From contig QZKU01000144.1 in the NCBI GenBank assembly GCA_003598085.1, forward strand, positions 13,265 through 77,264: a stretch of 64,000 nucleotides of DNA. Direction: 5' to 3'. The stretch is from Candidatus Abyssobacteria bacterium SURF_5. GTDB taxonomy: Bacteria; Abyssobacteria; SURF-5. Below the pieces are notes generated by a model, which saw nothing but the letters and a program-made list of their open reading frames with translations, did no database searches and was not told the origin of the DNA. Positions 1-64,000 of this stretch are shown here, one piece after another (position 1 is the stretch's first letter; every line of letters begins with the position of its first letter). The position numbers and the translations under genes are program-made.

Positions 1-150
1 ACCGGTTCGAGTTTGTGGTGGGTTATCTTGAGCAGCGGCGTCAATCGTCTGAAATCCAGGTTGAACGCTTTCCTCTTGAAGTCTGTAAATTGGATTTCAG
101 GTCTGATTATTACCGGATTCGGAGTTTTTGCATTGGCAAGTATTTTTTAG
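1..150 (+). CDS. LysE/RhtB-family amino acid exporter, C-terminal fragment
   Basis: The frame is open from the first base to a TAG at 148-150 and encodes the last 49 residues of a protein whose start lies outside the window. The fragment has the pattern WWVILSSGVNRL, then a short basic stretch, then a hydrophobic helix with SGLIITGFGVFAL. This matches the C-terminal end of LysE/RhtB translocators, inner-membrane exporters of amino acids or related metabolites, where the last transmembrane helix ends in a GFG-type motif. It converges with the amidohydrolase gene on the other strand. Only the tail is visible, so substrate and full length cannot be judged. Confidence 0.6.
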   Translation, partial: TGSSLWWVILSSGVNRLKSRLNAFLLKSVNWISGLIITGFGVFALASIF

Positions 151-203
151 CAGAACATCGGCCAGTGCTCCGATATGCTCGTACCTGGAGGCCGGACCGG
201 CCC

Positions 204-1811
204 CTAGACATTCTTGAATACCACCCGTCCTCCCAACACGGTCATCAGCACCTGCGCGTCCGGAATCTGTTCGGGCGGAATCCGCGTGATGTCCCGATCG
301 AGCACTACCAGGTCGGCATATTTTCCTTCTTCGAGTGTGCCGAGATGCGCCTCATCAAATGAGAAGTGTGCGGCCTCGGAAGTGTACAGGCTTATCGCGT
401 CCTCGACCCCCAGCTTTTCTTCCGGACCGAAATCCGCGCCGGAGCCGGTCTTCCTGAGGATCGCGTCGCGAATCCCCACAAGCGGCAGAGCGGGCGCAAC
501 CGGACAATCGGACGCGCCGGCTACTCGGACACCGTTGTTTTTCAGCGACCGATACGGGTAGAGCCGGTGGCCGCGGTCGCGCCCAAAGGCTTCGAGGAAA
601 CCGTCCCCGAGGTACGAGAAGAACATCGGCTGGCTCGATACGTAAATGTTCATGTTGGCCGCGCGCTTGATCTGTTCATCGGTAATATTCCCGCAGTGCT
701 CGATCCGGTGGCGCAGCGGGTTATCGCTCCTCTTGCCGAGCACGCGCTCATACGCATCGAGCAATGTACCGATTGCGGCATCGCCCTGCGCATGAACGGC
801 TATCTGATAGCCGGCATTGTGAAAACGCTCAACCTTCTCAAACATGTCCTCGCGAGATGACAGGTAGATTCCGGTCTCCGAACCGCCCTCGTACGGCTGA
901 GAGACAGCCGCCGTCCGGTTACTCATGCCACCGTCCATGAACATCTTGATCGGGCCAACCTTCACCATCGGCGTGCCGTACCCGAAAACAATGCCGGCAT
1001 CGAGCAGCGCCGAAGCCATGAAATCGATGTTCATCGTGTAGATGCGCAGGTTCAGCCGGCCTCGACGCTCCATCTCCTGATACAGTTGCAGCGTTTGCGG
1101 CGTCACATAGGCCTCATGAAGAGAGGTAATTCCGGCGCGATTATAATGCTCAACCGCCGTCTCGATCATTTTCATGCGGCCCTCGAGCGGTCGCATGAGG
1201 AACTCCTGCATGAATAGTCCGTTCACCTGATTCATCAAGGCCGACTCCTCGAGGATGCCGTTCGGCTCGCCGGTCGAAGCGTCGCGCCGGAGCGCGCCGC
1301 CGGGCGGATCCGGCGTATCCTTCGAATAGCCGAATCGTTCGAGGGCAAGCGAGTTGCAGACGCCTGCATGGCCGGAAACCTGGATGAGCAGGATTGGATG
1401 CTCTGTGCTGACCGCATCGAGATCAACCCGGGTGAGCGGGCGGTTTTCCTTCAACTGATAATGGGCGTATCCCCATCCCTTCACCCAATCTCCCGCCGGT
1501 GTCTTACCGGCCTCGGCGCGGAGCCGATCGATGATATCGGCGATCTTTGTGATGCCGGACGCGGCCCGGCAATCGACCGAGCTGACCAGGTAGCCGTAAA
1601 AGGAAAGATGATTATGCGTGTCGATGAAGCCGGGGAGCAGCGTTTTGCCGGCAAGATCGATGACCCGAGTACTGCTTCCGCCGAGCGCAAGAACATCCTC
1701 ATTCTGGCCCACTCGAAATATTCTGCCCCATTTGACGGCGAGCGCGGAGGCCATTTTTTCCTGCGGATCGAGTGTTAAGATATTGCCGTTCTTGAAAATC
1801 AGGTCCATCAC
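204..1811 (-). CDS. YtcJ-like amidohydrolase
   Basis: A 535-residue metal-dependent amidohydrolase, a usual length for the YtcJ-like (amidohydro_3) group. Visible features are the N-terminal beta-sandwich ending in LLPGFIDTHNH, with the metal-binding HxH at residues 66 and 68; the barrel motif VKVGPIKMFMDGG; AVHAQGD and RIEHCGN, supplying the later histidines; and GASDCPVAP with the catalytic aspartate. The C-terminus has the typical GTLEEGKYADLVVLDRD. The gene starts GTG-ATG (1811/1808) behind AGGAGAGGAGCGGC, so either codon may be used. The family hydrolyses C-N bonds of unknown substrates; no signal peptide is seen, so it is probably cytoplasmic. It stands alone between convergent and same-strand neighbours. 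Confidence 0.85.
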   Translation of the reverse strand: MMDLIFKNGNILTLDPQEKMASALAVKWGRIFRVGQNEDVLALGGSSTRVIDLAGKTLLPGFIDTHNHLSFYGYLVSSVDCRAASGITKIADIIDRLRAEAGKTPAGDWVKGWGYAHYQLKENRPLTRVDLDAVSTEHPILLIQVSGHAGVCNSLALERFGYSKDTPDPPGGALRRDASTGEPNGILEESALMNQVNGLFMQEFLMRPLEGRMKMIETAVEHYNRAGITSLHEAYVTPQTLQLYQEMERRGRLNLRIYTMNIDFMASALLDAGIVFGYGTPMVKVGPIKMFMDGGMSNRTAAVSQPYEGGSETGIYLSSREDMFEKVERFHNAGYQIAVHAQGDAAIGTLLDAYERVLGKRSDNPLRHRIEHCGNITDEQIKRAANMNIYVSSQPMFFSYLGDGFLEAFGRDRGHRLYPYRSLKNNGVRVAGASDCPVAPALPLVGIRDAILRKTGSGADFGPEEKLGVEDAISLYTSEAAHFSFDEAHLGTLEEGKYADLVVLDRDITRIPPEQIPDAQVLMTVLGGRVVFKNV

Positions 1812-1958
1812 GCCGCTCCTCTCCTAGTGTGCGCCAACATCCGAGCTAAGGCGGGGAAAATATCGAAAATGTACCCCATTAAAACATGTTTGGAAACATT
1901 TTTCAATGCATGTTAGAGTTGCGGCGGCGGATTCCATGCAGGTCTTGCATTTCTTTCT

Positions 1959-3656
1959 TTATGACGCGCCGTTGCCTGTTGCAAGCTCAAAAGGCCACGT
2001 CACCACGCCGCCGTCCATGAACTTTGTGTCCTTGAAGCCGGCTGCATCGAGTATCTTGCACGCTTCGTATCCGCGCAGGCTGATCTTGCAAAACGGGATG
2101 ATTTCCTTTTCCTTCGGCAGTTCGCCCAGGCGTTCTTTCAGTTGGCCGAGCGGGATCAATTTCGCTCCCGGTATGCGCACTTCATCATATTCGTTCTGAT
2201 TCCGCACGTCGAGGAAGACAAAATCCTCTCGCTGGTCGAGCTTTTTCTTCACGGCCAAGGGCGAGATGCCGCGAGCGTCGCCGGAGAGTTTGTTGCGCAT
2301 CACATTGATGGCGGTGAGCGCGGGGCCGATCGGAGATGAATATGGTGGAGCATAACACAGGTCGAGATTCCCAAGCGATTGTGCGGTCGCACCGCCGCTG
2401 ATGAGCGCTGCGAATACATCGATTCGTTTATCGACGTCTCCCATGCCGACCACCTGCGCGCCCAGTAATCGTCCCGTTGGCCGCTCGGCAACGAGTTTGA
2501 TGGCGATCAGTTTCGCGGTCGGATAATAGTGGGCACGATCGGGACCGGGCGCTATAACCGTCTCGACGTCATATCCCATCGCCCGCGCCTCTCGCTCGAT
2601 CAGGCCGGTTTTGCCGACGTTCAAGTCGAAAGTCTTGAAAACTAAAGTCCCAAGCACCCCCGGAAATTCATCGCGCCCGCCGGTGACGTTGATGCCGACG
2701 ACGCGACCCTGCTTGTTTGCGGTCGAGCCAAGCGGCATAAAGACCGGCTTGCCGCTCACCAGGTTGATAACCTCAACGCAGTCGCCGGCGGCATAAATGT
2801 CGCGGTCGCTGGTCTCCATGTGTTTGTTCACAGTGATGGCGCCGGTCTTTCCGATTTCCAATCCGGCCGTTCGCGCCAGTTCGACATTGGGTTTCACTCC
2901 CATCCCAAGCACAACGAAATCGGCTTCGATAACACCTTTTTCCGTAACCACCTGCCTAACGTTTCCCGATGCGTCCCCCCGAAATTCCGTAATGCCCTCC
3001 GACGTCCTTACCTCGACTCCCTTGGAAAGGAGATGGCGCTTCACCATAATCGACATCTCGTAGTCCAGCGCAGTCATCACCTGTTCCATCTTCTCGATGA
3101 GGATTGTCTTAATGCCGCGATGCACGAGCGATTCGGCAGCCTCCAGACCGATAAAGCCTCCGCCAACGATCACAACTCTCCGGCCGGGAAGGATCAATCC
3201 TCGCAACGCCTCGGCGTCTTCAATGGTCTGCATCGTGTGGATATTTTTCACGTCCTTCCCCGGTATCGGCGGTACAAATGCGCGCGCTCCAATCGCGAGA
3301 AGCAGCTTGTCGTAATCCAGGCTCAGCTCGCGGCCGGTGTCCACCATCTTGCCGGTGACCTTCTTGTTTTTCCGGTCGATCCCGGTAATCTCGCAGCCGG
3401 TGATGATGTCCAGCTCCTTCATCTTCTTGAAGAACTGCGGCGTGCGGGGCACGCCGAGCAGATTCGAATACAATGATTCCTGTTTCGGAATGATTCCGCT
3501 CACGTAATAGGGCAATCCGCAGGCGGCATAAGAAATGAATTTCCCCTTATGGACAACGGTTATCTTCAGGTTTGGGTCGCGACGGCGCGCCTTTGAGGCG
3601 GCCTTCAGACCGGCGGCATTCGCGCCGATAACTACGAATTTTCTTGTTTCACCCAT
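1959..3656 (-). CDS. CoA-disulfide reductase-type flavoprotein with C-terminal rhodanese domain
   Basis: 565 residues. The N-terminal FAD-binding motif is VIGANAAG (residues 9-16). The active-site cysteine lies in YAACGLPYY (C46), as in CoA-disulfide reductases and NADH oxidases of this class. The NAD(P)-binding motif VVIVGGGFIG is near residues 158-167. The tail (about 460-560) is a rhodanese domain with a cysteine at 523 in IPFCKISLRGY. CoADR-rhodanese fusions reduce CoA disulfide or persulfide and polysulfide. It starts 22 bp after the upstream arsR stop and has SD GAGGAGGAACG, so the two are probably one operon. Its role would be thiol redox balance or sulfane-sulfur handling; which substrate dominates cannot be read from sequence. 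Confidence 0.85.
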   Translation of the reverse strand: MGETRKFVVIGANAAGLKAASKARRRDPNLKITVVHKGKFISYAACGLPYYVSGIIPKQESLYSNLLGVPRTPQFFKKMKELDIITGCEITGIDRKNKKVTGKMVDTGRELSLDYDKLLLAIGARAFVPPIPGKDVKNIHTMQTIEDAEALRGLILPGRRVVIVGGGFIGLEAAESLVHRGIKTILIEKMEQVMTALDYEMSIMVKRHLLSKGVEVRTSEGITEFRGDASGNVRQVVTEKGVIEADFVVLGMGVKPNVELARTAGLEIGKTGAITVNKHMETSDRDIYAAGDCVEVINLVSGKPVFMPLGSTANKQGRVVGINVTGGRDEFPGVLGTLVFKTFDLNVGKTGLIEREARAMGYDVETVIAPGPDRAHYYPTAKLIAIKLVAERPTGRLLGAQVVGMGDVDKRIDVFAALISGGATAQSLGNLDLCYAPPYSSPIGPALTAINVMRNKLSGDARGISPLAVKKKLDQREDFVFLDVRNQNEYDEVRIPGAKLIPLGQLKERLGELPKEKEIIPFCKISLRGYEACKILDAAGFKDTKFMDGGVVTWPFELATGNGAS

Positions 3657-3678
3657 TCTCGTTCCTCCTCATGCTCTC

Positions 3679-3957
3679 TCATTTTAAATCTCGCCGTCTG
3701 CGTATGCATTCAAGCAGTCCAAGCGCAGACTCGTCGGCCACCCGGTAAAAAACCTGGTTTCCCTCGCGGCGCGCGCGCACGGCGCCATGGGCTCTCAAGA
3801 TTCCAAGCTGATGGCTGATGAGCGCCTGTGTCTTTCCGGTCGCCTCGACAATTTTAGAAACGGGCTTCTCGCCGTCTTTCAGGAAATCGATGATCCGAAG
3901 CCTGACCGGGTGCGCAATAGCCCTCAGCGTGGGCGCGAATTGCTCAAGCAGCTCCAT
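3679..3957 (-). CDS. ArsR/SmtB-family transcriptional regulator
   Basis: A 92-residue winged-helix repressor. The segment KPVSKIVEATGKTQALISHQL is the helix-turn-helix (about 31-51), followed by the wing RREGNQVFYRVAD. I start it at the ATG at 3957 because the promoter and palindromic operator lie just upstream (3998-4026); an open frame continues to 4167, but that part would translate the promoter itself and the low-complexity tract. The SD for this start is weak (GATCGAG). Only one cysteine (LLECIRR) is present, so the classic metal-site pattern is missing. The next gene is a CoADR-rhodanese, which suggests sensing of sulfane sulfur or redox stress rather than arsenic (inference). Confidence 0.75.
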   Translation of the reverse strand: MELLEQFAPTLRAIAHPVRLRIIDFLKDGEKPVSKIVEATGKTQALISHQLGILRAHGAVRARREGNQVFYRVADESALGLLECIRRRRDLK

Positions 3958-3997
3958 CTCGATCAGATCGTGTTTTACCCCGGTGTTCACGAAAGCA

Positions 3998-4026
3998 AAT
4001 ATATCACGATATTGCGATATTGTCAA
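3998..4026 (-). promoter_or_regulatory. arsR-CoADR promoter with overlapping operator
   Basis: On the minus strand TTGACA (4026-4021), a 17-bp spacer and TATATT (4003-3998) make a near-consensus sigma70 promoter. The spacer holds an inverted repeat, ATATC-AC-GATAT on the plus strand at 4001-4012, plus a further GATAT at 4016-4020. A dyad between -35 and -10 is where ArsR-family repressors usually bind, so autoregulation of the arsR-CoADR operon is likely (inference). Confidence 0.7.
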
Positions 4027-4039
4027 CTGAAAGCACATG

Positions 4040-4335
4040 GTTGGGTGGCCCGGCCTGTGCAACTTGTCCGACCCGTCCGACCTGTCTGACCTGTCCGCCC
4101 TCGCCCAACCCGCCCGATCCCCCTCTGTGACCTGTCGGACTCGTTCGACTTGTTCGACCAGACCCACTCTTCAATCACGTCCTCCTTGTCCGATCACTCC
4201 TTTCCGTCCACCCAGTCTGACCTGTCCGACTTGTCTGACCTGTCTGAACCGTCCTATCGCTCTTTTCCTTTCCGTCCACTCAGTCCACTGTGTCCACCTC
4301 GTCCACCCCGTCCGACTCCCCACCGAACTTGTCCC
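4040..4335. repeat. degenerate GTCCGACC-type pyrimidine-rich tract
   Basis: About 300 bp consists of degenerate, roughly 9-10 bp units of the form GTCCGACCT, GTCTGACCT, GTCCACTCA and the like. Purines are strongly depleted on the plus strand. It lies between the divergent arsR and amidase promoters. The units are too irregular and closely packed for a CRISPR array, and there is no coding pattern. Function unknown. Confidence 0.7.
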
Positions 4336-4371
4336 CAACACACTATCCGTAGTGGTTCTCTATCCTAAAAG

Positions 4372-4399
4372 TTGAAAAAAATCAAACTTATGGTATAAT
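4372..4399 (+). promoter_or_regulatory. sigma70-type promoter of the amidase gene
   Basis: TTGAAA (4372-4377), a 16-bp spacer and TATAAT (4394-4399) lie about 45 bp before the amidase start. The same TTGAAA/TATAAT pair occurs before tRNA-Ser and the MerB-like gene in this window, which supports it as the housekeeping consensus here. Confidence 0.65.
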
Positions 4400-4442
4400 A
4401 CCCAAAATCTCTTTTCCGCGTAGCAGACTGATCACGTGGGGC

Positions 4443-6197
4443 ATGTACAGAAAAGATATCCATCCATATCTTCTTTGCCATATCGGCTGGCTCATGCTGT
4501 TCTCACTTATCCTGATCGCGCCGACGACACAGGTGTATGCGGCAGTTGAGACGTCTCTTGAGCCGGGGTTGACTGTATCGCTGGGAAATGATAATGAAAT
4601 CGCAGTAAAAGCTTGTCCCACAGGAGATTACGATTTACAGGAATGGGTCGACAGGTTGCTTGCAAACCCCGAGACGTGCCAGAAGCTGATTAAGGGCGAC
4701 TGCCTGCATGTACCCCTTGAGGATTTGACGCCCGAGTATCAGTTGGAAGCGGTCAAGGCTCTTTTTCCGAATGACAGCCATACCGAAGAGCATTGGATTC
4801 ACAAGGTGACGTATGTCTCGACACGAGCGATCGGCGGCGAGACTCTATGGAGCATGAGCAAGTGGTTCACGGGAAACGCCCAGAACCACACCAAGATCAG
4901 CGCGTACAACAAAATGTCGCCCCGTAAAAAACTATACAAGAATTCGATCGTTAAAATCCCCGTCCATCTGCTGTCGCCCGCCTTCAGGGACATGATCACT
5001 TTTGAAATCGCGGCCAGGCGTACCGCCGAGGGGGGGGCGGCTAAGCTGAAGCAGTTGAATGGAGAGTTGGTTTTAAAGATGGATTCGCAGGGACCGTATG
5101 CTTCCTACCGGATGAAGAGGGGCGACACGATCTATTCGAAGGTTGTTATGCAGTTTACCGATCGTGTGACCGCTGAGGACGTGATGGAGGCGACGAAGCT
5201 CATCTGCGAGCGGAGCGGGATAAGAGATCCGCGCAGATTGAAAAAAGGCGACGAGATAAAGATTCCGCTCGACCTGCTCTCCGTGATGTACTTGCCGCCT
5301 GACGACCCCCGAAGGGTTGAATACGAGCGGCTCCAGAAAGAAGCCGACCGGTATTCAAATCCCATTCAGACGGAAGATCTGAAAGGCATAATCGTCATTC
5401 TTGATCCCGGCCACGGCGGCAACGATCCCGGCACGATAGGGCGAATCGGACATAATCGCGTATATGAAGACGAGATCGTGTACGACATCACGTGCCGGGT
5501 CAAGCACATCCTTGAGACGACGACTCTGGCAAAGGTGGAAATGACGCTTCAGGACAAGAGTGAGAATTATGGTTTCAAGGATGTCTCCTATTTTCAGAAC
5601 GATCATGATGAATATGTTCTGACGAATCCTGTTTACCGCAATCATGATGCCAAGGTGTCCGCAAACCTGCGGTGGTACCTGGCGAATTCGATCTTTCGAA
5701 AAGTGACCAAGGCGGGAGCCGACCCTGATAAAGTCGTTTTTGTCAGTTTTCACGCCGATTCGTTGCATCCGGATGCCCGCGGAACGATGATCTATATCCC
5801 CAGCACTTACTTATGCAGCGGAAACGGCGGAAAGACCGGAATCGAGTATACCTCACGCGCAGAGGTGAGAGAGAGCCAGTACGTGCAGATATCGTACAAG
5901 AACAGGGTTAGATCGGAAGGCCTATCGGGAGACCTGGCAAAGCAGATCATCCGTTCTCTGCATGACGAGGGAATCGGCATCCATCCCGCGAAACCGATCC
6001 GCAATCAGGTAATCAAACGCAGGCACGCCTATGTTCCTGCCGTTATCAGGCACAACATCGTGCCGGTAAAGATTCTGGTGGAAGTCGTAAACTTGAATAA
6101 CTCCGACGACTGCAAACTTGTGAACGATCCGAAATTCCGGGACAAGTTTGCGCACGCGTTCGTGCAGGCGCTGAAGCATTATTACGGCGATAAATAA
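4443..6197 (+). CDS. LysM-containing N-acetylmuramoyl-L-alanine amidase (Amidase_3)
   Basis: 584 residues with an N-terminal hydrophobic signal/anchor (about 8-30). Two LysM-like segments follow, near 135-180 (TLWSMSKWFTGN to NSIVKIPVHLL) and 220-280 (KRGDTIYSKV to GDEIKIPLDLL), expected to bind peptidoglycan. The C-terminal half (from about 315) is a zinc amidase of the AmiA/AmiC type: LDPGHGG near 320-326 gives the first histidine, YEDEIVYDI the glutamate, FVSFHADS near 433 the second histidine, and VKILVEVVNL near 546 the catalytic glutamate. It would cleave the amide between MurNAc and L-Ala in the periplasm, in cell separation or wall turnover. It is monocistronic behind its own promoter; the SD is weak (GTGGGG). 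Confidence 0.85.
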   Translation: MYRKDIHPYLLCHIGWLMLFSLILIAPTTQVYAAVETSLEPGLTVSLGNDNEIAVKACPTGDYDLQEWVDRLLANPETCQKLIKGDCLHVPLEDLTPEYQLEAVKALFPNDSHTEEHWIHKVTYVSTRAIGGETLWSMSKWFTGNAQNHTKISAYNKMSPRKKLYKNSIVKIPVHLLSPAFRDMITFEIAARRTAEGGAAKLKQLNGELVLKMDSQGPYASYRMKRGDTIYSKVVMQFTDRVTAEDVMEATKLICERSGIRDPRRLKKGDEIKIPLDLLSVMYLPPDDPRRVEYERLQKEADRYSNPIQTEDLKGIIVILDPGHGGNDPGTIGRIGHNRVYEDEIVYDITCRVKHILETTTLAKVEMTLQDKSENYGFKDVSYFQNDHDEYVLTNPVYRNHDAKVSANLRWYLANSIFRKVTKAGADPDKVVFVSFHADSLHPDARGTMIYIPSTYLCSGNGGKTGIEYTSRAEVRESQYVQISYKNRVRSEGLSGDLAKQIIRSLHDEGIGIHPAKPIRNQVIKRRHAYVPAVIRHNIVPVKILVEVVNLNNSDDCKLVNDPKFRDKFAHAFVQALKHYYGDK

Positions 6198-6210
6198 TCG
6201 CGGCGGGAGC

Positions 6211-6825
6211 TTATTCGGTGAGGCCGGGTTCCGTCTGCCGGAGCGTCTGAGCGACTGACGAAAGGATAGAAGTAATCGTTGCTTCGGCCGCCCGGGAGAT
6301 GGCCTGAACGGTTGCCTGCGCGCCTTCGCCCTGCACCGGTTCTGTTTTCTCCAACGTGCCACTCCACCGTACGGCGCCACTCTGATCCAGCAACTCGACA
6401 TCCGCGGCAACTTTTCCGAACTTGCCCTCCGCAGTCGTGGTCTCTTCAAAAGTCAGAATTTTTCCTCGGATCGAAAAATCGGCGTTATTGGAAATCGCCC
6501 CCAGTTTCACTCGCTCGAAAAGGCCTGAGCCCGCGGCGCGGCGATACAGCCGGTGAGCGAATAATCTGCCCGGCAGTTCCGCCCATCTTTCATTCGTGTA
6601 GAAACCGATTGTATTGTTTTCGCGCCAAACGATATTGCGTCGCAAAAGCGGAGAGTCGGCCTCAAAGCTCGCTACAGCAAGCGAAACAGGGAAAACAGGC
6701 TCGCCGGGTGGCGGAGCGGCAACGGGTAGCCCGAGCACATAGTAATTTGTAGGCGTCAACTGCGTCGCGCAGGCAAATAAGCAGAGCGCGAGCGCCATCG
6801 TAACAACGGCGTACCTGCGATGCAT
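6211..6825 (-). CDS. ABC-transporter auxiliary lipoprotein of the Mla/PqiC type
   Basis: Start chosen at ATG 6825, whose SD (GAGAGGG) overlaps the stop of mlaD; an upstream in-frame extension would lose the signal peptide. The 204-residue product begins MHRRYAVV followed by a hydrophobic stretch and the lipobox LFAC (Cys19), so it is a lipoprotein, probably on the outer membrane or periplasmic face. The rest, from YYVLGLP on, fits the ABC_trans_aux domain found in PqiC and in the last gene of many mlaEFD operons. It most likely helps hand phospholipids between MCE protein and outer membrane (family inference). Confidence 0.75.
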   Translation of the reverse strand: MHRRYAVVTMALALCLFACATQLTPTNYYVLGLPVAAPPPGEPVFPVSLAVASFEADSPLLRRNIVWRENNTIGFYTNERWAELPGRLFAHRLYRRAAGSGLFERVKLGAISNNADFSIRGKILTFEETTTAEGKFGKVAADVELLDQSGAVRWSGTLEKTEPVQGEGAQATVQAISRAAEATITSILSSVAQTLRQTEPGLTE

Positions 6826-6829
6826 TGAA

Positions 6830-7801
6830 TTATTCCCTCTCGATGACCTGTCGTTCGGGCGGCTCGGTCCGCCAGAACAGGCGCCACGGCCGTCCGACAA
6901 GGTCTTCGGACATGTCCCTGAAATTGACGGAGGTCGATTCCAGATTCTCGATCACGGTATTCATGTCATCGACGTTCTCCGTCACGAGCGCATCCAGTTT
7001 TTCGGCGGCGTCGCGCGCCTCGGCGGCCGCCGTGCGAATCTCATCTATTGTAGTATCCAAATCATCCCGGTTTTCCGCTACTACGGAAGAAAGCATGTCG
7101 GCAAGTATATCGAGTTTTCTTGAGGCCTCCCGGAAATTCTCAATGGTGGTGTTGATCTCCTGCCGGTTCTCCTCCACTATGCCGGCGACTTCCTTGATCA
7201 CGCGGCTGATGTTTTGCCTGTTCTCGATAAGAATGGCATCCAGGTCGTTCAGAAGCCGGTCGAGGTTTTCAGCGGTCACTTCCAGTCGCTTGCGCAGTTC
7301 GGGAACCTCCTCCATCAGAATGTTATCGTTAATGATGCCGAGCGACGTATCGAGCCTGTCAACAACGGTGCGGGCTTGCGCTATCAGCTCGTTGAAGGTC
7401 GGGACTTCGGTCGCTTGTATTTCGCTGCCGGGCGGGAGCAGAGGCGCCTCCGCCGAGCCGGTGCTGATCTCGATATAGAAATCGCCGACAAACCCGATGT
7501 TGTTTATGAAGGCGACCGAATCGGTTTTGATGGGTACTTCTTTCTTGATACTCATGACGACGCTGATCAAGCTGGTGTCTTCCCTGGAGACGTGAACGTC
7601 TGAGACGTTGCCGACCTCCATCCCGCCGAACCGGACGACTCGCCCCGGATCGATGCCGGCCACGAATTTCAGCGAGGTTGAATACTCGACCATCTCCTGG
7701 CCGAGACGCAGACCGAGAATGGCAATAATGAATCCGGCCAGGATCAAAATGCTGAGGACCAGCACGAAACCGACTTTCACCTCGTCAGCCCTGTATCCCA
7801 T
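6830..7801 (-). CDS. mlaD: MlaD-like MCE-domain lipid-binding protein
   Basis: 323 residues. One transmembrane helix (about 12-32) is followed by an MCE domain (about 38-115; SLKFVAGIDPGRVVRFGGMEVGNV and GDFYIEISTG are typical). Residues 140-300 form a long helical region with recurring ENR-Q/D-E/D motifs (ENRQNIS, ENRQEIN, ENRDDLD), which look like repeating coiled-coil units. E. coli MlaD is shorter (about 180), so this resembles the longer MCE proteins whose helical tails form a barrel or tube. It sits directly after mlaF (start next to the mlaF stop) and would bind lipid in the periplasm as a ring on MlaE. Confidence 0.88.
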   Translation of the reverse strand: MGYRADEVKVGFVLVLSILILAGFIIAILGLRLGQEMVEYSTSLKFVAGIDPGRVVRFGGMEVGNVSDVHVSREDTSLISVVMSIKKEVPIKTDSVAFINNIGFVGDFYIEISTGSAEAPLLPPGSEIQATEVPTFNELIAQARTVVDRLDTSLGIINDNILMEEVPELRKRLEVTAENLDRLLNDLDAILIENRQNISRVIKEVAGIVEENRQEINTTIENFREASRKLDILADMLSSVVAENRDDLDTTIDEIRTAAAEARDAAEKLDALVTENVDDMNTVIENLESTSVNFRDMSEDLVGRPWRLFWRTEPPERQVIERE

Positions 7802-8629
7802 CTACTCCCCTCTTTCCCGCAGGATGTCCTGGAGATAATCGCCCCGGCCTTCGCCTTCCGGATGCGGAGCCCCCTCAAGAAATTGCCGCACGATTTGATT
7901 GTCGCTGCGGCGCATTTCGTCGGGAGTCCCCAAGAAAAGGATGTCCCCGCCGTGGATCAATGCAACTCGGTCGGCAATCGCAAAAGCGCTCTCGATCCGG
8001 TGGGTCACCACCACCATGGTCAAATGAAACGCGCGCTCCAACTTCAATATCAAAGAGTCGATATCAGCGGCCAGGCGCGGGTCAAGTCCCGCAGACGGCT
8101 CATCGAAAAAAAGTATCTCGGGGTCCATCGCCATTGCCCGGGCCAAGCCGGCCCTCTTCCGCATGCCGCCGCTCAATTGAGACGGCAACAGGCGTTCTGC
8201 CCCCGTAAGCCCCACCAGTTCGAGCTTGATCTTCACCATGATGTCGATGACCGATTCGTCCAGCCGGGTGTGCTCCCGCAGCGGGAGCGCAACGTTGTCA
8301 GCCACCGTCATCGAGTTGAACAAAGCCGCGCTTTGGAAAAGAACGCCAAACTTCTTCTTGATGTTCGCGAATTCCTCCGGGGAAACCTTCGTGATGTCCT
8401 GGCCGTAAATCAGAATCTTGCCGGATGACGGTTTTTTTAATCCTATCAGGCATTTCAGAAATGTGCTCTTCCCGCCGCCGCTTTCGCCGAGAATCACCAT
8501 CGTCTCGCCGGCCATGACGTCCAGCGATATCTTGTTCAGAACCACTCGGTCGCCGTACTTCACAACAAGGTCGCGCACCGAGATTCTCGCCTCGGGACCG
8601 CCTGATTCGAATGCTGAACGGCCTGTCAT
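7802..8629 (-). CDS. mlaF: MlaF-like ABC transporter ATP-binding protein
   Basis: 275 residues with all ABC ATPase motifs: Walker A GESGGGKST (48-56), Q-loop LFQSAALFN (about 96-104), signature LSGGMRKRAG (about 149-158), and Walker B with switch ILFFDEPSAGLDP followed by a conserved TH motif (VVVTHR). The MRKR variant after LSGG is the one usual in MlaF/Ttg2A proteins. It powers lipid transport through MlaE at the inner membrane. It lies 20 bp after mlaE and abuts mlaD. Confidence 0.9.
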   Translation of the reverse strand: MTGRSAFESGGPEARISVRDLVVKYGDRVVLNKISLDVMAGETMVILGESGGGKSTFLKCLIGLKKPSSGKILIYGQDITKVSPEEFANIKKKFGVLFQSAALFNSMTVADNVALPLREHTRLDESVIDIMVKIKLELVGLTGAERLLPSQLSGGMRKRAGLARAMAMDPEILFFDEPSAGLDPRLAADIDSLILKLERAFHLTMVVVTHRIESAFAIADRVALIHGGDILFLGTPDEMRRSDNQIVRQFLEGAPHPEGEGRGDYLQDILRERGE

Positions 8630-8649
8630 AACTCAACCCATTGTTCGGG

Positions 8650-9486
8650 TCAGATCACATAGTAAAAGAGAGCGGTGAAAATCAAATCGGCAACGATGAT
8701 CAAGAAAATCGAGGTGACGACAGAAGAGGTTGTGGCGCGACCCACACCTTCGGCGCCTCCCCTGACGGAAAAACCGTAGTAGCAGCCGACCATGGCGATT
8801 ATCATCCCAAAGGCCACGCTCTTGATCAAACCGGTGATGATATCCCGCATGACAAGATAATCGACCGTATACGAATAATAGAGATTGTAATTCATCTCGA
8901 GGCTGTAAACGCCGATGAGCATGCCGCCGGCAATGCCCACAAGGTCAGCGATCATCGTGAGGCAGGGTTGCATGCAGATCATGGCGAGGAGCTTGGGCGC
9001 CACCAGGAATTTGATCGGATGGAGCGCCATCGATTCCAGCGCATCGACTTCTTCCGAGACCACCATGGTGCCGATTTCCGCCGCAAAAGCGGACCCGCTC
9101 CTGCCCGCCATGATGACGGCCGCGATCAGCGGGCCGAGTTCCCGGGTCATCACCACGCCGACAATCGGGGGAACATACAGCAGCGCGCCGAACTGCTCGA
9201 GTTGATAAGCCGACTGCATCGCCATGATCGCGCCGACGAGCGCGCAGATGAAACTGACGATCGGGATCGAATCGAAGCCGACAATAACCATGTGGCGGAG
9301 CACGCTCTTCCAGCGCATTCCCCGCGACGTGAAGGGGGCGATGAAGCTCCATTCCAGCGCCTGAAGAGTCAAGCGCAAAAGGCGCCGAGCGGCCCGAATA
9401 ACTGAAAACAACCTGTTTCCGAAGTAGCCAAAGAAAGCATTTAGCGCTTCGGCCGGATCTGGAGAGCTTCGGATTCGGTTTGGCAT
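8650..9486 (-). CDS. mlaE: MlaE-like phospholipid ABC transporter permease
   Basis: 278 residues, mostly membrane. The conserved MlaE core is visible: PIVSFICALVGAIMAMQSAYQLEQFG, then MTRELGPLIAAVIMAGRSGSAFAAEIGTM and EVDALESMALHPIKFLVAPK, then five or six hydrophobic helices. It is the permease of the MlaFED lipid transporter. The assigned ATG at 9486 lies inside the preceding STAS gene (46-bp overlap); no better start exists before a methionine at residue 57 that would remove the N-terminal amphipathic segment. It should act in retrograde or anterograde glycerophospholipid movement across the envelope. Confidence 0.9.
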   Translation of the reverse strand: MPNRIRSSPDPAEALNAFFGYFGNRLFSVIRAARRLLRLTLQALEWSFIAPFTSRGMRWKSVLRHMVIVGFDSIPIVSFICALVGAIMAMQSAYQLEQFGALLYVPPIVGVVMTRELGPLIAAVIMAGRSGSAFAAEIGTMVVSEEVDALESMALHPIKFLVAPKLLAMICMQPCLTMIADLVGIAGGMLIGVYSLEMNYNLYYSYTVDYLVMRDIITGLIKSVAFGMIIAMVGCYYGFSVRGGAEGVGRATTSSVVTSIFLIIVADLIFTALFYYVI

Positions 9487-9782
9487 ATCTGGAATACCTG
9501 GTGAAGGCGGGCCAGCTTGAAGACTTCGGAAACCCGCTCGTTGAGGCCGACAAGACGGACGATGCCGGAATATCGTTTCGCCAGTTGGAACCCTTCTACC
9601 AGTGTGGCGACTCCCGAACTGTCTATATATGTCACCTCAGAGAGATTGACGACAATCGGCGAAAGCTCTTTTTTGACGGAATCCAATATCGCCTCGCGCA
9701 AGGACGGCGACGAGTACAGGTCCACTTCGCCTTCGGCCCGTATGATGACGGCCCGTCCCGCACGTTCAGTCTTAACCACCAT
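9441..9782 (-). CDS. STAS-domain protein (SpoIIAA/RsbV type, or MlaB-like)
   Basis: 113 residues forming a single STAS domain. The motif VTYIDSSGVATL places the phosphorylatable serine at 55/56, as in SpoIIAA and RsbV; EVDLYSSPSLREAI near the N-terminus is also typical. It overlaps the start of mlaE by 46 bp and the stop of the RsbW-like gene by 11 bp, so it is translationally coupled to both. Two readings are possible: anti-sigma factor antagonist paired with the kinase next door, or the MlaB subunit that sits on MlaF in MlaFEDB. The overlap with mlaE favours a functional link with Mla; the kinase favours phospho-control. SD GGAG before ATG 9782. Confidence 0.8.
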   Translation of the reverse strand: MVVKTERAGRAVIIRAEGEVDLYSSPSLREAILDSVKKELSPIVVNLSEVTYIDSSGVATLVEGFQLAKRYSGIVRLVGLNERVSEVFKLARLHQVFQICQTESEALQIRPKR

Positions 9783-10227
9783 TGTCGTGCTCCGCGGAGG
9801 AGAGAAGCTTTGTCATGTGGATTTCATTGCCGACCTCATGTGTGGTCTCGTACTCGACTTCGTCCATCATGCATCTGATCATGTGAACGCCAAGACCGCC
9901 CGGCTGGACTGAGGCCGCGTCCGGCGGCCGAATGCGCGAAAGGTCGATCTTCTCACCGAAATCCCTGATGCTGATCTTGATCCTGTCCTCGTGCAACTCG
10001 CATTTGATCACAATGATCTCGTCGGGCTTGCCTTTATAACTATGGCGTATGATGTTTGAACAGGCTTCACCGACCGCCAGGCAGATCCTGTCGCGGTCCT
10101 TGAGGGAAAACCCGTTCAATTCCGCAAGTTCTGCGATAAGGCTGCGTACGATGCGCAAGAACCGAGGAATGGATGGGATAGAGAGACTGACGGTTTGAAT
10201 GGGATGTTCCGGATCTCGCTGGTTCAC
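9772..10227 (-). CDS. RsbW/SpoIIAB-like serine kinase (HATPase_c)
   Basis: 151 residues with the GHKL ATP-binding fold: N-box AVGEACSNIIRHSY (about 51-64), G1-type IRDFGEKID (about 92-100) and the glycine loop PGGLGVHMI (about 112-120). There is no histidine-kinase dimerisation domain, so it is an anti-sigma-factor-type serine kinase. It starts with GTG overlapping the rpe stop (GTGA) and its stop overlaps the STAS gene start, making an antagonist/kinase pair. No sigma factor is encoded nearby. It may phosphorylate the STAS protein's DSSG serine and so control either a distant sigma factor or the Mla transporter (inference). Confidence 0.82.
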   Translation of the reverse strand: MNQRDPEHPIQTVSLSIPSIPRFLRIVRSLIAELAELNGFSLKDRDRICLAVGEACSNIIRHSYKGKPDEIIVIKCELHEDRIKISIRDFGEKIDLSRIRPPDAASVQPGGLGVHMIRCMMDEVEYETTHEVGNEIHMTKLLSSAEHDNGG

Positions 10228-10871
10228 GCTTGGGTACCGCGCAGGCCTCTGATAGCCAGCGCATAGTCCGACGTCGAGAAAACGGAAGAGCCCGCTACCA
10301 GAATGTCGGCGCCGGCCTTGACAACGGCCGCGGCATTTTCCGTAGTGATGCCGCCGTCGACCTGGAGATTCACCCGGTTTCCAATAAGCTCTTTTGCGTG
10401 CGCGATTTTCTTTAATATCTGTGGAATGAATTTTTGGCCGCTGAACCCGGGGTTTACCGACATGATCAGCACCATATCGAGATCGTCAACCATGTATCTG
10501 ACGTTATCGATCGGCGTGGACGGATTCAATGAAGCGCCGGCCCTGACACCCAGATCCTTGATCTGATGGATTACCCGATGAAGATGAGGGCACGATTCGA
10601 CGTGAACTGTGATGATGTCCGCCCCCACACTCGCAAATTCTTCTATATAGTCGGCCGGATTCTCAATCATCAGGTGGACATCGAGCGGGACGGTGGCAAC
10701 CGATTTAATTGCCCGTATAACAGCCGGCCCGAACGTGATATTCGGGACGAAATGACCGTCCATGACGTCCAGATGGAGCAAGTCGGCGCCGGCCTGCTCG
10801 ACGGCAGTCACTTCTTCGGCCAACCGGCGAAAATCAGCGGATAGAATTGATGGGGCGATTTGGACTCTCAC
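10224..10871 (-). CDS. rpe: ribulose-phosphate 3-epimerase
   Basis: 215 residues, the standard length for Rpe. It interconverts ribulose-5-phosphate and xylulose-5-phosphate in the pentose phosphate pathway. Signature segments are LHLDVMDGHFVPNITFGP (metal-binding Asp and His), VHLMIENP, MSVNPGFSGQKFIP (phosphate and catalytic loop) and QVDGGITTENA with the second catalytic aspartate. GTG start with GTGA overlaps on both sides (PASTA gene upstream, RsbW-like gene downstream), so all are translated from one mRNA. Confidence 0.93.
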   Translation of the reverse strand: MRVQIAPSILSADFRRLAEEVTAVEQAGADLLHLDVMDGHFVPNITFGPAVIRAIKSVATVPLDVHLMIENPADYIEEFASVGADIITVHVESCPHLHRVIHQIKDLGVRAGASLNPSTPIDNVRYMVDDLDMVLIMSVNPGFSGQKFIPQILKKIAHAKELIGNRVNLQVDGGITTENAAAVVKAGADILVAGSSVFSTSDYALAIRGLRGTQA

Positions 10872-11863
10872 CGCATGATCCTTTCTGTTTCAAGCACGTC
10901 GTCAAGGTAAACCTTTACCGTACACTGAGCCGAATATCCGAAAGCCGCCCGGATACCGGCGCCCGGTTCTTCGATCTCATTATATATGGTTCTAATTCCT
11001 TCCGGATCGGTGACTTCAATGCGCACCGATTTCGACCAGAACCCGTAGGGCACCTGGTAAATGAAAACAGCCTGTTTGCGCTCAAGCTCATTCACTTCCC
11101 CCTTCAGACTGCTCACCACCAGCGAGATCGTATCTCCCTGGCGCACCAGCAGGCCCGGCCGCGGATTCTGGTCAAGTACTGTCCCCTGCGGGCGGCTAAA
11201 ATCTATTCTCGGCATTATTTCCCCGATCTGGATTCCCATTGCCTCCAGAATACGGCCCGCCAGCTCTACCGAGGCTCCCGCGAAATCAGGTAATCGGTAT
11301 TTTCGAGGATATTGGCCGAGACTCACCAACACGTTTACCGGCGTGTCACGCTCAACCTGTTGCCCGGCCGCCGGCATTTGCGCAATCACCGTATCTGCCA
11401 CCTTTTGATGATGAACTCTCGAAATCCGCCCCGCTTTCAGACCGGCCCGGTTCAGTTCGACCTGGGCTTCCCGCACCGGTTTGCCTGAGACATCAGGCAC
11501 CTGCGAGATCTGGCTCCCCAGGCTGATCACCACCGAGATCGACGCCCCCTCCTTTATTACCGACCCCGGAAGCGGATCTTGCGATACAATGAAGTTCTCC
11601 GGAATCAACGAGCTGTTTCTGGCGCCGGCTTTCTTTAATTCGAGCCGGCGCTCACTCACCAGATCGAGCGCCTCCACTACGCTCTTGTTCACCAGGTTCG
11701 GAACAACCACTTTCTCACCATGCTTGATGATGAGGTTCAGCGCCAGCAGCCCAAAAACAACGGCCGAAGCCAGGAAAACAACGGCCCCGATCGCGATTTT
11801 CACAAACGGCGTCGTTACCAGCTTCTTGACGGAATTCTGATCCTGTTTTACTTCGTTTTGCAC
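10868..11863 (-). CDS. membrane-anchored protein with three PASTA domains
   Basis: 331 residues. A transmembrane helix (about 23-45, IAIGAVVFLASAVVFG) follows a short cytoplasmic tail. Three PASTA repeats follow, starting near VVPNLVNKS, SQVPDVSGK and YRLPDFAGA and each ending in a V-x-V-x-SLG/VSS strand. PASTA domains bind peptidoglycan fragments and usually form the outer part of Ser/Thr kinases or PBPs; here neither a kinase nor a transpeptidase domain is present. The start is a GTG at 11863 with no clear SD, 12 bp after rsmB. The rsmB-PASTA-rpe order is common in several diderm phyla (from memory). Function unknown. Confidence 0.8.
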   Translation of the reverse strand: MQNEVKQDQNSVKKLVTTPFVKIAIGAVVFLASAVVFGLLALNLIIKHGEKVVVPNLVNKSVVEALDLVSERRLELKKAGARNSSLIPENFIVSQDPLPGSVIKEGASISVVISLGSQISQVPDVSGKPVREAQVELNRAGLKAGRISRVHHQKVADTVIAQMPAAGQQVERDTPVNVLVSLGQYPRKYRLPDFAGASVELAGRILEAMGIQIGEIMPRIDFSRPQGTVLDQNPRPGLLVRQGDTISLVVSSLKGEVNELERKQAVFIYQVPYGFWSKSVRIEVTDPEGIRTIYNEIEEPGAGIRAAFGYSAQCTVKVYLDDVLETERIMR

Positions 11864-11875
11864 AAACTTATTATA

Positions 11876-13222
11876 TTATAATCGCCTGAGACGGGCAATG
11901 AAAAACCCGTCCATGTTCTCATCGCCCGGTAAAATCTGCACAAACCCCTTGCTTGTCAGATATTTCTCCAGGGGTTTGGGTACGTGCGGATCGACCTCAA
12001 ACCGGCTGTGCCGACTCAAGAACCCCTCAACCAATCGCTCATTCTCTCTTTTTGCAATCGTACACGTTGAATATACCAACAGCCCGCCCGGCTTCAGACA
12101 TTCCGAAGCGCGTTCGAGGATCTTTGCTTGCAACTCGACCAAAGCCGGGATCTGCTCGGGTCGCAGCCGCCATTTCAAATCCACGCGCCTTCGTATCACT
12201 CCGAGCCCCGAACACGGAACGTCGGCCAGAACCCGGTCGGCGCCGGAAAAAAGAGGCGTGAGGTCTTCCGTCGCGTCCTGTTCTTTCGTCTCGACGATAG
12301 CGGCGCCCAGACGCGCCGCATTTTCTCTGATGAGACCAAGACGATGCTCATGCACGTCGAGCGCATTTATCTTTCCCTGATTCCGCATTAACGCCGCCAG
12401 ATGTGTCGCTTTTCCCCCCGGACCCGCACACGCGTCGAGTACCGTGTGACCCGGGCGGACGTCGAGACAATAAGACGCAAACATCGAGCTCACGTCCTGC
12501 AGATAGAAAAGTCCTTTCTCATGAGCCGGCAGTTTCCACGGGGTCGCGCCAGCGGCAAATTCGACGGCTTCTTCGAGCAGTGGGACGGGCGACGCTTGAA
12601 CGCCCTCGCGCTCGAGTTGCTCCAGAAGTTTTCGCCGGTCCGTTCGAAGCGCGTTCACGCGCGCGCTGAGAGGAGGCATCTTGTTGTTGTTCTTCAGGAT
12701 CGTGATCGTCCGCTCCGATCCCCAATCCTGAATGAACTGCTCCACCATCCACTGAGGGTGCGAGTACTTTACCGAAAGATCGGCGGCATTATCTTCAGGA
12801 AGCGCGTCAACCGCCCGGAGCAGTTCTTCCCGGTGCGAATTTCGGAGCACCGCGTTCACGAGTCCCGCAGTGCCGGCATGCCCGTATTTCTTTGCCAGCT
12901 TGACGGATTCGTCGACCGCAGCCGATTTGGGTACCCGATCAAGATACAGAATCTGGTACAGCCCCAGGCGGAGAATATTCCGTATCCAGGAAGATAATTC
13001 CTCGAGCGGTGTCGTGCTTTGGCGGCTCAGCGCCCAGTCGAGCGTTCCTCTCGTGCGGAGAGCGCCCATCACGAGCTGATGAATGAAGGCGCGCGCCAGA
13101 TCGGACGCAGCCGCTTCCTCTTGCGATGCGAGCAGCAGTTTCGTGAACGAAAGAGCGGCCTCCGTTTTCCGGAGAATTTTCAGCGCCTGTTCCCGCGCCG
13201 GATCAACCAGTTGTTTCGGCAT
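11876..13222 (-). CDS. rsmB: 16S rRNA (cytosine-967-C5)-methyltransferase
   Basis: 448 residues, the usual size of RsmB/Sun. The N-terminal ~140 residues are a NusB-like RNA-binding domain (ALKILRKTEAALSFTKLLLAS to ELLRAVDALPED). The C-terminal methyltransferase has the SAM motif VLDACAGPGGKATHLA, motif IV ADVPCSGLGVIRRRVDLKWR and the nucleophile motif VYSTCTI. It transfers methyl from SAM to C967 of 16S rRNA. The gene lies between fmt and the PASTA gene on the same strand, matching the widespread fmt-rsmB pairing. Confidence 0.93.
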   Translation of the reverse strand: MPKQLVDPAREQALKILRKTEAALSFTKLLLASQEEAAASDLARAFIHQLVMGALRTRGTLDWALSRQSTTPLEELSSWIRNILRLGLYQILYLDRVPKSAAVDESVKLAKKYGHAGTAGLVNAVLRNSHREELLRAVDALPEDNAADLSVKYSHPQWMVEQFIQDWGSERTITILKNNNKMPPLSARVNALRTDRRKLLEQLEREGVQASPVPLLEEAVEFAAGATPWKLPAHEKGLFYLQDVSSMFASYCLDVRPGHTVLDACAGPGGKATHLAALMRNQGKINALDVHEHRLGLIRENAARLGAAIVETKEQDATEDLTPLFSGADRVLADVPCSGLGVIRRRVDLKWRLRPEQIPALVELQAKILERASECLKPGGLLVYSTCTIAKRENERLVEGFLSRHSRFEVDPHVPKPLEKYLTSKGFVQILPGDENMDGFFIARLRRL

Positions 13223-13249
13223 AACGTCAGAATATCGGCCGGAAGATAA

Positions 13250-14185
13250 TCACGAGCCCAAGATGACGCCCGGTTTGACCGGGTGCCCTCGCAAAAATTC
13301 AGCTGTCCTCAGGCGCTTGCCGCCGGCCAATTGAAGTTCCAGCACACGCATTGTTCCGCCCGAGGCCTGAATCACAAGATCGTTGCCCTCTGCGGCAAGA
13401 ACCTCGCCCGGCTCGCCGGTATCTTCGCGCGTTCCGGCGGGAACGGTCCTCCAGATTTTCAGGGGCTTGCCTTCCAGCAAGGTTTCGGAGCCGGGCCAGG
13501 GATTGAACGCTCTCACGCGGTTATGGATTTCTTCCGGCGCCCGATTCCAATCTATCCGGGTCTCTTCTTTCGTTATCTTTTTGGTTATGGTCGCCTGGGT
13601 CGCATCCTGCGGTTGGAGAGTTATCGTTTCTTCCTCCATCCCGTCGAGGGTTTCGACCATCAAAGAGGCTCCGATTTGCGACAGTCTATCATGAAGCGTT
13701 CCTGCCGTGTCATCGTCCGCTATGCTGACTTTCCGCTGCAGGAGAATGTCGCCTGTGTCCATTCCTTCGTTCAGCAGCATGGTGCTCACTCCGGTTTCGC
13801 GGTCGCCGGCCAAGAGGGCGGCTTGTATCGGTGACGGTCCTCGGTACTTCGGGAGGAGCGAGGCGTGCAGGTTGATGCAGCCGAGGCGAGGGGCTGAAAG
13901 AAATTCTCGCTTGAGGATTTGACCGTAAGCAACAACAATGGCGGCGTCCGGTGCAAGCAGGCGCACCTGCTGCACAACTTCGGGCGATGACGCTTTCTCC
14001 GGCTGAAGAACAGGAATGCCGAAAGCGGAAGCCGTTTGCTTTACCGGGGTCGGCGTCACACGCAGCCCGCGGCTGCGCGCCCGGTCCGGCTGGCTGATAA
14101 CGGCGGCAATTCGGTGGTGACTTTGCTGGATGCGTTCGAGGGTGGGGACAGCAAACGCAGGGGTGCCGAGAAAGATTATTTTCAC
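13250..14185 (-). CDS. fmt: methionyl-tRNA formyltransferase
   Basis: 311 residues, standard for Fmt, which formylates Met-tRNAfMet with 10-formyl-THF for translation initiation. The N-terminal transformylase core begins IIFLGTPAFAVPTLE. The catalytic region GCINLHASLLPKYRGPSPIQAA (about 103-124) contains the conserved Asn and His, and TGVSTM and GMDTGDIL follow. The C-terminal OB-like tRNA-binding domain covers about 205-305. GTG start at 14185 with AAGAAGAAAAG as SD. It follows ybaB by 10 bp and precedes rsmB by 27 bp in the same transcription unit. Confidence 0.93.
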   Translation of the reverse strand: MKIIFLGTPAFAVPTLERIQQSHHRIAAVISQPDRARSRGLRVTPTPVKQTASAFGIPVLQPEKASSPEVVQQVRLLAPDAAIVVAYGQILKREFLSAPRLGCINLHASLLPKYRGPSPIQAALLAGDRETGVSTMLLNEGMDTGDILLQRKVSIADDDTAGTLHDRLSQIGASLMVETLDGMEEETITLQPQDATQATITKKITKEETRIDWNRAPEEIHNRVRAFNPWPGSETLLEGKPLKIWRTVPAGTREDTGEPGEVLAAEGNDLVIQASGGTMRVLELQLAGGKRLRTAEFLRGHPVKPGVILGS

Positions 14186-14195
14186 GCTTTTCTTC

Positions 14196-14510
14196 TTACA
14201 TGAGCCCCGGAAGCTTCAGGTTCATTCCGCCGGCTATTTTGGACATCTCCGCCGTGGCCAGTTCTTCCGCCTTGCGAAGAGCCTCATTAACCGCCGCAAG
14301 CGTCAAATCCTGCAGCATCTCAATATCATTCGGGTCAACCACCTCGGGCGAAATCTGGATGGATTGGATTTCCCGCCTGCCGTTGGCGACTACTTTAACC
14401 ATCCCGCCCCCTGTGGTGGCCTCGACCGTCTTCGTACCAAGCTCATCCTGCAGCTTGCTCATTTTTTCCTGAAGCTGCCGCGCCTGCTTCATGATCTTTC
14501 CCATATCCAT
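14196..14510 (-). CDS. YbaB/EbfC-family nucleoid-associated protein
   Basis: 104 residues, typical of YbaB/EbfC proteins, which form small dimers that bind DNA. It shows [22 protein letters not shown] at the N-terminus, the glycine-rich [20 protein letters not shown] turn and [25 protein letters not shown]. It lies 26 bp after dnaX, the classic dnaX-ybaB arrangement (often followed by recR, which is absent here; fmt follows instead). SD AGGAAGGAG lies well upstream of the ATG. Confidence 0.9.
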
Positions 14511-14536
14511 ATCGAACGCTCCTTCCTGAGGTGAAG

Positions 14537-16261
14537 CTAATCACTTACGTATACAATTTTGCCATTAAAGAGTTCCAGAACCTTTTTCACTATCGGGTTT
14601 TTCAGCGCCCGCTCGACAAGTTGTTCCTTTTCTGCCTCCGGAGGAGGCGTCCTCGACGGCGGCTCTTTTGCTCGGTGGGATACGGGATGAGCTTCCGCAG
14701 TAATCATCTTTATCTTGATGGCTCTCCCGCTGACAGTTCGCAGCGTCTGCTCCAGGAGCATCGTCATTTCCTTCTGCTCCAAATGTCGCCTATTGTAGCT
14801 GTGCTCCGGCGCAAAACTGATGATCATCTGATCGTTATCCAGTCCGCAGAAGCTGCCGCGCTGCAAGAAAGAGTAAATCGACATCCGGTGTTTCTGGATT
14901 TCCCCCAGGAATTGGTTCCATAAGTCAAGCTGGGACTGAGGCTCCTCTTCCCCGGGGTCTTCCGCCGGGCGGTGTTCGATGGGCTCTTCAATCCTTTCGG
15001 GCTCGTCCCCGATTTCATTTGCGCCGTCATATGAATAAGTCGATTCGGAAACGCCGCTTTTCTCCGACACGGGCGTTCCCCCATCCGTCGGCGAAGCACC
15101 CGAATCCCCGCGGGTTTTCTGCAATCGTCTCTCGAGAGAAGTCAGCTTCGAGAGAATGCTTTCAACCGACACCTCGCCGCCGAGATGAGCAAGCCTGATA
15201 ATCACCATTTCGAGCGCCACCCTCGGCGAGGGCAATTGACGGAAGCGGCTCTCGAGTTCCGACAAGTCCTGGACTATCTTGACGATGTTCGTTTGTTCAT
15301 ACTTTTTGCAGATTTTTTTCAGATCGGCTATCTCTTCCTCCGGCAGATCAATAAGGGCCTCATTCTTTGGGTAGGTGGCCAGAAGAAGGTTCCGAAAATA
15401 GAGGGTCAACTCCTTGAGGAACTGACCCAAGTCCTTTCCCCGCTCCACGACGTCGTCGATGATTTGCAGGATAGAAATGGAATCTCCGGCCGAGATCGAG
15501 ATCGCCAGTTGGCGGTAAAGCTCCTGACCCACCGTTCCAAGCATCGCGTGCACGTCATCAAGCAATATCTCGCCGTCGCTGAACGAGACCAGTTGATCAA
15601 GAATACTGAGAGCATCGCGCATGCTGCCTTCAGATGAACGGGCGATGGCGAATAGTGCGCGATCCGCTATCTGCAAATGCTCCGTTTCCGCAACTTCTTT
15701 CAGGCGACCGTGTATCTGGCGCGATGTCAAGCGGCGAAAGTCGAAGCGCTGGCAGCGCGAGAGAACGGTTGTTGGAATTTTATGAGCCTCGGTGGTGGCC
15801 AGGATGAATTTGACGTGGGCGGGCGGCTCCTCCAGCGTTTTCAGAAACGCGTTGAATGCGGCGGTCGAAAGCATGTGGACTTCGTCGATGATGTACACTT
15901 TATACCGCAAGTTTGCAGGCGCTATCTTTACATTTTCGCGCAGGGCACGGATATCATCGACGCTGTTGTTGGAGGCGCCGTCTATTTCAATAACGTCGAT
16001 CGAGCGACCCAGCCCGATCTCAGTGCACGCTTCGCACTCGCCGCACGGCTCGCCGTCGGCCGCGACTGGGCAGTTAAGCGCTTTCGCGAAGATCCGGGCT
16101 GTCGTCGTCTTTCCAATGCCGCGCGGGCCGACGAAGAGATAGGCATGCGCGGTGCGGCCGGACCGGATCGAGTTGAGCAGCGTTGTGGTGATATGTTCCT
16201 GCCCCACGACATCGCGGAACTGCTTCGGGCGCCATTTTCTCGCTAATACGACGTAGGACAC
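14537..16261 (-). CDS. dnaX: DNA polymerase III subunit tau (gamma/tau)
   Basis: 574 residues. The AAA+ clamp-loader ATPase has Walker [10 protein letters not shown] (44-52), zinc-binding cysteines at 64, 73, 76 and 79 (NC, PC, EC, AC), Walker [10 protein letters not shown], sensor 1 ILATT and the SRC arginine-finger motif LSRCQRFDF. The region after about 370 is low-complexity and acidic ([18 protein letters not shown]), followed by a C-terminal domain (about 440-574) that should contact the polymerase. It loads the beta clamp during replication. GTG start with SD AGAAGGAGAAGC. I did not identify a slippery heptamer for a gamma-type frameshift product. Confidence 0.95.
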
Positions 16262-16337
16262 TGCTTCTCCTTCTATTTAATCGAGCCCCGGGAGCCGGCA
16301 ACAGGACCCCTTAGATTTTGATGCATCAAAAAAATTT

Positions 16338-16608
16338 GGCTCGTGCACCCGCCCTCGATTCACTTCACAGGCCGCTTTCCGGACCGCCAACTCAGACCAG
16401 GTTACCTCCGGCACACCGGACAGTCGCTTACCGCTGCTCCCTTCCGGGCCTGGCGGGGTTGGGCAATATCCGATTGCGAAGGACCCGCTCCTCATCGCCG
16501 GCGTATCCGGCGCAGACACCTGATCCATCAAACCTCAGACGGGAATTCGATCTCGCTAAAGCGGGTTGCGAGTACAGGGCACCGCTAACTCCCCATCTAG
16601 CACGAGCC
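16338..16608 (-). ncRNA. ffs: signal recognition particle RNA, large bacterial type
   Basis: About 271 nt on the minus strand. The 5' end GGCTCGTG (16608-16601) pairs with CACGAGCC at the 3' end (16345-16338). Next to the 5' end lies the Alu-domain sequence GCTAGATGGGGAGTTAGCGG followed by TGCCCTGTA, as in Bacillus- and Thermus-type SRP RNAs. The S-domain apex CCGGAAGGGAGCAGC, with flanking CCAGGCC, is the Ffh-binding loop. A run of seven T follows the 3' end and probably terminates transcription. It lies between tRNA-Ser and dnaX, a frequent neighbourhood for this gene. It has the long form with an Alu domain, not the 4.5S hairpin of gammaproteobacteria. Confidence 0.92.
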
Positions 16609-16677
16609 GAAACATGACCGATCTTTAGACGCGCCGCCTAAAATTTGCGCTTTCAGTCGCTCTGATTATCTCAAGAA

Positions 16678-16773
16678 TGGCGGAGAGGGAGGGATTTGAA
16701 CCCCCGAGGCGAGTTTTAGCCCGCCTAGCCGATTTCGAGTCGGCCGCTTTCAACCGAGCTCAGCCACCTCTCC
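16678..16773 (-). tRNA. tRNA-Ser (anticodon CGA)
   Basis: The acceptor arm GGAGAGG pairs with CCTCTCC, followed by G and an encoded CCA. The anticodon stem-loop GCCGA-CTCGAAA-TCGGC gives CGA, reading UCG. The long variable arm (TAGGCGGGCTAAAACTCGCC) and the T-loop GGTTCAAATCC are typical of class II tRNA-Ser. A consensus promoter lies 36 bp upstream (16809-16836) and may also serve the SRP RNA 69 bp downstream. Confidence 0.95.
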
Positions 16774-16808
16774 AATACGAATGGCGGGCACAGATGTCCC
16801 GCCTTTCA

Positions 16809-16836
16809 ATTATAGCATGTTTCGACAAAGTTTCAA
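16809..16836 (-). promoter_or_regulatory. promoter of tRNA-Ser / SRP RNA
   Basis: On the minus strand TTGAAA (16836-16831), a 16-bp spacer and TATAAT (16814-16809). The predicted transcription start is about 30 nt before the tRNA 5' end, which is normal for tRNA leaders. Confidence 0.7.
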
Positions 16837-16887
16837 CCCTAAAGCAGAGGCTGGGGCCGCATGCTTCGAGGGGGGCCAAACGCTTTT

Positions 16888-17733
16888 TTACGCGTACGAA
16901 TGCAGGCCCGAGAGGATGAAATTGACGCCGAAATACGTGAAGATCACGGCCAGAAAGCCCACGATCGAGCCGACCGCCGTAAACATGTTCAGGTCCTTGA
17001 TGCCGAACCGGCCCGATACATACTTGAAGTGGATGATGATCGCATAAATGATCCACGTGATCAGCGACCAGGTTTCCTTCGGGTCCCAGCTCCAGTAAGT
17101 GCCCCAGGCTTCGTTCGCCCAGACGGCCCCCGTGATGATGCCGATCCCGAGGAAGAGGAACCCGAAACGAATCGATTCATAATTGAAAGATTGGAGCACC
17201 TTTTTCAGCTCCGCCTCTTTGCCGGTCCCGCCTTTTACGGGAGAACGCTCCCCCTTCAGCTTCAGAACCACATATACAGCGCTCACACCCGCCGAAATGG
17301 CAAAAGCGGCGTATCCGATGAAGCAGGTGATGACGTGATACGTCAACCAATTGCTTTGCAGCGCGGGAACAAGCGGTTCAATCGCATCATTAAAAAATGA
17401 AGCCGCCGCAAGGGCGGTGACCGCCAGGATCGCCGCGAGCGCGCCGACCACGCGTATCTTGTAGACATATTCCAAGACAAGATAGATGAGGATAATCGAC
17501 CAAGAGAACAGCATGAGCGACTCGTACATATTGCTGAACGGCGGCCTCTGAGCCTCCTGCCAGCGCAGGAGGATCGCGACGGTCATGAGAACGAGGCCCA
17601 GAAGCAGGCTCATCGTGCCGGTATATCCGAAAACTTTGCCCAGGCTCTCTCTGCGCGTGAAATTATTGACTGCGTAGACGAACGAAGCCAATATCATTGT
17701 TAAAAATGAGATATTTACCAGAGAATTACTCAT
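16888..17733 (-). CDS. ccsA: cytochrome c biogenesis protein CcsA/CcsB (heme export and ligation)
   Basis: 281 residues, almost all membrane helices. The hallmark tryptophan-rich heme-handling motif WGTYWSWDPKETWSL is at about 218-232, with conserved histidines flanking it (TYHVITCFIGY near 130 and IIIHFKYVSG near 245). Together with ResB it forms the System II cytochrome c synthase, which brings heme across the inner membrane and attaches it to CXXCH of apocytochromes. The start overlaps the resB stop by 8 bp, so the two are co-translated. Confidence 0.92.
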   Translation of the reverse strand: MSNSLVNISFLTMILASFVYAVNNFTRRESLGKVFGYTGTMSLLLGLVLMTVAILLRWQEAQRPPFSNMYESLMLFSWSIILIYLVLEYVYKIRVVGALAAILAVTALAAASFFNDAIEPLVPALQSNWLTYHVITCFIGYAAFAISAGVSAVYVVLKLKGERSPVKGGTGKEAELKKVLQSFNYESIRFGFLFLGIGIITGAVWANEAWGTYWSWDPKETWSLITWIIYAIIIHFKYVSGRFGIKDLNMFTAVGSIVGFLAVIFTYFGVNFILSGLHSYA

Positions 17734-19567
17734 ATTTTGCTGCTCCTATCGCTTCTCGACCGTCCGCAGAAAGTTGTTCGGCCCTTGCGGCCCTTGATTT
17801 CCTGACGAGGGGATTGACGTAGAAGATGACAATCATCCCCAACGTCATAACAATGAAACCGATATACACCAGCGTGACGCCGGGGTCTTTTTTCACCTGT
17901 AGTCCGCTCCAACTCGAACGCTCGGAGTCGTAAGACGACTGGTAGAACGTGTAGCCGCCGTATCTCAGCGGGTCGTTCACCTCGATCTTCTTCTCGGCCA
18001 CCACCTTGCCGTCATTTATTACCTGCAGGATGCTGAAGTAGTCTTTTACCATATCTTCCTGCTGAAACACCATTTTATAACCGGGAACATCGATCGGATT
18101 ACCTTCCCACAGATAAACGGGGTCAGCCAAGCTTGACAGCGACAGCTTTATCGCCGGTTGATTCGGCATGTCCGGCCGGTTCTCGATCGTTCGGTTGATG
18201 TTCGCATTCGCAATAAATCTTTTGGCGGCAAACGTATACGCGATATCCGACACGGTTACCGGCTCGTCGATGTTGATCTCTCTCTTTTCCACCAGTTTTC
18301 CATCACGCAGGACCGCCAGAACGGGAGCGCTGCCCTGCGGATTCAGCACGAGCAGCAATCGAGAGGCATCAGCCTGATGCGGGTCCATCCGGTATTTCAT
18401 CTCAAATGGCGCATCGGCGCTCGCATGCATCGAGGGAAACTTCGCGAAGAGCCACTGCTCCTGGCTGAATTCGTTCGGACCGGTGACTCTGACCTGGAGC
18501 GCCGGATTGTTCGGCTGATCGGAGCGGGAAACTACCTCTCGCCCCGGATTGATGACAAAATCCGGCACGTACCGAAGAACTTCGAGGGTGTATCCGGTAT
18601 CGCCGATCTTGTGTTTCGCGCCTACTTCGGTGGAGTATGTTCTCTTTTCGGATTCGCCCGGAAACGTGATCTCTATTTGGCTGCCGCTCTTAGGACGCGC
18701 CGTCAGCAGCTTGATCTTCTCTTCAATGTCATTTTCACTCTCAACAACGAGGTAGAGTACCCCGAGGCCCGAACGCCCAAAGGTATACGGTCGCTCGATT
18801 TGCGATATCACGTACGCCTGTCTCTCAGTTCCGTCTCCAGACAACGTGAATTCCATGGCAGCCATGCCGGTTTCCTGAGGTCCTTCAGTTATGGAGGTGA
18901 CCATCGAAGCATGGGGAAGGAATTCTTCCACCACGATTGTCTCGGCATTTGCGGATTTGACGCCGGCTCGCGAGAGCAGGCCCGACCACGCCGATTGCGG
19001 AAGGGCGACAGTCTTCCCCTCGTCGAGCGAAAAGCTCTTTTGTTTTCCGGATTTCACGTCCAAAACGAACAGGCGGTTTGCCGGCTCCTCGCGCAGGTCC
19101 AGGATGAAATCGGCCAGTTTTAGCTGGAACGGCAAAGTCTCCATTTTCTGGGTGGCCCGCCCGATGCTGATCTGGTCGGTGGTCTCGCCCTCGTGTATCA
19201 CCATGAATCCCTTGATTCCGAAGATCGCGCCGGCGAGTGCGCCCAACAAAATGAACAGCAGCCCGAAGTGAGTCATCATCGCGCCGGCCCGGTTCCACCG
19301 CAGCTTGAAGCGGCTGACCGTGCACGCCAGCGTGTTCAATCCCAGGAGAACCAGCAGAATGACGAATCGCGGGTCATGATACACATCATAAAACCCGAGA
19401 AACCGGAAAATGCGGTCCCATGTCGGCCCGTATACCTCTGCATATTGATTCGGGTCCTGCGCGTTCTGCAATACGATCGTACCCACAACCGATGGGATCA
19501 GGATCAAGACGAACAATACAATGGTTAGCTTGACTGAACAGAAAAACTTCCAAACTTTGCCTAGCAT
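17726..19567 (-). CDS. resB: cytochrome c biogenesis protein ResB (Ccs1)
   Basis: 613 residues. Three N-terminal transmembrane helices lie within the first ~120 residues (LTIVLFVLILIPSVVGTIVLQ; FVILLVLLGLNTLACTVSRFK; HFGLLFILLGALAGAIFGIKG). A large periplasmic domain follows to about 560, with a last helix near VTLVYIGFIVMTLGMIVIFYVNP. ILLVLLGLNTLACT and YTFYQSSYD are typical of the family. It is the partner of CcsA in System II cytochrome c maturation and is thought to deliver heme and reduced apocytochrome. SD CAGGAG before ATG 19567, with a TATAAT 24 bp before the start codon. Confidence 0.92.
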   Translation of the reverse strand: MLGKVWKFFCSVKLTIVLFVLILIPSVVGTIVLQNAQDPNQYAEVYGPTWDRIFRFLGFYDVYHDPRFVILLVLLGLNTLACTVSRFKLRWNRAGAMMTHFGLLFILLGALAGAIFGIKGFMVIHEGETTDQISIGRATQKMETLPFQLKLADFILDLREEPANRLFVLDVKSGKQKSFSLDEGKTVALPQSAWSGLLSRAGVKSANAETIVVEEFLPHASMVTSITEGPQETGMAAMEFTLSGDGTERQAYVISQIERPYTFGRSGLGVLYLVVESENDIEEKIKLLTARPKSGSQIEITFPGESEKRTYSTEVGAKHKIGDTGYTLEVLRYVPDFVINPGREVVSRSDQPNNPALQVRVTGPNEFSQEQWLFAKFPSMHASADAPFEMKYRMDPHQADASRLLLVLNPQGSAPVLAVLRDGKLVEKREINIDEPVTVSDIAYTFAAKRFIANANINRTIENRPDMPNQPAIKLSLSSLADPVYLWEGNPIDVPGYKMVFQQEDMVKDYFSILQVINDGKVVAEKKIEVNDPLRYGGYTFYQSSYDSERSSWSGLQVKKDPGVTLVYIGFIVMTLGMIVIFYVNPLVRKSRAARAEQLSADGREAIGAAKYE

Positions 19568-19590
19568 TTTTTCTCCTGGTTAACTTTTAT

Positions 19591-19620
19591 ATTATACCAT
19601 GCCATGCATGAGTATCTGAA
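19591..19620 (-). promoter_or_regulatory. probable promoter of resB-ccsA
   Basis: On the minus strand TATAAT at 19596-19591 and TTCAGA 18 bp further upstream, in a low-GC stretch just before the resB SD. The -10 is perfect, the -35 weak. Confidence 0.45.
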
Positions 19621-19999
19621 GCTCGCGATCTGGCTGGAGGATTTCAAGCGGGATTAACCTTGACATCCTTCTCCCTTCACATGCAAATATGACCTGAAGA
19701 AAACAAGTGAGCAAGTGCTTTGCCAACACCTGTTTCTCTCCCCCGCTTCACGGCGGCCCAATCCTTCATTCACGCCTTTGCCCGATCAACAGATGCGTTA
19801 CCCGCTGTAATCAGCGAACATACACGATACAGCCGGGAGCCTCGTCCAGGGAAAAAGGCAACCGCCGGCCTTGACGGCAAATCCTCCCAAAAAGACACGT
19901 GTTTGTTTTCCACTACGACAGCATGCGCCCGCGCTGAAAACATACAGCGCGAACAGCGAGAGATGAGCAGGAGGGGGAACCTTTTGAGCGGGAACGAAT
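19621..19999. other. intergenic region without recognisable genes
   Basis: Between the resB promoter and the 3' end of the polyprenyl synthase gene. Short open frames exist on both strands, but none has an SD, a family motif or coding-like composition. No tRNA or repeat was recognised. Confidence 0.5.
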
Positions 20000-20995
20000 C
20001 TACCTTTCTCGCGCCACGATATAATCGCAGAGGTCGACCATCGATTTCTTGTATTCGGAATCCGGAAAAACGTCAAGGGCGCGCTTGGCCTGTGCGGTGA
20101 AATCGCGCGCCACCTCGATGCAATATTCGTCCGCGGCGCAGGTGCGGACGATTTCGCACAGCCAATTCTTATCTTTTTCCTCGAGTCGGCGCTCGTGCAG
20201 GATTTTCTTTATTCTGTCGCCGTCACGCTTGTCGAGCCGGCTCAGCAGGCAAATGGTCGGCAAGGTTGCCTTGCCTTCTCGGATATCGCAGAGTATCGGT
20301 TTACCCAATTTTTCCTCGCCGGCCACAAAATCGAGCAGGTCGTCAACGATTTGAAATGCCATGCCGAAGTTGTAACCGAAAGCGTGCATTGCATCCACCG
20401 TCTCGGCCGGTTCTCCGATGAGCTGAACCGGCATCTTGCAGACAGCCCCCATGAGCGAACTGGTTTTATGCTCGATGATGCTGAAATAATCCCGTTCGCT
20501 GATGATGCCTTCGGAGCGGGCGGTGATCTGATGGAGTTCTCCTTCAGACATGTGTTTGATCGCCGTCATCATCGTGCGCATGATGCCGGAATTATGATTG
20601 TCGCTGAGAACGTACAGCGCCTGTGAAATGATGTAATCTCCGAGGAGAACCGCAACCTTATCGTGCCAACGGGCGTTAACCGACTCCGAGCCGCGCCGCA
20701 TTTTGGCGCCGTCAACAACGTCATCATGGATCAGGCTCGCGAAATGCGTCATCTCGCTGGCCACCGCGATATCAATCAAGAAGGCGTCGTTTTTGCCTCC
20801 CGCCGCCATTCCGGTCAGCAGCGCCAAAGCCGGACGTATCTGCTTTCCCTCGACAACTGTCTTCTCGAACCCGATTCCACTGATTAAACTAAAAGCATCC
20901 CGCAGATGCCCGAGCAGGTTCTTCCTGACCGCCTCCAGTTCTCTTGAAATCGGCTGATAAATCGTAGATAAACTCACGTCCTGTGAAAGCTGCAT
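20000..20995 (-). CDS. trans-polyprenyl diphosphate synthase
   Basis: 331 residues, a long-chain (E)-prenyl diphosphate synthase of the IspB/HepT type. The first aspartate-rich motif is HDDVVDGAKMRRG (DDVVD at 91-95) and the second is FQIVDDLLDF (about 217-222); both are needed for Mg-diphosphate binding. It condenses IPP units onto an allylic diphosphate to make the quinone side chain. The residue just before the first DDxxD region is small, fitting long-chain products, but chain length cannot be stated. The product would feed the UbiA-type prenyltransferase at 48.6 kb. A probable promoter lies at 21152-21181. Confidence 0.88.
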   Translation of the reverse strand: MQLSQDVSLSTIYQPISRELEAVRKNLLGHLRDAFSLISGIGFEKTVVEGKQIRPALALLTGMAAGGKNDAFLIDIAVASEMTHFASLIHDDVVDGAKMRRGSESVNARWHDKVAVLLGDYIISQALYVLSDNHNSGIMRTMMTAIKHMSEGELHQITARSEGIISERDYFSIIEHKTSSLMGAVCKMPVQLIGEPAETVDAMHAFGYNFGMAFQIVDDLLDFVAGEEKLGKPILCDIREGKATLPTICLLSRLDKRDGDRIKKILHERRLEEKDKNWLCEIVRTCAADEYCIEVARDFTAQAKRALDVFPDSEYKKSMVDLCDYIVARER

Positions 20996-21151
20996 GGACA
21001 GTCTCCGCTTCTACTCGAAATCCGATTTTTTGGGTACTGAGAATCTCTCCGACGATTGCGCCGGGCCCAAGGCAAAAAATGCGATAAATCAATCGCCGGA
21101 CAGATCGACCGACCCTGGAGGTAACTCTTGGGCAACAGACGAATTCGCATT

Positions 21152-21181
21152 ATTTTAGCACATTATCGAGGAGCGCGTCAA
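21152..21181 (-). promoter_or_regulatory. probable promoter of the polyprenyl synthase gene
   Basis: On the minus strand TTGACG (21181-21176), an 18-bp spacer and TAAAAT (21157-21152). It would give a leader of about 150 nt before ATG 20995. Confidence 0.45.
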
Positions 21182-21266
21182 ACAGGTTTTTCCGGAACAC
21201 CCGCACCTGTTCGGCTGCGGAAAAAACCCCTGTAAGGAAGCGATCTCGATCGCCCAGACCGGAAAT

Positions 21267-22655
21267 TTACCGGCTTATCATGTGAATCGCCTGTTTGCGA
21301 ACGGCTTCGTCGGCCTCATGAATGCTCTCGGAGAGGGTGGGATGCGCGTGAATCATTTCCGCGAGCTGTTCGACCGTGATTCCAGCGTGTACGGCGAGCA
21401 CCAGCTCATGAATGATGTCGGTCACATTCGGGCCGATCATGCTGGCGCCAAGCACCTTCTCGGTCTTCTTGTCCGCGACAACCTTCACAAAACCGGTGGT
21501 ATCCTCGATAATCATCGCCTTGCCCAGCGCAGTGAATCGGAATTTGCCGGTTTCCACCTCAAAACCGGCCTCCTTCGCATCATTTTCCTTCAGGCCGACA
21601 CTGGCGATCTCCGGCCGGGTATACACGCAGTACGGGATGGCATCATATGAAAATGTCCGGTCCCCGCCAAGAGCGTTGGCGACCGCCACTGTTCCCTGCA
21701 TGCTCGCGACGTGCGCGAGCATCACTTTTCCCAGAACGTCGCCGACAGCGTAAATGCCGGGCGCGCTCGTCTCCATCTTGTCGTTGACCAGGATAGCGCC
21801 GCGTTCGTCATGGTCCACGCCGGCATCGTCGAGCCCGATCCCTTCGGATACGACCGACCTGCCGACTGCGACCAGCGCCTTCTCGGCCTCGATGACTTCG
21901 CCGCCCTCTGTCGCGGCCTTCACCTTGCCGTCGGACACGTCCATATTCGTGATTTTGGCGCCCGTCAGAATCTTGATGCCGCGTTTCTTGAACTCGCTTT
22001 TCAGTGTCTGCGAGACCTCGCGTTCTTCGGTGGGAATAAGCTGCGGAAGCAGTTCGATAATAGTCACTTCCGAACCGAAATCGCGAAACATGCTTGCGAA
22101 CTCGCAGCCGACGTAGGCGCCGCCAATGATCATGATCGACTTGGGAACCTCTTTCAGGTCGAGCGCCTCGGTGCTCGTTATCACATTGACGCCATCCACC
22201 TTGAACATCGCCGGCCGCATTGCCTGCGAGCCGGTCGCAACGATAATCTTGCCGCTCTCGCCCTTCGCCTGTCCCTGCGGCAGTGTGACGCCGACGCGGC
22301 CGTCGCCAAGTAATCTCCCCTCGCCCTGCACGTACTCGACTTTGTGAGCCTTCAATAGGCTATGGATTCCGCCGACGAGTTTCTGGACAATCGCGTTCTT
22401 GCGTTCGAGCGCCTTCGGGTAAGCGAGCCTGACGTCGGATACCTCCACGCCGAATTTTTCCGCCTCCTTCGTCCTGGCCAATACATCGGCGGTCGCCAAA
22501 AAAGCTTTTGTTGGAATGCACCCCCTGAGCAGGCAGGTGCCGCCGACTTCATCTCGCTCGATAAGCGCTACATGTGCGCCGAGTTGGGCCGCCCTGATCG
22601 CGGAAACGTAACCGCCGGTGCCGCCTCCAATAATCGTGATATCGAATTTCGCCAT
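21267..22655 (-). CDS. lpdA: dihydrolipoyl dehydrogenase
   Basis: 462 residues. The FAD motif is IIGGGTGGYVSAIRAAQLG. The redox-active disulfide GTCLLRGCIPTK has Cys41 and Cys46, with LR where most family members have NV or NR. The NAD motif is IIGGAYVGCEFA. The C-terminal interface motif HAHPTLSE has His438 and Glu443, the catalytic base pair. It reoxidises dihydrolipoamide of 2-oxoacid dehydrogenase or glycine cleavage complexes with NAD. No E1/E2 or gcv genes are adjacent. It lacks an N-terminal HMA domain and the C-terminal Cys pair of mercuric reductase. SD GGAGAAAAGTC. Confidence 0.9.
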   Translation of the reverse strand: MAKFDITIIGGGTGGYVSAIRAAQLGAHVALIERDEVGGTCLLRGCIPTKAFLATADVLARTKEAEKFGVEVSDVRLAYPKALERKNAIVQKLVGGIHSLLKAHKVEYVQGEGRLLGDGRVGVTLPQGQAKGESGKIIVATGSQAMRPAMFKVDGVNVITSTEALDLKEVPKSIMIIGGAYVGCEFASMFRDFGSEVTIIELLPQLIPTEEREVSQTLKSEFKKRGIKILTGAKITNMDVSDGKVKAATEGGEVIEAEKALVAVGRSVVSEGIGLDDAGVDHDERGAILVNDKMETSAPGIYAVGDVLGKVMLAHVASMQGTVAVANALGGDRTFSYDAIPYCVYTRPEIASVGLKENDAKEAGFEVETGKFRFTALGKAMIIEDTTGFVKVVADKKTEKVLGASMIGPNVTDIIHELVLAVHAGITVEQLAEMIHAHPTLSESIHEADEAVRKQAIHMISR

Positions 22656-22758
22656 TGACTTTTCTCCAGTGCAGGGTGTCTCTCGTGCGGCAAGAATAAA
22701 AAACTATAACATTTAATTTTCGTGCAATCTAGCACATGCAGGGAGCGATGTCAATGTA

Positions 22759-24189
22759 TCAGTCGCCGCCGCGCAGCCACTTCTGTATTTCTCTCTCCGA
22801 TGGTTCTATGGGATCGGGAGTGAGGCCGGGGATATACCGGCAGGCCTCATACAGAGCGGCGGCATGATTGCCATGGACGCCGGCAACGTGATGAACGTAC
22901 GGCCCCCGAATGATGCGCTCTTCCCAGAGCGGCCAATCGCCCGTCTCAAACCAGACATACGTGCCTCGGCTCAAGGGGCCGGCGACCGTTTTGCCCTCGC
23001 CGATCAGGAGCGAGTACTCGCCGTGGTCGCCGTCGAATCGGGCGACCGTGACCGGGCCTTCTTTCAACCTGAATTCGCCGCAGCCGGGATAGTTGCCTTC
23101 CATGATGTAGTGGCCGCTGCACGCAAGAGTCGGGCTCTTCTTGTCCTTGAGAGCGAGCGGGAAGTTGCCGCAATGCCAGAGCAGTTCCGCATTGTCGTTC
23201 TCGGGGTGGCGAACGGTGAGATCGGCAAAGAAAACGGATTGCTCCATTCTCGCCGCCGCCTGAAGCAACAAAGCCGTCACCGCACCGTGCACGTCGGTTT
23301 CGCAGGTTACCGGCAAGCCCTCCGCCGTCAAGAGGCCATTGATGAAACAGGGAACGATCCCGAGCGCCGGCTGCATCGCGTTCCAACATTGGAGCGCGAT
23401 CGCGTTTAGTTCGCGCTCCTTTGCCCATTCCTTCAGCACCCTCTTGAGACCGACCATCGCCTGGAGCGCTTCTTCCGAGCAATCGGTTGTATCGACGGCC
23501 GCCTTGATCGATTTGACCTCGTTGACAACCGCTTTCCGATGATCTTTCACGATAGCGCGAGCGCGATCAGCCATCTCGGAAAGCGCCACGGGCGCCACCT
23601 CGATGCCGAACCGCTCGAGAAGCTCGCCCTCGTTATACATCATCGTCCAGAAAGCGCCCGGCCGGGGCGCAACCTGCCCGATGCGCATGCGCCGGAATGC
23701 GTTCGCGGCGGAGGCGGCGGAAACGAAGGTGCGAAACCCCCTCTCGAAGACCGGCTCATCGAGACGACTGTTTACGATATAGGTGAAGGGGACGTTCATT
23801 CGGCGCAGCACCTTGCTCGTGGCGAACAAGCCGCACTGAGTATCGCGCAGGCGCAGGCCGTCGGGGCTGGGCGCATCATCTCGCGGTCCCCATAACAGCA
23901 GCGGAACCCCGAGCATCTTGCCCAATTTCGCGACGGCATCCTCGGAACCGAAATTGCAGTGCGGCACGAAAACGGCATCCACGTATTCATGCCGGAACTT
24001 CTTGAAAACATCGTTCACCTGATCAAGATTGAAAAGGAGCCCCTCGTCGTTCAACCAGTCGATATCCACAACATCGATGCCGAATGACTTGAGCTTCTTC
24101 AGAATCAATTTCCGATATTTGCCGGCTTCTTCCTTGCTGAAAGTGACCCGGCGCGTCGGCGCATACCCGAGCCTGAATCTCTTGCCGTT
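22759..24189 (-). CDS. L-fucose/L-arabinose isomerase-like protein
   Basis: Start set at ATG 24189, behind the strong SD GGAAAGGAG; the frame continues upstream to 24261 without another signal. 476 residues. The first ~170 residues (RLGYAPTRR, VDIDWLNDEG, AVFVPHCNFGSEDAVAKLGKMLGVPLLLWGPRD) form the Rossmann-like domains of the fucose/arabinose isomerase family. Around 280-340 comes ECW/CWNAMQPALGIVPCFINGLLTAEGLPVTCETDVHGAVTALLL, where the glutamate and aspartate of CETDVHG resemble the metal site. The C-terminus HHVAGVHGNHAAALYEACRYIPGL is also typical. It probably isomerises an unknown aldose, or is a divergent non-sugar member. Monocistronic by appearance. Confidence 0.7.
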   Translation of the reverse strand, partial: NGKRFRLGYAPTRRVTFSKEEAGKYRKLILKKLKSFGIDVVDIDWLNDEGLLFNLDQVNDVFKKFRHEYVDAVFVPHCNFGSEDAVAKLGKMLGVPLLLWGPRDDAPSPDGLRLRDTQCGLFATSKVLRRMNVPFTYIVNSRLDEPVFERGFRTFVSAASAANAFRRMRIGQVAPRPGAFWTMMYNEGELLERFGIEVAPVALSEMADRARAIVKDHRKAVVNEVKSIKAAVDTTDCSEEALQAMVGLKRVLKEWAKERELNAIALQCWNAMQPALGIVPCFINGLLTAEGLPVTCETDVHGAVTALLLQAAARMEQSVFFADLTVRHPENDNAELLWHCGNFPLALKDKKSPTLACSGHYIMEGNYPGCGEFRLKEGPVTVARFDGDHGEYSLLIGEGKTVAGPLSRGTYVWFETGDWPLWEERIIRGPYVHHVAGVHGNHAAALYEACRYIPGLTPDPIEPSEREIQKWLRGGD

Positions 24190-24227
24190 CATAAAGCTCC
24201 TTTCCAATGGGGTCAGTCTTACATTAT

Positions 24228-24350
24228 GATTCTGCTGCAAAACCCTCACTCTCGGGTTCAACCGCGCTATGGTAGGTGCGAATTTATTCGCACATTCAAG
24301 ACTGGCCGAATGAATTCGGCCCTACCAAAGGGGGGCTCTGCAGTGGAATC
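24228..24350 (+). repeat. MITE-like palindromic repeat, copy A
   Basis: About 123 bp. The ends are near-perfect terminal inverted repeats (GATTCTGCTGCAAAACCC against GATTCCACTGCAGAGCCC on the other strand). Inside are two palindromes, GTGCGAATTTATTCGCAC and GGCCGAATGAATTCGGCC, framed by GGTAGG and CCTACC. The whole unit can fold into one long hairpin or cruciform. Copies B and C are at 25260 and 28099. Copy A lies between the MerB-like and isomerase genes. No coding capacity. Confidence 0.85.
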
Positions 24351-24432
24351 ACATTATTACGTTTTGCTAACGGAAGAAGCTGTTTGCCCCTGAAACGACA
24401 CGTTTCGCTTTTATCTTGGAATCCAGTGCCTG

Positions 24433-25131
24433 TTACGGCACCCAGAACGGCCCGGTTTTTCCGATCTCCCGCAGCGTGTTGAAGAATTCGGGCATGAATT
24501 CCTGCATGCGCGAAATGTAATCCGGCTCCATTCGCTTGCGGAAAAAATCGATCGAGAACAGTTTTACCAGGTCCGCCACCGGTATGATGCCCGCCTCGGT
24601 CGCGGGATCAAACTGCTTCCAGTTTCTCAGATGTTCTTCCGACCGGAAGAAGTTCATCGTGCTTCAGGCAAAGCCCGGATCTTGCATCCACGAGAAGAAC
24701 GGAACGGAGACATGCCCGATGATCTCTTCAGGCTGTTTCTTGAGGATTTGACCGTCCTTGACCTCGACGTGGATCGGCTCGCCGCAATCGAGACAGGGAG
24801 AATCAATATTAATGATCTTGCCCGGAAAAAGCCAGCAGACTGCCAGCGACTCGAATGCTCACTGGCCAAACCATTTCTGAAGGCCGTCAATCGTGATTCG
24901 GTACTGGTTCTGCAGGTTGTGAAACGGGGCCATCGAAACCAGCAGGTCGGTCTTGGGGTAGAGCCAGCCGGGCACGCCCGAATTGATCAGGTTGTGCAGC
25001 GCCTGGCGCCCCTCCTCCATCGAAACCCCCAACTCCTTCGCGATTTGGGTGTAATGCGGCGCCTGTCCCGTTTCGACCATCCCTCTCATGATGATGTTGA
25101 ACGTTCTGTCCAATTGCGTGGGTTCGGCCAT
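24433..25131 (-). CDS. MerB-like (alkylmercury lyase family) selenoprotein with two in-frame TGA codons
   Basis: One frame runs from ATG 25131 (SD AGGAGG) to TAA 24433, 232 residues, if TGA at 24861-24859 (residue 91) and TGA at 24666-24664 (residue 156) are read as selenocysteine. Residues 8-90 resemble the MerB winged-helix domain and linker (YTQIAKELGVSMEEGRQAL; FHNLQNQYRITIDGLQKW). After it, Sec-AFESLAVCWLFPGKIINIDSPC aligns with E. coli MerB CALDTLIFP...SSHC, placing Sec91 on Cys96, Glu94 on Asp99 and Cys113 on Cys117. Sec156-STMNFFRSEEHLRNW aligns with the Cys159 region CCHVHFFASVPTAEDW. Each TGA is followed by a SECIS-like hairpin. A promoter lies at 25177-25205. MerB cleaves C-Hg bonds; the substrate here is unproven. 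The alternative, a pseudogene with two stops, fits poorly. MerB numbering is from memory. Confidence 0.82.
24634..24651 (-). promoter_or_regulatory. SECIS-like hairpin after the second TGA (Sec156)
   Basis: Minus strand, 12 nt after TGA 24666-24664. UUCUUCC-GGUC-GGAAGAA is a perfect 7-bp stem with a GGUC loop. Bacterial SECIS elements place a stem about 11-13 nt after UGA with a GU/GGU apical loop for SelB; this fits closely. The hairpin is inside the coding region, as required in bacteria. Confidence 0.75.
24831..24847 (-). promoter_or_regulatory. SECIS-like hairpin after the first TGA (Sec91)
   Basis: Minus strand, 11 nt after TGA 24861-24859. GCUGGCA-GUC-UGCUGGC forms 7 pairs (two G-U) around GUC. 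The E. coli fdhF SECIS upper stem, GGUUGCAGGUCUGCACC (from memory), has the same 17-nt length, the same 11-nt distance from UGA and nearly the same apex (GCAGGUCUGC against GCAGUCUGC). Confidence 0.78.
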
Positions 25132-25176
25132 ATGCTCATCCTCCTGTCCTTTGCCGCGACCTTTAAAGCCGCCGAA

Positions 25177-25205
25177 ATTATATGAGGTTTCGCTAACTAT
25201 TTCAA
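25177..25205 (-). promoter_or_regulatory. promoter of the MerB-like selenoprotein gene
   Basis: On the minus strand TTGAAA (25205-25200), exactly 17 bp, TATAAT (25182-25177). The start codon is 45 bp downstream. It is independent of the flanking repeat copy B, which ends 55 bp further upstream. An intact promoter and SD argue that the gene is expressed. Confidence 0.7.
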
Positions 25206-25259
25206 ATCAAACCCGTTTGTGCAACTGAAACAAAGGACAGCCGCCAAAAGTTCATGATA

Positions 25260-25387
25260 GATTCTGCTGCAAAACCCTCACTCTCCGGTTCAACCGCGCT
25301 ATGGTAGGTGCGAATTTATTCGCACATTCAAGTCAAGACTGGCCGAATGAATTCGGCCCTACCAAAGGGGGGTTCTGCAGCGGAATC
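25260..25387 (+). repeat. MITE-like palindromic repeat, copy B
   Basis: Same element and orientation as copy A, with 128 bp because TCAAG is duplicated between the two inner palindromes. Its right terminal repeat GTTCTGCAGCGGAATC is the better match to the left end GATTCTGCTGCAAAAC. With copy A it brackets the MerB-like gene in direct orientation. Confidence 0.85.
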
Positions 25388-25460
25388 CATGAAAAACTCC
25401 TTTTGGTTTATAATATGCAAAATCCGAATAATCCCGGGTCCATCGAATAGGAGGAGAATA

Positions 25461-26549
25461 ATGTCTGGCAGAGGTTCTATTGCGTCCACATCACCCCGAC
25501 CCCATACAAGCCCGCTCTTTCTTGCCGCGGTTCTGTTCATCTTTTTCACGGTTTTCTATTCAGGATGCGGAAGACGTGCCGAAGTCATTACCGCACAACA
25601 TTCCGGCCGAAGAGTCGGCCCCTATGACGCCGACGGCCGATATATCGCATACGTCTGGTCTCCGGCGCAACTGATGAGCACCCAGGGACACCTGGTGCTT
25701 CTCGATACGTTCTCCTCCGAGGAAATCGAGCTCGAACCCGATCTCAACGGGCCGATAACCTTGTCCAACGGCCGCGTGATCTGGTGGAACTCCCGGCTGA
25801 GAGATGTTGAGGGGATGAGCGACGTTCTCGTGTACGATATCGAGAAGCGCGAAAAATCCGCGGTCGCCCGCGCGAAAGTGGCGGGGCTGGATGCCGATGG
25901 CGCCCATATCGTTTGGGAACAGCAACATCCTGATCACGGCAGCGAAATCGTTTTGTTCAACCAGGATACGGGGCAACAAAAGGTAATCAATACACCCGCA
26001 GAGACCCTCGCGATTAACCGGAACGCTCAGATTGCAGGCGGGATGATCGCATGGGAGACCTATATTCCGAAAACCAATCAATCGGCAATCGTGCTTTACA
26101 ATCTTGCGGACCAAAAGCTTTCGGAAATCAGGAGCTCACACGGACATATCCGGTACAGCCTCTCAGGCGAATACCTCGTTTACTGCCAAAACAAGGACAT
26201 CCATCTCTACGCCATTGCCTCGGGCGATGACCGAACAATTGCGTCCCTTGAACGCCTGAAAGGGACGCCGCGCATCGAGGGAAACAGGATCGTTTGGTGC
26301 GAGCATATCAGAAAGGAAGAATTTAAGGGAATTCCGGGCCAACCGCTTATGGACGAAAAAGATATCTGTAATGTTCTTGAATATGACATCAGTTCCGGCA
26401 AGAAGCGGACCATTGCCGCCAACCTGCTCTCCAATGCCGGCGTAAACATTCTCGGCGGACGCATCTATCTGCCGGTTTATCGTGAATATCCGCCGCCCGG
26501 CGCGAGCAACCTGGTCGTTTCGGTGGACTTGATGGCGTGGCAAACGTGA
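25461..26549 (+). CDS. lipoprotein with TolB-like beta-propeller repeats
   Basis: Start at ATG 25461, behind SD GGAGGAGAATA. 362 residues. A signal peptide with a long hydrophobic core ends in the lipobox YSGC (Cys36), so the protein is lipidated. The remainder has repeated blade-like segments of the kind VGPYDADGRYIAYVW, PITLSNGRVIWWN, VAGLDADGAHIVWEQ, IAGGMIAWETY, LSGEYLVYCQ, IEGNRIVWCE, ILGGRIYLPV, with about seven xxIVWxx strands, as in TolB/DPP-IV-type propellers. Function unknown; probably a periplasmic or surface binding protein. TATAAT at 25409-25414 could be its -10. Monocistronic between repeat copy B and the acyl-CoA synthetase gene. Confidence 0.75.
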   Translation: MSGRGSIASTSPRPHTSPLFLAAVLFIFFTVFYSGCGRRAEVITAQHSGRRVGPYDADGRYIAYVWSPAQLMSTQGHLVLLDTFSSEEIELEPDLNGPITLSNGRVIWWNSRLRDVEGMSDVLVYDIEKREKSAVARAKVAGLDADGAHIVWEQQHPDHGSEIVLFNQDTGQQKVINTPAETLAINRNAQIAGGMIAWETYIPKTNQSAIVLYNLADQKLSEIRSSHGHIRYSLSGEYLVYCQNKDIHLYAIASGDDRTIASLERLKGTPRIEGNRIVWCEHIRKEEFKGIPGQPLMDEKDICNVLEYDISSGKKRTIAANLLSNAGVNILGGRIYLPVYREYPPPGASNLVVSVDLMAWQT

Positions 26550-26684
26550 CAGCGCGGGGCGGCCTCTCACAGCTTGACTCCCGCCTCTTTTCCGAATATC
26601 CTTAAGAGGCTCTCCCGATGCGTTGGTTCTCCCCTCGACCTCTAATGCGCTCTGATATTCGGACGATGCACAGGAGTTTTCTGT

Positions 26685-28100
26685 ATGGCCCAAAGAGATG
26701 ATATGCGCCGCTTCTTCTCGCCCCAATCGGTTGCCATTGTCGGGGTCCCGCGCAAGCCCGACCGCTTCGGCGGCGGAAGCTTTCTGGCAAAACTGCTGGA
26801 ATGCGGTTTTCCCGGAAAACTGTTCCCGATCAATCCGGGTGCGGACGAAATCCTCGGACTCAAGGCATATCCTTCTCTCTCATCGCTTCCTGTCGCGCCT
26901 GATCTCGTGATCGTTAGCGTGGCGGCCGCCCATGTTCCGGCAGTCCTCGAAGAATGCGCCCGCCTCGGCGTGCGGCACATTCATATCCTTTCATCAGGCT
27001 TCAAAGAGATCGGTACGGAAGAGGGCGGGCGCCTTGAGGAGCGGGTACGAAAGATTGCAGGCGAGATGAACTTGCTCATCATCGGCCCCAACTGCATGGG
27101 GCCATATTGCCCGTCCTCACGATTGACCGCCTGGGGCGCCATTCCCGGCATGAGCGGACCGGTCGGCGTCATCTCACAGAGCGGCGGTATCACGCAACGG
27201 CTGACGGAATACCTCTTTTCAATGGGAATCGGGACAGACAAGGCCGTCAGCATCGGGAATGCCGCCGTCCTGGATACTCCCGATTATCTTGAATTCATGG
27301 CTCATGATGAGAACGTCCGCGTAATCGCGATGTACCTGGAGAGTGTGGGCGACGGCAGGAGATTTTTTCAGTTGGCGCGCAGGATCACGAAAAGCAAGCC
27401 GATCGTGGTCTGGAAAGGCGGTGAGACAGGCGTCGGCGCCCGCACGGCGGCGTCCCACACCGGCACGCTCGCGGGTAATCATGCCCTATGCGAAGCCATG
27501 TTCCGCCAGAGCGGAATCACGCACGTGCGTTCTTTACATGAATGGGCCGACGCCATCATAGCCTTTGCCTTGCTGCCGAAACCGCAGGGCAGACGGGTGT
27601 TCCTCATTGGCGGCGGTGGAGGCAACAGCGTCGGCAACAGCGACACATGCATCAGGGAAGGCCTCGACGTGCCAAGGCTATCGGAAGCTAGTATGAACAG
27701 GCTTCGCGAAACTGTGCCGGTCGCGGGTTCCATCGCGGGCAATCCTCTTGATATGTGGCGCATATTCGACGACCCGGATTACCTGCTGGAAATCCTTGAA
27801 CTGGCATATGACGAGCCGAACGCAGACATGCTTATTGTGGATCGTTTGATCCCCCGGAAGGCGTTCCACATGGAAGAACGGGCCGATGCGACGGCGCAGA
27901 TCGCGAAGCTGATGAGAAAACACCTGCTCGAAAAACCGACCGTTGTCACCGCCGACTCCGACGGCGGCGACCCGGAATTGGCGGCAAAGGGGGCGGCTCT
28001 GCGCGCCAAATTCACCAGCGCCGGCATACCAGCTTATCCCTCGCTCCAGCGTGCCGCCCGCGCCCTCGCTCATCTATATCGATCCGGACGTCATCTTTGA
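26685..28100 (+). CDS. CoA-binding (alpha-type) subunit of NDP-forming acyl-CoA synthetase
   Basis: 471 residues. The N-terminal CoA-binding Rossmann domain starts FFSPQSVAIVGVPRKPDRFG (about 9-28). Succinyl-CoA-synthetase-like domains follow, with LLIIGPNCMGPYCP and GPVGVISQSGGITQRL, then the phosphohistidine loop AASHTGTLAG (about 253-262). The C-terminus reaches the inter-domain hinge but has no ATP-grasp (beta) domain, so it needs a separate beta subunit or acts otherwise. The family converts acyl-CoA plus NDP and phosphate to acid, CoA and NTP. The TGA stop (28098-28100) overlaps the first bases of repeat copy C. It is a lone gene, with no beta subunit visible in the window. Confidence 0.82.
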   Translation: MAQRDDMRRFFSPQSVAIVGVPRKPDRFGGGSFLAKLLECGFPGKLFPINPGADEILGLKAYPSLSSLPVAPDLVIVSVAAAHVPAVLEECARLGVRHIHILSSGFKEIGTEEGGRLEERVRKIAGEMNLLIIGPNCMGPYCPSSRLTAWGAIPGMSGPVGVISQSGGITQRLTEYLFSMGIGTDKAVSIGNAAVLDTPDYLEFMAHDENVRVIAMYLESVGDGRRFFQLARRITKSKPIVVWKGGETGVGARTAASHTGTLAGNHALCEAMFRQSGITHVRSLHEWADAIIAFALLPKPQGRRVFLIGGGGGNSVGNSDTCIREGLDVPRLSEASMNRLRETVPVAGSIAGNPLDMWRIFDDPDYLLEILELAYDEPNADMLIVDRLIPRKAFHMEERADATAQIAKLMRKHLLEKPTVVTADSDGGDPELAAKGAALRAKFTSAGIPAYPSLQRAARALAHLYRSGRHL

Positions 28101-28221
28101 TTCCGCCGCAGAACCCCCCTTTGGTAGGGCCGAATTCATTCGGCCAGTCTTGAATGTGCGAATAAATTCGCACCTACCATACCGCGGTTAAACCCGAGAG
28201 TGAGGGTTTTGCAGCAGAATC
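28099..28221 (-). repeat. MITE-like palindromic repeat, copy C (inverted)
   Basis: Same 123-bp element in reverse orientation to A and B: it begins GATTCCGCCGCAGAACCC and ends GTTTTGCAGCAGAATC on the plus strand. It starts within the stop codon of the acyl-CoA synthetase gene, so insertion was at the exact gene end or the element supplied the stop. One inner arm reads TACCATACCGCGG where A and B have CCGCGCTATGGTA. Confidence 0.85.
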
Positions 28222-28254
28222 ATCTTTAGGAGATGACCCCGGCTCCGAATGCTC

Positions 28255-29127
28255 TCACTTCGCCGGGTATTCATACCAGCCTTTACCGGTTTTCTCGCCG
28301 TAGTTGCCTTTGACGTACTTGTCGACTACGCTCGGATACGGCAGTTGAGCCGGGTCGCCCGTCCGCTTGAAGCGCTCGATGTCCATTGTGTATTGCAGGT
28401 CGATCCCGATCAGGTCCATCAACCGGAACGGCCCCATCGGATGGCCGGCGCCGTATACGCAGGCCTTGTCGATGTCCTCGGCGGAGGCGACGCCCATCTC
28501 GAGCATCCATAATGATTCTCTCGTGATCGCGCCGAGAATCCGGTTGACGACAAACCCGTCGACTTCCTTCTTAATGAGAATGCCGACCTTTTCGAGTTTG
28601 GCGCACAGGTCCATCGAAATCTGCGCGGTCTCATCCGATACGTGCGGCCCCTTCACAACCTCGACCAGTTTCATCACCAACGCCGGATTAAAGAAATGCA
28701 GGTTCACCACCTTGTCAGGGCGCTTCGTTGCGTCGGCGATTTTGGAGCTCACAATGGCCGAGCTGTTGGTTGCCAAGATTGCATGCGCCGGCGCCAGCTT
28801 ATCGAGATCGGCAAACACTTTGCGCTTTACGGTCAGGACCTCGACGGCGGCCTCAATCACGTAATCCGCGTCTTTGACGGCATCCTTCAGGTTCGGGGTA
28901 AAAGAGATATTGGCGCGCGCCTGCTTCGCCTGCTCTTCGGTCATCTTCCCCTTCTTCACCCGCCCGGGCAGATACGTATCCGCAAATTTTTCCGCCTTCT
29001 TCAGGACTTCCTCATAAATGTCCGTGCACGTGGTCTTATAGCCATGGATCGCGCACAGGAGCGAAATCTGATGTCCCATGTTGCCCGCGCCGATCACAGA
29101 GATATTCTTGATGTCCTCAATCTTCAT
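28255..29127 (-). CDS. 3-hydroxyacyl-CoA (3-hydroxybutyryl-CoA) dehydrogenase
   Basis: 290 residues, the size of single-function Hbd. The NAD-binding motif is VIGAGNMGHQI (11-21). The catalytic histidine is in VNLHFFNPALVMKLVEVV (His144), with Glu at 155 region and Asn in LATNSSAI. The C-terminal dimerisation domain has GFVVNRILGAITRES and GAGHPMGPFRLMDLIGID. It oxidises (S)-3-hydroxyacyl-CoA to 3-ketoacyl-CoA in beta-oxidation or the reverse in butanoate formation. SD AGAAGGAGGAGAGC. Monocistronic; no thiolase or hydratase adjoins it. Confidence 0.92.
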   Translation of the reverse strand: MKIEDIKNISVIGAGNMGHQISLLCAIHGYKTTCTDIYEEVLKKAEKFADTYLPGRVKKGKMTEEQAKQARANISFTPNLKDAVKDADYVIEAAVEVLTVKRKVFADLDKLAPAHAILATNSSAIVSSKIADATKRPDKVVNLHFFNPALVMKLVEVVKGPHVSDETAQISMDLCAKLEKVGILIKKEVDGFVVNRILGAITRESLWMLEMGVASAEDIDKACVYGAGHPMGPFRLMDLIGIDLQYTMDIERFKRTGDPAQLPYPSVVDKYVKGNYGEKTGKGWYEYPAK

Positions 29128-29358
29128 CTGCTCTCCTCCTTCTCTTCGCTATTGCCGTCGAGACCGAAGCCCGCCGCTGTCGTCTTTCCTGCCGGATATC
29201 TCCAAGAATGATGGAGCGCTACGGGGGGAATTATAGCAGATTGCGTGCTAACATCCAAAAGGAGCCCGCTCAAATAGCGTCGGGACAACGGTTTCTTTTA
29301 CGAGGTCCATTCGGCGCTTCCGGAAGCGGGGCGCGCGAAGACAATGGAAATAAAGGGA

Positions 29359-30024
29359 TCACGCAGCCGCGATTTTGCCCGCAAGATATCTTTTGAACCA
29401 GCCCGCGGCTGCTCGCGAGACCTCCTCGAGCGTTCCAGCCTCCTCAAAGAGATGGCTTGCGCCGGTGATCACCGCGAGTTCCTTCGTGCATTTCAGCCGT
29501 GCGAGCGCCTGCATGTTCAATTCAATGACGGTCCGATCTCTCTCGCCGACAATCAGCAATGTCGGCGCCTCCACGCGCGGAAGATACTCCATCGCCAGAT
29601 CGGGCCTGCCGCCGCGCGAGACCACCGCCATAATCTCCGATCTCAGTGCTGCAGCCGCCTGCAACGCCGCGGCCGCGCCCGTACTCGCGCCGAAGTATCC
29701 TTTCACTAAATCCCGCAATTCGCCTTGCTCGTTCAACCATTGCGTCGTCTTGATCAACCGGTCGGCGATCAAGTCGATATTGAATCGGTTCTCATAGACC
29801 AGGTCTTCCTCCTCCGTCAGCAGGTCGAACAGGAGCGTTCCGATGCCGCTCTCCTGCAGCTCGTGCGCAACGAACGAGTTGCGCGGGCTGAAGCGGCTGC
29901 TCCCGCTGCCATGAGCGAAAATCACCAGACTCTCGGTCTCCTTCGGCAAATCCAGAATGCCTGGAAGCGTTATCTTGGGACTGATTTTGACATCGACCGT
30001 CTGTTTGATTTTTTCCTTTACCAT
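29359..30024 (-). CDS. dienelactone-hydrolase-like alpha/beta hydrolase
   Basis: Start at ATG 30024 with SD GAGGAGGGG; the frame extends upstream but without support. 221 residues. VIFAHGSGSSRFSPRN carries the oxyanion-hole HGSGSSR segment. The nucleophile elbow GYFGASTGAAAAL has Ser114 in G-x-S-x-G; Asp163 in VGERDRTV and His191 in ITGASHLF complete the triad. The fold and the short size fit the dienelactone hydrolase family. Substrate unknown. In other genomes this hydrolase is often linked to a phosphoribosyltransferase domain (family knowledge); none is next to it here. Confidence 0.82.
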   Translation of the reverse strand: MVKEKIKQTVDVKISPKITLPGILDLPKETESLVIFAHGSGSSRFSPRNSFVAHELQESGIGTLLFDLLTEEEDLVYENRFNIDLIADRLIKTTQWLNEQGELRDLVKGYFGASTGAAAALQAAAALRSEIMAVVSRGGRPDLAMEYLPRVEAPTLLIVGERDRTVIELNMQALARLKCTKELAVITGASHLFEEAGTLEEVSRAAAGWFKRYLAGKIAAA

Positions 30025-30103
30025 CGGTTTCCCCTCCTCATCCCGGGCACGTGCGGGCCGGGCATCCGTGAAAGCCAATGTGCCTCTGAATTGTCAGTTT
30101 CCT

Positions 30104-30123
30104 TTAGTATGTCTTAGTATGTC
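30104..30123 (+). repeat. tandem TTAGTATGTC repeat upstream of acyl-CoA dehydrogenase
   Basis: Two perfect adjacent copies of TTAGTATGTC, 80 bp before the acyl-CoA dehydrogenase start and just before a TATAAT at 30141-30146. The position would suit an activator site, but that is only an inference. Confidence 0.4.
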
Positions 30124-30203
30124 TTCTCCAAGTAAAATGTTATAATGTCAAAAATCTGGGGACGTCGCTAGACCGCTGAATAAAAGCTTAGGGAGAGACG
30201 AAA

Positions 30204-31337
30204 GTGGAGGATCGACTCGAAGATTTGAAGTGCAAAACCCGCGATTTTGTCGAGACGGAGATCGAGCCTTTCTCGGCTGAGATAGAGGAGACCGACGCAA
30301 TCCCTCAGGCGCTTGCCCAAAAAATCGCCGCCTCAGGCTTGCACGGGATGGCGGTCCCGAAAGAATACGGCGGCATGGGCCTCAACGTCCTCGAGGCATG
30401 CGTGGTGATGGAGGAGCTTTCGCGCGTCAACCAGGCGGTCGTGCGCTTTATCGGCGGCTCGATCACCGGGCTGGCGCAATTCGGGTCGGAACACCTCAAA
30501 AACAAATATTTTCCCCGCATCGCGCGCGGCGAGGCCAGAGCCGATTTCGCGCTCAGCGAGCCCGAGGCCGGCAGCGATGCCGCCGCAATCAAGACACGGG
30601 CCGAACGGAGAGGAGATTTATATTACCTGAACGGCGTCAAACATATGATCTCCAACGGCAGCGTGAACAATCTGCATCTGGTTTTTGCGGTTACAGACCC
30701 GCAGAAAGGCGCGCGCGGCGGCATCAGCGCCTTCGTCGTGGAAAGAACGTTCCCCGGATTCTCGGTGGCCGCGGTCCAGCCGAAAATGGGGTTACGAGGA
30801 ATGCCGATAGCACGCCTTCATTTCGACGAGTGCCAGGTGCCGCAAGAAAACCTCGTCGGCGAGGAGGGGCAGGGGTTTCTTGTCGCGATGGGCGGTCTCG
30901 ACGCCGGACGGCTCCAATTCATCGGGGCGGTCGCCGTCGGCGCCTCACAGAAACTGCTCGAGCTTTCAATCGAGCGCGCTCGCTCGCGCCAACAGTTCGG
31001 CAAACCGATCGGCGAATTTCAGGCGATTCAGTGGATGTTAGCGGACATGGCGACCGAAGTCCACGCCGCCCGCCTGATGGTGCACGATGCCGCCCGGAGG
31101 CTTGACCGCGGCGAGACGATCACGCTGCAGTCGTCGATGGTGAAAGTGTTTGCTTCGGAAACGGCCTGGCGGGTGGCCGATAAGGCCCTTCAGATTCACG
31201 GGGCGGAAGGCCTGCTGAAAGGCTCGCCCATCGAGCGGTTCTATCGCGACGCGCGGCTCGGCCGCATCTGGGACGGCACGTGCGAAATCCAGCGCCACAT
31301 CATCTCGCGCACGCTGCTGAGAAATTCAGGGACATGA
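30204..31337 (+). CDS. acyl-CoA dehydrogenase
   Basis: 377 residues, normal for the family. Motifs include FALSEPEAGSDAAAIKTRAER (FAD/substrate loop), MGLRGMPIARLHFDECQVPQENLVGEEGQGF, and RSRQQFGKPIGEFQAIQWMLADM. The catalytic base is Glu361 in IWDGTCEIQRHII, the usual short/medium-chain position. It removes two hydrogens from acyl-CoA to give trans-2-enoyl-CoA, passing electrons to ETF. GTG start at 30204 with SD GGGAGAGAC. A TATAAT at 30141-30146 may be its -10. It is alone on the plus strand; no etf genes are in the window. Confidence 0.92.
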   Translation: MEDRLEDLKCKTRDFVETEIEPFSAEIEETDAIPQALAQKIAASGLHGMAVPKEYGGMGLNVLEACVVMEELSRVNQAVVRFIGGSITGLAQFGSEHLKNKYFPRIARGEARADFALSEPEAGSDAAAIKTRAERRGDLYYLNGVKHMISNGSVNNLHLVFAVTDPQKGARGGISAFVVERTFPGFSVAAVQPKMGLRGMPIARLHFDECQVPQENLVGEEGQGFLVAMGGLDAGRLQFIGAVAVGASQKLLELSIERARSRQQFGKPIGEFQAIQWMLADMATEVHAARLMVHDAARRLDRGETITLQSSMVKVFASETAWRVADKALQIHGAEGLLKGSPIERFYRDARLGRIWDGTCEIQRHIISRTLLRNSGT

Positions 31338-31353
31338 TTTCCGTTTCTCTCGC

Positions 31354-31704
31354 TCATCCCTTGATGATGTGCTCGGTCGCCAGAAAGATGCAGGAGCGAT
31401 CGAAGTCGATGAAGTTGGCCTCGTCGCGGACTGCCGCAAGCGCGCCCTCCGTACCCCCGAGCTTGAGCAGATCCTCCTCTTCGAACCAGAGTTCGGCCAC
31501 GCCGTCATACGGCTCGTTTCTCCCGGCTGGATGCCCCGCAGCCAGCATTTGCTGCAGTTCTCCCCCGATCGCGTGCACCTGAATGTAGCGCTTGACGCCC
31601 GGAATGTTCTTTCCGAAGCGGGCATGCGTCTCCAGCCAATATTTCCGGAATTCTTCGATGGATAATTCGGGCCTGCGGCGAATGCAATAGACTATCTTAA
31701 TCAT
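31354..31704 (-). CDS. EthD-domain protein
   Basis: Start at ATG 31704 behind SD GGGAGGGAACC. 116 residues, a dimeric alpha-beta barrel of the EthD type: MIKIVYCIRRRPELSIEEFRKYW at the N-terminus, HARFGKNIPGVKRYIQVHAI in the middle, and PYDGVAELWFEEEDLLKL then EANFIDFDRS near the end. Such proteins accompany degradation of ethers and diverse acyl or aromatic compounds, but the chemistry is usually unknown. It is convergent with the acyl-CoA dehydrogenase gene (17 bp between) and follows the ferredoxin gene on its own strand. Confidence 0.82.
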   Translation of the reverse strand: MIKIVYCIRRRPELSIEEFRKYWLETHARFGKNIPGVKRYIQVHAIGGELQQMLAAGHPAGRNEPYDGVAELWFEEEDLLKLGGTEGALAAVRDEANFIDFDRSCIFLATEHIIKG

Positions 31705-31794
31705 GGTTCCCTCCCGCCTCAAATCTCAGACTTCGGCGATATACTACAAGCGATTACTAACGGAATCCTGTCTCGTGAATGACTCTTGCCGTCA

Positions 31795-32568
31795 TCACCC
31801 GAGGCTGGTTCGGCTTTCGTATCCTTTCAGCACGAGGCCGGCAGTATCTACGCGCGGGTCGAGCACCATCGACAATGACTTCTGCGGGCAGATGGAAATG
31901 CACCGGCCGCAGCCTTTGCACTCGTCGCTGATGAATGTCCGGCCGGCTTTCGTCTTGATTGCCCCCGCAAGACACGCTTCAACGCAAAGCCCGCAGCCGT
32001 CGCATCGCTCGTCCACGATTACCGTTAGACCCGGCAGGCGGTGAATGTTTTCAAAAAAGCCGGGCGTTTTCCGCCGAACCCCGCGCCGCACATTACAGCA
32101 GCAATCGCAGCAGAAGCAGATGTTCATCATCTGCCGGAAGTCGAGCCCCCATATCCACGCATCGACTGCATCGTGGACGACCAGCGGAACCAATCCGATC
32201 TCGACAGCCCGCTCGGCATGTGCGATCGCGCGGTCACCGGTTACGGGCCGGCCCAAATAAGATGGCAGATTGCTCACGGCGCCGCCAAGGAGCAGGCACC
32301 CAAAATCATGCGGAAACGAGCGGCAGTTCTCGCCGCGCCGGCAAATGCATTCATGCATGATTGCGACGGCGCTCGCGCGCTCGATGATCGGCCGCAGCAC
32401 GAGCAACGGCAGAACCGCATTCTCGCCGCCGCTTACGACCTGATTGACCGGAATGATATGGCCGGACGTGGTCTTCTCGGATGATTTTGTTCCGAGCCCG
32501 GGCAGCTTCACATGCCCGAGCTTCCACAGCTTCATGATCAGGTTATAACTGAATCTTGATCTTACCAT
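31795..32568 (-). CDS. 2[4Fe-4S] ferredoxin-type protein with Cys-rich N-terminal domain
   Basis: Start at ATG 32568, the first methionine after the AMP-ligase stop; the frame is open further upstream, but that part lies inside the ligase gene. The SD is weak. 257 residues. The C-terminal half carries two clusters, CDGCGLCVEACLAGAI and CKGCGRCISICPQKSL. The N-terminal half has ECICRRGENC, HDFGCLLLG and the run CFCCDCCCN, a pattern seen in a group of uncharacterised 4Fe-4S proteins of anaerobes. No membrane segments. It overlaps nothing but starts 37 bp after the ligase stop, so the two may be cotranscribed. It probably transfers electrons for acyl-CoA metabolism (inference). Confidence 0.75.
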   Translation of the reverse strand: MVRSRFSYNLIMKLWKLGHVKLPGLGTKSSEKTTSGHIIPVNQVVSGGENAVLPLLVLRPIIERASAVAIMHECICRRGENCRSFPHDFGCLLLGGAVSNLPSYLGRPVTGDRAIAHAERAVEIGLVPLVVHDAVDAWIWGLDFRQMMNICFCCDCCCNVRRGVRRKTPGFFENIHRLPGLTVIVDERCDGCGLCVEACLAGAIKTKAGRTFISDECKGCGRCISICPQKSLSMVLDPRVDTAGLVLKGYESRTSLG

Positions 32569-32605
32569 CCGAAAGTCCGGCGACGCAACGCCATTTTTCC
32601 CAGCA

Positions 32606-34339
32606 TTATGTCCCCTTATATGATTTCTTTGCTGACGCGAGGAATTCGGAGAGACGATTCTTGATGGTCCGCTTGTCGAATTTACCGACGCTGGTCTTCG
32701 GAATATTGTCGGTGATAAGAATATAATCGGGCAGCATCCACTTGGTGATTTTACCCTTCTCGACCCCCTCGACCTCAAGAAAAGCGATGATATCCCGCTC
32801 GGTCTTTTGCGCGCCGGGAACAAGCTTGATGATGGCCATCGGACGCTCGCCCCAGACCGGATCGGGAACCCCCACATATACCGCTTCGAGCACGAAATCG
32901 GCGGTGGCGGTCAGGTTCTCAAGCAGCACGGTCGGCACCATCTCCGCGCCGCTGCGGATCATGTCGGACAGCCTGTCGGCGATGGTGATGTATCCATCGG
33001 GGTCCACCTTGGCGACGTCGCCGGTATGAAACCAGCCTCCGCGCCAGACGTCGGCCGTTTTCTGCGGATCCTTGTAATACTGTTCCATCACCCACGGCCC
33101 CCGCATCACGATCTCGCCGATCGTTTCATTATCGTGCGGAACAGGCGCTCCTTTTTCATTAACCACCTCTACCTCAAGACCGGGAAGCGCCACTCCCGTC
33201 TTTACCCTGATCTGATCGAGTTCCTCGCTCGAGAGGTTCGCATGTATTTTCTTGACAAACGCGGTGATCGTCGTAGGCGCTGTCTCCGTCATGCCGTAGC
33301 CGGAGGCCGCATTGAAACCCGGAATCGTTTTTTCCGCCTTCTTCTTCAATCCCAGCGGCAACGCCGCTCCGCCGACGCTCACGTTTTTCAGGCTGCTCAG
33401 ATCGTACTTCGAGATTTCCGGGTACTCCACCAGCATCGCCAGCATCGTCGGCACGACGCCGGTCGTTGTCACCTTCTCCGACTCGACCAGCTTGCAGAAC
33501 CCGTCGACGGTAAATTTTCCCGGCAACACCATCTTATGCGAGCCGAACGCGCACATGAACGGAGCGCCCCACCCATGGATATGAAACAGCGGCGTGTTCA
33601 GCATCGTTACGGCACACTCTCCGAGGTGCGTGCTCCTTGGGTCGGAGTTCCAACTGCGGCCAAGCATCGTGTGCAGCGACTGGAGATACAACTGCCGGTG
33701 CGTAAACAGCACACCCTTCGGCAAGCCCGTCGTGGCGGTCGTATAGCAGAGCGTGGCGAAAGTATCCTCATGGAGATACGGCCAATCGAAAGCTTCCGGC
33801 TGGGCTGCAATCATTTCCTCATACTCATACAGCGGCTCGATTTTGGTTGAAGGCTTTCCCGTTTTGTCCGACATATAAACGAACGCGCGCACGACGTCCT
33901 TGATGCGGTCGTAGATGCGTTCAAGCGGCGACAGCATGAAATCGTCGAAAAAAATGATCTGGTCTTCGGAATGCCTGATGGTGTGAATGATGTGTTCGAG
34001 CGAAAGGCGGATATTGATCGGGTGAAGCACAGCGCCGGTGCATGGCACGGCATAATATAATTCGAGGTGGCGGTGATGGTTGAAGGCCATCGTGGCGACG
34101 CGCTGGCCCGGACGTCCCGGCTCTCCTCCCTCAATTCGCAAAATGTTCCGCAGGGCATGAGCCAGTTTGCAGGTGCGCTCGTACCATTCTCTCCAGGTGA
34201 AACGGAAAATTTGGCCCGTATCGGCATTGCGGTAGACCACGCCGACTTCATCCGGATACATGCGGACCGGCCTCTTCATGAATGTCGTCAGCAGCAGCGG
34301 ATAATTCTTGCTGAATTCCGGATACGTGCGCATTTCCAA
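32606..34339 (-). CDS. fatty acid-CoA ligase (AMP-forming)
   Basis: 577 residues. The adenylation motifs are ATLCYTTATTGLPKGVLFTH (P-loop, about 195-214), GYGMTETAPT (about 341), GGWFHTGDVAKVDPDGYI (about 443) and KTSVGKFDKRTIK at the C-terminus with the catalytic lysine. The sequence is closest to medium/long-chain acyl-CoA ligases of the FadD/AlkK type, activating fatty acids to acyl-CoA with ATP. Start TTG at 34339 with SD GGGGAGGG at good spacing; ATG at 34333 is possible. It precedes the ferredoxin gene and could feed the dehydrogenases at 28-31 kb. Confidence 0.88.
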   Translation of the reverse strand: MEMRTYPEFSKNYPLLLTTFMKRPVRMYPDEVGVVYRNADTGQIFRFTWREWYERTCKLAHALRNILRIEGGEPGRPGQRVATMAFNHHRHLELYYAVPCTGAVLHPINIRLSLEHIIHTIRHSEDQIIFFDDFMLSPLERIYDRIKDVVRAFVYMSDKTGKPSTKIEPLYEYEEMIAAQPEAFDWPYLHEDTFATLCYTTATTGLPKGVLFTHRQLYLQSLHTMLGRSWNSDPRSTHLGECAVTMLNTPLFHIHGWGAPFMCAFGSHKMVLPGKFTVDGFCKLVESEKVTTTGVVPTMLAMLVEYPEISKYDLSSLKNVSVGGAALPLGLKKKAEKTIPGFNAASGYGMTETAPTTITAFVKKIHANLSSEELDQIRVKTGVALPGLEVEVVNEKGAPVPHDNETIGEIVMRGPWVMEQYYKDPQKTADVWRGGWFHTGDVAKVDPDGYITIADRLSDMIRSGAEMVPTVLLENLTATADFVLEAVYVGVPDPVWGERPMAIIKLVPGAQKTERDIIAFLEVEGVEKGKITKWMLPDYILITDNIPKTSVGKFDKRTIKNRLSEFLASAKKSYKGT

Positions 34340-34469
34340 GTCTGGCCCTCCCCTTTCGCTCTTGAAGCCCGAAAAAGTCCCTCATGCGGCATGAGTATAT
34401 CGCATCCGAGCCGGCGGTATCAATAAGGATTTTGCAGGCATTCCAGGTTCGCGCTAAGCCACTTCTTCC

Positions 34470-35588
34470 TCATTGATCACGTTCGCCCGAGACCTGATAT
34501 CTCCTCATGAATCCTCTATCCAGCCGTTCTTTCAGGAGAAAGGGCAGCCTGCCGTTGATCGCATAATTTTTTCTCCACAAAAGTCCCTTGCCGTCGCCGA
34601 GATTGAAAATCAACAGGTAATTATGTTGCGGCCGGAAAGCCAAAAGCTCGCGTCCTTCGAGTGCGGCCAGCAGGTTGCGGCACAGGACAGGCGCCTCGCG
34701 GACCGCATATACGCCGACCTTATCAAGCGGGCGCGGTTGAAAGTAGATGCAGTCACCGGCCCCAAACATGTTCGAGTACCGCGTGCTCTGAAGAAACCGG
34801 TTGACCATCAAGCCGCCGTCCGGCCCGGTCTCGAGTCCCGATTGCCGGAACAAGTCGGATGGTTTTATTCCTATGGCCAAAAATACGACGTCGTGCTTCA
34901 TTACTTCCCCTGTGTCCAGATGCGCCTCTTCCCGCTCGAGTCGCCGGACCAGCGGCCCCTCGCGCAGCTCGATGCCGCGCTCGGCCAAGATGCGCCTCGC
35001 GAGGCGGCGCCCCCTTGGAGGTATGCGCGGCAGAAGCATTTCGCCCGCTGCCAATACGATCTGAGCGGAGCGGCGCTCCACTCGGAAAAGCATCGCAAGA
35101 TTGCATGCAATCTCAAAGCCGGCAGGTCCGCCACCCGCGACCAGGATTCGGGGTTCTTTCTGAGGCAACTCCAGCAACCGGCGCCGAGCCTGAAAAAGGT
35201 TCTCTACCGGCTTCACGGAAAAAACATTCGGATGGGGCTCAGCAAGCGTTGTCTGAGGCACAAAGCTTCCGACATTGAAGGAAACAACATCATATTCTAC
35301 TCGAGAGCCCGATGCGCAAATGATCAGATTCCGGTTAGCATCAATCTGAACGACCGAATCAATGAGGACCGCTATCTTCCGATCCTCGGCCATCTTCTTT
35401 ACGTGAAAACGCACCTCAGGCGGCGAGTATCTTCCGGAGAGCATCCCCGGTCCCATGCCGGAATAATAGAAATAGGGCGCGGGAGTTATGAGCGTTACGC
35501 GGTGGCCCCTCGCGGCAAATTCGGCCCCGGCCTTGAGCACTGCCAGATGCGCATGACCGGCGCCGACCAGAACGAGATGTCTTGCCAT
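34470..35588 (-). CDS. NDH-2/SQR-like FAD oxidoreductase resembling the SelD-associated family
   Basis: 372 residues. The FAD motif HLVLVGAGHAHLAVL (4-18), the segment VTLITPAPYFYYSGMGPGMLSGRYSPPEVRFHV, the NAD motif ILVAGGGPAGFEIA (about 148) and MFGAGDCIYF (about 290) place it among pyridine nucleotide-disulfide oxidoreductases. The GHAH start and the YSGM-PG segment are most like the family that is fused to, or encoded beside, selenophosphate synthetase SelD (TIGR03169 as I recall). No SelD is adjacent. It could also be a plain quinone-linked NADH dehydrogenase. The C-terminus (NYAINGRLPFLLKERLDRGFM) has an amphipathic membrane-binding look. Confidence 0.7.
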   Translation of the reverse strand: MARHLVLVGAGHAHLAVLKAGAEFAARGHRVTLITPAPYFYYSGMGPGMLSGRYSPPEVRFHVKKMAEDRKIAVLIDSVVQIDANRNLIICASGSRVEYDVVSFNVGSFVPQTTLAEPHPNVFSVKPVENLFQARRRLLELPQKEPRILVAGGGPAGFEIACNLAMLFRVERRSAQIVLAAGEMLLPRIPPRGRRLARRILAERGIELREGPLVRRLEREEAHLDTGEVMKHDVVFLAIGIKPSDLFRQSGLETGPDGGLMVNRFLQSTRYSNMFGAGDCIYFQPRPLDKVGVYAVREAPVLCRNLLAALEGRELLAFRPQHNYLLIFNLGDGKGLLWRKNYAINGRLPFLLKERLDRGFMRRYQVSGERDQ

Positions 35589-35622
35589 GGTGGAGGAAAG
35601 TCTGCTTGGAAGAATTGCGCGT

Positions 35623-36591
35623 CTAATGCGCGGCGGCCTGCTCTTGCCTGCTTAACGGTGCGACACCGAGCATGCCCGCTGCTTTCATCTTTCTGTAATA
35701 GCGACGCCCATGGAGATTTTGATAGAACCAGGCAAAGCGGATTTGCAGCGGCAGATCCGGAATCCAGAAGCGATCGGGGATTTCCTCGGTCGCTGACACT
35801 TTGCCCGGCTGGATCTCGGCAGTGATTACCCCTTCGCCCTCCTCGCGAGTGCGGCGAGCCAGAACATTGCCGGTCGCATCCACTATCTGGGTCTCTCCGA
35901 GGTACATCGAATCATATTTCAGTGGAAGATATGGAGTATCCCCCACAAAATCGCCCGCGTGTGAGGCGTGAACAACCGGCGCGCCGACCATCCGGGCCAT
36001 GCGTTGCGGGGTCTCGAAGAGGATGCGCCGGTTCTTCAGCGTGAGCGACTCGGGGAGCTTCTGGCCGCGCGGGAAATCCCACCAGCACGTGCCGCCGATT
36101 ATCATTTCCACCTTTCCCTTCAGCCGCCGCGCCGTTTGCGTGCGCACATACTCCCAGCACAGCGCCGCGCCGACTTTCCCGATGGGCGTGTCAAGGACGC
36201 CGTCATCATTGCCGCCGATGTAGTAGCAGTTCTCCCACATGGTCGGCATATCCTTGTCATGCGTCACGTATGAGCCGTCGGGGAACACAAGCACGAAGGT
36301 GTTGTAGTTGTCATCTCCGCGCCTGCAGATGAACGAGCCGCCGACATATGCGTGATGCCTCTGCGCCGCTTTTTTCATAAGCGCATGGGCGGGGCCTTCC
36401 AGTGGCAGCGCCGCGTTTAACAAACTCGGATGAAAACCCACGGCCGACGTGAAAAACTCAGGTAAAATCGCCCATTGCGCGCCCTTCTCAAGGGCTTCCT
36501 CCAATAAGCGTTCGGCTTTCCGCAGGTTCGCCGGCACGTCCCCGAATCTCGCGCACAACTGAATCGCGGCGACTCTTATTTTATCCGCCAT
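35623..36591 (-). CDS. nitrilase-superfamily carbon-nitrogen hydrolase
   Basis: Start at ATG 36591 with SD GGAGGAGAACC; a short upstream extension is unlikely. 322 residues. The catalytic triad is complete: Glu45 in WAILPEFFTS, Lys113 in THDKDMPTMWE, Cys145 in GAALCWEYVR. Family members hydrolyse amides or nitriles or transfer amide groups; the subgroup cannot be told from the motif. The next gene downstream is the FAD oxidoreductase (34 bp away), upstream is a methyltransferase gene on the same strand. Confidence 0.85.
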   Translation of the reverse strand: MADKIRVAAIQLCARFGDVPANLRKAERLLEEALEKGAQWAILPEFFTSAVGFHPSLLNAALPLEGPAHALMKKAAQRHHAYVGGSFICRRGDDNYNTFVLVFPDGSYVTHDKDMPTMWENCYYIGGNDDGVLDTPIGKVGAALCWEYVRTQTARRLKGKVEMIIGGTCWWDFPRGQKLPESLTLKNRRILFETPQRMARMVGAPVVHASHAGDFVGDTPYLPLKYDSMYLGETQIVDATGNVLARRTREEGEGVITAEIQPGKVSATEEIPDRFWIPDLPLQIRFAWFYQNLHGRRYYRKMKAAGMLGVAPLSRQEQAAAH

Positions 36592-36692
36592 CACGCAAGG
36601 TTCTCCTCCAACTGTGGTTACACCCATGTTTTCCAAAGCTTATACTTCGCCTGGTAAGAAAGTCAAGGTATGCAACTGATCTTCGAAAACGT

Positions 36693-37505
36693 TCAAGTCG
36701 AGGCTGATGGTTTGACGCCGAGGGCGGAACGCATTTCTTCTGCAATGAAATTCTCAGAGCGCGAAGGACCGCCCTTTCCCGGCCGGCAGATATAGGTTTC
36801 ATGAGCGGGCCGATGAAGGATCTCGAGGCCGCAGGAACGCAAAATCGCCTCCACCGCCGCCCTATTGGGCGCCCACCAGTTCGTGGGGTCGCCGTTAAGT
36901 TGAAACTCAATGAAAGCCATCTTCGGCCAGCCGGGCTGCAGCATCAGCTCTCGCTGATGAATGCCGATATCCGGCGGAGGCGTATAAACTTCTTCCTCCG
37001 GCATTGTCAGCGTCTGGAACACCAGCATCTTCTTTGTCTTCCGGGAAAGGATATCCAGCGCCAGCAGGGGGTAGCGGAGATGATAAAAAACGCCCATGAA
37101 CCACACGACGTCGAAATCCTCTTTGAGCCGCGCTATCTCGTAGACCTGCATGTATTCAAAAGAAACCTGCCTCTGAAGCTCGAATTTTTCAGCCGCCCAC
37201 TGCGCCTGCCGGAGATAGTGATGGTCGATGTCAATCCCAAGCACTGTCGCACCACGCCGTGCGAGCTGAAACGAATAGAAGCCGGCGTTGCAGCCGACAT
37301 CAAGTGCATGGCAGCCCGAGAGATCGTCTGGCAGGTACGGCGCCAGCGGCTGCCACTTATAGGCAGGAAAATCACCCAGGGGATGCTGCGGAGCCGTCTG
37401 GATGCCGCCGGGCAGGTGAAGGTTATGGAACCACGGCCCGAGCGCGGCGATCTCATGCTCGATCGGGGTGCGCGGGTTCTGGTAATATGCTTCAAGCGTG
37501 GGCAT
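36693..37505 (-). CDS. SAM-dependent methyltransferase (TIGR04290-like)
   Basis: ATG 37505 has SD AAGAAGAACG; a TTG six codons earlier is an alternative. 270 residues. The SAM-binding motif is ALDVGCNAGFYSFQLARRGATVLGID (about 65-90), with FDVVWFMGVFYHLRYPLLALD as the post-motif. The segment THETYICRPG and the N-terminal WFHNLHLPGGIQTAP match the uncharacterised Rta_06860 family (TIGR04290, from memory), which is usually found in a small conserved cluster with glycosyltransferases. It is the first gene to the left of the glycosyltransferase block here, so it probably methylates that cluster's product. Confidence 0.72.
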   Translation of the reverse strand: MPTLEAYYQNPRTPIEHEIAALGPWFHNLHLPGGIQTAPQHPLGDFPAYKWQPLAPYLPDDLSGCHALDVGCNAGFYSFQLARRGATVLGIDIDHHYLRQAQWAAEKFELQRQVSFEYMQVYEIARLKEDFDVVWFMGVFYHLRYPLLALDILSRKTKKMLVFQTLTMPEEEVYTPPPDIGIHQRELMLQPGWPKMAFIEFQLNGDPTNWWAPNRAAVEAILRSCGLEILHRPAHETYICRPGKGGPSRSENFIAEEMRSALGVKPSAST

Positions 37506-37556
37506 CGTTCTTCTTATTTCCAATGAGGTGACGTTCGTTCATGAAAAAGATGCGCC

Positions 37557-38693
37557 TCAGGGCCTTCGATCAGCCTTTCCCGATACGGCGTGCCGCTTGC
37601 CCCTTTTTGTCGCCTTCCATTGGAGCGCTTCGCGCGCGCACTGCTCGAATTCCTCCGCACGATGCATCGCGGTGTGCTGCGTCAACACCCTCATGCGCGC
37701 CCGCTCGCCCACGAGGCGGCGCTCCTCGTCGGGCAGTTTCTTGAGGAAATTAAGAGTGTCTTCCGGCTTCTGACTGAGAAGGATTTCAACGCCCGGAATG
37801 AAGAAGCTCTCGAGGCCCTCCCAATAATCGCTGATGATCGGTGTCGCGCATGCGGCGGCCTCGAACAGGCGCACGCTGGGCGAGTAGCCGGCCTTGACCA
37901 TGTCGGCGCGCGTCACGTTCAAGGTGAACCGCTGCGCGTTGTAGAAGGAGCAATGCCGATCAGGCGGGAGGTGCTCGACGCGCTCCACGTTTTTCGGCCA
38001 CCGGACCCCGGTCGGATACTGCGGGCCGGCCACAATGAAACGGCCTTTGCGCCACCGGATCGCCGGCTGCAGCATCAAACGGCTGAGAACCGGCTGGCGG
38101 TCGGAGCTATACGTCCCCATGTAACCGAGATCGTAGGAGCAGTGACCGCAGCAGGGGTAATAGGCATCCGGGTCGACGGCGCAGTACAGCGCCCGCGCCA
38201 TCGGCGAGCCATAGTCGCGTTCAAGCCTCGCAAGGATCGGCCCTCCGGTGAACGAGAAATACAGGTCGTATTGCGGTATGAGGTCCGGAGCTAGATATTC
38301 AAAATCCGCATTCTGCAGCTTGGCCATGGTCAGCGGCGTGTCAATATCATAAAAGGCCGATACTTTTTTCACCGTTTCCGTTACCCACCTTCCCACTTCG
38401 ACTCCGTCAGGGACAAACGAACCGACAACGACGATATCCGCCAGGCGCACCTCCTCGGCAAAGCGCTCCTTGAGTTCCTCGATTCCGCTATACAGTTCCG
38501 TCCGGCCATGCGGAGGGACCGGCAGATCGCGGTTGGAGGCATACCACGGCATATCCCGCTCGAGAAAAAGGATCCTGTGTCCACGCTGGGATAACGCCTT
38601 GATCAAACTGCGGTAGGTCGTCGCATGGCCGTTGCCCCAGGAGGAAGTTATGGTAAGACCGATAAAGACGATATCCAGTTGCTGTCCTCGCAT
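37557..38693 (-). CDS. CgeB-like glycosyltransferase
   Basis: Start at ATG 38693 with SD GGAGGAATCC. 378 residues. It starts LDIVFIGLTITSSWGNGHATTYRSLIKAL, a GT-B N-terminal Rossmann motif. RALYCAVDPDAYYP, CSYDLGYMGTYSSDRQP, and FTLNVTRADMVKAGYSPSVRLFEAAACATPIISDYWEGLESFF are the CgeB/glycos_transf_1 donor-binding signature, ending with LTQHTAMHRAEEFEQ. It is the second-to-last gene of the block and lies 16 bp after the next CgeB-like gene. About 35-40% similar by eye to its neighbour, suggesting duplication. Donor and acceptor unknown. Confidence 0.8.
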   Translation of the reverse strand: MRGQQLDIVFIGLTITSSWGNGHATTYRSLIKALSQRGHRILFLERDMPWYASNRDLPVPPHGRTELYSGIEELKERFAEEVRLADIVVVGSFVPDGVEVGRWVTETVKKVSAFYDIDTPLTMAKLQNADFEYLAPDLIPQYDLYFSFTGGPILARLERDYGSPMARALYCAVDPDAYYPCCGHCSYDLGYMGTYSSDRQPVLSRLMLQPAIRWRKGRFIVAGPQYPTGVRWPKNVERVEHLPPDRHCSFYNAQRFTLNVTRADMVKAGYSPSVRLFEAAACATPIISDYWEGLESFFIPGVEILLSQKPEDTLNFLKKLPDEERRLVGERARMRVLTQHTAMHRAEEFEQCAREALQWKATKRGKRHAVSGKADRRP

Positions 38694-38709
38694 CAGGGAT
38701 TCCTCCAGG

Positions 38710-39795
38710 CTACAGCACATTTTGCAAGATGGACTCCACCTGTTCGCTCCGCCGCGCGTATGTATGCTCGCTCAGCACTCGCTCGAGCGCCGAACGTCCA
38801 ATCCCGCGTGCGCGGTCCGGCGAGACTGTTGCAAGATGCTCAACGACATCGGCCCCCCTTTCGGCCAGCAGGCACTCCTTGTTCGGTTCAAGGAACAATT
38901 CGATTCCCTCCCACGCATCCGTCACGAGACAAGCGCCTGCGCCCGCCGCCTCGAATACGCGCGTCGGTGGGGAATAGCCGTAGTTGGCCATACTCTCTCT
39001 GTTAATGTTGAGGATCATACGCGGAGTGCAATTGAACGCGTTATGATCGCGCGTGTACACGTGCCCGAGATACTTTACATTTGGGAGATCCGGCACGTCA
39101 TGGTCCCATCCGTTTCCGCCGAGCAGGAAAAGTTCCTTCGGGACCCCGCGAGCCGGAGCGAAAAAGAACTCGAAGACACGTTGCTCGCGATCAGGCAGCC
39201 GATTGCCCAGAAACCCGACGGCCGCCCTGAACCGGTCATCGGGCGGAACGGGATGATGCGTTGTCGGATCGAGCGCGTTATACACGGGCACGCACATGCG
39301 CGCCCCGAGAGCGGTATACCCGCTCACAACCGGATCACCGCCGCCATACGTGAGCACAAGATCGTAAAGCGGAATGAGCGGGCGGAAAGGATCGGCCGGA
39401 TTCGACCGAATTCTCTCCAGCGTTGCCGGCGCATCGACGTCCCAATAGACTACGAGGTTGTTCGGCCGCTTGAACTGCAGGACAGCCTCTTCGAGCACGT
39501 CGTCGAACCTGCCGACGCCGCTCGCCTTTACAACGATGTCCGCATCGCGCACCCCGGACAGCGCGACCAGCACATCCCCCTCATTTTCCGCGCGATAAAC
39601 GACGCTGCGCGCATACGGCGGCTCCGGAATATCTCGGTGCTTTTGTCTCTCGTAAATGTCGGGCTCGTAGAACGTGATGCGATGCCCGCGCTCGTGCAGA
39701 TTCCTGATGATGCCGCGGTAATACGTTGCGGCTCCATTCCAATAGGCGGACACCAAGCTCGAACCAAAGAAGGCAATCGAGTATGTTCTCTTCAT
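38710..39795 (-). CDS. CgeB-like glycosyltransferase
   Basis: 361 residues. N-terminal IAFFGSSLVSAYWNGAATYYRGIIRNLHERGHRITFYEPD, then TLGARMCVPVYNALDPTTHHP and the CgeB-type C-terminal signature MILNINRESMANYGYSPPTRVFEAAGAGACLVTDAWEGIELFL, ending VLSEHTYARRSEQVESIL. SD AAAGGAGGG. The start overlaps the preceding glycosyltransferase stop (ATGA at 39795-39792). It is a paralogue of the genes on both sides. The product is probably a surface glycan or glycosylated metabolite. Confidence 0.8.
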   Translation of the reverse strand: MKRTYSIAFFGSSLVSAYWNGAATYYRGIIRNLHERGHRITFYEPDIYERQKHRDIPEPPYARSVVYRAENEGDVLVALSGVRDADIVVKASGVGRFDDVLEEAVLQFKRPNNLVVYWDVDAPATLERIRSNPADPFRPLIPLYDLVLTYGGGDPVVSGYTALGARMCVPVYNALDPTTHHPVPPDDRFRAAVGFLGNRLPDREQRVFEFFFAPARGVPKELFLLGGNGWDHDVPDLPNVKYLGHVYTRDHNAFNCTPRMILNINRESMANYGYSPPTRVFEAAGAGACLVTDAWEGIELFLEPNKECLLAERGADVVEHLATVSPDRARGIGRSALERVLSEHTYARRSEQVESILQNVL

Positions 39796-41099
39796 GACCC
39801 TCCTTTAAGAAGTTCTGGAAAGACGCGGCGGCGCGGCGAATGCATCCGGCGTCTCGATCTTCTCTTTGCCGTTTTCGGATAGGGTTTTTGGCTCGAACGT
39901 ATTCTCATCATCCGCCTCGGCTGCGCCTCCGCTGCTTGCGGACTGATCAATTCGATCGGAATGATCCTGCCATTCAATTTCCCATTCATGGAAACCGGCG
40001 CAAGAATCTCACTGCGCATGCCAAGCTCTGCGCATATCTGAAGCAGCTCATCCACCCGATGAATACACGTGTGGCGCTCCCATACCGTCTTCAAACCATG
40101 CTGCGCCAGCGCCTCCGCAAATTCGGGCTCATTCAGAAGCCGCCGGATATGCGCTTTCATTTCCGGTCCGCTCCCGGCCACGAGGTAATCTTCTCCGGCG
40201 GTAAACAGATGTTCGGCATCTCTCCAGGGAGAGCAGATCAAGGGAATGCCGCACGCGAGCGCCTCGAATGGCCTGATCGTGGGGATTCCCGGCAACGCCT
40301 TGACATACGGGCGCCGCGGGATGTGCGCTGTTATCTTGAACTGCGCGAAAACACGAGGGACCATGTAATTCGGCAGCCATCCTTTGTAGCGGATACCTGC
40401 GCCTCTGAGCAGCCTGACGGCGCGCCTTGGATAGCGCACTCCATATGCGTGCGCCCGCAGGCCGAGAGCTTTCACCGGTCTGAGCAGAAACTTCTGAAGC
40501 TCGGCGGTGCGCTCGCCGTCGCCCCAATTCCCGATCCATACCAGATCCCCGGTCTTCCGCTCGGCCGGCAGCGGGCGGAACACGCGCGTATCGGCAGCTT
40601 CGTGCCACGTCCAGGCGCGCCTGATCCACCTCTTCGAAAGATAAATGTTTCTGATCTTGTTCCCGAAGGCAAGCACGCCGTCATAGTGAGACAGCTCATA
40701 TTTTTTCATTGCCTTGATGTCGGTAATAGACCGATGATGGGTATCGTGGAAAAGCAGCTTGAAAGACTTCTGTTGTTTCCGGTGTCTGCCGATCTGAGAG
40801 ACCAGCTTGTGGTCGTTCCATTCATGAACGAGCACCAGATCGAGTCCATCGAGTTGCTGCTCAAGCGTCTTGAGCGTGCAGATCGTGCTGGAGAGGTTCG
40901 GATACATCATGTGGAACTCGCGAAGCGGCCCGCGCCCATGCTGCAGGATCAGGTTGCGGCGGCTCCACGATTTCCACGGCTCGAACACGCGCACCTCATG
41001 TCCCCGCGCCTGCAGCTCGGTCACAATCCCGCGGAGGAAATGCGCGTTGCCATGGTTCCAGTCCGACACAAGTGAATGATAAAAAAAGCCGATTCGCAT
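39792..41099 (-). CDS. CgeB-like glycosyltransferase
   Basis: 435 residues, longer than the two neighbours because of a basic tail of about 60 residues (ARIIPIELISPQAAEAQPRRMMRIRSS onward). Core: RIGFFYHSLVSDWNHGNAHFLRGIVTELQARGHEVRVFEP, LVHEWNDHKL, HEAADTRVFRP, VWIGNWGDGE, and IRPFEALACGIPLICSPWRDAEHLFTAGEDYLVA. It is translationally coupled to the downstream gene by ATGA. No strong SD is seen; translation may start from coupling with a leader. Function as for the other glycosyltransferases of this block. Confidence 0.78.
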   Translation of the reverse strand: MRIGFFYHSLVSDWNHGNAHFLRGIVTELQARGHEVRVFEPWKSWSRRNLILQHGRGPLREFHMMYPNLSSTICTLKTLEQQLDGLDLVLVHEWNDHKLVSQIGRHRKQQKSFKLLFHDTHHRSITDIKAMKKYELSHYDGVLAFGNKIRNIYLSKRWIRRAWTWHEAADTRVFRPLPAERKTGDLVWIGNWGDGERTAELQKFLLRPVKALGLRAHAYGVRYPRRAVRLLRGAGIRYKGWLPNYMVPRVFAQFKITAHIPRRPYVKALPGIPTIRPFEALACGIPLICSPWRDAEHLFTAGEDYLVAGSGPEMKAHIRRLLNEPEFAEALAQHGLKTVWERHTCIHRVDELLQICAELGMRSEILAPVSMNGKLNGRIIPIELISPQAAEAQPRRMMRIRSSQKPYPKTAKRRSRRRMHSPRRRVFPELLKGGS

Positions 41100-41127
41100 G
41101 TGGCTCTATCTGCTCCGGAAAAAGCAA

Positions 41128-42297
41128 CTACTGAAGGCGCAGTATCCGCAATCGACCCGTCGGATCAGGAGTCGATCTGGCTGAGTGATCGCGCATGAGG
41201 GGCCCCTGTTTTCCTTTTTCGCTTGCCATGCGTCGGTATAAAGACAAATATTCCCGTGCCATATGCTCCGGCGAGAATTGCAGCGCCCGTGCTCGCGCTC
41301 TTCGCGCGAACTTGTTTCGGAAAGGGGTATTGGACGTAAGGCAATCAAGCGCCTCCTGCAATGTCGCATCATCATCTGGTGGGACAAACAAGGCAGCCTC
41401 GTCCCACAGCTCGCGAAGGCTGGGAATATCTCCCAGAACCAGCGCACAGCCTGCAAGCGCGGCCTCGAGCACGGAAAGGCCAAACGGCTCATACCGCGCC
41501 GGCAGAGCGTAAATGGCCGCCCTCCCCATCCACCGTGCCAGTTCCCTCCCATCCAGATTGCCGAGCAGTTTCAACTTCACAAAACTCGCCGTCCCGCCAT
41601 CGGGATGCGCGGCCGGGCCGGCGGCGAAAACAGGCCACTGTATATGCTGCGCCACTCGCTCGAGAGCCGCGATATTTTTTGCCTCATCCCACAGGCGGCC
41701 GGCGGTTAACACAAATGATTCCTTTTCTGCGGGACTGTGCGCTTCCGCGTTTCTCCCATTAAAAATTCTGCCTGCGCTCTGAAAGGAGCCATAGAAATTC
41801 TCCAGGACCGCAAGCATCGAGGCGGTCGGAGCGGTAACCGCATCGGCACGACGCAGTCCTTCCGAAACGCTCTTCCGGTAGCGTTCCCAGGAGGGGGGCG
41901 GCTCGTGACCCTGCACGGCCGCAAACCAGGAGTACACGCAGGAATGTGCGACAATCAGCTTCGGCGCCTGCCACGGAAGCGCGGCATGAACATATGAATT
42001 CAAATGAATGATATCCGGCTGCACGATCGATTCGAGGCCAAGAAGCCATCTTCCCGCCATCTCGACGTCCGCCCATGGCTCCTCCATCCACTCGAGTTTA
42101 TAGCTGCTCTCGGAGATGACCAGATTCGGCACGCGCCGGATCACCGTCCGCTGCCGGGAGGAAAGCGGCGCCCCCATCGTGGCGAGCACCACCTCGACGC
42201 CATGGGCGCCGAGCGCCTCCGCCAACTCGAGTGAGTACTGCCACACGCCGCCGACCGTATCCGCCGTCATCAAAATTTTACGTATATCTTTCTTCAC
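41128..42297 (-). CDS. family 4-type glycosyltransferase
   Basis: 389 residues, GTG start. N-terminus ILMTADTVGGVWQYSLELAEALGAHGVEVVLATMG is the GT4 acceptor-domain motif. The C-terminal donor domain has VLTAGRLWDEAKNIAALERVA and the retaining GT-B signature RYEPFGLSVLEAALAGCALVLGDIPSLRELWDEAALFVPPDD with the conserved EX7E. It is the last of four consecutive glycosyltransferase genes, and the only one of clear GT4 type. It is separated from the gene upstream by 233 bp, so a separate promoter is possible there. Confidence 0.85.
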   Translation of the reverse strand: MKKDIRKILMTADTVGGVWQYSLELAEALGAHGVEVVLATMGAPLSSRQRTVIRRVPNLVISESSYKLEWMEEPWADVEMAGRWLLGLESIVQPDIIHLNSYVHAALPWQAPKLIVAHSCVYSWFAAVQGHEPPPSWERYRKSVSEGLRRADAVTAPTASMLAVLENFYGSFQSAGRIFNGRNAEAHSPAEKESFVLTAGRLWDEAKNIAALERVAQHIQWPVFAAGPAAHPDGGTASFVKLKLLGNLDGRELARWMGRAAIYALPARYEPFGLSVLEAALAGCALVLGDIPSLRELWDEAALFVPPDDDATLQEALDCLTSNTPFRNKFARRARARALQFSPEHMAREYLSLYRRMASEKGKQGPLMRDHSARSTPDPTGRLRILRLQ

Positions 42298-42530
42298 GAG
42301 TTCCGCCGGGAAAATTCAAATGACCAGATTGCCACAGTCCTGAACGTTTCGCGGCATCTTTGAACAACAGAATTTCTGAAGTGGTTTCTCAAGAAACGGT
42401 ACCATTTGATCAAGCCGCTAAACTTGAACTATGTAAAATCGCATCCCGTTCGGCAAGAGTGAATTTTCCTTTCGACGGCCTCTTCCTCCTCAATTTTCTT
42501 GGTCATAGCCAAAAACATTCTGTCCCTGCA
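42298..42530. other. intergenic gap within the glycan cluster
   Basis: 233 bp with a visibly lower GC content than its surroundings. No gene; a promoter for the glycosyltransferase genes on the minus strand could lie here, but I see no convincing -35/-10 pair. Confidence 0.4.
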
Positions 42531-42818
42531 TCACTCACTGTCGCGGCTGACGAATTTGGAGAATCTGCTTTCTTTCCCGTTGGCCGTCTCTTCCTGATAA
42601 AGGAAAGCTAATTTCGATTCCTCGAATTTCTGGAAGAAGGTTTCCCAATCGATCTCTTCCAGTTGTTCCTTTCCGCCGTAACCGGGGAAATCGATTCGCA
42701 AGATGCCCGCGCCCGTTGTATCTTTACTTTCTTTCACGGTTGCGGGACGCCCGCCCCTCTTCTCCACCCACTTCCGGATCACGTCATGATTGGTGGTTTT
42801 CCTGGATTCCCCTGCCAT
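42531..42818 (-). CDS. small conserved hypothetical protein
   Basis: 95 residues. The pattern NHDVIRKWVEKRGGRPATVK, GILRIDFPGYGGKEQLEEIDWETFFQKFEESKLAFLYQEE and ESRFSKFVSR is a recurrent small soluble protein of many bacteria without assigned function. It is strongly charged, with no membrane segment or cysteine. The start overlaps the end of the Gfo/Idh gene by 40 bp, so it belongs to that operon. Confidence 0.7.
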   Translation of the reverse strand: MAGESRKTTNHDVIRKWVEKRGGRPATVKESKDTTGAGILRIDFPGYGGKEQLEEIDWETFFQKFEESKLAFLYQEETANGKESRFSKFVSRDSE

Positions 42819-43861
42819 ACATGTTCTCCTTCGAAAATGGATAGCGCCGAATGTTCATAAATTTCATCAAGAACGGCGGCAACCGCGGCCACCTGTTCAA
42901 CAGCGGGATCAAAGCGGCTGTTTTCAGCAAGCTGCCACGCCCACTCAAGAGCGGCCCGACCGCCCCATTCGTCCGGCGGCTTCGCTATCACTTGTCGGGA
43001 AGTCCCGCGAAACAATTCAGCCTGAAAATCATAGAACGAGCCGTTCACATTCATGAGCGATAACGTTCCCGCCGTGCCGTAAAAAGACGCTTCGATCACT
43101 GCGTCGCAGCCGGCCGAAAGATGCCACGAGCACGCGAGGGTGACCACCGCGCCGCTCTCGAGCGTCAGTTGAGCCGCCGCGTAATCTTCGACGGACTCGA
43201 GCCGGTCTGCAAGCGGCTTGCCCTTGGCAAAGAGCCTGCTCGAAACTCGTCTGACTCGCGGGAAGTCGAGCGTCCAGAGCGCGAGATCGACGAGATGAAT
43301 GCCCAGATCGATGACGCACCCGCCGCCGGACTTCTCCGGCTCATAAAACCACGGCTTGTCCGGCCCGTATGCATTGTGGAAAACGAGATTGACCGAAAAT
43401 ACTTCGCCAATTTCGCCGCTTCGAATCAGCCCGCGGATCGATTGTATTCCTCGCAGATGGCGGTAGGAAAGGTCGACCGCCAGCAACCGATCAGCTTTCC
43501 GGGCGGCGTCAATGACCGATGCAGCCTCGGCAAATGAGCGGCCGAGCGGTTTCTGGCAGAAGACAGCCAGGCCGCATTGAAGCGCCGAGATCGACTGCTG
43601 CGCATGCAGAGCGCTCGGCGTGGCGATGACGACCGCATCAAGCCCGCACTGAAGCAATTCATCCAGTGAGCCGCACAACTCGGCGTGGGGCGCGCATTCG
43701 GCAGCCTTTCTTGCCGCCTCCGGTAGCGGGTCGGCGATCGCGGCCACCTCCAGCATTTCGCCCTTCGCCAGCGATTCGAGTCGATGGCGGCCGATCCAGC
43801 CGACGCCAAGGAAACCTATCCGTTTGCGGGCAACGCGCACGCTGTTATCGAGCTTGCTCAT
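42779..43861 (-). CDS. Gfo/Idh/MocA-family oxidoreductase
   Basis: 360 residues. NAD(P)-binding motif RIGFLGVGWIGRHRLESLA, then ADP-binding-type VVIATPSALHA and the lysine motif FCQKPLGRSFAEA (Gln replaces the usual Glu of EKP). C-terminal domain with VFHNAYGPDKPWFY, GGGCVIDLGIHLVDLALWTL. It oxidises or reduces a sugar or inositol derivative. The start overlaps the MDR dehydrogenase stop (ATGA) and its end overlaps the small hypothetical gene. With the dehydrogenase and the two epimerases it forms a sugar-modifying set. Confidence 0.85.
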   Translation of the reverse strand: MSKLDNSVRVARKRIGFLGVGWIGRHRLESLAKGEMLEVAAIADPLPEAARKAAECAPHAELCGSLDELLQCGLDAVVIATPSALHAQQSISALQCGLAVFCQKPLGRSFAEAASVIDAARKADRLLAVDLSYRHLRGIQSIRGLIRSGEIGEVFSVNLVFHNAYGPDKPWFYEPEKSGGGCVIDLGIHLVDLALWTLDFPRVRRVSSRLFAKGKPLADRLESVEDYAAAQLTLESGAVVTLACSWHLSAGCDAVIEASFYGTAGTLSLMNVNGSFYDFQAELFRGTSRQVIAKPPDEWGGRAALEWAWQLAENSRFDPAVEQVAAVAAVLDEIYEHSALSIFEGEHVWQGNPGKPPIMT

Positions 43862-44877
43862 GGGAAGACAAGCGCTTTCACAAAACCATCCGGACGCGAA
43901 CGCAGCAATTGGAAAGCCTCGGACAATTGCTCCAGCGGGAAGGTGTGCGTGCAGAGGGATTGGAAGGGCAGCTCTCCCCGGGCCGCGGCATCTACCGCTT
44001 CGCGTATCCCCTTCATATAAATTGACTGATCGCGCTCATGAGCGTTTATCACATCAAGGCCGCGCCAGTTCCACAACTGCATGTTCACCTGGCGGGGGCC
44101 GTCCTGATGATAGCCCGCAATGATCAGCCGCCCGCGAACAGATGTCAGTTCTGCGGCCAGGTCAAGAGGCCACTGCTGCCCGGTCGCCTCGATCACGCGC
44201 TCGCACCAGTTCTCGCCGGTCAGTTTCTTGACGTTCTCGATGACTCGCCAATGATCATCCATGAGGATAGCTTGTCTCGCGCCCAAAGATGAGGCGAGAT
44301 CGAGCGCATGTTTTTTCCGCGCAACAGCGATGACTCGAACGCCTGCCCGAGCCGCAAGAATCGTGAGGAGCGCTCCGAGAAATCCGATACCGACGATCGC
44401 CACCGTTTGTCCGCGTTCAATGTTGCTGCGATGGAAAATGTTCATGGCGCATCCGAGCGGCTCGCCGGGGAATGGGATTCCGCTCAATGCGTCCGGCAAC
44501 GGAATAACTGTGTTTGCGGGAGCAATGTCGTATTCGGCGTACGCGCGCTCGGAAAGGAAAGTCACTCGCCGGCCGGGTTGGAGGTGGTCTACTCGCGGTC
44601 CGACGGCGTCGATTCGGCCCCACGCCTCATGTCCGGGCGCGCCGGGTTGAAGAGGATAATGAAACCAGGGGCGGCCTTCCCAGACAGGGAAATCGGATGC
44701 GCACACGCCGCATCCTTCTATTTTTATTCGCACCTCGCCTTCGGCCGGGGTCGGAATCGGCGCTTCGATGAGCTCGATGCGTTCGGGTCCGGCAAAGACG
44801 GCAGACTTTCCTGTCTCACGGGCGCGTTCAAGGTGCTCTTCTCGGTGAATGCTTGTTTGCAGGACGTGTTTGTTCAT
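43858..44877 (-). CDS. zinc-dependent MDR alcohol/polyol dehydrogenase
   Basis: 339 residues. The catalytic zinc site is visible: Cys59 (GCGVCASD) and His83-Glu84 (APGHEAWGRI). The structural four-cysteine zinc loop is missing, as in a subset of the family. The cofactor motif is VAIVGIGFLGALLTILAARAG. It is like L-threonine/sorbitol dehydrogenases and probably oxidises a hydroxyl of a sugar intermediate. ATGA overlaps on both sides tie it to the fusion gene upstream and the Gfo/Idh gene downstream. Confidence 0.85.
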   Translation of the reverse strand: MNKHVLQTSIHREEHLERARETGKSAVFAGPERIELIEAPIPTPAEGEVRIKIEGCGVCASDFPVWEGRPWFHYPLQPGAPGHEAWGRIDAVGPRVDHLQPGRRVTFLSERAYAEYDIAPANTVIPLPDALSGIPFPGEPLGCAMNIFHRSNIERGQTVAIVGIGFLGALLTILAARAGVRVIAVARKKHALDLASSLGARQAILMDDHWRVIENVKKLTGENWCERVIEATGQQWPLDLAAELTSVRGRLIIAGYHQDGPRQVNMQLWNWRGLDVINAHERDQSIYMKGIREAVDAAARGELPFQSLCTHTFPLEQLSEAFQLLRSRPDGFVKALVFP

Positions 44878-46955
44878 GAGGCGATTTCTCTTGCGGGCGA
44901 TTCGACACGGAAAAGACTTTCATTCTCGAGCAGCCAGCGATGAAGAATTTCGACTCCTTCCCGGACACTTGTTTTCGGAGTCCAACCGGTGGCGGCGTTG
45001 AAGGCTCTCGTGTCCGAAACATAATAGCGCTGATCCCCTTTGCGCCAGGGGCCGAATTTGATTTCCGGCCGCTCCCCCCGCAATTCGGCAATGAGATCGA
45101 GTATTTCCCGGAGGCTGGTTGTGTTGTTCGTGCCGCCGCCGATATTGAAGGCTCTTCCGCAGACGATGTCGATGTGCTTGTGCGCCAGCAGCAGAGCGTC
45201 AATCAGGTCCTCGACGAACAAAATGTCGCGCACCTGTTTGCCGTCGCCATAAAGAATTATCGGTTCTCCCTGCAGCGAGCGGATCAGGAAATGGGCAACC
45301 CATCCCTGATCTTCGGTTCCGAATTGACGCGTGCCATAGATGCAGCTCATGCGAAAAACGACCGCGGGCAGATTGAATGTGCGGGCGTAATCGATCACGT
45401 ATTGATCGGCCGTCCCTTTCGAGCAACCGTAGGGGCTGTAGAAATCGAGCGGAAAGGATTCATCAAATCCGTGAGAGTGTATGATGGATTCCGCAGGTCG
45501 ATATCTCGTGGGCGCCTCGCAGAGTCTCACGCTCTTCATCTCTCCGTACACTTTATTTGTTGAGGTGAACAGGAGCGGCGGCGGGTTTCTCAGCGTCCTG
45601 AGAGCTTCAAGAAGATTCAGGGTGCCGCGGGCGTTCACCTCGAAATCGGTCGCGGGATCGATCAGCGCCGAGGTTACAGCCACCTGCGCGGCAAAATGAA
45701 ATATGCCCTCGACGCTTCGAACCGCATCCTTGACGACAAAAGGATCGCGAATGTCCGCAATCTGGAGTCTGACGGAATGGCCATGCAGTTCCCGCAGCCA
45801 TTTCACGTTTTTTTCGACGCCCGACCGCGAGAGATTGTCCAGGAGCAGAACCGTGCGCCCTTGCGAAAGGAGCCTATGGGCGAGATTGGTCCCGATAAAG
45901 CCCGCTCCACCGGTGATGAGAACGTCGGACTTCGAATTGTTGCCGCCGTCGCGCGGGAGCCTCATTCGAGGGAGAACGAGGTCAGCCTTTCGGCCCTCTC
46001 CATTCGAACTATACATTCGGTCGAATGCCCTGACTCCTTCGATGCCCTCGGCCGACCAGATGCGGTACAACAGTTTCTCTGTACCTTGACATTGTTTCAG
46101 TCCGAAATGATAATGCCGCTCATCCTGATGAAAACCTTCCTGGTGCGCGCATTCCGGGTGAAGATCATAACCCGCATACCAGTAGGCGCGCGGGACGGGC
46201 GCGTCAAGAAATTTCACGAATTCCTTAAGCTGGCGGAAACCGTCGTGGCGCCACGTCGAGTAGCCTGCCTCGGTTATCCATATTTCCGCGCCTATCCCGT
46301 GGCGGTCGAGCACCTCTTGAATCTGTTGAATCGATTGGGTCCAGCCGGCCCAGGCCGACTCCCACGTTTTCGGAAAGCCGTGGACGCCGACGACATCTAT
46401 ATATCTGGTGACACCGGCTCGGCATATGACATCGAGCCACTGATAATCCGCCGACGACATCCCTCCAAGAACCGTCTTTTTGCCTCTCTGCTTCGCCCAG
46501 TAGGCGGCGGCGCCAACCATCTCGCAAAAGATTTTCCAGCCCGGGTCCAGGTAATAATCCCATTCAATCAGGTTATTTGGTTCATTCCATAATTCCACAT
46601 AGTCGAAACAGTTCCCGTAGCGGGTGATAATGACATCGAGAAAATCGGCGTACGCCTTCGGGTCGCGAGGCGGCGAGGAAACTTTGGGAACAATGCCCAG
46701 AGAAGGCGGCGTATAATTCAGGCACGGAAGAAGATTGACCTCTTTTGCCAGACGCGGCATGAGCCAGTCGTACCATTTCATGCCGCCTTCAGCGTGCCAG
46801 TCGGCCCAGGAGACGGCCATCCGCAATTCTTTCACGTCCAGCTTCTTCAGGTCGGCGACCACTGCCTCAACGTGCTCATATTCGCCCGGTCGCAGCCATT
46901 CGACAATACCGACGACAGGAGCGGCGGAAGTATGCAATTTTTTGGGCGTTTTCAT
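44874..46955 (-). CDS. fusion protein: GH39-like glycosidase domain plus NAD-dependent epimerase/dehydratase
   Basis: 693 residues, two enzymes in one frame. Residues 1-325 are a clan-A type TIM-barrel glycosidase, with acid/base Glu125 in VELWNEPNN and nucleophile Glu229 in IWITEAGYS; YWYAGYD and WHAEGGMKWYDW are typical of GH39/GH5-like barrels. After a short linker, 344-685 is an extended SDR with VLITGGAGFIG (345-355), catalytic Tyr509/Lys513 in YGCSK and NIGGG; the sequence is near CDP-tyvelose/paratose-type epimerases. No signal peptide, so the glycosidase half should be cytoplasmic, which is odd for a hydrolase and suggests a biosynthetic or trimming role (inference). Coupled to both neighbours by ATGA. 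Confidence 0.82.
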   Translation of the reverse strand: MKTPKKLHTSAAPVVGIVEWLRPGEYEHVEAVVADLKKLDVKELRMAVSWADWHAEGGMKWYDWLMPRLAKEVNLLPCLNYTPPSLGIVPKVSSPPRDPKAYADFLDVIITRYGNCFDYVELWNEPNNLIEWDYYLDPGWKIFCEMVGAAAYWAKQRGKKTVLGGMSSADYQWLDVICRAGVTRYIDVVGVHGFPKTWESAWAGWTQSIQQIQEVLDRHGIGAEIWITEAGYSTWRHDGFRQLKEFVKFLDAPVPRAYWYAGYDLHPECAHQEGFHQDERHYHFGLKQCQGTEKLLYRIWSAEGIEGVRAFDRMYSSNGEGRKADLVLPRMRLPRDGGNNSKSDVLITGGAGFIGTNLAHRLLSQGRTVLLLDNLSRSGVEKNVKWLRELHGHSVRLQIADIRDPFVVKDAVRSVEGIFHFAAQVAVTSALIDPATDFEVNARGTLNLLEALRTLRNPPPLLFTSTNKVYGEMKSVRLCEAPTRYRPAESIIHSHGFDESFPLDFYSPYGCSKGTADQYVIDYARTFNLPAVVFRMSCIYGTRQFGTEDQGWVAHFLIRSLQGEPIILYGDGKQVRDILFVEDLIDALLLAHKHIDIVCGRAFNIGGGTNNTTSLREILDLIAELRGERPEIKFGPWRKGDQRYYVSDTRAFNAATGWTPKTSVREGVEILHRWLLENESLFRVESPAREIAS

Positions 46956-48193
46956 ATGGTAAGTCCCCGCTTGTCCAATTCCATTTTGGCCAGATCCACT
47001 CCGTCAAACGCTTCTTGACCCTGCAGCCAGTCGGCCAGTTCATCGAGCCCCTGCTCAAGCGTGACTCGGGGTTTGTAGCCGAGGAATTTTTCAGCGCGTT
47101 CGATATCTGCAAAACAATGTCTGATGTCGCCCATACGATACTTCCCCGTCACTATCGGCTGAAGGTCCTCCTTTCCGACTACCTTTGCCATTGCCTTCGC
47201 CACTTCAGTGACCGAGTATGAATGTCCACTTCCTATATTAAAAACGGATTCATCCGTTGTGTTTTCAAGGGCCAGCCGGCAGGCGCGCACAATGTCATGG
47301 ACGCTTACGAAATCACGCCGCTGGAGGCCGTCCTCGAAGATCAGAGGCGGCTTGTCGTTGAGGTAACGCGAGGCGAAAATGGCAAGAACTCCGGTATAAG
47401 GGTTTGATAATGCCTGCCGCGTTCCGTAAACATTAAAAAACCGTAGCGCGGCCACCGGAATGCCGTAGCTGCGGCCGAAGATTAGGCACATTTGCTCCTG
47501 ATCATATTTCGTCAGCGCGTATATCGAAGCCAGAGATGGCTGTTTGGTCTCGGGAGTGGGTACCGGACTAAGAGGCAAACCGTCGCCGTCAATTAATTCC
47601 CATTGGCCGCCTTTCAACTGGTCGTGCGTTCGCATGACACCCGCCTGCACAGTCCCGTCGGAAGCACGATATAGCCCCTCTCCATAAATGCTCATACTCG
47701 AAGCAATAATCAGCTTCGCGACCGGAAACCGGATCAAATTCTGCAGGAGGACCGCGGTACCTGTTGAATTAATACTCGAATACGTGTCGATCTGGTACAT
47801 GCTTTGGCCCACGCCGACGGCGGCGGCGAAATGAAATACCGCATCTATCCCCCGAAGGCTTTTGTTTAAGAGATCTGCGTCGCGGACATCTCCGATAACA
47901 AGTTCGGCGTCCCGGTTCAGATAACACGGATACGTACCCAGTTCCCCGTGAACCTGGGGAGAAAGATTATCGAGGACCCTCACGCGATGCCCGTGAACCA
48001 TCAACTCGTCAACAAGGTGAGAACCAATGAAGCCGGCGCCGCCTATGATGAGAACATGCTTCGGGGATAGGTCGATGTTGGTCGTTCTGTTCCTGCGATC
48101 GGTGGGTCGAAATCCCCCGCGCTCCGCCGAATCGATCTCTGAATCTTCTTTATTCCGGCCGTTTCCGCAGGGGTGTAACTCGCTGTTGCTCAC
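46952..48193 (-). CDS. NAD-dependent epimerase/dehydratase
   Basis: 413 residues, GTG start with SD AAGGAG. Residues 1-45 are charged and non-conserved; the extended SDR starts at HVLIIGGAGFIGSHLVDEL. Catalytic Tyr/Lys appears as YALTKYDQEQM, followed by VAALRFFNVYGTRQALSNPYTGVLAIFASRYL, typical of UDP-glucose/galacturonate 4-epimerases. It probably makes the activated sugar used by the glycosyltransferases to the left. It is the first gene of the minus-strand cluster, and its stop overlaps the fusion gene start. Confidence 0.85.
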   Translation of the reverse strand: MSNSELHPCGNGRNKEDSEIDSAERGGFRPTDRRNRTTNIDLSPKHVLIIGGAGFIGSHLVDELMVHGHRVRVLDNLSPQVHGELGTYPCYLNRDAELVIGDVRDADLLNKSLRGIDAVFHFAAAVGVGQSMYQIDTYSSINSTGTAVLLQNLIRFPVAKLIIASSMSIYGEGLYRASDGTVQAGVMRTHDQLKGGQWELIDGDGLPLSPVPTPETKQPSLASIYALTKYDQEQMCLIFGRSYGIPVAALRFFNVYGTRQALSNPYTGVLAIFASRYLNDKPPLIFEDGLQRRDFVSVHDIVRACRLALENTTDESVFNIGSGHSYSVTEVAKAMAKVVGKEDLQPIVTGKYRMGDIRHCFADIERAEKFLGYKPRVTLEQGLDELADWLQGQEAFDGVDLAKMELDKRGLTI

Positions 48194-48618
48194 TCACCAT
48201 CTCCTTCTTGTTATGAGGATGAGATACCGGCTTCAATTGAGGGTTGCCCGCGGCGAAAGGTAATGAATTGCCGCCTCTTCACGGTTCAGGGCGGCGGGAA
48301 TATTGCGGCTGTCTCTGGTTTTTGAACTTCTGATTATCAGGAAAAATCGCTGCCTTGCCACCTCTCCTCTTTGATTGTGCTGTTTCAGAAAACTCATTAT
48401 TTGTTAACATTATGCATTACCGAAAATTTACTCGCTAGACTGATTTTGCAGCGATTGCCAGCTTTCGGCCCCCAATGAACCGCATCGTTCACGCATGAAT
48501 GATTTCAGTTGTGCGGATTGTTCTCATGCGGCGTTTTTTTGTTTTCAAAGCGGACGGAGATAGAAGACACTACAGCGGAAAACGGCGGTTTATTAGTGGA
48601 AGTCTGTAGGAGGCAAGC
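48194..48618. other. intergenic region with a possible plus-strand terminator
   Basis: 425 bp without a gene. It is the 5' side of the glycan cluster and the 3' side of the ubi operon, so a promoter for the epimerase gene should lie in it; none stands out. One hairpin followed by T7 is listed separately. Confidence 0.45.
48492..48540 (+). terminator. possible rho-independent terminator
   Basis: CGCATGA (48492-48498) and TCATGCG (48524-48530) pair perfectly around a 25-nt loop, and GCG plus seven T follow. It is oriented for plus-strand transcripts although both flanking genes are on the minus strand, so a small RNA or readthrough control is possible. The long loop makes it uncertain. Confidence 0.3.
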
Positions 48619-49482
48619 TTAGCTCAGGTAGATGTCCAGGATCGTGAGCGACATGAGGATGACGCTTACCGTCCCGTTGACATTAAAGAAGGCGGTATTG
48701 ACCCGCGAGAGGTCATTCGGCCGAACAATGAGGTGCTCGTAGACGAGCAAAGCGGCGACGAGCAGAATACCGGCGAAAAAGGCTACTCCGAGATGAGCAA
48801 TCGCCGAAACGACCAGCAATATGCCCACCATCGCGGCGTGCAAGAGCGCGGAAACAAACAGGGCAGGCGCCAGCCCGATGCGGCGGGGCAGTGAATACAG
48901 GCCCACCCGCTCATCGAACTCCACATCCTGACAGGCGTAGATGATGTCAAAGCCGGCGGTCCACAGTAAGACTGCGAGACCAAGCAGCAGAGGAATTAAC
49001 GAAATGGATTCGGAAATGGCGATCCACGCGCCGACGGGCGCGATCGCGAGCGACAGCCCGAGCAGAAAATGAGATGAACTGGTGAATCGTTTCGTGTAGG
49101 AATATCCGAGAATTACCGCCAGCGCGACCGGCGACAGAGCAAATGCGAGCCGGTTAAGCTGGTATGCCGAGAAAACGAACAGGCCGGCCATGACGACCAA
49201 AAAGGACGCGGTTTCCGCAATGGTCAGTTTGCCGGCGGGAATCGGGCGTTGCGCGGTGCGGGGGTTAAGCGCGTCATAGCGCGCGTCGGCGATCCGATTA
49301 AACGACATTGCGGCGCTGCGTGCGCCCACCATGCACATCAGAATCCAGAAAAGCTGGCTGCTGTCGGGCATGCCGCCGGCCGCGAGGAACGCGCTCATGA
49401 TCGCGAATGGAAGCGCGAATACGGTATGCGAAAACTTTATCATTTCGAGGATTATTCTTACTTTTCTAAAAAACGAGTTCAC
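48619..49482 (-). CDS. UbiA-family prenyltransferase
   Basis: 287 residues from the GTG at 49482, which overlaps the ubiX stop (GTGA); the frame extends into ubiX without signals. About eight membrane helices. The two aspartate motifs are NRIADARYDALNPRTAQRPIPAGKLT (NDxxxD-like, near 72-77) and ACQDVEFDERVGLYSLPRRIG (near 195). It transfers a polyprenyl chain to an aromatic acid in the inner membrane. With UbiD, UbiX and UbiE genes and no ubiquinone hydroxylases, the acceptor may be 1,4-dihydroxy-6-naphthoate, as for MqnP of the futalosine pathway (inference); 4-hydroxybenzoate is the alternative. Confidence 0.85.
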   Translation of the reverse strand: MNSFFRKVRIILEMIKFSHTVFALPFAIMSAFLAAGGMPDSSQLFWILMCMVGARSAAMSFNRIADARYDALNPRTAQRPIPAGKLTIAETASFLVVMAGLFVFSAYQLNRLAFALSPVALAVILGYSYTKRFTSSSHFLLGLSLAIAPVGAWIAISESISLIPLLLGLAVLLWTAGFDIIYACQDVEFDERVGLYSLPRRIGLAPALFVSALLHAAMVGILLVVSAIAHLGVAFFAGILLVAALLVYEHLIVRPNDLSRVNTAFFNVNGTVSVILMSLTILDIYLS

Positions 49483-50093
49483 GCGCCTTTTCCCCAACCG
49501 AACCGATGATCGCCGGCCCCAAGCTGGTTCAGCACCTTGCCGACAACAAAGCCGACCATATCGTCGATATCCCGCGGATCGTGATAGAAAGCAGGCGCCG
49601 CCGGAAGGATGCACGCGCCCGCCCGCGACGCTCGCAACATGTTTTCGATCTCGATAATGCCAAGCGGAGTCTCCCGCGGCACGAGAACGAGCGGGCGCCT
49701 CTCCTTCAGCGTCACCTCCGCCGCCCGCAGAATCAGGTTTGTGCCCAGTCCCGAAGCGACTCCCGCCAGCGTCGACATGCTGCAGGGGACAACGACCATC
49801 GCGTCGATAGGGAACGAGCCGCTCGCAATCGGGGCGCTGACATCTTCATAATGATAATAGGACACATGCGGCGCCGCCCGGCCAACCAGACGCTCGACCG
49901 AGAAATGGCTCAGGTCGACCGCAAGCTTCAGCTCGTGCTGGAGAACAAGTGAGGCGGGCTTGGAGATGGTCAGGTAAACTTTGTGCTCCCGTTCGATCAG
50001 CGCCTGCAGCAGGCGCACGGCGTAGAGCGCTCCGCTCGCTCCGCTGATCGCAACGGTAAACCTCTTCGTTTGATCCGATGGCAGGGTCGTCAT
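49479..50093 (-). CDS. ubiX: UbiX-family flavin prenyltransferase
   Basis: 204 residues. ISGASGALYAVRLLQAL binds FMN. VVVPCSMSTLAGVASGLGTNLILRAAEVTLKERRPLVLVPRETPLG contains the conserved Ser/Cys and Glu/Arg residues of the active site. It builds prenylated FMN from dimethylallyl phosphate and FMN, the cofactor of UbiD decarboxylases. It lies between ubiE (11 bp) and the UbiA gene (overlapping) in the operon and so serves the UbiD gene at 50.8 kb. Confidence 0.93.
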   Translation of the reverse strand: MTTLPSDQTKRFTVAISGASGALYAVRLLQALIEREHKVYLTISKPASLVLQHELKLAVDLSHFSVERLVGRAAPHVSYYHYEDVSAPIASGSFPIDAMVVVPCSMSTLAGVASGLGTNLILRAAEVTLKERRPLVLVPRETPLGIIEIENMLRASRAGACILPAAPAFYHDPRDIDDMVGFVVGKVLNQLGAGDHRFGWGKGA

Positions 50094-50104
50094 TTTTGGA
50101 TTCC

Positions 50105-50818
50105 TCAGCTGTCTTTTTGCGCGACGTACAGGGTAACGATTCCCAGGCTCAGACTCCTGACACTAATGTTAACAAGTCCGCAGTCGGCCAGGCAAGCCGC
50201 CATCTCCTCTTTCGAGGCAAACTTGAGGACCGACGCGGGCAGATAGGAATAGGCATCGTTCCCCGCACGCGAAATCATGCGACCGACGAGCGGGAGCAGC
50301 CTCGTGAAATACAGCAGATAGATGCCGCCAATAAGCTTGTTCTGCGGCAGGCTGAACTCGAGGACAACGACCTTTCCGCCTCGTCTGGTCACGCGCGCCA
50401 TCTCGCGAATGCCTCCCTTCAAATCGGAGACGTTTCTGATGCCGAATGCGACCGAGACGATGTCGAAGGCGCCATCGAGAAATGGAAGCTGCAACGTGTC
50501 GGCGGCGACCAGCGCAACCTTGCCCGCCGTCCCGCCGGCGCCGGAAAGCTTCCTCTTCCCGAGGCCGAGCATCTCGGGCGTGAAATCGCCCCCGACAACC
50601 AGCCCCGCACCGTTCATGTTTCGCGCGTACTCGATGGCAAGGTCGCCCGTGCCGGAACAGACATCGAGCACCAGCTTCTCACTACCCGAGGCTGTTGCCT
50701 GCACCGTTTTGCTGCGCCAGCGCTTGTCCTGGTTGAGGCTGAGCAGGTGATTCAGGAAATCGTAGCGACGCGCTATCGAGGCGAACATCGAGCGAATGAC
50801 GGCGGCATCCCTCTTCAT
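50105..50818 (-). CDS. UbiE/MenG-family quinone C-methyltransferase
   Basis: Start at ATG 50818, overlapping the UbiD stop (ATGA); upstream extension lies inside ubiD. 237 residues. N-terminal FASIARRYDFLNHLLSLNQDKRWR is the UbiE/COQ5 signature. The SAM motif LVLDVCSGTGDLAIEYAR is followed by FGIRNVSDLKGGIREMARVTRRGGKVVVLEFSLP. It methylates the demethylated quinone as the last step of menaquinone synthesis (or ubiquinone). The neighbourhood favours menaquinone (see UbiD). Confidence 0.9.
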   Translation of the reverse strand: MKRDAAVIRSMFASIARRYDFLNHLLSLNQDKRWRSKTVQATASGSEKLVLDVCSGTGDLAIEYARNMNGAGLVVGGDFTPEMLGLGKRKLSGAGGTAGKVALVAADTLQLPFLDGAFDIVSVAFGIRNVSDLKGGIREMARVTRRGGKVVVLEFSLPQNKLIGGIYLLYFTRLLPLVGRMISRAGNDAYSYLPASVLKFASKEEMAACLADCGLVNISVRSLSLGIVTLYVAQKDS

Positions 50819-52257
50819 CGGAACCCGTACTCGCTCCAGCGTCTCTCGACCAGCCGGATGATGTCTTCGCTCATCCTGATCTCGTCGGGCCACTCCCGCA
50901 TGTGGCCTTCGCCCGGCCCTTTTTTCGTGGCGTCGATCCCGATCTTCGAGCCGGCGCGAGCGAGCGGAGAGGCGTGATCAAGCACGTCGAGCGGGCCGTC
51001 GACAATGGTGATGTCGCGCCTTGGATCGACATTGTTTCCGACGCGCCACAGCATCTCGTCCACATTCTGAACGTTTACGTCCCTATCGACGACAACGATG
51101 ATCTTCGTGAACATCATCTGGCCGAGTCCCCAGATGCTGTGCATCACTTTCTTCGCCTGGAACGGGTACTGCTTGTCGATCGAAACGAACATCCAGTTGT
51201 GGAACACGCCGAACAGCGGCAGGTTCATGTCCACAAGCTCGGGTATCTGCGTGCGCACGAGCGGCAGGAAAATGCGCTCGGTCGCCTTGCCCATGTAGCA
51301 GTCCTCCATCGGCGGCTTGCCGACAATTGTGGCCGGATAAACGGGATTGCGGCGATGCGTCAAGCACTCGACGTGGAACACGGGGTATACGTCGGCAAGC
51401 GAATAGTAGCCGGTATGATCTCCAAATGGGCCCTCGATGCGCTCCTCGTGCGGGTCAACATAACCCTCGAGGACAATTTCCGCCTCGGCGGGCACTTCCA
51501 TATCGATTGTCTTGCAACTGACCATCTCGACCGGCTTCTTGCGCAGAAAGCCCGCAAGCAGCATCTCGTCGACGCCCGCGGGCATCGGAGCGGTGGCGGC
51601 ATACGTCGCTGCCGGATCTCCTCCGAGAGCGACGGCGACCGGCATCCGCTTGCCGGCGGCACAGTATTCGCGGAAATGGCGCGCGCCGTCGTGGTGGATG
51701 TGCCAGTGCATGCCGGTGGTGCGCTCATCGTACACGTGCAGCCGGTACATGCCGCAGTTGCGCGTGCCGTCCGAAAGGCTCTTGGTGAACACCATCGGCA
51801 GCGTGATGAATTTGCCGCCGTCCTGCGGCCAGCACTTGATTACCGGCAGGAGCGAGAGGGAGGGCTCGTTGATAACGATCTCCTGGCAAGGTGCGTGCGA
51901 GACCTTTCTCGGCGGGAACTTCGCGAACTGAGCGACCTTCGGGATCATCTTCAGCTTCTCGACAATTCCGGCGGGCAGCGGCATGTGGATGATCTCTTCG
52001 ATCTCGCGCCCGATCGAATCAAGGTCTTCGACCCCGAGCGCCATCGCCATCCGCTTCTGCGAGCCGAACGCATTGATGAGCAGCGGGATGTTGTGCCCGC
52101 TGACGTTCTCGAACAGCAGCGCCGGCCCGTGTTCCTTCGAGACGCGATCGCTTATCTGCGCGATCTCAAGCTCAGGCGAAACCGAGGCCTTGATTCTCTT
52201 CAGTTCGCCCGCCCGCTCAAGAGCATGTATGAAGTCCTGCAGGTTCTGATATGGCAT
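50815..52257 (-). CDS. UbiD-family prenyl-FMN-dependent decarboxylase
   Basis: 480 residues, full length for UbiD. Typical segments are LQDFIHALERAGELKRI, GPALLFENVSGHNIPLLINAFGS, the active-site region EGPFGDHTGYYSLADVYPVFHVECLTHRRNPVYPATIVGKPPMED, and VVVDRDVNVQN. The enzyme decarboxylates prenylated aromatic acids such as 4-hydroxybenzoate or dihydroxynaphthoate. It is the first gene of the minus-strand operon ubiD-ubiE-ubiX-ubiA. This set without quinone ring hydroxylases matches MqnL/MqnM/MqnP plus MenG of the futalosine route (inference); mqnA-D are not in the window. Confidence 0.92.
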   Translation of the reverse strand: MPYQNLQDFIHALERAGELKRIKASVSPELEIAQISDRVSKEHGPALLFENVSGHNIPLLINAFGSQKRMAMALGVEDLDSIGREIEEIIHMPLPAGIVEKLKMIPKVAQFAKFPPRKVSHAPCQEIVINEPSLSLLPVIKCWPQDGGKFITLPMVFTKSLSDGTRNCGMYRLHVYDERTTGMHWHIHHDGARHFREYCAAGKRMPVAVALGGDPAATYAATAPMPAGVDEMLLAGFLRKKPVEMVSCKTIDMEVPAEAEIVLEGYVDPHEERIEGPFGDHTGYYSLADVYPVFHVECLTHRRNPVYPATIVGKPPMEDCYMGKATERIFLPLVRTQIPELVDMNLPLFGVFHNWMFVSIDKQYPFQAKKVMHSIWGLGQMMFTKIIVVVDRDVNVQNVDEMLWRVGNNVDPRRDITIVDGPLDVLDHASPLARAGSKIGIDATKKGPGEGHMREWPDEIRMSEDIIRLVERRWSEYGFR

Positions 52258-52344
52258 ATGATTCCGCCGCGCACAACTGATGCTTTGCCGCTCTTGATGA
52301 TCCCGATTGAAGTCTTAAAGGATTGCTCCCGTAAAATCCTTTTC

Positions 52345-52374
52345 AATATAGCATATGGCGAAAAGGCTTTACAA
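52345..52374 (-). promoter_or_regulatory. possible promoter of the ubiD operon
   Basis: On the minus strand TTGTAA (52374-52369), an 18-bp spacer and TATATT (52350-52345), 90 bp before the ubiD start. It is weak but the only pair seen between ubiD and the zinc-ribbon gene. Confidence 0.4.
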
Positions 52375-52426
52375 GCATCGTTTTGCTGCTCTATCTTTGG
52401 AGTGACTGCAGAGGGAGAAAAGACTT

Positions 52427-52693
52427 TCAATGGGCGAGCGGCGTCCGCTCCCTGAACATCTCCAGCGGAAAACCGCAGTCGGGACAGAGAGCGACGCCAT
52501 CCTGATATTCGTACGAGCACATCGGGCAGAAACCGGCAGCCGTCGCGTCATCTGTCTTCGGCGGCGCCAGGATATCATCCAGACTTTCGCCCGCTTCCGC
52601 GACCAATCGCCGCAGAGCGGTTTCCCTGAGAGCCAAAGCTTGATAAACGTCTTGCGGCTGATCCTGATTCTTCACGTGTGAAAGCCAGAGCAT
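52427..52693 (-). CDS. small zinc-ribbon protein
   Basis: 88 residues from ATG 52693 with SD GTGAGGAAAGAG; a TTG at 52738 is less likely. Helical N-terminal half, then FCPMCSYEYQDGVALCPDCGFPLEMF, a two-CxxC zinc ribbon. Function unknown; such proteins are often housekeeping adaptors. It ends 169 bp before the ubiD start and may be the upstream gene of that operon. Confidence 0.7.
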   Translation of the reverse strand: MLWLSHVKNQDQPQDVYQALALRETALRRLVAEAGESLDDILAPPKTDDATAAGFCPMCSYEYQDGVALCPDCGFPLEMFRERTPLAH

Positions 52694-53385
52694 CTCTTTC
52701 CTCACCAGTCGGCGGAAGGATTCGGAGGGTAAAAGCAAAGATGCGACGGCCAGACAATCGAAAGATTCGAAGGCGCATGCCCTCTCCCTGAGGGAGAGGG
52801 CTAGGGGAGGACCAGGGTGAGGGGGACATTCCTCATCGTGGTCCTACTGGAAAAGTATTTTACCATAAGGAGGAGGTCAGTTCAAAGCATTGGTCTTCGC
52901 GCTCGGGCGCCATGATCTTGGTTTCCCGGCGGCAGGGGGGACTTGACCCGAACGCAGGCGGGAGGAGAGGAAATCCCCCTCAGTCCCCTTCAGTAAAGGG
53001 GGAATGATCGCGCGAGACGCGAGCCGGAAAAAAACACAGGCGGGGGACTGTGTCACCTGTAAAAGATAGTTCAAAATTTCAAAAAATTGCAGGTAGGATG
53101 CCCGCGCTACGGGAGCGAGCTTTTGCGTCATCTACGGATTTGATTCTTAAGATGGATTCCTGGCGGCAGCGCCACGGGCGGGGAATGTTGCGGCCATAAT
53201 GGAGATATGACATAGTCTTCACAAAATTCGAATTATTTTCGGTATAAGGGCGACGCACACAAGGAAGGGAGGGAAGAGTCGCGAAAGCTCATCAAGTTGG
53301 CTCTATCGAAAGCCGAGATCGGTGGGAAAAACATTAGATTGACTGAAATTGGAGTGGGGTTGTGTCTTGAAAGGAGGGTGTTCAG
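52694..53385. repeat. gene-poor region with two common palindromic intergenic repeats
   Basis: Almost 700 bp without a supported gene. At 52780-52800 a perfect palindrome CCCTCTCCCT-G-AGGGAGAGGG is followed by a GGTGAGGG tail; around 52975-53006 CCCCCT/CCCCTT arms face AAAGGGGG. Both are widespread intergenic repeat types in many bacterial genomes (from memory). Other short open frames have no SD. The right end precedes the secreted protein gene. Confidence 0.55.
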
Positions 53386-54396
53386 ATGAAGGGCATTCCC
53401 AGCAAAGCAGGCTCCATATTGCTATTTCTATTTGCGGCGATCGCCCTTACAAGCGGTCCCGCGTCAGCATCCGACAGTGATACTGCGCCATGCCCTTGTT
53501 GTACGAAAACGGCATCGGCCGCATACAAGGCATGCAACCACGAGATAAAGGATGATTTTGGGATCACTATCGGAAACTGCTTGAACCTCTCTGACCCGTA
53601 TGGGAGGCATGTCTGCGTGCAGGCAGCCGCAGAAGCGTTTGCGGAGGCTGAAGAATTGTGTGGAGATCAGCGAGAAGCCCGATTGAAGATTTGTGAGAAA
53701 CTGGGCGAAGCAGCTTACGATCCGGCAATTCACCCGGAGGATTTTATCGACTTCGATGCGGTCATCAATGGCGGACAAAGCTTTACGCCCAACCCCCATT
53801 TCCCTCTCACTCCGGGAACAATCTGGGAATATATTGCGATCGACGCCGAGGGAACTCCTCTTGAAAGAATCCTGGTCGAGGTTCTGTTCGAGGTGAAGGA
53901 GATTCTAGGTGTCAACTGCATCGTCGTCCATGATAGGGTCTGGGAAATCGATGAAGAATTCGAAGAGGTATTAATCGAAGACACGCGTGACTGGTATGCT
54001 CAGGATAAATGCGGCAATGTCTGGTATTTCGGCGAATTAGCGATGAATTTCGAGGATGGCGAACTGAAGGACATCGAGGGCTCGTGGGAAGCGGGAGAGG
54101 ACTTTGCCAAGCCGGGTTACATCATGCTGGCAAATCCACAACCGGGAGACGCCTATCGCCAGGAATTTGCCCTTGGCGACGCCGAAGACGTGGCCGCAGT
54201 GAAGAGCAGAGATGAAGAAACGGTAAGCGTCCCGTTCGGCACATTCTCTGAGGATGTTCTGGAAACATTAGACTTCAACCCTTTAGAACCCGATGTCATA
54301 GAATTCAAATATTATGCCCCTGGTGTGGGCACGGTGCTTGAAGTAAATCCGGAGGATGAAGAGCGCGTTGAGCTCGTCAACATGGTCACTCCCTGA
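53386..54396 (+). CDS. secreted Cys-rich hypothetical protein
   Basis: 336 residues, SD AAAGGAGGG. A signal peptide (1-29, ending PASAS) is followed by a segment with eight cysteines between 36 and 104 (CPCC, C, C, C, C, C), probably disulfide-bonded. Residues 120-330 are acidic and have beta-sandwich-like blocks (LTPGTIWEYIAIDAEGTPLERILVEVLFEVKEILGVNCIVVHDRVWEI; PGDAYRQEFALGDAEDVAAVKSRDEETVSVPFGTFSEDVLETLDFNPLEPDVIEFKYYAPGVGTVLEVN), resembling uncharacterised periplasmic or surface domains. No known family recognised. Monocistronic. Confidence 0.7.
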   Translation: MKGIPSKAGSILLFLFAAIALTSGPASASDSDTAPCPCCTKTASAAYKACNHEIKDDFGITIGNCLNLSDPYGRHVCVQAAAEAFAEAEELCGDQREARLKICEKLGEAAYDPAIHPEDFIDFDAVINGGQSFTPNPHFPLTPGTIWEYIAIDAEGTPLERILVEVLFEVKEILGVNCIVVHDRVWEIDEEFEEVLIEDTRDWYAQDKCGNVWYFGELAMNFEDGELKDIEGSWEAGEDFAKPGYIMLANPQPGDAYRQEFALGDAEDVAAVKSRDEETVSVPFGTFSEDVLETLDFNPLEPDVIEFKYYAPGVGTVLEVNPEDEERVELVNMVTP

Positions 54397-54499
54397 GGGA
54401 AAAGAAACCAGGGGGTCACCCATCCTTCACCATTTTTGCCTTTTTGCCTTTACCGTCTGCCACCAATGACGTAGTTGTTGACAAATTCGTTACAAAGCA

Positions 54500-54831
54500 C
54501 CTAACGAGTTCTTTGACCGCGACTTATACGAATTACTCGAACCCTTGAAACCGGATGAAGATGTTCCATCCGCAGTGATACAGACGGGAAGCCCGCAGAG
54601 CAGGTCATCGGGTTCGTCTTTCAACGGCTCTCAGATGTGGCAGGAGAGCAAAACGGGCATCAGGCGGAATCTTTGGAAAGTTCTGCGATTGCCTTTTCGA
54701 GGTCGCTTCCGATGTTCCTTCTGTTTTACGAAGATGTGGCCTCCGAGCGCGAACTCATGGCCACCCTGCCGGAGCAAATGGACTGGCTGAGAGATGATTT
54801 CTTCTTTCCGGAACCTTCCTTTTCGAGCTAA
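54500..54831 (+). pseudogene. remnant of an IS1182/IS5-type transposase
   Basis: The frame ending at 54831 reads MFLLFYEDVASERELMATLP then EQMDWL, almost identical to the N-terminal segment of IS1182-like transposases (FYE-ERELM-LPERLDWLWF). The frame breaks down after DWL and before FSRSL, with a different frame upstream. No terminal inverted repeats or full-length ORF remain, so it is a dead fragment. It is a sign of past insertion between the secreted protein and the histidine kinase. Confidence 0.55.
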
Positions 54832-54923
54832 ATCAAGGCCCGCCTTTTTTTCCACGCTCATTCTGCTACAATAGGAGTTGGAGAACGTTCTCCATTTGTA
54901 TCTTCTGGGGGGGCCGGTTCCCG

Positions 54924-56360
54924 GTGCGTGAAAGAAATCGTATTGTTATCCTTGCGGCCGTCATGGCGCTCGTTGTCATATTTGCAGTGTGGATGACCGC
55001 GGTTACGCTCTATCAGGTTGCCCTCAATGGGCAAAGAGAGCGCCTGAGAGAGGCCGTGCAGAGTCGGGCGCGCCTGATGGGGGCGCTTGTCGACGAGGAG
55101 GCGCGGGGCGGAGGAGGAACAGACCTTGGCTCCGACGAAGGCCTGCTCGACGCTCTGAAAATCGTCACGAGGGCTCACGCCAATTTCAAGGGCTTCGGAG
55201 ATACCGGCGAATTCACCCTCGGCAAACGCGAGGGCGAAAATATCGTCTTTCTCCTGCGCCACCGGCATCATGATCTGGACAAACCTCTTCCCATTCCGAT
55301 TTCGTCGAACCTCGGCGAACCAATGCGCAGGGCTCTGCTTGGCCAATCGGGAACCGACATCCTCATCGATTATCGGGGGAAACGAGTGCTCGCGGCATAC
55401 GAGCCGGTGCCGGAATTAGGTTGGGGACTGGTCGCCAAAATAGATTTGACGGAAGTGAGAAGACCGTTCCTGCGGGCGGGGCTGCTGGTCGGAACGTGCA
55501 GCCTGGTGTTGATTGCTGTGGGAAGCATCTTGTTCCTTCGTATCGGGAATCCAATTGTCCGGCGTCTCGAAGAAAATGAACGGAAGTATCGCATCCTGTC
55601 CGAAGACCTGGACAAAGAGGTCAAGCGGAAAGTGGCCGAATTGCAGCAGGCCGAGCGCATGGCGGCGATCGGGAGAATGGTGGCGGTGGTGTCGCATGAA
55701 GCGCGAAATCCGCTTCAACATATCCGATTGGGCGTTGAGACATTGCAAATCCACATGGGGGACGATACGGACAAGATGGAAATCATCGAGGAAATCCAGC
55801 ACGGCGTCACCCTCCTCGACAAGATAATAAGCGATTTGTTGGAATATTCCCGGCACGTGAGCCTGACGTTATCGCCGGTGCAGTATGGCGCGCTGGTGAG
55901 GAAAGTCGTTTCCATGCTATCTCACAAAACCGATAATGTCGCCGTGCATGTCGAACTTGAGCAAGAAGAAAGGGAGATCGTCGTTGATCCGGTCAAATTG
56001 AGTCAGGTTCTCGTCAACGTTCTCTCCAATGGCATCGAGGCACTTAACAACAGCGGGAACATTTGGATATCATCAAATTTCTTTGAGCGCGAAGGCTCCG
56101 AGTGTCTGGATCTCTCCGTATCTGACGACGGCCCCGGCATGTCTGAAGAGACCTTGAATCGAATCGGAGAACCGTTCTTCACCACCAAGATCCTGGGCAC
56201 AGGATTGGGGATTGCCATCAGCAAAAAAATAATCGATGCCCATGGCGGCAGCCTCAACGTGCGCAGCAAACCGGGAGACGGGACCACCGTCGTGATAACT
56301 CTGCCGATTCGATCTGATGAAACAACCAAGGCCCAGGCCGAAAAAGTCAGCCTACCATAA
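54924..56360 (+). CDS. membrane-bound sensor histidine kinase
   Basis: 478 residues, GTG start. TM1 at about 8-28, a periplasmic sensor domain (about 40-180; dCache/PAS-like, with GFGDTGEFTLGKREGENIVFLLRH and GTDILIDYRGKRVLAAYEPVPELGWGLVAKID, as in Cache domains) and TM2 at about 183-205. HisKA has His258 in VVSHEARNPLQHI. The ATPase has N-box QVLVNVLSNGIEALNN, G1 VSDDGPGMSEE and G2 GTGLGIAISKKII. No response regulator is adjacent, so its partner is elsewhere. It probably senses a small ligand outside the inner membrane. Confidence 0.88.
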   Translation: MRERNRIVILAAVMALVVIFAVWMTAVTLYQVALNGQRERLREAVQSRARLMGALVDEEARGGGGTDLGSDEGLLDALKIVTRAHANFKGFGDTGEFTLGKREGENIVFLLRHRHHDLDKPLPIPISSNLGEPMRRALLGQSGTDILIDYRGKRVLAAYEPVPELGWGLVAKIDLTEVRRPFLRAGLLVGTCSLVLIAVGSILFLRIGNPIVRRLEENERKYRILSEDLDKEVKRKVAELQQAERMAAIGRMVAVVSHEARNPLQHIRLGVETLQIHMGDDTDKMEIIEEIQHGVTLLDKIISDLLEYSRHVSLTLSPVQYGALVRKVVSMLSHKTDNVAVHVELEQEEREIVVDPVKLSQVLVNVLSNGIEALNNSGNIWISSNFFEREGSECLDLSVSDDGPGMSEETLNRIGEPFFTTKILGTGLGIAISKKIIDAHGGSLNVRSKPGDGTTVVITLPIRSDETTKAQAEKVSLP

Positions 56361-56656
56361 AGTCTTCCCCCTTCTTCCACCGCATAGAAAATAATCGCAA
56401 CAGAATTCGTCCAACAACGACAAGGGCTGCCAGTCGAAGGTCTTTCCCATTTTTGCACCGATTAAACGCGGTGTGATACACTCGGGCTAAAAAGCCAACA
56501 TCAGAAGAATGCGAATGACTCGAACCCTGCCACAGCAGAAGATAGGCCGCATTGGGACCGGTTTAACTCGGGCCGGAGCCAGAGGACTGACATGGGCTGG
56601 TCGTGCGGATGCCAAAAGACAGGTCAACAAAATCTGTGCCTGAATCGGAGGATACA
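56361..56656. other. intergenic region before the D-aminoacylase
   Basis: 296 bp with no gene or clear regulatory site; the SD of the D-aminoacylase (GGAGGATACA) lies at its end. Confidence 0.4.
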
Positions 56657-58240
56657 ATGGGAAAGGATCGCGAGCTCGATTTCATATTAAAGGGCGGGCA
56701 GGTTTTTGACGGCGCGGGCAATCCCTCGACGCTGATGGATATAGGAATCAGCGGCAAGAAGATAAAGCGGATGGGCGCACTGGCGGGAGCGGCGGCGCGC
56801 GAGACTATCGATTGCGCCGGCCTCGCGGTCTGTCCCGGTTTCATCGACATGCACAGCCATTCGGACCTGATGATCTTCGTCGAACCGGAGGCGACGGCGA
56901 AGGTGATGCAAGGTGTGACAACCGAGGTGCTCGGGCAGGACGGCCAATCGGTCGCGCCGATCAAGGACGAGCACAAGGCCGATTGGCGGCGCCACCTTTC
57001 GGGCCTGCTCGGAGACGCCGGCGTCGAATGGGACTGGAACTCGTTCGGCGAATATCTGTCCGCGCTGGAGAAGGTGAGGCCGGCCACGAACCTGGTTTCG
57101 CTCGTTCCGCACGGCTCGCTCCGGCTGTGGGTGATGGGAATGGCCAATCGCAAAGCATCTGCCGAGGAACTCAAGCAGATGAAGCTGCTTCTGCGCGAGA
57201 GCCTCGAGGACGGAGCGGCCGGCATGTCAACCGGTCTCATTTACCCGCCGTGCCCGTACGCGGACCTGACCGAACTCGCCGAATTGTGCAACGTCCTGAA
57301 GGAGCGCGGAAAATTCTTTGTGGTGCATGTCCGGAACGAAGACTCCGCGGTGATGGAATCAATGGAGGAGATGTTCGAGGTGGCGCGGCTGTCCGGCGCG
57401 CCCGTCCACATCTCACATCTGAAGGTCGCCGGCAAACCGCAGCACGGGCGCGCGGGCGAGCTGCTCGAGAAGATAAACCGCGCGCGCAGCGAGGGTCTCG
57501 AGATAACCTTCGATCAGTATCCGTACACGGCGGGAAGCACCATGCTTTTTGCTCTGCTGCCGGAATGGCTGCAGGACGGCGGCTCGGAGCGGATGGTCGA
57601 GCGCCTGAAGGAGCCGCAGGTGCGCCAGCGTATCGTCGAGGAGATGGCCGCCCGCACTTCCTCGAGCGGGGTCGCCCCGAGCGACATCCGCGTCTCGGCG
57701 GTCGCCACCGAGAAAAACAAGCATCTCGAGGGCAAAAACCTGTTCGAGCTGGCCGAGGCGGTGGACGAGCCCTTCATCGACGCCATTTGCGATCTGCTCA
57801 TCGAGGAACAGTTGGCGGTCTCGATGATTATCTTCGTCTCCGATGAGGCGGACGTAAGGACAATCATGCGGCATCCCGCGCAAATCGTGTGCACCGACGG
57901 GCTGCTCGGCGGGAGACCGCACCCGCGCGTGTACGGCGCGTTCCCGCGCATCCTCGGCAGATACTGCCGCGACGAGAAACTGCTCACCCTCGCGGAGGCG
58001 ATCAGGAAAATGACTTCCGCACCGGCTCATCGGCTCGGCCTGTCCGGACGCGGCTTGCTGAGAGAGGGATATCATGCCGACGTTGTCGTCTTCAATCCGG
58101 ATACGATCATCGATACCGCAACCTACGAAGAGCCGAGGCAGGCGCCAATCGGGATCGAGCACGTCTTCATCAATGGAAAACATGCGGTGGCCGCGGGCAA
58201 GCAGACAGGCTCACGATCCGGCAAGGTCTTGCGCGTTTAG
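56657..58240 (+). CDS. D-aminoacylase / N-acyl-D-amino-acid deacylase
   Basis: Start at ATG 56657 with SD GGAGGATACA; 527 residues. The metal-binding HxH is in VCPGFIDMHSHSD (His66, His68). Further family motifs are GVTTEVLGQDGQSVAPI, GAAGMSTGLIYPPCPYADLTEL, HVRNED, HISHLKVAGKPQHGRAGELL, TFDQYPYTAGSTML, and VCTDGLLGGRPHPRVYGAFPRILGRYCRDEKLL with the conserved Asp; ends with GLLREGYHADVVVFNPDTI. It hydrolyses N-acyl-D-amino acids or related amides in the cytoplasm. Monocistronic. Confidence 0.9.
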   Translation: MGKDRELDFILKGGQVFDGAGNPSTLMDIGISGKKIKRMGALAGAAARETIDCAGLAVCPGFIDMHSHSDLMIFVEPEATAKVMQGVTTEVLGQDGQSVAPIKDEHKADWRRHLSGLLGDAGVEWDWNSFGEYLSALEKVRPATNLVSLVPHGSLRLWVMGMANRKASAEELKQMKLLLRESLEDGAAGMSTGLIYPPCPYADLTELAELCNVLKERGKFFVVHVRNEDSAVMESMEEMFEVARLSGAPVHISHLKVAGKPQHGRAGELLEKINRARSEGLEITFDQYPYTAGSTMLFALLPEWLQDGGSERMVERLKEPQVRQRIVEEMAARTSSSGVAPSDIRVSAVATEKNKHLEGKNLFELAEAVDEPFIDAICDLLIEEQLAVSMIIFVSDEADVRTIMRHPAQIVCTDGLLGGRPHPRVYGAFPRILGRYCRDEKLLTLAEAIRKMTSAPAHRLGLSGRGLLREGYHADVVVFNPDTIIDTATYEEPRQAPIGIEHVFINGKHAVAAGKQTGSRSGKVLRV

Positions 58241-58250
58241 CGAGTACGGA

Positions 58251-58547
58251 TCAGCCGCGCTCTTCGGAAGAAGCCTCTTTCGATTTCACGAAATGCTTGG
58301 CCACGACTTTCCCGTTCAGAAACTGGATGGAGATGACGCCGTCATCGCCTTCCCACGTGGACGTGCCGCCGGAAAATTCTCCGATGCTCACGCCCGATGT
58401 CTCCGTCGGCTCGCCAAGTATCTTGTAGACCTCCGCCTGTGTCATATCCGTCTGGATCTTTTCGAAATTCGCTTGTGTTATCTTCGAGCCACAAGCAATA
58501 GAGAACAGAACCAGCACGATGAGCACCAAACGAGATTTTCTGATCAT
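58251..58547 (-). CDS. small SmpA-like lipoprotein (DUF3862-type)
   Basis: 98 residues, SD GGGAGGTGC. The signal peptide ends in lipobox FSIAC (about Cys19). Then ANFEKIQTDMTQAEVYKILGEPTETSG, the helix-turn of the SmpA/OmlA/BLIP-like fold, and TSTWEGDDGVISIQFLNGKVVAKHFVKSKE, matching DUF3862-type lipoproteins. Function unknown. It is convergent with the D-aminoacylase gene. Confidence 0.78.
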   Translation of the reverse strand: MIRKSRLVLIVLVLFSIACGSKITQANFEKIQTDMTQAEVYKILGEPTETSGVSIGEFSGGTSTWEGDDGVISIQFLNGKVVAKHFVKSKEASSEERG

Positions 58548-58850
58548 GCAGCACCTCCCGATGACTGGAACGCACCTTTGAAAGGCAGGTTGACGGATTA
58601 TTATACAGCAGCTCCTGCGGCTTTTCCCGAAAAAATCTTTTCAACCCGGCGCGGCGGCGGGGAAGCCGTCGGGGTTCTTCGCACCTGCGCACCTGCCTGG
58701 TTTGGGAGCAAGGGCCCTGCAGGCCGGAATTTCATCGAAATTGCAGATTCCACGGATTTTGTACAAGATATTTATGGAAGATGTTTACTACATCCGACGG
58801 ATAGATCGGATGGCACGATAAACAGATCCCGAAATGGGAGGCAACATAAA
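58548..58850. other. intergenic region
   Basis: 303 bp between divergent genes. A GTG- or ATG-started frame continues into it from the left on the plus strand but has no supported start before 58851. No clear promoter pair. Confidence 0.4.
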
Positions 58851-59420
58851 ATGAAGACATCGGTCACAAAGAAGCGAATCGTTAATGGCGTTGACGTTGA
58901 TAAGCTGTTCGATACAATCGAAGCCATCAAGGAGACGCCGTCATTCGCGAAATTCAAGTTTCGCGCGAACAATAAATGGATCAACGCGGGCCACAACCAT
59001 ACAACCATTAAGGATTTTTTTGGCGTACAGAAAGATATTCAGCATGAAAAGCCATTCGAGCTGGATGCGGGCGAGCATCCCGTTCTCCTCAGCGAGGACG
59101 AGGGGCCGAATCCCGTCGAGTACTTGCTGACGGCATTGGCCGGGTGTCTGACATCGGCACTGGTGTATCATGCGGCCGCCAAAGGAATAGAAATCCGAGG
59201 AGTGCGGTCAAGGCTCGAGGGCGATATCGACCTCAGGGGCTTCCTTGGAATATCGCCCAATGTCAAAGTCGGTTACGAGAATATTCGCGTCTTTTTCGAT
59301 ATCGATGCCGACATTTCCGACGAGCAAAGGGATGAACTCATCCGAATGGCGCAGAAATTCTCGCCGGTTTTCAACACCGTTTTTCACGAGACACCGGTGG
59401 AGGTGAAACTGGAGAAGTAG
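58851..59420 (+). CDS. OsmC-family protein (single-cysteine type)
   Basis: 189 residues from ATG 58851 with SD GGGAGGCAAC. Residues 40-189 are OsmC-like: EDEGPNPVEYLLTALAGCLTSALVYHAAAKGIEIRGVRSRLEGDIDLRGFLG and FSPVFNTVFHETPVEVKLEK. Cys99 (AGCLTS) is the peroxidatic position; the second cysteine of Ohr/OsmC is replaced (VFHETP), so it cannot make the classic disulfide and is probably not a typical peroxidase. The N-terminal ~35 residues are an unusual lysine-rich extension. Confidence 0.85.
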   Translation: MKTSVTKKRIVNGVDVDKLFDTIEAIKETPSFAKFKFRANNKWINAGHNHTTIKDFFGVQKDIQHEKPFELDAGEHPVLLSEDEGPNPVEYLLTALAGCLTSALVYHAAAKGIEIRGVRSRLEGDIDLRGFLGISPNVKVGYENIRVFFDIDADISDEQRDELIRMAQKFSPVFNTVFHETPVEVKLEK

Positions 59421-59776
59421 GAAAATATACGCGGGAGAGTTAAAGTCCTTCGGGATTGTCCCCTCACCAAAGACCTTTCCACTCCAGAGAGCGGAGTAAA
59501 GACGCCTTCAGGATAACCTGTAAATGAGAGCCCTTGATGATGATGCACGGACATCGAAGCCCGACGATGACTCTTATTAAAGGAAGGCAATGAATGGTGG
59601 CACAGGCTTCGGCTTATGGCGTTAAGAGCCTCGTAGAGTGAGAACAAAAGATTTGTAAACCAGCTGCATGGAAATGCTTCCGGCGGCGTGCTGCATGCGC
59701 CGCCGGATTTTTTTCCGGAAATCCGCCACCCGCCGACGGCTGCGCGTCCATAATCGGATTTTTTTCTTTTTCTCTA
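59421..59776. other. unexplained intergenic sequence
   Basis: About 350 bp before the tetR promoter. Several short hairpins are visible (e.g. ACTCC-AGAGAGC-GGAGT at 59478-59494). An open frame of about 87 codons runs through it on the minus strand but lacks an SD. I could not match it to a riboswitch or intron that I know. Function unknown. Confidence 0.35.
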
Positions 59777-59820
59777 TTGACAGAATGCGCGGCAAGTGAT
59801 ATAATGTTGGGCGTCCAACA
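59777..59820 (+). promoter_or_regulatory. consensus promoter and palindromic operator of tetR
   Basis: TTGACA (59777-59782), 17 bp, TATAAT (59800-59805): a perfect sigma70 promoter. A 6-bp dyad TGTTGG-GCGT-CCAACA (59805-59820) overlaps the -10 end and the transcription start. It fits an operator bound by the TetR protein encoded 31 bp further on (autoregulation, inference). Confidence 0.75.
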
Positions 59821-59851
59821 AATATTATAATGTGTTAATATAAAAAGAGTT

Positions 59852-60457
59852 ATGGCTAAAAGAGATGTAGCGAAGCAGCGGCGAAAACAGATCATTTCCG
59901 GCTTGTATGATTGCCTCGCACATAAGGGACATGAAGAGGTAAGCATCCGCGATATTGCCAGGGCGGCCAATGTCAGCTACGGCGCTTTGCACTATTATTT
60001 CTGCGATAAAAAAGAGATAACGCTTGCCTTCGTCGATGATTTCGTCCGGCGCCAGGAGGAAAAATTCGAGGGGCTTGCTTCATCCGTCTGCTCCTGGGAG
60101 CGCCTCCGCATTATGATCGAGACAGCCACGCAGGAGCTTGTCTTTAACGAGCGGACAGCGCGCGTGTTTCTGAATCTGTATCATACCGGCTGCACGGACG
60201 ATGAGGTTCGGAAGATATTGTTGAATTCCTATAAGCGTTTTCGAAAGGCAGTGCAAGGAGTTATCGAATACGGCATCTCGCGGGGAGAATTCGCCGAAGT
60301 CGACCCGAAACAGGCGGCTCTGTTGATCGTATGCGCTCTCGAGGGGTTGTATCTGCAGGTGGCGATGGACCGGTCAATTTGTGAAAAGGCGGCCGCAGAC
60401 AAGCTTCTCTTCGAGACTATTGGAGTTCATCTGAATCCGCGCGGCCGGAGCATGTAG
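59852..60457 (+). CDS. TetR-family transcriptional regulator
   Basis: 201 residues. The N-terminal helix-turn-helix is RRKQIISGLYDCLAHKGHEEVSIRDIARAANVSYGALHYYFCDKKEI (about 9-56). Its C-terminal ligand-binding domain shows BetI-like features (SYKRFRKAVQGVIEYGISRGEFAEVDPKQAALLIVCALEGLYLQVAMD). The weak SD AAAAGAG and the strong promoter suggest controlled low expression. It probably controls itself and perhaps the M24-FAD-TIGR04076 genes 182 bp downstream. Ligand unknown. Confidence 0.88.
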   Translation: MAKRDVAKQRRKQIISGLYDCLAHKGHEEVSIRDIARAANVSYGALHYYFCDKKEITLAFVDDFVRRQEEKFEGLASSVCSWERLRIMIETATQELVFNERTARVFLNLYHTGCTDDEVRKILLNSYKRFRKAVQGVIEYGISRGEFAEVDPKQAALLIVCALEGLYLQVAMDRSICEKAAADKLLFETIGVHLNPRGRSM

Positions 60458-60460
60458 TAA

Positions 60461-60481
60461 TTTTGGATTTTGGATTTTGGA
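60461..60481 (+). repeat. three tandem TTTTGGA units
   Basis: Three perfect adjacent 7-bp copies between tetR and the M24 peptidase gene. The unit contains TTGGA, slightly like one arm of the tetR operator. Could be chance. Confidence 0.4.
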
Positions 60482-60639
60482 TTGAAAAGACAGAGGGATT
60501 GGGTGCTTTGCTGTCACACCTTAGGGCTCACTCTTTTGATCTTTCGCGGCACGTCGTTTGCGGGCGAGAATCACGGTTAAACACAGGGATTTTAGAAGTC
60601 TCTGGAATAGAGGATCATGTTTGAAAGGGAGGAATCGAA

Positions 60640-61890
60640 ATGGCTTTGAAATTGACGCCCGAGACAGGTTATGAGCTCTATGGGCCGGACCCCAAATTTC
60701 CCGATGTTCCCTATGCTGAATGGAAGTCGCGAATTGACAGGGTGCGCAAGCTGATGCGCGCGGCGAACATGGACCTTCTCATGCTGTGGAGCAAACAGAA
60801 TTGCCATTATTTTGCGTCGTTCACTTCCACGCATTGGCACCTGCCCAGCATCCAGACCCTGGTCGCCTTGATCCCGATCGAAGGCGATCCTCTCGTCGTC
60901 ACGGGCGAATTTTTCCGGTGGACGGTTGAAGGGCAGAGCTGGATTCGCGACATCAGGACGCAGCAGGACGTGCACCAGGTAAGCTCCGAGCGCCAGTTTC
61001 CGCGCGACGTCGCCGAAGCCGTCAAGGACATCGGTTACGGGAAAGCAAGGATCGGCCTCGAGATGGGCGAACTCGGGCACACGTGGATTCCCCGCCCCCT
61101 GAACGATATCCACGCCCTGATGGACGCGCTGCCGGACGCGAAATTCATTGACGGCGACCGGGTCATCTGGGGCTGCCGCATGATCAAGTCTCCCCTCGAG
61201 ATAGATCGTCTCGCGACCGCCGCCAGGATCCACAAGCAAGCGATGTCAACAGTCGTCGAGAAGTATCGGCCCGGCATGACCGAGCATGAGGTCGGCAAGA
61301 TATTCATCTGCGCGGGATATGAGCAGGGCGCCGATTGGGTGAAGAGCGGGCACATCATGTGCGGGTCTGATCGCGAGGGCATGTGGGATACCGGCCATCA
61401 TTTCGACGGGTGCACCATTAACCGCGGCGATTATCTTTCAATGGACATAAGCGTCAGTTACAAGGGCTACTGGGCGGACATGGGCCGCATGATCAATGTC
61501 GGTCCGCCGACGGAGACCTGGAAGAACTACTGGGACACCATCGGCAGAGGGTTTGAAGCGGCCACAAAAACCGCGCGGCCCGGAATCAAGGCGAAGGAAG
61601 TGTGGAAAGCGGTGAACGATGTCATCCAGGACGGCGGGCTGATGACGTTCGAGATGTACGGCCACGGAATCGGGCTTGACGTGCAGGAGCCGCCGGTGCT
61701 CGGCGCAACGGACGAAACGATTCTCGAGCCCGGCATGACGTTCGAGGTCGAGTCGCTCGGGGCGTCCGCGCTTCGCAGGTTCGGCGGCGAGGGCGTTTTC
61801 CAATATGAGAACCTGGTTGTCATAACCGATAACGGCTGCAGCACAGTGATGGGACTCCCTCATCACATTTATCAGACGAGTTACTGCTAG
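60640..61890 (+). CDS. M24-family Xaa-Pro peptidase
   Basis: 416 residues, SD GGGAGGAATC. The N-terminal creatinase-like domain (about 1-175) is followed by the pita-bread fold (about 180-416). All five metal ligands are visible: two Asp in SMDISVSYKGYWADMGRM, His in YGHGIGLDVQEPP, Glu in EPGMTFEVES and Glu in VFQYENLVVIT. It cleaves a residue N-terminal to proline or a related compound (proline dipeptidase/creatinase family). It heads a three-gene operon on the plus strand with an FAD oxidoreductase and a TIGR04076-like protein. Confidence 0.88.
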   Translation: MALKLTPETGYELYGPDPKFPDVPYAEWKSRIDRVRKLMRAANMDLLMLWSKQNCHYFASFTSTHWHLPSIQTLVALIPIEGDPLVVTGEFFRWTVEGQSWIRDIRTQQDVHQVSSERQFPRDVAEAVKDIGYGKARIGLEMGELGHTWIPRPLNDIHALMDALPDAKFIDGDRVIWGCRMIKSPLEIDRLATAARIHKQAMSTVVEKYRPGMTEHEVGKIFICAGYEQGADWVKSGHIMCGSDREGMWDTGHHFDGCTINRGDYLSMDISVSYKGYWADMGRMINVGPPTETWKNYWDTIGRGFEAATKTARPGIKAKEVWKAVNDVIQDGGLMTFEMYGHGIGLDVQEPPVLGATDETILEPGMTFEVESLGASALRRFGGEGVFQYENLVVITDNGCSTVMGLPHHIYQTSYC

Positions 61891-61920
61891 TCTTCTCGAA
61901 ACCGGACAGGAGGAAGGGCG

Positions 61921-63279
61921 GTGGAAAACAGGAAGGTCATTATCATCGGGGCCGGCATCGGCGGCCTGTCGGCGGCCTACCGGCTCGGCAAGCGCGGTTT
62001 CACCGTCGAGATACTGGAGGCGTCGAATCGCCCCGCCGGACGCATGATCACGATGGAGCGCAACGGCGACAAGGCGGATATCGGCGCACAGTTCTACCAT
62101 TCAAATTACCGCCGCGCATTCGAGCTGATGACCGCTTTGGGTCTCGATAGCGCCAAGAGATATATTTCGGGACTCATCCAATACTCGCTGAAAGACGGGT
62201 CCACATGTCTGTATGACCGCCGAAACCCGTACATGAAGCTGCTCGGGCCGAGCGGCAACTTGAGCATGTATCGGTTCGTACTCAGGCACATCGTGTTCGG
62301 TCCGCGCATACCCGCATACCGGATCGCACGCGACCTGCCGAAATATGACAGCATGGAGGTGCTGGAAGCGTTCGCCTCTCCTTCCGATCGGATGTTCCGC
62401 GAGTATTTCCTCACCCCGATCAGCATGGGCATGAGTTCGGGAATGCCCGAATGGACAAGCCTGTATCATTTCATCAGCATGTTTAAAAACGTCACGCTCC
62501 ACAAGCACATCACTCTGACAGGCGGCGTCGCTTCATTTGCGGAAACGCTGGCAACGCATCTGCCGGTCGAGTATGAGGCGCCTGTTCAGCGCATCCTGAC
62601 GGAAAGAGGGCGCGTGGCAGGAGTCGAATTGGCGGACGGATCGGCCAGGAAAGCAGGACACGTGGTTGTCGCCGTCGCTCCACCCGCCGCGGCGGCGCTC
62701 TTGCCGGAGGAGATGGCGGAACAGCGGCGCTTCTTCGAATCGGTTCTTTATGCGCAGCTTCCGATGCCGGTCTTCTTCCTCGATCGCCCGCTGAACAAAA
62801 ACATCTGGTGCTATTTTAACGATCCCGGCCTCAACAGAAACTTTGTTTTTGCGATCGACCAGCATTCCAAGGCACCGGAGATGAGCCCGAGTGGAAAGAG
62901 CATTCTCACGGGCTGGGCCGTCCATCCGAGGACGCTCGATCTGATGAAGCTGCCCGACGAGGAGATCATCAAGCACGCGCAGGAAGACATCGAGATCATG
63001 ATACCGGGATTCTCCAAATACATAGAAGAGGTGAGAGTTCATCGCCACAGCTTTGTCAATGCGCTGTATCCGCCCGGCGCCTATAGGAGCGTGCTGGATT
63101 TCCTGAAAAAAACACCGGAGCTGCAAGGGGTTTCCTTTGTGAGCAGCGCGCTCGGCGGAACCTGCATCGAGGCCGCAATGGTGAGCGCGGCCGATGCGGT
63201 AAAACGGATTTGCGGCTGGGGATGCATGAATTTATATGAACCCGCTGAAGAAAAGGCAATGATGGGAGAAAGACAATGA
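61921..63279 (+). CDS. FAD-dependent amine oxidase/protoporphyrinogen oxidase-like protein
   Basis: 452 residues, GTG start with SD CAGGAGGAAGGG. FAD motif VIIIGAGIGGLSAAYRLGKRGFTVEILEASNRPAGR (4-40). C-terminal VSSALGGTCIEAAMVSAADAVKRI is the FAD-binding tail of the amine oxidase/HemG/phytoene desaturase superfamily. The middle (STCLYDRRNP, TPISMGMSSGMPEWTSLYHFISMF, LPMPVFFLDRPLNKNIWCYF) does not point to a known substrate. It begins 30 bp after the M24 gene and overlaps the next gene by 4 bp (ATGA). Confidence 0.82.
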   Translation: MENRKVIIIGAGIGGLSAAYRLGKRGFTVEILEASNRPAGRMITMERNGDKADIGAQFYHSNYRRAFELMTALGLDSAKRYISGLIQYSLKDGSTCLYDRRNPYMKLLGPSGNLSMYRFVLRHIVFGPRIPAYRIARDLPKYDSMEVLEAFASPSDRMFREYFLTPISMGMSSGMPEWTSLYHFISMFKNVTLHKHITLTGGVASFAETLATHLPVEYEAPVQRILTERGRVAGVELADGSARKAGHVVVAVAPPAAAALLPEEMAEQRRFFESVLYAQLPMPVFFLDRPLNKNIWCYFNDPGLNRNFVFAIDQHSKAPEMSPSGKSILTGWAVHPRTLDLMKLPDEEIIKHAQEDIEIMIPGFSKYIEEVRVHRHSFVNALYPPGAYRSVLDFLKKTPELQGVSFVSSALGGTCIEAAMVSAADAVKRICGWGCMNLYEPAEEKAMMGERQ

Positions 63280-63686
63280 AGGATCCAATGCTGCTGGCGT
63301 ATGCGAAAGACGTACTTGAAGTTTCCGATGAGGATTTGGCCAAGATCACTCCCGCGCAGGAACAGGAATTCAAGAACGCGTTCGAGAACATGATGAAGTA
63401 CAAAATGGTCGCCGAAGTTACGAAATCAAAGTATTGTGCTGCAGGCTTGAAGGTCGGTCAGAAGATCGTCATTACCGGCTCCAGGATCGATACGGAAGCC
63501 TCGGACTGCCCGCTTTGTCCGGGTCTTCTCGGCGGGCTCGCCACCAAGACGCAGGTATACCTGGACCGGTGCAGCACCAACGGCGACATGACCGCTCCAA
63601 TGGGCGCGATCGCGTGCCTGGACCCGGGCCTCGACGCCGGCGGCCTCGGCAGCGTCTCAATGATATTACGAATAGAGCCGGTATGA
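63276..63686 (+). CDS. TIGR04076-like Cys-rich protein
   Basis: 136 residues. N-terminal helical part (1-55) followed by KMVAEVTKSKYCAAGLKVGQKIVITGSRIDTEASDCPLCPGLLGGLATKTQVYLDRCSTNGDMTAPMGAIACLDPG, a TIGR04076-type arrangement (C-x-A-G-h-K-V-G then CPxC) with five cysteines, possibly metal-binding. The family often lies beside redox enzymes of anaerobes. It is translationally coupled to the FAD gene. Confidence 0.65.
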   Translation: MKDPMLLAYAKDVLEVSDEDLAKITPAQEQEFKNAFENMMKYKMVAEVTKSKYCAAGLKVGQKIVITGSRIDTEASDCPLCPGLLGGLATKTQVYLDRCSTNGDMTAPMGAIACLDPGLDAGGLGSVSMILRIEPV

Positions 63687-63710
63687 TCGTTCTCCCCGCT
63701 CGATAAAAAT

Positions 63711-63784
63711 ATGGGGACAGAGACCATATTTTTATCGTTATTATATTTAAATCCACTAAAATAAAAACATGGTCTCTGTCCCAT
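63711..63784. repeat. long imperfect inverted repeat containing GGGGACAGAGACCAT
   Basis: The left arm ATGGGGACAGAGACCAT-A-TTTTTAT (63711-63735) and the right arm ATAAAAACATGGTCTCTGTCCCAT (63761-63784) pair over about 24 bp around a 25-nt AT-rich loop. Such GGGACAGAGACC palindromes occur in many genomes near REP-associated transposase (RAYT) genes, from memory. It could also terminate the M24 operon, but no T-run follows. Confidence 0.7.
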
Positions 63785-64000
63785 TTGCCGGCCCGTAATT
63801 TCGGGGACGCTAAGAGTGCCCGATGATTGAGGGACTGGTTCTGCTTCGGGGTCAGGCGCCCGTACGAATTCAAACAGACATGAAATCCGTAAAGGTGTCA
63901 GTCAGGGCTTACGCATCTAAATTCCGAGTAATTTCTGTAGGAAAGTTTGATCGAGGGCGGCTTTTGTTCTTTTTCTTCTGAGTGATAGCTTTGGTGTTTT
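63785..64000. other. window end, no gene recognised
   Basis: The last 216 bp hold no supported coding region. A short open frame on the minus strand has no SD or family match. Confidence 0.4.

Follow-up and report, generated by a model that had tools for sequence, protein, structure and literature searches.

The window, i.e., the whole stretch of 64,000 nucleotides analysed here, belongs to Candidatus Abyssubacteria SURF_5, a metagenome-assembled genome obtained from fluids of the former Homestake mine at a depth of 1.5 km (PMC6121073). The assembly that carries it consists of 5.10 Mb in 145 contigs. Within the window lies a minus-strand gene encoding a MerB-like protein, in which two TGA codons are very probably read as selenocysteine (Sec) (Table 1). 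Read directly, the frame starts with ATG at 25131, closes with TAA at 24433 and, as had been claimed in the first-pass annotation, is a single frame broken by nothing other than these two codons. The Shine-Dalgarno sequence reported there is also present. The promoter, described as TTGAAA-N17-TATAAT, can be found upstream; however, such matches are common (2 were found in the region, with 1.1 expected), and for this reason the site is only weak evidence. Standard annotation would break genes of this double-Sec family into fragments.

Table 1. Features of the double-Sec gene and its surroundings (positions within the window)
Feature	Position	Strand	Details and basis
MerB-like gene, predicted double-selenocysteine	24433..25131	-	232 codons; TGA at codons 91 and 156; stop TAA
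TGA codon 91, predicted Sec, at MerB Cys96 position	24859..24861	-	alignment; Cys in 29/41, TGA in 11/41 homologues
TGA codon 156, predicted Sec, at MerB Cys159 position	24664..24666	-	alignment; TGA in 25/41, Cys in 15/41 homologues
Glu94 codon, at MerB Asp99 (acid) position	24850..24852	-	Sec-containing homologues: Asp 22/25, Glu 3/25
Shine-Dalgarno AGGAGG	25140..25145	-	8 nt before ATG; read directly
Promoter-like TTGAAA-N17-TATAAT	25177..25205	-	consensus match only, 11/12 matches
Putative SECIS hairpin 1	24831..24847	-	7 pairs (two G-U), 3-nt GUC loop, 11 nt after TGA 91
Putative SECIS hairpin 2	24634..24651	-	7 pairs, 4-nt GGUC loop, 12 nt after TGA 156
Gene directly downstream	22762..24192	-	C-terminal L-fucose isomerase domain only
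Pyr_redox protein, two genes downstream	21267..22655		read as lipoamide dehydrogenase from motifs
Repeat of ~125 bp, flanking copy	24226..24351
Repeat of ~125 bp, flanking copy	25260..25392
Repeat of ~125 bp, third copy	28094..28223		inverted, 3 kb away

The neighbours of the gene in the window are ordinary metabolic genes, encoding ResB, a polyprenyl synthase, a lipoamide-dehydrogenase-like protein, a Fucose_iso_C protein, and acyl-CoA enzymes. No mer genes were found among the window neighbours checked, and no neighbour of the MerB-like gene is conserved across the loci compared; therefore, the substrate cannot be read from the genomic context. The Pyr_redox protein was considered as a possible MerA and rejected, as its motifs GCIPTKA and HPTLSE were read as those of lipoamide dehydrogenase. 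This is our own reading of the motifs, and Pfam gives the family only. The gene directly downstream matches nothing but the C-terminal domain of L-fucose isomerase. The double-Sec gene is flanked on both sides by copies, 96–99% identical and in the same orientation, of a REP- or MITE-like repeat with two palindromic parts, and a third, inverted copy is located nearby.

The first-pass annotation interpreted the gene as encoding a MerB-like protein with Sec at both catalytic positions, and asked for several points to be checked, among them the family match of the read-through protein, the residues of homologues at both positions, the presence of Sec machinery in the genome, and an assembly error at the TGAs. 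The first point is met, since the Pfam model MerB (PF03243) matches the read-through protein with 73.7 bits (1.7e-20), above the curated cut-off of 27. The profile of 41 homologues detects MerB crystal structures at E values from 1e-42 to 1e-37, and its alignment to the PDB sequences places Sec91 on Cys96, Sec156 on Cys159, Glu94 on Asp99, and Cys113 on Cys117, i.e., exactly the correspondence that had been proposed. The AlphaFold model of the double-Sec protein (pLDDT 94.4) leads to the same fold. VIA-align gave a Z of 18.2 for Hg-bound MerB2 (193 residues, 3.6 A) and 16–17 for MerB, and Foldseek matched the model to MerB structures at 1e-10. The next unrelated structures are LexA winged helices, for which the alignment is limited to about 65 residues and covers little more than the N-terminal domain. 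The cut-offs of the NCBIfam MerB models are not met (37.1 bits against 193 and 34.1 against 200), nor is the canonical residue set Cys96/Asp99/Cys117/Cys159 (as in PMC8261052), which here is Sec/Glu/Cys/Sec. The model of the MerB-like selenoprotein SaoL (NF040728, cut-off 140 bits) gives 40.8 bits for the window protein and 35–51 bits for the Sec types tested, and none of these proteins passes the cut-off of any other NCBIfam model. With these cut-offs unmet, the protein cannot simply be assigned to canonical MerB or to SaoL.

Two in-frame stops, at which ordinary gene finders would split the gene, might also be expected by chance in a decaying gene or after an assembly error. This explanation is hardly credible in view of the relatives. 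Three Ca. Abyssobacteria genomes were compared (SURF_5, SURF_17, and JACRIR01), and the orthologues in both other genomes, 78 and 74% identical, retain both TGAs, so that the same pair occurs in three independent assemblies. In addition, the SURF_5 genome encodes a second, distant paralogue type (~20% identical) with TGA at exactly both positions, which was found in 8 genomes of 3 phyla (G000, G002, G245, and 5 genomes of another phylum). In intact homologues the TGAs align only with Cys, and neither TAA nor TAG occurs at either position in the 41 tabulated homologues. The sole exception is the degenerate copy L057, which has lost both catalytic residues (Ser at position 91 and Trp at 156). 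Selection also acts on the parts after each TGA: for the segments before, between, and after the TGAs, dN/dS was 0.05–0.14 for the window gene against L022, where computable, and 0.09–0.23 between the two orthologues. These ratios were read only in segments with unsaturated dS; across the orthologues, silent substitutions are close to saturated or fully so, while the protein is kept. The conserved TGAs of the orthologues, the residues of the homologues, and purifying selection rule out a pseudogene or an assembly error, and together with the covariation of the second hairpin, described below, they are the reason for considering the double-Sec gene real.

The genome encodes the complete set of Sec genes: selA (588 bits), selB (381 bits), selC, the tRNA-Sec with anticodon TCA (67.5 bits), and selD (L026; 388 bits). 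The last is itself interrupted by TGA and contains GGUACK, as the usual Sec-containing SelD. A genome-wide reassignment of TGA was also considered; it is ruled out, because TGA is the terminal stop of 20 of the 38 long ORFs in the window. The central claim of the first-pass annotation withstood every computational test named there, while the chemistry remains unproven. It is almost certain that both positions, 91 and 156, are Sec; the actual insertion is inferred, without experimental evidence of Sec in the protein.

It was also claimed that a 7-bp hairpin follows each TGA at 11 or 12 nt. Both distances and both stems (GCTGGCA-GTC-TGCTGGC for hairpin 1 and TTCTTCC-GGTC-GGAAGAA for hairpin 2) were found as described, but the two structures are not equally well supported. 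In the hairpin 2 region, 25 TGA-containing copies share the same distance and a GGUC loop at a fixed position (GUUC in one copy). Of the 8 pairs, 6 change on both sides (24 of the 25 copies), the covariation score is 0.32 compared with 0.16 in shuffles (24 sequences), and sliding the partner strand by 1–3 columns reduces the pairing from 88% to 50–59%. The GU loop ascribed to this hairpin holds if the inner G-C is counted as paired; otherwise, the loop is the 4-nt GGUC. Hairpin 1, taken singly, is no stronger than chance, as an equally long stem arises in 17% of synonymous recodings, which weakens the overall explanation. Folding of synonymous shuffles and tests of local synonymous conservation gave mixed results overall and weak ones for hairpin 1. 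It is present in all three orthologues, with one closing pair changed from A-U to G-U, and what supports it is its position, its conservation, and the fact that a signal is needed at this place. The stems after the first TGA differ between the double-Sec types: GCTGGC(A/G)-GTC-TGCTGGC in the window type and CGCCCTT-CGTGC-AAGGGCG in the second type, where one compensated change from C-G to T-A was observed. With the TTTTT that comes directly after it, hairpin 1 also scores as an intrinsic terminator, so that a failure to insert Sec might lead to loss of the transcript.

How the double-Sec state arose was considered using a maximum-likelihood tree in which the U columns were entered as Cys, so the grouping is not driven by the Sec columns. 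Double-Sec proteins occur in two places: the window type is the sister of a Cys/Sec clade, and the second type forms a separate, fully supported clade. Forcing all Sec-containing proteins together was rejected (p-AU 0.0018), as was forcing all double-Sec proteins together (p-AU 0.028), although the latter is modest evidence because of long branches. As far as can be judged from sequences, the double-Sec state seems to have arisen twice independently. The sister clade comprises 14 Cys96/TGA159 sequences from 14 genomes of one other phylum (L037, L043–L050, L052, L053, L056, L060, and L069), and the members tested fall below every NCBIfam cut-off. Inside this clade there are also two Cys/Cys sequences (L054 and L059) with Cys at the acid position. 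An ordinary Cys/Cys MerB (L021; 204 bits to NCBIfam MerB, cut-off 193) is encoded in SURF_17 (G002) beside two double-Sec copies. A plasmid search for similar genes gave one weak match, of the ordinary MerB family.

In MerB, R-Hg is bound via Cys96 and Cys159 and the proton is transferred by Asp99 (PMC4525700; PMC8261052). In the favoured reading of the double-Sec gene, each UGA would be recoded through the hairpin 11–12 nt downstream by the genome's own SelA, SelB, SelC, and SelD, placing Sec at both metal-binding positions. An organometal compound would hand its metal to the two selenolates, and residue 94, the acid (Glu in the window protein, Asp in the other Sec types), would give a proton to the leaving carbon. 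The natural first guess for the substrate is R-Hg+, but it could also be an organotin or organolead compound or one of another soft metal or metalloid. At neutral pH, selenolates are deprotonated, and they bind soft metals tighter than thiolates do; the Hg-Se bond is stronger than the Hg-S bond. Selones, as small-molecule mimics of organomercurial lyase, are reported to cleave Hg-C faster than the sulfur analogues, thiones (review PMC11639659). The metal might then stay between the two Sec residues until it is removed by thiols or an unknown partner. Release, too, is inferred; since two selenolates would bind Hg(II) so tightly, turnover would need a special release step. The whole reading, a recoded selenoprotein of MerB fold that acts, most probably, as a carbon-metal lyase, is held with good though not high confidence. 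The lyase activity itself, which is inferred and not demonstrated, is favoured to a lesser degree, and organomercury as the main substrate is a tentative assignment, somewhat short of an even chance.

The debatable issue is whether such a protein cleaves a carbon-metal bond at all. The gene is solitary, nothing ties it to mercury, and residue 94 of the window copy is Glu instead of Asp, all of which counts against the favoured reading. Two selenolates would suit near-irreversible capture, and it can be imagined that the protein only holds Hg(II), another soft metal, or a metalloid, or passes the metal on via C113-x-x-C116. These two Cys residues are kept in 11/11 double-Sec proteins and in 9/30 others, which agrees with this alternative; they could equally be a structural site or an aid to metal release. 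A pure binder, however, has no need of an acid at position 94, and yet Asp or Glu is present there in 25/25 Sec-containing proteins, so sequestration without cleavage is considered unlikely. A role in redox chemistry, with the two facing Sec residues forming a diselenide, was considered as well. According to a review, a redox function is assumed for the majority of known selenoproteins (PMC9312934). A Sec pair could form such a bond. Against this, the MerB fold extends along almost the whole chain, and many homologues contain Cys at either position together with the conserved acid residue. We know of no redox enzyme built on the MerB fold, and an oxidoreductase is regarded as distinctly unlikely. 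It is the acid, invariably Asp or Glu in Sec-containing proteins, that speaks for the chemistry of a lyase rather than for binding alone or a redox function. If the lyase reading is extended to the family, one arrives at a class of two-selenolate (Se-M-Se) organometal lyases, with at least two origins from Cys/Cys or Cys/Sec ancestors and without a mer operon, whose substrate would be organomercury or an organometal compound poorly handled by thiol-based MerB. Whether such a class exists is, in our estimation, evenly balanced.

Concerning known systems, one MerB homologue that is also a selenoprotein has been reported. SaoL (NF040728) is a MerB-like organometallic lyase of the Sec-assisted organometal (SAO) system (Haft and Gwadz 2023, as cited in PMC13188914). 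It is listed there with one Sec, in a CU motif, in contrast to two in the window protein; the place of this Sec in the MerB fold remains unchecked. SaoL is encoded in an operon with several selenoproteins, whereas the window gene stands alone, and no SAO operon with other selenoproteins was found among its window neighbours. The first-pass annotation left undecided whether the family had been described. The double-Sec form is largely undescribed, since no MerB homologue with two Sec was found in the literature searched (which excludes the primary SaoL paper and a 2025 follow-up), but a MerB homologue with a single Sec is known. To our knowledge, enzymes in which both Cys of a catalytic metal-binding pair are Sec are rare; here, the double swap apparently evolved twice, and no mer operon is visible around the genes concerned. 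This raises a testable question, namely what advantage Sec brings to carbon-metal bond cleavage and how the metal is let go. With MerB (PF03243; PDB 3f0o, 3f2f, and 1s6l; MerB2 5c17), the double-Sec protein shares the fold almost chain-wide, including the N-terminal winged helix, and positions equivalent to Cys96, Asp99, Cys117, and Cys159. It differs in having Sec, Sec, and Glu where MerB has Cys96, Cys159, and Asp99, in the extra Cys116 and a C-terminal extension, in an identity of 15–21%, and in the absence of a mer operon. The Cys96/Sec159 homologues of the sister clade are closer, as they share the C-terminal extension and their hairpin downstream of TGA159 is nearly identical to hairpin 2, but they have Cys at position 96 and Asp at position 99 in place of Sec and Glu. 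In E. coli fdhF, the SECIS element is a hairpin about 11–12 nt after the UGA with G and U in the apical loop. The window hairpins share this spacing and the apical G and U and differ in stem sequence, and the window gene, unlike fdhF, contains two such hairpins within one short gene.
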